DNA of 8,909 nucleotides from Desulfobacteraceae bacterium. GTDB taxonomy: Bacteria > Desulfobacterota > Desulfobacteria > Desulfobacterales > Desulfosalsimonadaceae. The stretch lies in the NCBI GenBank assembly GCA_007136525.1, contig SLGU01000310.1, positions 1 through 8,909 of the forward strand, given 5' to 3'. Position numbers and translations under genes: made by a program. Within the stretch, counting starts at the first letter, position 1. The number at the start of each line of letters is the position of its first letter. Below are positions 1 through 8,909 of the stretch, in pieces. The notes beneath the pieces were generated by a model. The model made no database searches and had not been told where the DNA came from. It saw nothing but the letters and a program-made list of their open reading frames with translations.

Positions 1-46
1 AACCATACCATTGTATGTGAAACGCTCATTTGAAGGGGCACTCTTT

Positions 47-197
47 GATGGCATCGTAAAAAGTCCGATATCTGCGTTGCGCATCATCTTGAGAAATTTT
101 ACGTACGACCAAGTACTCTCAATTACTCAAGATTCGCGCGCCTTGGTCTTGAACTTTTTACTTTGCCATCCTATATTCGACTTTTTACGGTGCCATC
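47..197. repeat. Palindromic intergenic repeat, MITE-like, with two right ends
   Basis: The left end at 47-66 (GATGGCATCGTAAAAAGTCC) is the reverse complement of 151-170 with 17 of 20 matches, and of 179-197 with 18 of 19 matches, so one left end faces two alternative right ends. Nested inner arms also pair: ATCTTGAG 86-93 with CTCAAGAT 126-133, and GACCAAG 107-113 with CTTGGTC 142-148. A transcript would fold into a long interrupted hairpin. There is no coding potential for a transposase. From memory, elements with this terminal sequence are scattered between genes in Desulfobacteraceae-like genomes and look like non-autonomous mobile repeats; this was not checked by search. Confidence 0.7.
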
Positions 198-215
198 AAT
201 CCTTGACGGCTTCTC

Positions 216-240
216 AAAAAGGCCAATATCTGCGTTACGC
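216..240. repeat. Second partial copy of the repeat's inner left arm
   Basis: The 25 bases here match 58-82 in direct orientation at 22 of 25 positions, sharing the core ATATCTGCGTT. The match ends shortly after, which suggests a truncated or rearranged second copy of the same intergenic repeat directly after the two right ends at 170 and 197. Confidence 0.6.
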
Positions 241-279
241 GCAATTTACGAAGATCTCACGTACAGCATCCTTGGATCA

Positions 280-298
280 GGGGCTTTTCAGAAGCCCC
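280..298. other. Short GC-rich hairpin
   Basis: GGGGCTT (280-286) pairs perfectly with AAGCCCC (292-298) across a 5-base loop. No T-tract follows on either strand, so it is not a convincing terminator. It lies between the repeat and the operator-like array. Confidence 0.4.
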
Positions 299-320
299 AG
301 GGCGATGATTGTAAAAAAAA

Positions 321-350
321 TGTTTACAAGGTGTAAACAACGCGTTTACA
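321..350. promoter_or_regulatory. TTTACA half-site array, putative operator
   Basis: TGTTTACA (321-328) and TGTAAACA (332-339) form a perfect 8-bp inverted repeat with a 3-bp spacer. A third half-site, GTTTAC (344-349), makes another inverted pair with GTAAAC at 333-338, and GTTTACAAGG occurs twice in direct orientation. The array lies about 70-100 bp upstream of the promoter at 422-450, a position suited to an activator or to looping. The binding protein is unknown; no DNA-binding regulator is encoded in the window. Confidence 0.45.
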
Positions 351-421
351 AGGCTTGTGTTGCATGCCCCGTGATTATTGCCAGGCCAGTGTTTGCCGGC
401 GTTTGCGGGGGTTCTTTTTTC

Positions 422-450
422 TTGACCGGTAATGCATTTAGGCATATGAT
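422..450 (+). promoter_or_regulatory. Sigma70-type promoter of the response-regulator gene
   Basis: TTGACC (422-427) and TATGAT (445-450) each match the -35 and -10 consensus at 5 of 6 positions, with the ideal 17-bp spacer. Transcription would begin near 457, about 50 bases before the ATG at 506. This also argues that the reading frame open upstream from position 11 is not translated. Confidence 0.6.
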
Positions 451-505
451 ATCCACAACATTTTCGCTGTATTCAATCAAGCAAGCAAAAGGGGGAAAAG
501 GGGGC

Positions 506-964
506 ATGTTTACTCAAAAAGCAAAAGGGCCCAGGCTTCTTTTGGTGGACGACGAAGAACGGTTCAGAACCACGCTTGCCAAGCGGCTCAAGGAAAAGGG
601 TTTTGATGTCGAGGATCTCGGCAGCGGTGTAGAAGCGATTGAATTTTTAAAAGACAAAAAAGTGGACGTTATTGTTCTTGATATCAAGATGCCCGGCCTT
701 GACGGGATCGAGACCCTTGCCGAAATCAAAAAATCGGACCCCGGTATCGAGGTGGTGCTTCTGACGGGGCACGGCACAGTTGACACCGCCATAGAAGGAA
801 TGCGAAGCGGCGCCCATGATTACCTGATGAAGCCCTGCGAGATCGACAACCTGATTTTGAAAATAAACGGTGCCTTCGAGGTGAAGAAAGAGCGGGACGA
901 CAGGTTGAAAAAGGCGGAAGAAAGAAGCCGGCTTGACAAGCTGGAAAAATCAGTCCGGTTTTAG
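506..964 (+). CDS. Single-domain response regulator (receiver domain)
   Basis: Protein of 152 residues. The receiver domain spans about residues 9-125. Acidic-pocket Asp15-Asp16 (LVDDE), phosphoacceptor Asp59 (VLDIKMP), switch Thr87 (LTGHG), Tyr106 and Lys109-Pro110 are all present, so it should accept phosphate from a histidine kinase. No DNA-binding, GGDEF or HD output domain follows; residues 125-152 are a charged, Lys/Glu/Arg-rich helix that may be a coiled coil. The frame stays open upstream to position 11, but that stretch crosses the intergenic repeat and a good promoter. The ATG at 506 has a purine-rich G tract just before it and starts exactly where receiver homology begins. It resembles the receiver of the fusion gene at 7650, sharing LVDDE, FRTT, AKRL and LTGHG. 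A small membrane-protein gene follows 6 bp later. Output is probably by protein-protein contact. Confidence 0.92.
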   Translation: MFTQKAKGPRLLLVDDEERFRTTLAKRLKEKGFDVEDLGSGVEAIEFLKDKKVDVIVLDIKMPGLDGIETLAEIKKSDPGIEVVLLTGHGTVDTAIEGMRSGAHDYLMKPCEIDNLILKINGAFEVKKERDDRLKKAEERSRLDKLEKSVRF

Positions 965-970
965 GTGGGC

Positions 971-1246
971 ATGACTGAAAAAAAAGAGGATGTAAAAGGC
1001 GATTTATCAAGCGTGAAAGGTCCCGGGGCCAAACAGGCGGACGGCGTAACCGGTGAAAGCGATGAGAAGGCTGCTGATCCCTTGTATCAGCTTTTGAAGC
1101 CGCTGCACAATTTACCCCGGGGAAAGAATGCATGGAATCCGCAATTCATCAGAAAACCGTGGTTCTGGCCTTTAAGTGTTGCCGTACTGATCCTTTTGTC
1201 CTATGTGTACCCCCATATCCTGCGTTTTCTGACCGGGGCGGAATGA
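971..1246 (+). CDS. Small membrane protein, partner of the response regulator
   Basis: Protein of 91 residues, family not recognised. The first ~55 residues are hydrophilic and charged. A Trp-rich segment (NAWNPQF, then PWFWP) leads into one hydrophobic helix at about residues 66-85, and the chain ends GAE, so this is probably a tail-anchored protein with a cytosolic N-terminus. I chose ATG 971 because AGGTGG lies just upstream. GTG 965, directly after the previous stop, is an alternative that adds two residues, but nothing resembling a ribosome site precedes it. Only 6 bp separate it from the response-regulator stop, so the two are almost certainly co-transcribed. I infer that it anchors or recruits the regulator to the membrane. 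In the fusion gene at 7650 a receiver is likewise followed by a membrane helix, but in one chain. Confidence 0.75.
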   Translation: MTEKKEDVKGDLSSVKGPGAKQADGVTGESDEKAADPLYQLLKPLHNLPRGKNAWNPQFIRKPWFWPLSVAVLILLSYVYPHILRFLTGAE

Positions 1247-1329
1247 AAACAGGCTGCCTGAAGAGCGGGTTGTTAAGTGGATAATAACGGATGGCGGTGT
1301 TTTGTTTTTGAGTGGTTGTCATTGGCCGG

Positions 1330-1767
1330 TCAGGGGTCGTTCGAATACAGGTCTTTAGAATTCGCAGCGAGATTTTCAGAGGTTTTTTTACAGCGGCGCG
1401 CCTGCTTGGCGATTTCCAAAAGCGAGTTCAACAGTTCACCATAGTCTTCAATTGTCTCTTTTTCTGATAAAACAGCCTTCATCCCTTCTGCTTCTTTGCT
1501 TATAACATCCAAAGCATCGTTGATTTCATGGTATATATGCCCTGGCAACTGCTTCAATGACAAGTATTGGCTCAGGTTGTGGGTTATTTTTTTGCAGCGG
1601 GCCGTCTGTCTGCCGATTTCGGCGAGCGCATGCGTCAGGATGTCGCAATCGGCACAGTTACGTCTTTCTTTTCTGCTCAAAATATCCTGCATCCATCCGG
1701 CTTCTTCGTTGATAATGGCCAGTGGATTGTTTATTTCATGGGTAATCTGTTTGATCAACTGGTTCAT
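1330..1767 (-). CDS. Tandem DHp (HisKA-like) protein lacking an ATPase domain
   Basis: Protein of 145 residues built from two ~65-residue units, each resembling the dimerisation/phosphoacceptor helix pair of a histidine kinase. Unit 1 carries THEINNPLAII with His10; unit 2 carries YHEINDALDVI with His80. Both end in a matching second helix (RCKKITHNL near 57-65, RCKKTSENL near 125-133). Unit 1 closely resembles the H-box of the kinase at 5763-7550. There are no N, G1, F or G2 boxes, so it cannot bind ATP as a kinase does. A CxxC pair (Cys38, Cys41) lies between the helices of unit 1. I chose ATG 1767 because AAAGGA lies 7 bases upstream; a TTG at 1866 would add 33 unconvincing residues. It is convergent with the response-regulator pair. 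It may be a one-chain four-helix phosphotransferase, phosphatase or kinase adaptor; the role is inferred. Confidence 0.82.
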   Translation of the reverse strand: MNQLIKQITHEINNPLAIINEEAGWMQDILSRKERRNCADCDILTHALAEIGRQTARCKKITHNLSQYLSLKQLPGHIYHEINDALDVISKEAEGMKAVLSEKETIEDYGELLNSLLEIAKQARRCKKTSENLAANSKDLYSNDP

Positions 1768-1801
1768 GAAAAAGTCCTTTACAGGCAGTTGTTTAATTTC
1801 T

Positions 1802-1813
1802 GAAATGCATTTC
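1802..1813. promoter_or_regulatory. 12-bp perfect palindrome, putative operator
   Basis: GAAATGCATTTC is perfectly self-complementary and lies 35 bp before the start codon of the tandem-DHp gene, a usual place for a repressor site. No regulator can be named from the sequence. Confidence 0.3.
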
Positions 1814-2004
1814 CCGGGGTGATCGTGTTTGGGGAAAACCGGGCCTGTTTTTGGGTGCCGGTTCAAATTACGGGCAAGACATGCTTTATCCCCTGCCTTT
1901 TGTCACTGAAATGTTCTTTTTGCCTATCTTTATTCGTGGCGGGTGTCAAGCGGGTAGTTATGGTCTTTGCCGGTCAAGGGGAAAAACGTAAAGAAATTGA
2001 GAAA

Positions 2005-2033
2005 TTGAATTGTTGGCGCCATTGTGGTATAGA
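2005..2033 (+). promoter_or_regulatory. Candidate promoter of the CoA-ligase gene
   Basis: TTGAAT (2005-2010) and TATAGA (2028-2033) each match the sigma70 consensus at 4 of 6 positions with a 17-bp spacer, leaving a leader of about 75 bases before ATG 2115. The -35 element overlaps the tandem octamer GAAATTGA (1993-2000, 2001-2008), which could be a regulator site. Confidence 0.35.
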
Positions 2034-2114
2034 GCCTTTGAAGACCGCCCTTCCCGTGGCTGAAGACTGTATTTGTGATGTGGTTTCTAAATCTGGAATA
2101 CCGTGAGGTGTATA

Positions 2115-3755
2115 ATGCCGATTGACAGGAAGGATTTTAATACCCGTTTTGGAGAATTCAACGGGCCGGATCTCGATTTTCTACTTAACCGCTATAATCG
2201 CGTGAATCGATGGGTCATCGCCGACATGGTTCGCCGCAGCGCTCACCGGCACCCCGAAAAGGCGGCGCTGGTTTTTCGGGGCCAGCGCATAAGCTACCTG
2301 GCGCTGGAAAAGGCGTGCAACCAAACCGCAAATGCGCTGATCGCCCTTGGTGTGGGAAAATATGACCGTGTCGCGGTTATTGCACATAACACCCTGCACC
2401 ACGTTTTGACCTGGCTGGGGTGCTGCAAGGCCGGGGCCGTTTATCTGCCGATCAATTTCCTGCTGAGCAGTGCAGACATTCAATTTTGTGTCAATCACTC
2501 GGAAAGCAAGGTACTGATGGTGGAAGACGCTTTTTCCGATCTGGTTGAAAACAATATTCCACGGATGCCCAGCATCAAGTCCCTGATCTGGTCAAATCAG
2601 GGGATGGGCGAGCCGCCCCCTTCCGGCCGTTTCCTGGAATTCGACCATTGGTGCGCGCAGTATGCCGATACGGAGCCGGATGTGACCCTGCGGATCGAAG
2701 ACCCCTGCCAGTTGTCATATACCAGCGGTACCGAGGCCGCACCCAAGGGCGTTGTGATCAACAATCAATCCCTGCTCGCATCCTATATGAGTTGTATCAT
2801 CGACGGCGCCTATGAGCCCTCAGATATCTGCATCAATGCCCTTCCCCTGTACCACAGTGTCCAGAGAGATGTATTCATGAACCCGGTTTTTTATATCGGG
2901 GGCACGAATATCCTGATGGGGCCGGATATCGGCGGCATCCTGAGAAATATCGAAGCATATGACGCCACAATGCTGTTTGCGACCCCGACGGTCTGGATCG
3001 GCATGATCAGCCACCCGGAGTTTGATTCATATGACCTTTCAAGTCTGAAAAAAATTTACTGCGGCATGTCTGCCCTGCCGGTGGAGGTCCTGAAAGAATT
3101 GAAGGCGCGGTTTGACGGTGCGAAAATCTATAATTTCTATGGGCAGACAGAGCTGGCACCGTACCACACCATGATAAAAGGAAAAGCGGTGCTGGAAAAA
3201 CCCGGTTCGGCCGGCATGGCTGGCTTGAACATGGAAATGCGCCTGGAATCGGACGACGGCCGGATGATCCGGGAGGCGGGTCGATCCGGAGAGATTTGCG
3301 GCAGGGGGCCCCATGTCATGATGATGTACTTCAAGGATCCCGAAACAACGGACAATGCAATGGAAGGCGGCTGGTTTCATTCGGGCGACCTGGGTGCCAT
3401 GGATGAAGACGGTTACCTTACAATCATCGACCGCAAAAAGGATGTGGTTAAATCCGGGGCGGAAGCCGTTATCTCGCGGATGGTGGAATCGGTCATTTAC
3501 CTTGACAATCGCGTTGAGGAGGTGGCGGTTGTCGGCGTGCCGCATCCCGATGGCACAGAGGTGCCCATCGCCGTGGTCGTGCCTGCGAAGGGCTGCAACA
3601 TGCACGAGGATGAAATAATCGGGTTGTGCCGGAAACATTTGGCGCCTTTCCAGGTCCCCCGGAAGATCATCTTCGTCCATACTTTGCCCAAAACGCCCAC
3701 GGGCAAGCTTCTCAAGCGGCAAATGAGGCAGAAATACAGTGATGCCCTTAAATAA
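2115..3755 (+). CDS. Acyl-CoA synthetase / AMP-dependent CoA ligase
   Basis: Protein of 546 residues, a normal length for ANL-superfamily acyl-CoA synthetases, which activate a carboxylic acid with ATP and then transfer it to CoA in the cytosol. Visible motifs, in order: ATP-binding loop YTSGTEAAPKG (202-212), YGQTE (342-346), HSGDLG with Asp425, hinge DRKKDVVKSG (439-448), and the C-terminal PTGK with catalytic Lys531. I chose ATG 2115 because GAGGTG lies 4 bases upstream; a GTG at 2103 would bury that site. The A8 segment reads SGAEAV where most relatives have SGGENV, so Ala449 and Ala451 are unusual. The chain length it prefers cannot be read from the sequence; FadD-like medium/long-chain or aromatic acids are possible. 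It precedes an SLC13 carboxylate-type permease by 168 bp, which could supply its substrate. Confidence 0.93.
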   Translation: MPIDRKDFNTRFGEFNGPDLDFLLNRYNRVNRWVIADMVRRSAHRHPEKAALVFRGQRISYLALEKACNQTANALIALGVGKYDRVAVIAHNTLHHVLTWLGCCKAGAVYLPINFLLSSADIQFCVNHSESKVLMVEDAFSDLVENNIPRMPSIKSLIWSNQGMGEPPPSGRFLEFDHWCAQYADTEPDVTLRIEDPCQLSYTSGTEAAPKGVVINNQSLLASYMSCIIDGAYEPSDICINALPLYHSVQRDVFMNPVFYIGGTNILMGPDIGGILRNIEAYDATMLFATPTVWIGMISHPEFDSYDLSSLKKIYCGMSALPVEVLKELKARFDGAKIYNFYGQTELAPYHTMIKGKAVLEKPGSAGMAGLNMEMRLESDDGRMIREAGRSGEICGRGPHVMMMYFKDPETTDNAMEGGWFHSGDLGAMDEDGYLTIIDRKKDVVKSGAEAVISRMVESVIYLDNRVEEVAVVGVPHPDGTEVPIAVVVPAKGCNMHEDEIIGLCRKHLAPFQVPRKIIFVHTLPKTPTGKLLKRQMRQKYSDALK

Positions 3756-3809
3756 GTGTCTCAAAATGGTTCTAAATATTGCATTCGGTTGCTGGAAATA
3801 AAAATTTGC

Positions 3810-3862
3810 ATGAAACAAAATTGATGGTTGACATATTGGCTTTTTTTTGAATAATGTTTCAT
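3810..3862. promoter_or_regulatory. Inverted repeat bracketing the permease promoter
   Basis: ATGAAACA (3810-3817) is the perfect reverse complement of TGTTTCAT (3855-3862). The left arm ends 10 bp before the -35 box and the right arm begins at the last base of the -10 box, so occupancy of both arms would be expected to block transcription. The binding protein is unknown. Confidence 0.4.
3828..3855 (+). promoter_or_regulatory. Sigma70-type promoter of the SLC13 permease gene
   Basis: A perfect -35 box TTGACA (3828-3833) is followed after 16 bp by AATAAT (3850-3855), 5 of 6 to the -10 consensus. The spacer contains a run of eight T. Transcription would begin near 3862, about 60 bases before ATG 3924. 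The permease can therefore be expressed independently of the CoA-ligase gene. Confidence 0.6.
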
Positions 3863-3923
3863 CTTGCTTCAAAAAGAGGTGTTGCCGGCTAATTTATCAC
3901 CATTTTAGAACGAGGTATGTTTA

Positions 3924-5348
3924 ATGGCTGAAGTTGAATCTTTGAACCAGGACGCCAACCCTAAGTCGATTATCATCAAGGCTGCCATCGCCGCTGCGGT
4001 CGGGCTTTTCATCTGGCTTCTGCCGACGCCGGACAGCCTGACGCCCGAAGGGCACAGGCTGCTTGCCCTGCTTGCCACCATTGTGATCCTGTTCGTCACC
4101 GAGGCGGTTCCCATAGGGGTGACAGCCCTGCTGGTGGGTGCGGGGCTTATCTTGTTTAATATTCAGTCCCCCCATGATGCCTGGGCCCCCTTTGCCAGCC
4201 CGGCGGTCATGTTCGTGCTCATGATCATCATGTTCGGTGTGGTTTTGAACGAGGTCGGCCTTGCCAAGCGGATCATGTACTACCTGCTGAAATTCGCCGG
4301 GACAAAAGTCAAGCGCCTCAGCTTTATTCTGGCCATTGGCTGCACCATGACCGCCAGCATTTTTCACGATGCAACCGTTACGGTAATTATGGTTTTTGCG
4401 TTTGTGCCGGTTTTCATGGCCATGGGCATGAAGCCCGGTGAAGGGCACCGCCTTCCCATGTTTTTCATGCTCCTGATTCCCATGGCTTCGTCCGCAGGCG
4501 GGTTCGCAACGCTTCTGGGCGGTGGTCGAAACCCCCTGGCCCTTGAGATACTGGCTGTGTTCTCCGAGGAATCGCCGCGCTTTGCCGAAGCCATAACGAT
4601 CGGGTTCATGCAATACATGGGCATCCAGTTTCCCATCGCAATCCTCACCGCCCTTGGCACCTGGGCAATTTTATGGGTTGTTTTCCGCCCGAAAGAAAAG
4701 GAGTTGACGGGGATCGAACTGGAAGATCCCGGCCCCATGACGTTTAAGGAAACCGGGGTGCTCGTCGTTTTTCTCGTCACCTTCATTCTCTGGTTTGCCG
4801 GGGATTTCACCGGCTGGCATGTCAGCATCCCGGCTGCGCTTGCCATCATGGGTTTCTGCGGGCCCCGGTTTATCGCGTTCCAAACCATCTGCGACAAGTT
4901 CCCGTGGGAATCGTGGATTGTTTTTGGCGCGGGTGTTTCTCTGGGTATGGCCATGCTGGAAACGGGTGCCGGGTTGTTTCTTGCTGAAACCCTGCTGCCA
5001 CTCCTCCAGGGGAGGCACGAATTTATCGTTTATTTCGGCTTCGGTTTCTTCGGGTCGTTTGTGTCCAGCCTTATGAGCAACTCGGCGGCCGTTGCGCTCA
5101 TGCTGCCCATCACACTGCCCATGGCGGACATGATGGACATGTCGCCCCAGGCGATTGCGCTGCTGGCGCCAATGACGACCTCTTTTATCATGCTGGTTAT
5201 CGGCTGCCCGCCGACCATCATTGCATACAGCACCGGTTATTTCACCCAGGGACAGTTCGTCAAGTATGCCGTGCCCTGGTGCCTTTTCCTTCTGCTGGTC
5301 TGCACGCTGGCGGTAATGATATACTGGCCGCTGATCGGGTTTTCGTAA
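3924..5348 (+). CDS. SLC13/DASS-family anion or carboxylate permease
   Basis: Protein of 474 residues, typical of the divalent anion:sodium symporter family, which imports dicarboxylates, sulfate or related anions through the inner membrane. Most of the chain is hydrophobic, about 11-12 membrane segments. Family marks: TEAVPIG (59-65), a re-entrant SNSAA motif in the second half (385-389), and PPTIIAYSTGYF (429-440). In the first half the expected SNT motif is replaced by Phe-His-Asp (147-149, then ATVT), and the usual PPN loop reads GGRN (200-203). Because SNT motifs help form the sodium sites, coupling at site 1 may differ. The ATG has GAGGT 7 bases upstream. It has its own promoter and a strong terminator, so it is probably monocistronic. 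The substrate cannot be assigned; a carboxylate is suggested by the CoA ligase upstream. It is a homologue of the fused permease at 7650. Confidence 0.9.
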   Translation: MAEVESLNQDANPKSIIIKAAIAAAVGLFIWLLPTPDSLTPEGHRLLALLATIVILFVTEAVPIGVTALLVGAGLILFNIQSPHDAWAPFASPAVMFVLMIIMFGVVLNEVGLAKRIMYYLLKFAGTKVKRLSFILAIGCTMTASIFHDATVTVIMVFAFVPVFMAMGMKPGEGHRLPMFFMLLIPMASSAGGFATLLGGGRNPLALEILAVFSEESPRFAEAITIGFMQYMGIQFPIAILTALGTWAILWVVFRPKEKELTGIELEDPGPMTFKETGVLVVFLVTFILWFAGDFTGWHVSIPAALAIMGFCGPRFIAFQTICDKFPWESWIVFGAGVSLGMAMLETGAGLFLAETLLPLLQGRHEFIVYFGFGFFGSFVSSLMSNSAAVALMLPITLPMADMMDMSPQAIALLAPMTTSFIMLVIGCPPTIIAYSTGYFTQGQFVKYAVPWCLFLLLVCTLAVMIYWPLIGFS

Positions 5349-5384
5349 AATTATAACAACAATCTGTCGTTTTAATTCTCTTGT

Positions 5385-5422
5385 AAGCCTGGGGCGCTGG
5401 TTGCCCCAGGCTTTCTGTTTCC
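5385..5422 (+). terminator. Rho-independent terminator after the permease gene
   Basis: AAGCCTGGGGC (5385-5395) and GCCCCAGGCTT (5403-5413) form a perfect 11-bp GC-rich stem with a 7-base loop, followed by a T-rich tail (TCTGTTTCC). It begins 37 bp after the permease stop and separates that gene from the kinase operon. Confidence 0.88.
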
Positions 5423-5600
5423 TTCTAATCCCCTGTTTTGCCTCGCTCATGGCGCAGTGCCTGTATAACTGTTTTTTCAGCAAGCCGCAGCCCATTGCCG
5501 CGCCTCGGTCGTTTTCGCAGGTCCTTCATGAATCTCCAATTATTCCTTTCCTTTGCGCATAGGGGCGGTGTAACGTAATCAGCGTGTAACAGCGGATCAT

Positions 5601-5615
5601 ATTCCGAAACGGAAT
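5601..5615. promoter_or_regulatory. ATTCCG-AAA-CGGAAT inverted repeat, putative operator
   Basis: A perfect 6-bp inverted repeat with a 3-bp spacer, about 50 bp upstream of the candidate -35 box of the kinase operon. The position suits an activator, but no protein can be named. Confidence 0.35.
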
Positions 5616-5664
5616 GGGGTTGGACTTTGCGGTTCTGAACCAGAATGGCAACTTTTGATTCATA

Positions 5665-5693
5665 TTGACAAACTTCCAAAAGTTTGTTTTAAG
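5665..5693 (+). promoter_or_regulatory. Candidate promoter of the kinase operon with operator in the spacer
   Basis: A perfect TTGACA (5665-5670) is followed after 17 bp by TTTAAG (5688-5693), 4 of 6 to the -10 consensus. The spacer is nearly filled by a perfect inverted repeat, ACAAACTT (5668-5675) and AAGTTTGT (5680-5687) with a 4-base centre. A protein bound there would cover the promoter. In RNA the same repeat followed by TTT could be a weak AT-rich hairpin. Confidence 0.4.
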
Positions 5694-5762
5694 GGGAGCA
5701 TTGCTTTTTTTGTACTTCAGGCGGATTTATGAGCGTTTTTAACCTTGAAGTTGGGACAATGC

Positions 5763-7550
5763 ATGGCACAAAATGAAGTCCGGCGCTCCGGTTCAAACCG
5801 CAAAAGCAATGGCGGCAGCATATCCAGCGAGCGTGAAGCCCCCCCCAACAAGGAACTCACCAAGAATTATTATCGATGGCTGAAACACGGCATACTCATT
5901 TGCCTGTTTATCACCTACCTGGTTCCCATAAGCATACTCAGCACCTATTTCAGTTACAAATTCGATCAAAGCATGCGGGAGAGCAGCAAGCTCCAGCTAG
6001 TTGCGGTTGCCGAAAGCCAGAAGAACACCATCGACCTTTTCATGCAGAAGAAAATTGTCAATGTATTCAACTTGTTCCATAAGGAGGATTTTTCCCTTAA
6101 GCCCGGCCATGAAAAGATGCATTCGTACCTGGACAGCCTGATCCAGGCGGACGAAGCTTTTGTGGATGTCGGGCTCATCAACCCGGAGGGAATACAGACA
6201 GGATATGCGGGACCCTATCCGAACCTTCTTAATAAAGACTACAGTGATGAAAGCTGGTATGACAAGCTTTTGACTCAGCCGGAAAGCTATATTGTTACAG
6301 ATCTTTATCTTGGCCTGAGAAGGCAGCCCCATTTCACGGTGGGCGTCAAACGGATGGTGGACGAGCGGTACTACGTAGTCCGGACAAGCGTTTACCCGGA
6401 CAAACTCCAGGACTTCATTCATACGGCCAGTCACGGTAAAGACGCAAAAGGCTACCTGGTCAACCGCCAGGGAATATACCAGGTTGTTGACCCCAACCTG
6501 GGAGAACTGCTTGAACCGGCCCGTTTTTTCCCACCAGAGGGGAAGCGGGCCGATGTAAATTTTATCAACTGGGACGGCAGAACAATGCTTGCCGCCTATA
6601 CATGGCTGAAGGAAGTGCCGTGGTGCCTGGTCATGCTGCAGCCCCAGGAAATAGCATTCGAGGAGATGTATGCCATACGCAATACCATGCTCTTTGGCGC
6701 TGCGCTTCTGGTCCTGGGCATCATGTTTTTTATATGGTTGATCGTGAATATTCTGGTCACCAAGGCCCAGGCCATCGAAAGGGAAAGACGAGAACTCCGG
6801 AGCCAGTTATACCATGCCAACAAGCTGGTTTCCGTTGGGGAGCTGGCCGGTGGTGTTGCCCATGAAATCAACAACCCCCTCGCCATTATCGAGGCCGAAG
6901 CCGGAATCATCAAGGACATGCTCGATCCGGCCATGGGGTTTGATGCTTCTCCGGAAGCGATCCGAAAAGAACTTGACCAGATCGACAAGGCTGTCCGGCG
7001 CGCCAAGGGGGTAACCCAGAAAATATTGAGTTTTGTCCGAAAAACCGAGCCCAAGCTTGTTGAATGCAATATCAACCAGTTGCTTGACGAGGCTGTTTCC
7101 GGCGTGAAAGATCAGGAATTCAGGGTTTCGGGCATTAACCTCGAAAAAGAATACGACGAAAACCTGCCCAAAATATATGTGGACCCCGATCTGATGCGGC
7201 AGGTTTTTCTCAACCTGCTCAACAATGCCGGCGATGCGGTTGGAGAAGGCGACACCATTTTCCTGAAAACAACCGCCGGCGAAAACTGCGTTAGGATAAC
7301 TATCGCCGATACCGGCACAGGCATGGCACCGGACCAGATTGAAAAAATTTTCATGCCTTTTTACACGACCAAGGAGGTCGGTAAAGGAACGGGACTGGGC
7401 CTTCTGATTTGCCTGAATATCATCGAGGGGTTTGGCGGGCGAATCGAGGTGCAAAGCACACCCGGTGAAGGTTCGGCATTTACGATGGTATTGCCGCTGC
7501 CTGGCAGATCCCTGGAAAAACAAGGCGATGGAACCGATAAAAAATCATAA
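5763..7550 (+). CDS. Membrane sensor histidine kinase with Cache-like sensor
   Basis: Protein of 595 residues. Residues 1-40 are polar; membrane helices lie at about 43-65 and 309-331. The periplasmic part between them (~66-305) resembles a double Cache ligand-binding domain, with WYDKLL (165-170), YIVTDLYLG (176-184) and a transition into GYLVNRQG (230-237). The cytosolic part has a short coiled coil (334-353), a HisKA domain with phosphoacceptor His367 in AHEINNP, and a full HATPase domain: N box NLLNNAGDA (484-491), G1 DTGTG (516-520), F box FMPFY (530-534) and G2 GKGTGLGL (540-547). It should be an active kinase. I chose ATG 5763, with GGGA a few bases upstream; an in-frame TTG at 5745 would add six residues. 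The receiver-permease fusion starts 99 bp downstream and is its probable phosphorylation target. The ligand is unknown; Cache kinases of the DctB type sense small carboxylates. Confidence 0.93.
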   Translation: MAQNEVRRSGSNRKSNGGSISSEREAPPNKELTKNYYRWLKHGILICLFITYLVPISILSTYFSYKFDQSMRESSKLQLVAVAESQKNTIDLFMQKKIVNVFNLFHKEDFSLKPGHEKMHSYLDSLIQADEAFVDVGLINPEGIQTGYAGPYPNLLNKDYSDESWYDKLLTQPESYIVTDLYLGLRRQPHFTVGVKRMVDERYYVVRTSVYPDKLQDFIHTASHGKDAKGYLVNRQGIYQVVDPNLGELLEPARFFPPEGKRADVNFINWDGRTMLAAYTWLKEVPWCLVMLQPQEIAFEEMYAIRNTMLFGAALLVLGIMFFIWLIVNILVTKAQAIERERRELRSQLYHANKLVSVGELAGGVAHEINNPLAIIEAEAGIIKDMLDPAMGFDASPEAIRKELDQIDKAVRRAKGVTQKILSFVRKTEPKLVECNINQLLDEAVSGVKDQEFRVSGINLEKEYDENLPKIYVDPDLMRQVFLNLLNNAGDAVGEGDTIFLKTTAGENCVRITIADTGTGMAPDQIEKIFMPFYTTKEVGKGTGLGLLICLNIIEGFGGRIEVQSTPGEGSAFTMVLPLPGRSLEKQGDGTDKKS

Positions 7551-7638
7551 CAGGTCAGATTATTCAAAAATCAGTTCAGGTTATGGAGGCAAAGATTAGG
7601 TTATGCGGTTATTCGAATCAGCCAACAATTTTCAAAAC

Positions 7639-7652
7639 GGAGGTTTACGGTG
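7639..7652 (+). promoter_or_regulatory. Ribosome binding site defining the GTG start of the fusion
   Basis: GGAGG (7639-7643) lies 6 bases before GTG 7650, ideal spacing. No in-frame ATG occurs before residue 28, which is already inside the receiver fold, so this site fixes the start. Confidence 0.85.
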
Positions 7653-8909
7653 ACTGAGAACGGTAAACGAAACACGGAGGAAAAGGCAAGGATCCTGCTT
7701 GTAGACGATGAAGATCAGTTTCGGACTACTATGGCGAAAAGGCTTACGGCCCGCGGGTATGACGTTATCGACCTGGACAACGGGGAAGACGCCGTAAAAA
7801 CTGTTCGCCATGAAAACCCGGAAGTGGTCGTGCTGGATCAGAACATGCCCCATTGGGACGGCATCCGGACGCTGCGCGAGTTGAAAAAAATCCGTCCGGA
7901 GGTTCAGATCATCATGCTCACCGGTCACGGCAACGTTGAGTCGGCGCGTGTTTCCGGCAAACATGATATTTTTGCCTACATGCAGAAGCCCGCACCCATC
8001 GAGGAAATGATCGAAAAGATCGAGGGCGCCCGCCAGGAATACCGGTACGCCATGCTGCGGCAGGAAATCCCACACATTGAAAGGCCGACACTTAAAAACT
8101 GGCTCATCGGGGTACAGGGGAGGCGTCCGGGCATCATGATTATCGGACTGCTCCTGTTTGCCATGATGTATTTCATACCCCCCACGGATCGGCTCCTCGA
8201 GCTGTTGTCTGCGGAAAAAGGCGGGCCGAAAAACGAGATGATAATGGGGTATGCCGAGTACCGGAACCTAGATGAAGGAATGACACCGTCGGAGCATTAC
8301 GCCCGGACGGCCCGCATCCGGGCGGATGCGGACCAGGTTACGCAGATTGCCGCCCAGAAGGCCAAGATCATGATCGGCGTGCTCATGGTGGCCGCACTTT
8401 TCTGGGCCTCCGGCGCGGTCCCCATCGGGATTGCGGCCTTGCTCGTGGGTGTTCTCATGTACTGGTTCGGGGTGCTCCCGCCCAACGGGGTGGCCAAGGC
8501 GTATGCCACGGATGCCGTGTTTTTTATTTTCGGCGTGCTCTCCATGGCAGCGGCCATTGCCAAGACAGGGCTGGATCGGCGCATCGGGATTCTGCTGCTG
8601 AAGCCCTCGACCAACCTGTGGCGCCTGGCTGTTATTTTCGCGCCCATGGTGGCCGTGTGCGCCTCGTTTTTGTCGGAGCATGCCATTATCGCGTTTCTTG
8701 CGCCCGTATTCATGATGGTCTACATGGGTTCGGTCAAGGCGAGTGGTATTACCCGGGACAAGGCGCTGGTGGTGATGATGATGCTGACGCTCAATTTCGC
8801 CTGCAACGTGGGCGGTCCCGGGTCGCCGGCGGCCGGCGGCCGGAACGTCATCATGATCGGCTACCTTGCCGACTACGGCATTAATGTCACCTTCGGCCAG
8901 TGGGTCATG
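7650..8909 (+). CDS. Response-regulator receiver fused to SLC13/DASS permease (partial)
   Basis: An uninterrupted frame of 420 codons runs off the right edge, so the C-terminus is missing. Residues 13-130 are a complete receiver: Asp19-Asp20 (LVDDE), phosphoacceptor Asp63 (VLDQNMP), switch Thr91 (LTGHG), Tyr110 and Lys113-Pro114. A linker (~131-160) leads to a first membrane helix (~161-176), then a charged segment of about 60 residues (178-238) that the stand-alone permease lacks. SLC13 sequence resumes at ~240 with SGAVPIG (254-260), a first-half motif SEH (342-344) in place of SNT, and GGRN (396-399) in place of PPN. Codon use and reading frame change nowhere, so this is a real fusion and not two genes read together. 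It lies 99 bp after a histidine kinase. I infer a transporter whose activity is set by phosphorylation of its own receiver. The substrate is unknown. Confidence 0.9.
   Translation, partial: MTENGKRNTEEKARILLVDDEDQFRTTMAKRLTARGYDVIDLDNGEDAVKTVRHENPEVVVLDQNMPHWDGIRTLRELKKIRPEVQIIMLTGHGNVESARVSGKHDIFAYMQKPAPIEEMIEKIEGARQEYRYAMLRQEIPHIERPTLKNWLIGVQGRRPGIMIIGLLLFAMMYFIPPTDRLLELLSAEKGGPKNEMIMGYAEYRNLDEGMTPSEHYARTARIRADADQVTQIAAQKAKIMIGVLMVAALFWASGAVPIGIAALLVGVLMYWFGVLPPNGVAKAYATDAVFFIFGVLSMAAAIAKTGLDRRIGILLLKPSTNLWRLAVIFAPMVAVCASFLSEHAIIAFLAPVFMMVYMGSVKASGITRDKALVVMMMLTLNFACNVGGPGSPAAGGRNVIMIGYLADYGINVTFGQWVM

What the first reader, a model, noticed from the sequence alone, without database searches (positions are those of the whole stretch)
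7650..8909. Transporter with a built-in response-regulator receiver: a receiver-SLC13 fusion
Seen: one frame with no stop contains a complete receiver domain (Asp19/Asp20, Asp63, Thr91, Lys113) followed directly by SLC13/DASS permease sequence. Known: fusions of transporters to histidine kinases exist, such as CbrA with an SLC5-like domain, where the transporter part acts as sensor or input. Here the transporter sits in the output position after a receiver, so phosphorylation would gate or tune transport directly, bypassing transcription. I know of no described system of this kind, though related genes may already sit in databases as unstudied domain combinations.
Basis: partly seen in the sequence, partly recalled or inferred. 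Interest (0 to 1): 0.9.

Follow-up and report, generated by a model that had tools for sequence, protein, structure and literature searches.

The report
Transporter fused to a phosphorylation switch
A bacterial membrane transporter carries, as part of the same protein, the small switch domain that signalling kinases normally use to control genes, which suggests that cells can adjust uptake directly by phosphorylating the transporter; the combination recurs in many sediment bacteria, but no experiment on it was found.

Summary
The open frame 7650-8909 encodes a complete receiver domain followed by the first half of a DASS/SLC13 permease. It is no artefact: 78 of 80 related loci carry both domains in one ORF (the other two are cut by contig ends), from sulfate reducers, Zixibacteria, Acidobacteriota, Planctomycetota and others. 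D63, T91 and K113 are kept in 73 of 73. Fused permeases form one side of a single branch among 143 permeases. The gene sits in a recurrent module: a Cache-type histidine kinase upstream (55 of 60; distant control ORFs 5 of 121) and a receiver-only gene downstream (61 of 73; control 1 of 155), often with a CBS-pair protein. None of 64 downstream receiver proteins shows a DNA-binding domain. In many unfused sister permeases receiver and kinase are separate neighbouring genes. Best reading: the kinase phosphorylates the fused receiver and so tunes transport directly. This step is inferred; substrate and sign are unknown. The architecture is not unseen: one database entry is named 'Response regulator modulated sodium/sulf...', and DASS/two-component/CBS clusters were published in 2025 as sulfate-uptake clusters, with a transcriptional model and no mention of a fusion in the main text searched.

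The parts
5745..7550 (+). Histidine kinase (dCache_1, HisKA, HATPase_c), the likely phosphodonor
   Evidence: HATPase_c 89.9 bits, dCache_1 46.4, HisKA 30.1; a kinase lies upstream on the same strand within 1.5 kb in 55 of 60 fusion loci with enough upstream sequence.
7639..7643 (+). GGAGG, ribosome-binding-site-like, 6 bases before GTG 7650
   Evidence: Read from the sequence.
7650..8909 (+). Receiver-SLC13 fusion ORF (GTG start; runs off the window end; full-length relatives are mostly about 680-700 aa)
   Evidence: relatives.
7692..8024 (+). Receiver domain, residues 15-125
   Evidence: 85.6 bits; 63 of 63 relatives scanned match Response_reg.
7836..7838 (+). Codon of the predicted phospho-acceptor Asp63
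   Evidence: GAT; D in 73 of 73 aligned sequences.
8025..8126 (+). Linker, residues 126-159 (conserved E139, W151, G154, R159, then P160)
   Evidence: W151, G154, R159 and P160 in 73 of 73, E139 in 72 of 73.
8127..8174 (+). Residues 160-175, first helix of the permease
   Evidence: Helix 160-175 in the AlphaFold2 model of P0002.
8355..8909 (+). SLC13/DASS permease, first half (residues 236-420)
   Evidence: fold match of the full relative P0002.
8673..8681 (+). First hairpin motif SEH (342-344), in the place of SNT in VcINDY
8811..8846 (+). Motif GGPGSPAAGGRN (388-399)
   Evidence: 11 of the 12 positions in 73 of 73, A395 in 72 of 73.

Best explanation
The gene encodes a response regulator whose output domain is a secondary transporter of the SLC13/DASS fold. 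SHOWN by sequence: one protein with a complete receiver and (in relatives) a complete permease, conserved in many phyla and usually encoded with a Cache histidine kinase and a receiver-only protein, often with a CBS-pair protein. INFERRED: the kinase senses a ligand through its Cache domain and phosphorylates Asp63 of the fused receiver. The receiver lies on the cytoplasmic side just before the first permease helix; phosphorylation changes its packing or pairing across the DASS dimer and so raises or lowers transport. The receiver-only protein probably competes for phosphoryl groups or acts on a second target, and the CBS protein adds a nucleotide or energy signal. The substrate is probably an anion by family; sulfate is likely in the sulfate reducers but unproven. 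The sign of control is unknown.
Against: No biochemistry was found. Five of 60 loci lack a kinase within 1.5 kb upstream, 12 of 73 lack the downstream receiver gene, and a CBS protein is found in only 29 of 46. A sigma-54-type response regulator with receiver and HTH (Pfam in L020 and L021) lies near a minority of loci (6 receiver-bearing members of cluster 3), so a transcriptional arm may coexist. The model gave no readable receiver-permease interface and no dimer. Transport is not shown for any member: SNT of VcINDY is replaced by SEH/SDG, so coupling ion and substrate may differ or transport may be absent. The published model for clusters of this type is transcriptional.
Confidence: 0.62

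Rival explanations
1. Transceptor: the permease senses its substrate (flux or occupancy) and changes how readily its receiver takes or loses phosphoryl groups, so that the fused protein informs the kinase/receiver network rather than being controlled by it.
For: SLC5-STAC kinases such as CbrA and CrbS join transporter and signalling parts (abstracts). The permease motifs differ from SNT. A receiver-only protein that could take part in the output lies next door in 61 of 73 loci.
Against: A receiver is normally the recipient of phosphoryl groups, not an upstream input; the kinase has its own Cache sensor; permease motifs are kept as in unfused sisters.
Confidence: 0.17
2. Transcriptional control, as published for DASS/TCS/CBS clusters: the kinase sets transporter expression through separate DNA-binding regulators and the fused receiver plays a minor part or none.
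For: PMC11887813 section 14 proposes sensing of external sulfate and 'WalR type' response regulators. A family of 448-488 aa proteins lies near 9 of 76 fusion loci (cluster 3); 6 of the 9 carry a receiver, and the two tested (L020, L021) are sigma-54 activators with receiver and HTH_8.
Against: 64 of 64 downstream receiver proteins show no DNA-binding domain. An unused fused receiver would hardly keep D63, T91 and K113 in 73 of 73. The same paper calls these transporters constitutively formed.
Confidence: 0.12
3. Phosphate sink or tether: the fused receiver only drains phosphoryl groups or holds the kinase near the membrane or transporter; transport is not altered.
For: Several receivers per operon with one kinase, as in sink schemes (recalled; layouts).
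Against: Linker residues W151, G154, R159 and P160 are invariant in 73 of 73, more than a free tether needs.
Confidence: 0.07
4. Assembly or gene-calling artefact joining two genes.
For: Receiver and DASS genes do occur as neighbours in one frame separated by a stop (L081). Four genome rows of the family have one in-frame stop inside the match (position not examined).
Against: 78 of 80 loci from many assemblies, one tree branch.
Confidence: 0.02

Closest known systems
DASS sulfate-transporter gene clusters with two-component systems and CBS proteins in Desulfobacteraceae (PMC11887813; section 14 read, other passages by word search)
   Same: DASS transporters, Cache-type sensor kinases, response regulators and CBS proteins in one cluster. 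In several of our loci the fusion lies next to a second, about 615-aa DASS and a REC-CBS protein (L001, L015, L038).
   Different: The words fusion, fused and receiver do not occur in the main text. The proposed control is transcriptional. Figures and supplements could not be read, so it is not shown that the fusion is one of their named proteins.
SLC5-STAC histidine kinases CbrA and CrbS/MxtR (abstracts)
   Same: A transporter domain in one protein with two-component domains.
   Different: There the transporter is joined to a kinase and is of another family (SLC5). Here an SLC13 permease follows a receiver and there is no kinase in the protein.
VcINDY, NaCT, NaS1 (DASS/SLC13 transporters)
   Different: SNT replaced by SEH and SDG; N-terminal receiver added; about 50 residues between the first two long permease helices.
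Transporters with built-in or associated CBS domains (review PMC10710835, passages)
   Same: Soluble regulatory domain acting on a transporter.
   Different: Nucleotide or ion binding instead of aspartyl phosphorylation. The review has no occurrence of receiver, response regulator, two-component or histidine kinase.
Response regulators with non-DNA outputs
   Same: Canonical N-terminal receiver with a C-terminal effector.
   Different: The effector is a polytopic membrane transporter. No described example was seen in the listings (held open-access library only; long listings were seen in part).

Membership tests
Response regulator (receiver domain) | Pfam Response_reg above cut-off | tested here: met
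   85.6 bits against 30.2; Response_reg at E <= 0.001 in 63 of 63 relatives.
Response regulator (receiver domain) | Acidic pair, phospho-acceptor Asp, Thr/Ser, Lys | tested here: met
   D19 73/73, D20 72/73, D63 73/73, T91 73/73, K113 73/73.
Response regulator (receiver domain) | Accepts phosphoryl groups from a cognate kinase | not testable with these tools
   Kinase neighbour only: 55 of 60 loci.
SLC13/DASS transporter | Pfam Na_sulph_symp and CitMHS over the permease | tested here: met
   for the half in the window; P0002 100.9 and 100.2 bits.
SLC13/DASS transporter | NCBIfam TIGR00785 (dass) above its cut-off | tested here: not met
   P0002 155.3 bits against 198.6: a divergent relative. 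The 615-aa neighbour type in L038 scores 225.2.
SLC13/DASS transporter | DASS fold | tested here: met
SLC13/DASS transporter | SNT motifs at the two hairpin tips (Na+ and substrate; role recalled) | tested here: not met
   SEH and SDG instead, also in the unfused sisters (SEH 23 of 23, SDG 22 of 23).
SLC13/DASS transporter | Na+-coupled anion transport | not testable with these tools
   No assay; no characterised member found.
SLC5-STAC-kinase type sensor | SLC5 and STAC domains with a kinase in one protein | tested here: not met
   receiver and SLC13-type matches; no kinase, SLC5 or STAC match.
Published DASS/TCS/CBS sulfate cluster | DASS, Cache kinase, response regulators and CBS protein in one cluster | tested here: met
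   In relatives, e.g. L001, L009, L034. In the window no CBS gene is seen; the near relative L037 has two downstream of its fusion. Over all, CBS near 29 of 46 fusion loci.
Published DASS/TCS/CBS sulfate cluster | Orthology to Dvar_38230 or Dvar_38430 | not tested
   Those sequences and the paper's figures were not available here.

The most novel reading that the evidence does not exclude
An old and widespread class of response regulator has a secondary transporter as its output domain. A histidine kinase switches transport within seconds by phosphorylating the transporter, with no transcription step, and a CBS protein and a free receiver complete a self-contained transport-control module shared by sulfate reducers and other bacteria.
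Probability: 0.5. Interest if true: 0.85.

Novelty: new variant of a known kind. Interest (0 to 1): 0.63.

Why it matters
Two-component systems are understood mostly as gene or enzyme switches. A receiver built into a transporter would make direct phospho-control of solute uptake testable in one protein. If the substrate is sulfate in Desulfobacterales, it would also suggest how sulfate reducers adjust the energy-costly entry of their electron acceptor, a step of sulfate reduction in sea sediments. The unfused sister operons give a ready control: same kinds of parts, separate genes.

Tried and rejected
Chance or artefact of the fusion: rejected. Two further fusions seemed to exist in Desulfatitalea alkaliphila (one search lists receiver and permease matches with the same 'open frame' length). 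On reading the DNA one is a receiver gene and a DASS gene with an in-frame stop between them; for the other, one search was read in the wrong frame and one search lists separate REC and SLC13 ORFs. First operon counts (kinase 49 of 66, receiver 50 of 70, CBS 29 of 53) used over-long or mis-chosen ORFs; the counts quoted come from the repeated run, which required at least 2.4 kb upstream for the kinase test and 600 bp downstream for the receiver test, so 18 and 5 of 78 loci were dropped, and 32 of 78 for the CBS test. Its control ORFs are mechanical ORFs of at least 200 aa, some of them possibly spurious. A first gene clustering merged receiver and CBS proteins through REC-CBS proteins and was replaced by domain profiles. 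Receiver positions conserved in fused but not in stand-alone receivers (R25, K50, E77, R82, P83, Q86, M89, G103) show no clear single face, so no interface is claimed. Rfam found nothing in the window. The 2018 sulfate-transporter survey (PMC5840216: word searches, section 18 read) has no 'response regulator', 'receiver' or 'fused'. The Desulfobacterium autotrophicum genome paper (PMC2702500, passages) says nothing of a fusion of this kind in the passages shown. Whether TOL2_19410 is the fusion could not be settled. PMC11237479, one of two papers holding 'receiver domain fused', was not opened, nor was the other. In the tree 'quick' mode was used, the tool warned that long branches meet among the unfused rows, one fused row (L091_6) has a long branch, and the root is arbitrary, so a single origin is not ruled out rather than proven.

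Full report
WHAT IS THERE. The frame 7650-8909 has no stop and encodes a receiver domain (residues 15-125) followed by the first half of an SLC13/DASS permease. The gene starts 99 bases after the stop of a Cache-HisKA-HATPase kinase (5745-7550), with GGAGG in front of its GTG. The window ends inside the permease, so the second half was not seen for this organism. The nearest database protein (P0002, 94% identical over the whole query) is 680 aa. A locus whose 380-residue fusion part is 99.7% identical to P0002, L037, continues with a receiver-only gene and two CBS genes.

IS IT REAL AND OLD. The protein search scored 8000 candidates and gave 1632 at E <= 0.001, of which the best 120 are listed. 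By eye all 120 listed rows carry the receiver and both permease Pfam families; the first 57 are at least 63% identical to the query. One genome-contig scan gave 136 relatives, 80 of them kept as loci; 78 of these 80 have both domains in one ORF and the other two are cut at a contig end. Pfam finds Response_reg, Na_sulph_symp and CitMHS in 63 of 63 members of the alignment used for the model. Record titles name Desulfobacterota-type sulfate reducers, Zixibacteria, Acidobacteriota, Planctomycetota, Gemmatimonadota, Calditrichota, Kapabacteria and others. Some bins may be mislabelled: L010 and L011 bear different phyla and are nearly alike in the tree.

HOW COMMON. Genomes with a match that includes the receiver: order of Desulfatitalea alkaliphila, 16 of 194 (17 rows; E <= 1e-90); phylum of the Zixibacteria genome behind L048, 30 of 132 (31 of 132 match, one row without the receiver part); phylum of L046, 7 of 247; phylum of L035, 5 of 294; phylum of D. 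alkaliphila, 2 of 297; the last four at E <= 1e-150. Four of these rows have one in-frame stop inside the match, not examined further.

THE MODULE. A census by profiles built here on the 78 fusion loci gives: kinase on the same strand within 1.5 kb upstream in 55 of 60 loci with at least 2.4 kb of upstream sequence (absent in L003, L038, L067, L070, L073; in L038 a kinase lies further upstream and in L070 downstream); receiver-only gene within 450 bp downstream in 61 of 73 with at least 600 bp; CBS protein nearby in 29 of 46. Control ORFs in the same loci, at least 200 aa, without these domains and over 6 kb away: kinase 5 of 121, receiver 1 of 155. Common orders are kinase > fusion > receiver (sulfate reducers) and kinase > CBS > fusion > receiver (Zixibacteria and others). 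Pfam on 64 of the 65 downstream receiver proteins listed (one 89-aa piece left out; L014 is cut by its contig end) finds Response_reg in all 64 and no DNA-binding domain; the other ten families are weak hits (best E 8.3e-06), the commonest being PDE8A_N, VpsR and FleQ, which I recall as receiver-like domains. Against a purely non-transcriptional picture: a family of 448-488 aa proteins lies near 9 loci; 6 carry a receiver and the two tested are sigma-54 activators with HTH_8.

UNFUSED SISTERS. Genomes of the same order hold permeases 39.6-45.7% identical to the fused permease without a receiver in the ORF. With the full P0002 as query the closer ones match from residue 125-157 onward; with a query cut at residue 151 they align from 151-159, i.e. 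at the domain border. Of 23 examined, 9 have a receiver (6) or receiver-CBS (3) gene directly upstream within 200 bp and 14 a Cache kinase within 450 bp downstream; several contigs end before a neighbour could be seen. In the tree of 143 permeases the 81 fused rows are one side of one branch (SH-aLRT 99). Parts that are neighbours in one lineage and one protein in another most simply act on each other, which is the main argument for receiver-permease interaction.

MECHANISM. The fused receiver lies before the first permease helix, on the cytoplasmic side by DASS topology (recalled), where the kinase core is. DASS proteins are dimers (recalled), and phosphorylated receivers often pair (recalled). 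So phosphorylation could change dimer contacts or the moving part and tune transport. This is inference: no phosphotransfer, transport or interface has been shown.

PRIOR KNOWLEDGE. PMC11887813 (section 14 read; passages searched) describes a 30.5-kb cluster of DASS transporters, two-component systems and CBS proteins in Desulfosarcina variabilis with relatives in other sulfate reducers (26 species in all), interprets it as sulfate uptake and proposes transcriptional control; fusion, fused and receiver do not occur in the main text. A database name 'Response regulator modulated sodium/sulf...' for the D. toluolica protein shows that annotators saw the combination. The review PMC10710835 on control of transporter activity has no receiver, response regulator, two-component or histidine kinase. 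Searches of the held open-access library: three found no paper, and the listings of the other six (four of them seen only in part) showed none on a receiver-transporter fusion by title and start of abstract; subscription papers are largely missing.

VERDICT. A real, conserved and functionally suggestive architecture, present in databases but, as far as searched, unstudied. New variant of a known kind.

Noticed in passing
window 1330-1866 (-): 178-aa ORF with a HisKA match (28.3 bits) and, by the session's kinase profile, a second such segment, but no ATPase domain: a kinase remnant or a phosphotransfer-like protein.
   Followed up: partly
window 512-964 and 965-1246 (+): A receiver-only stretch (Response_reg 107.7 bits) followed directly by a 93-aa ORF with one hydrophobic stretch and no Pfam match.
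   Followed up: partly
window 3924-5348 (+): A second, unfused DASS permease (474 aa) upstream of the kinase; its hairpin motifs are of the HDA/SNS type, unlike the fusion. Permeases with similar N-termini and an adjacent receiver gene lie in L081.
   Followed up: partly
L038:10023-10937, L001:6900-7886: Proteins of a receiver followed by a CBS pair, next to 615-aa DASS permeases: another receiver fused to a module without DNA-binding domain in the same clusters.
   Followed up: partly
L013:6789-8834, L014, L015, L017: The kinase beside the fusion carries its own N-terminal receiver (REC-dCache-HK) in some loci.
   Followed up: no
L081:6076-8037: Receiver gene and DASS gene as neighbours in the same frame, separated by one stop and a short spacer; a picture of how a fusion could arise.
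   Followed up: partly
L048:12600-14303, L056: A 567-aa Na_H_Exchanger plus TrkA_N protein (Pfam for L048), of the KefB kind, directly downstream of the module in two Zixibacteria loci.
   Followed up: partly
fused and sister permeases; 615-aa type: Acidic residues replace Asn of the SNT motif at both hairpins (SEH/SDG, SDH/ADG) in the two-component-associated DASS groups, hinting at another coupling ion or substrate.
   Followed up: partly
L001:6370-6900: A Yip1-domain membrane protein (Pfam for L001) between the 615-aa DASS and the REC-CBS gene; relatives in 6 loci (cluster 5).
   Followed up: no
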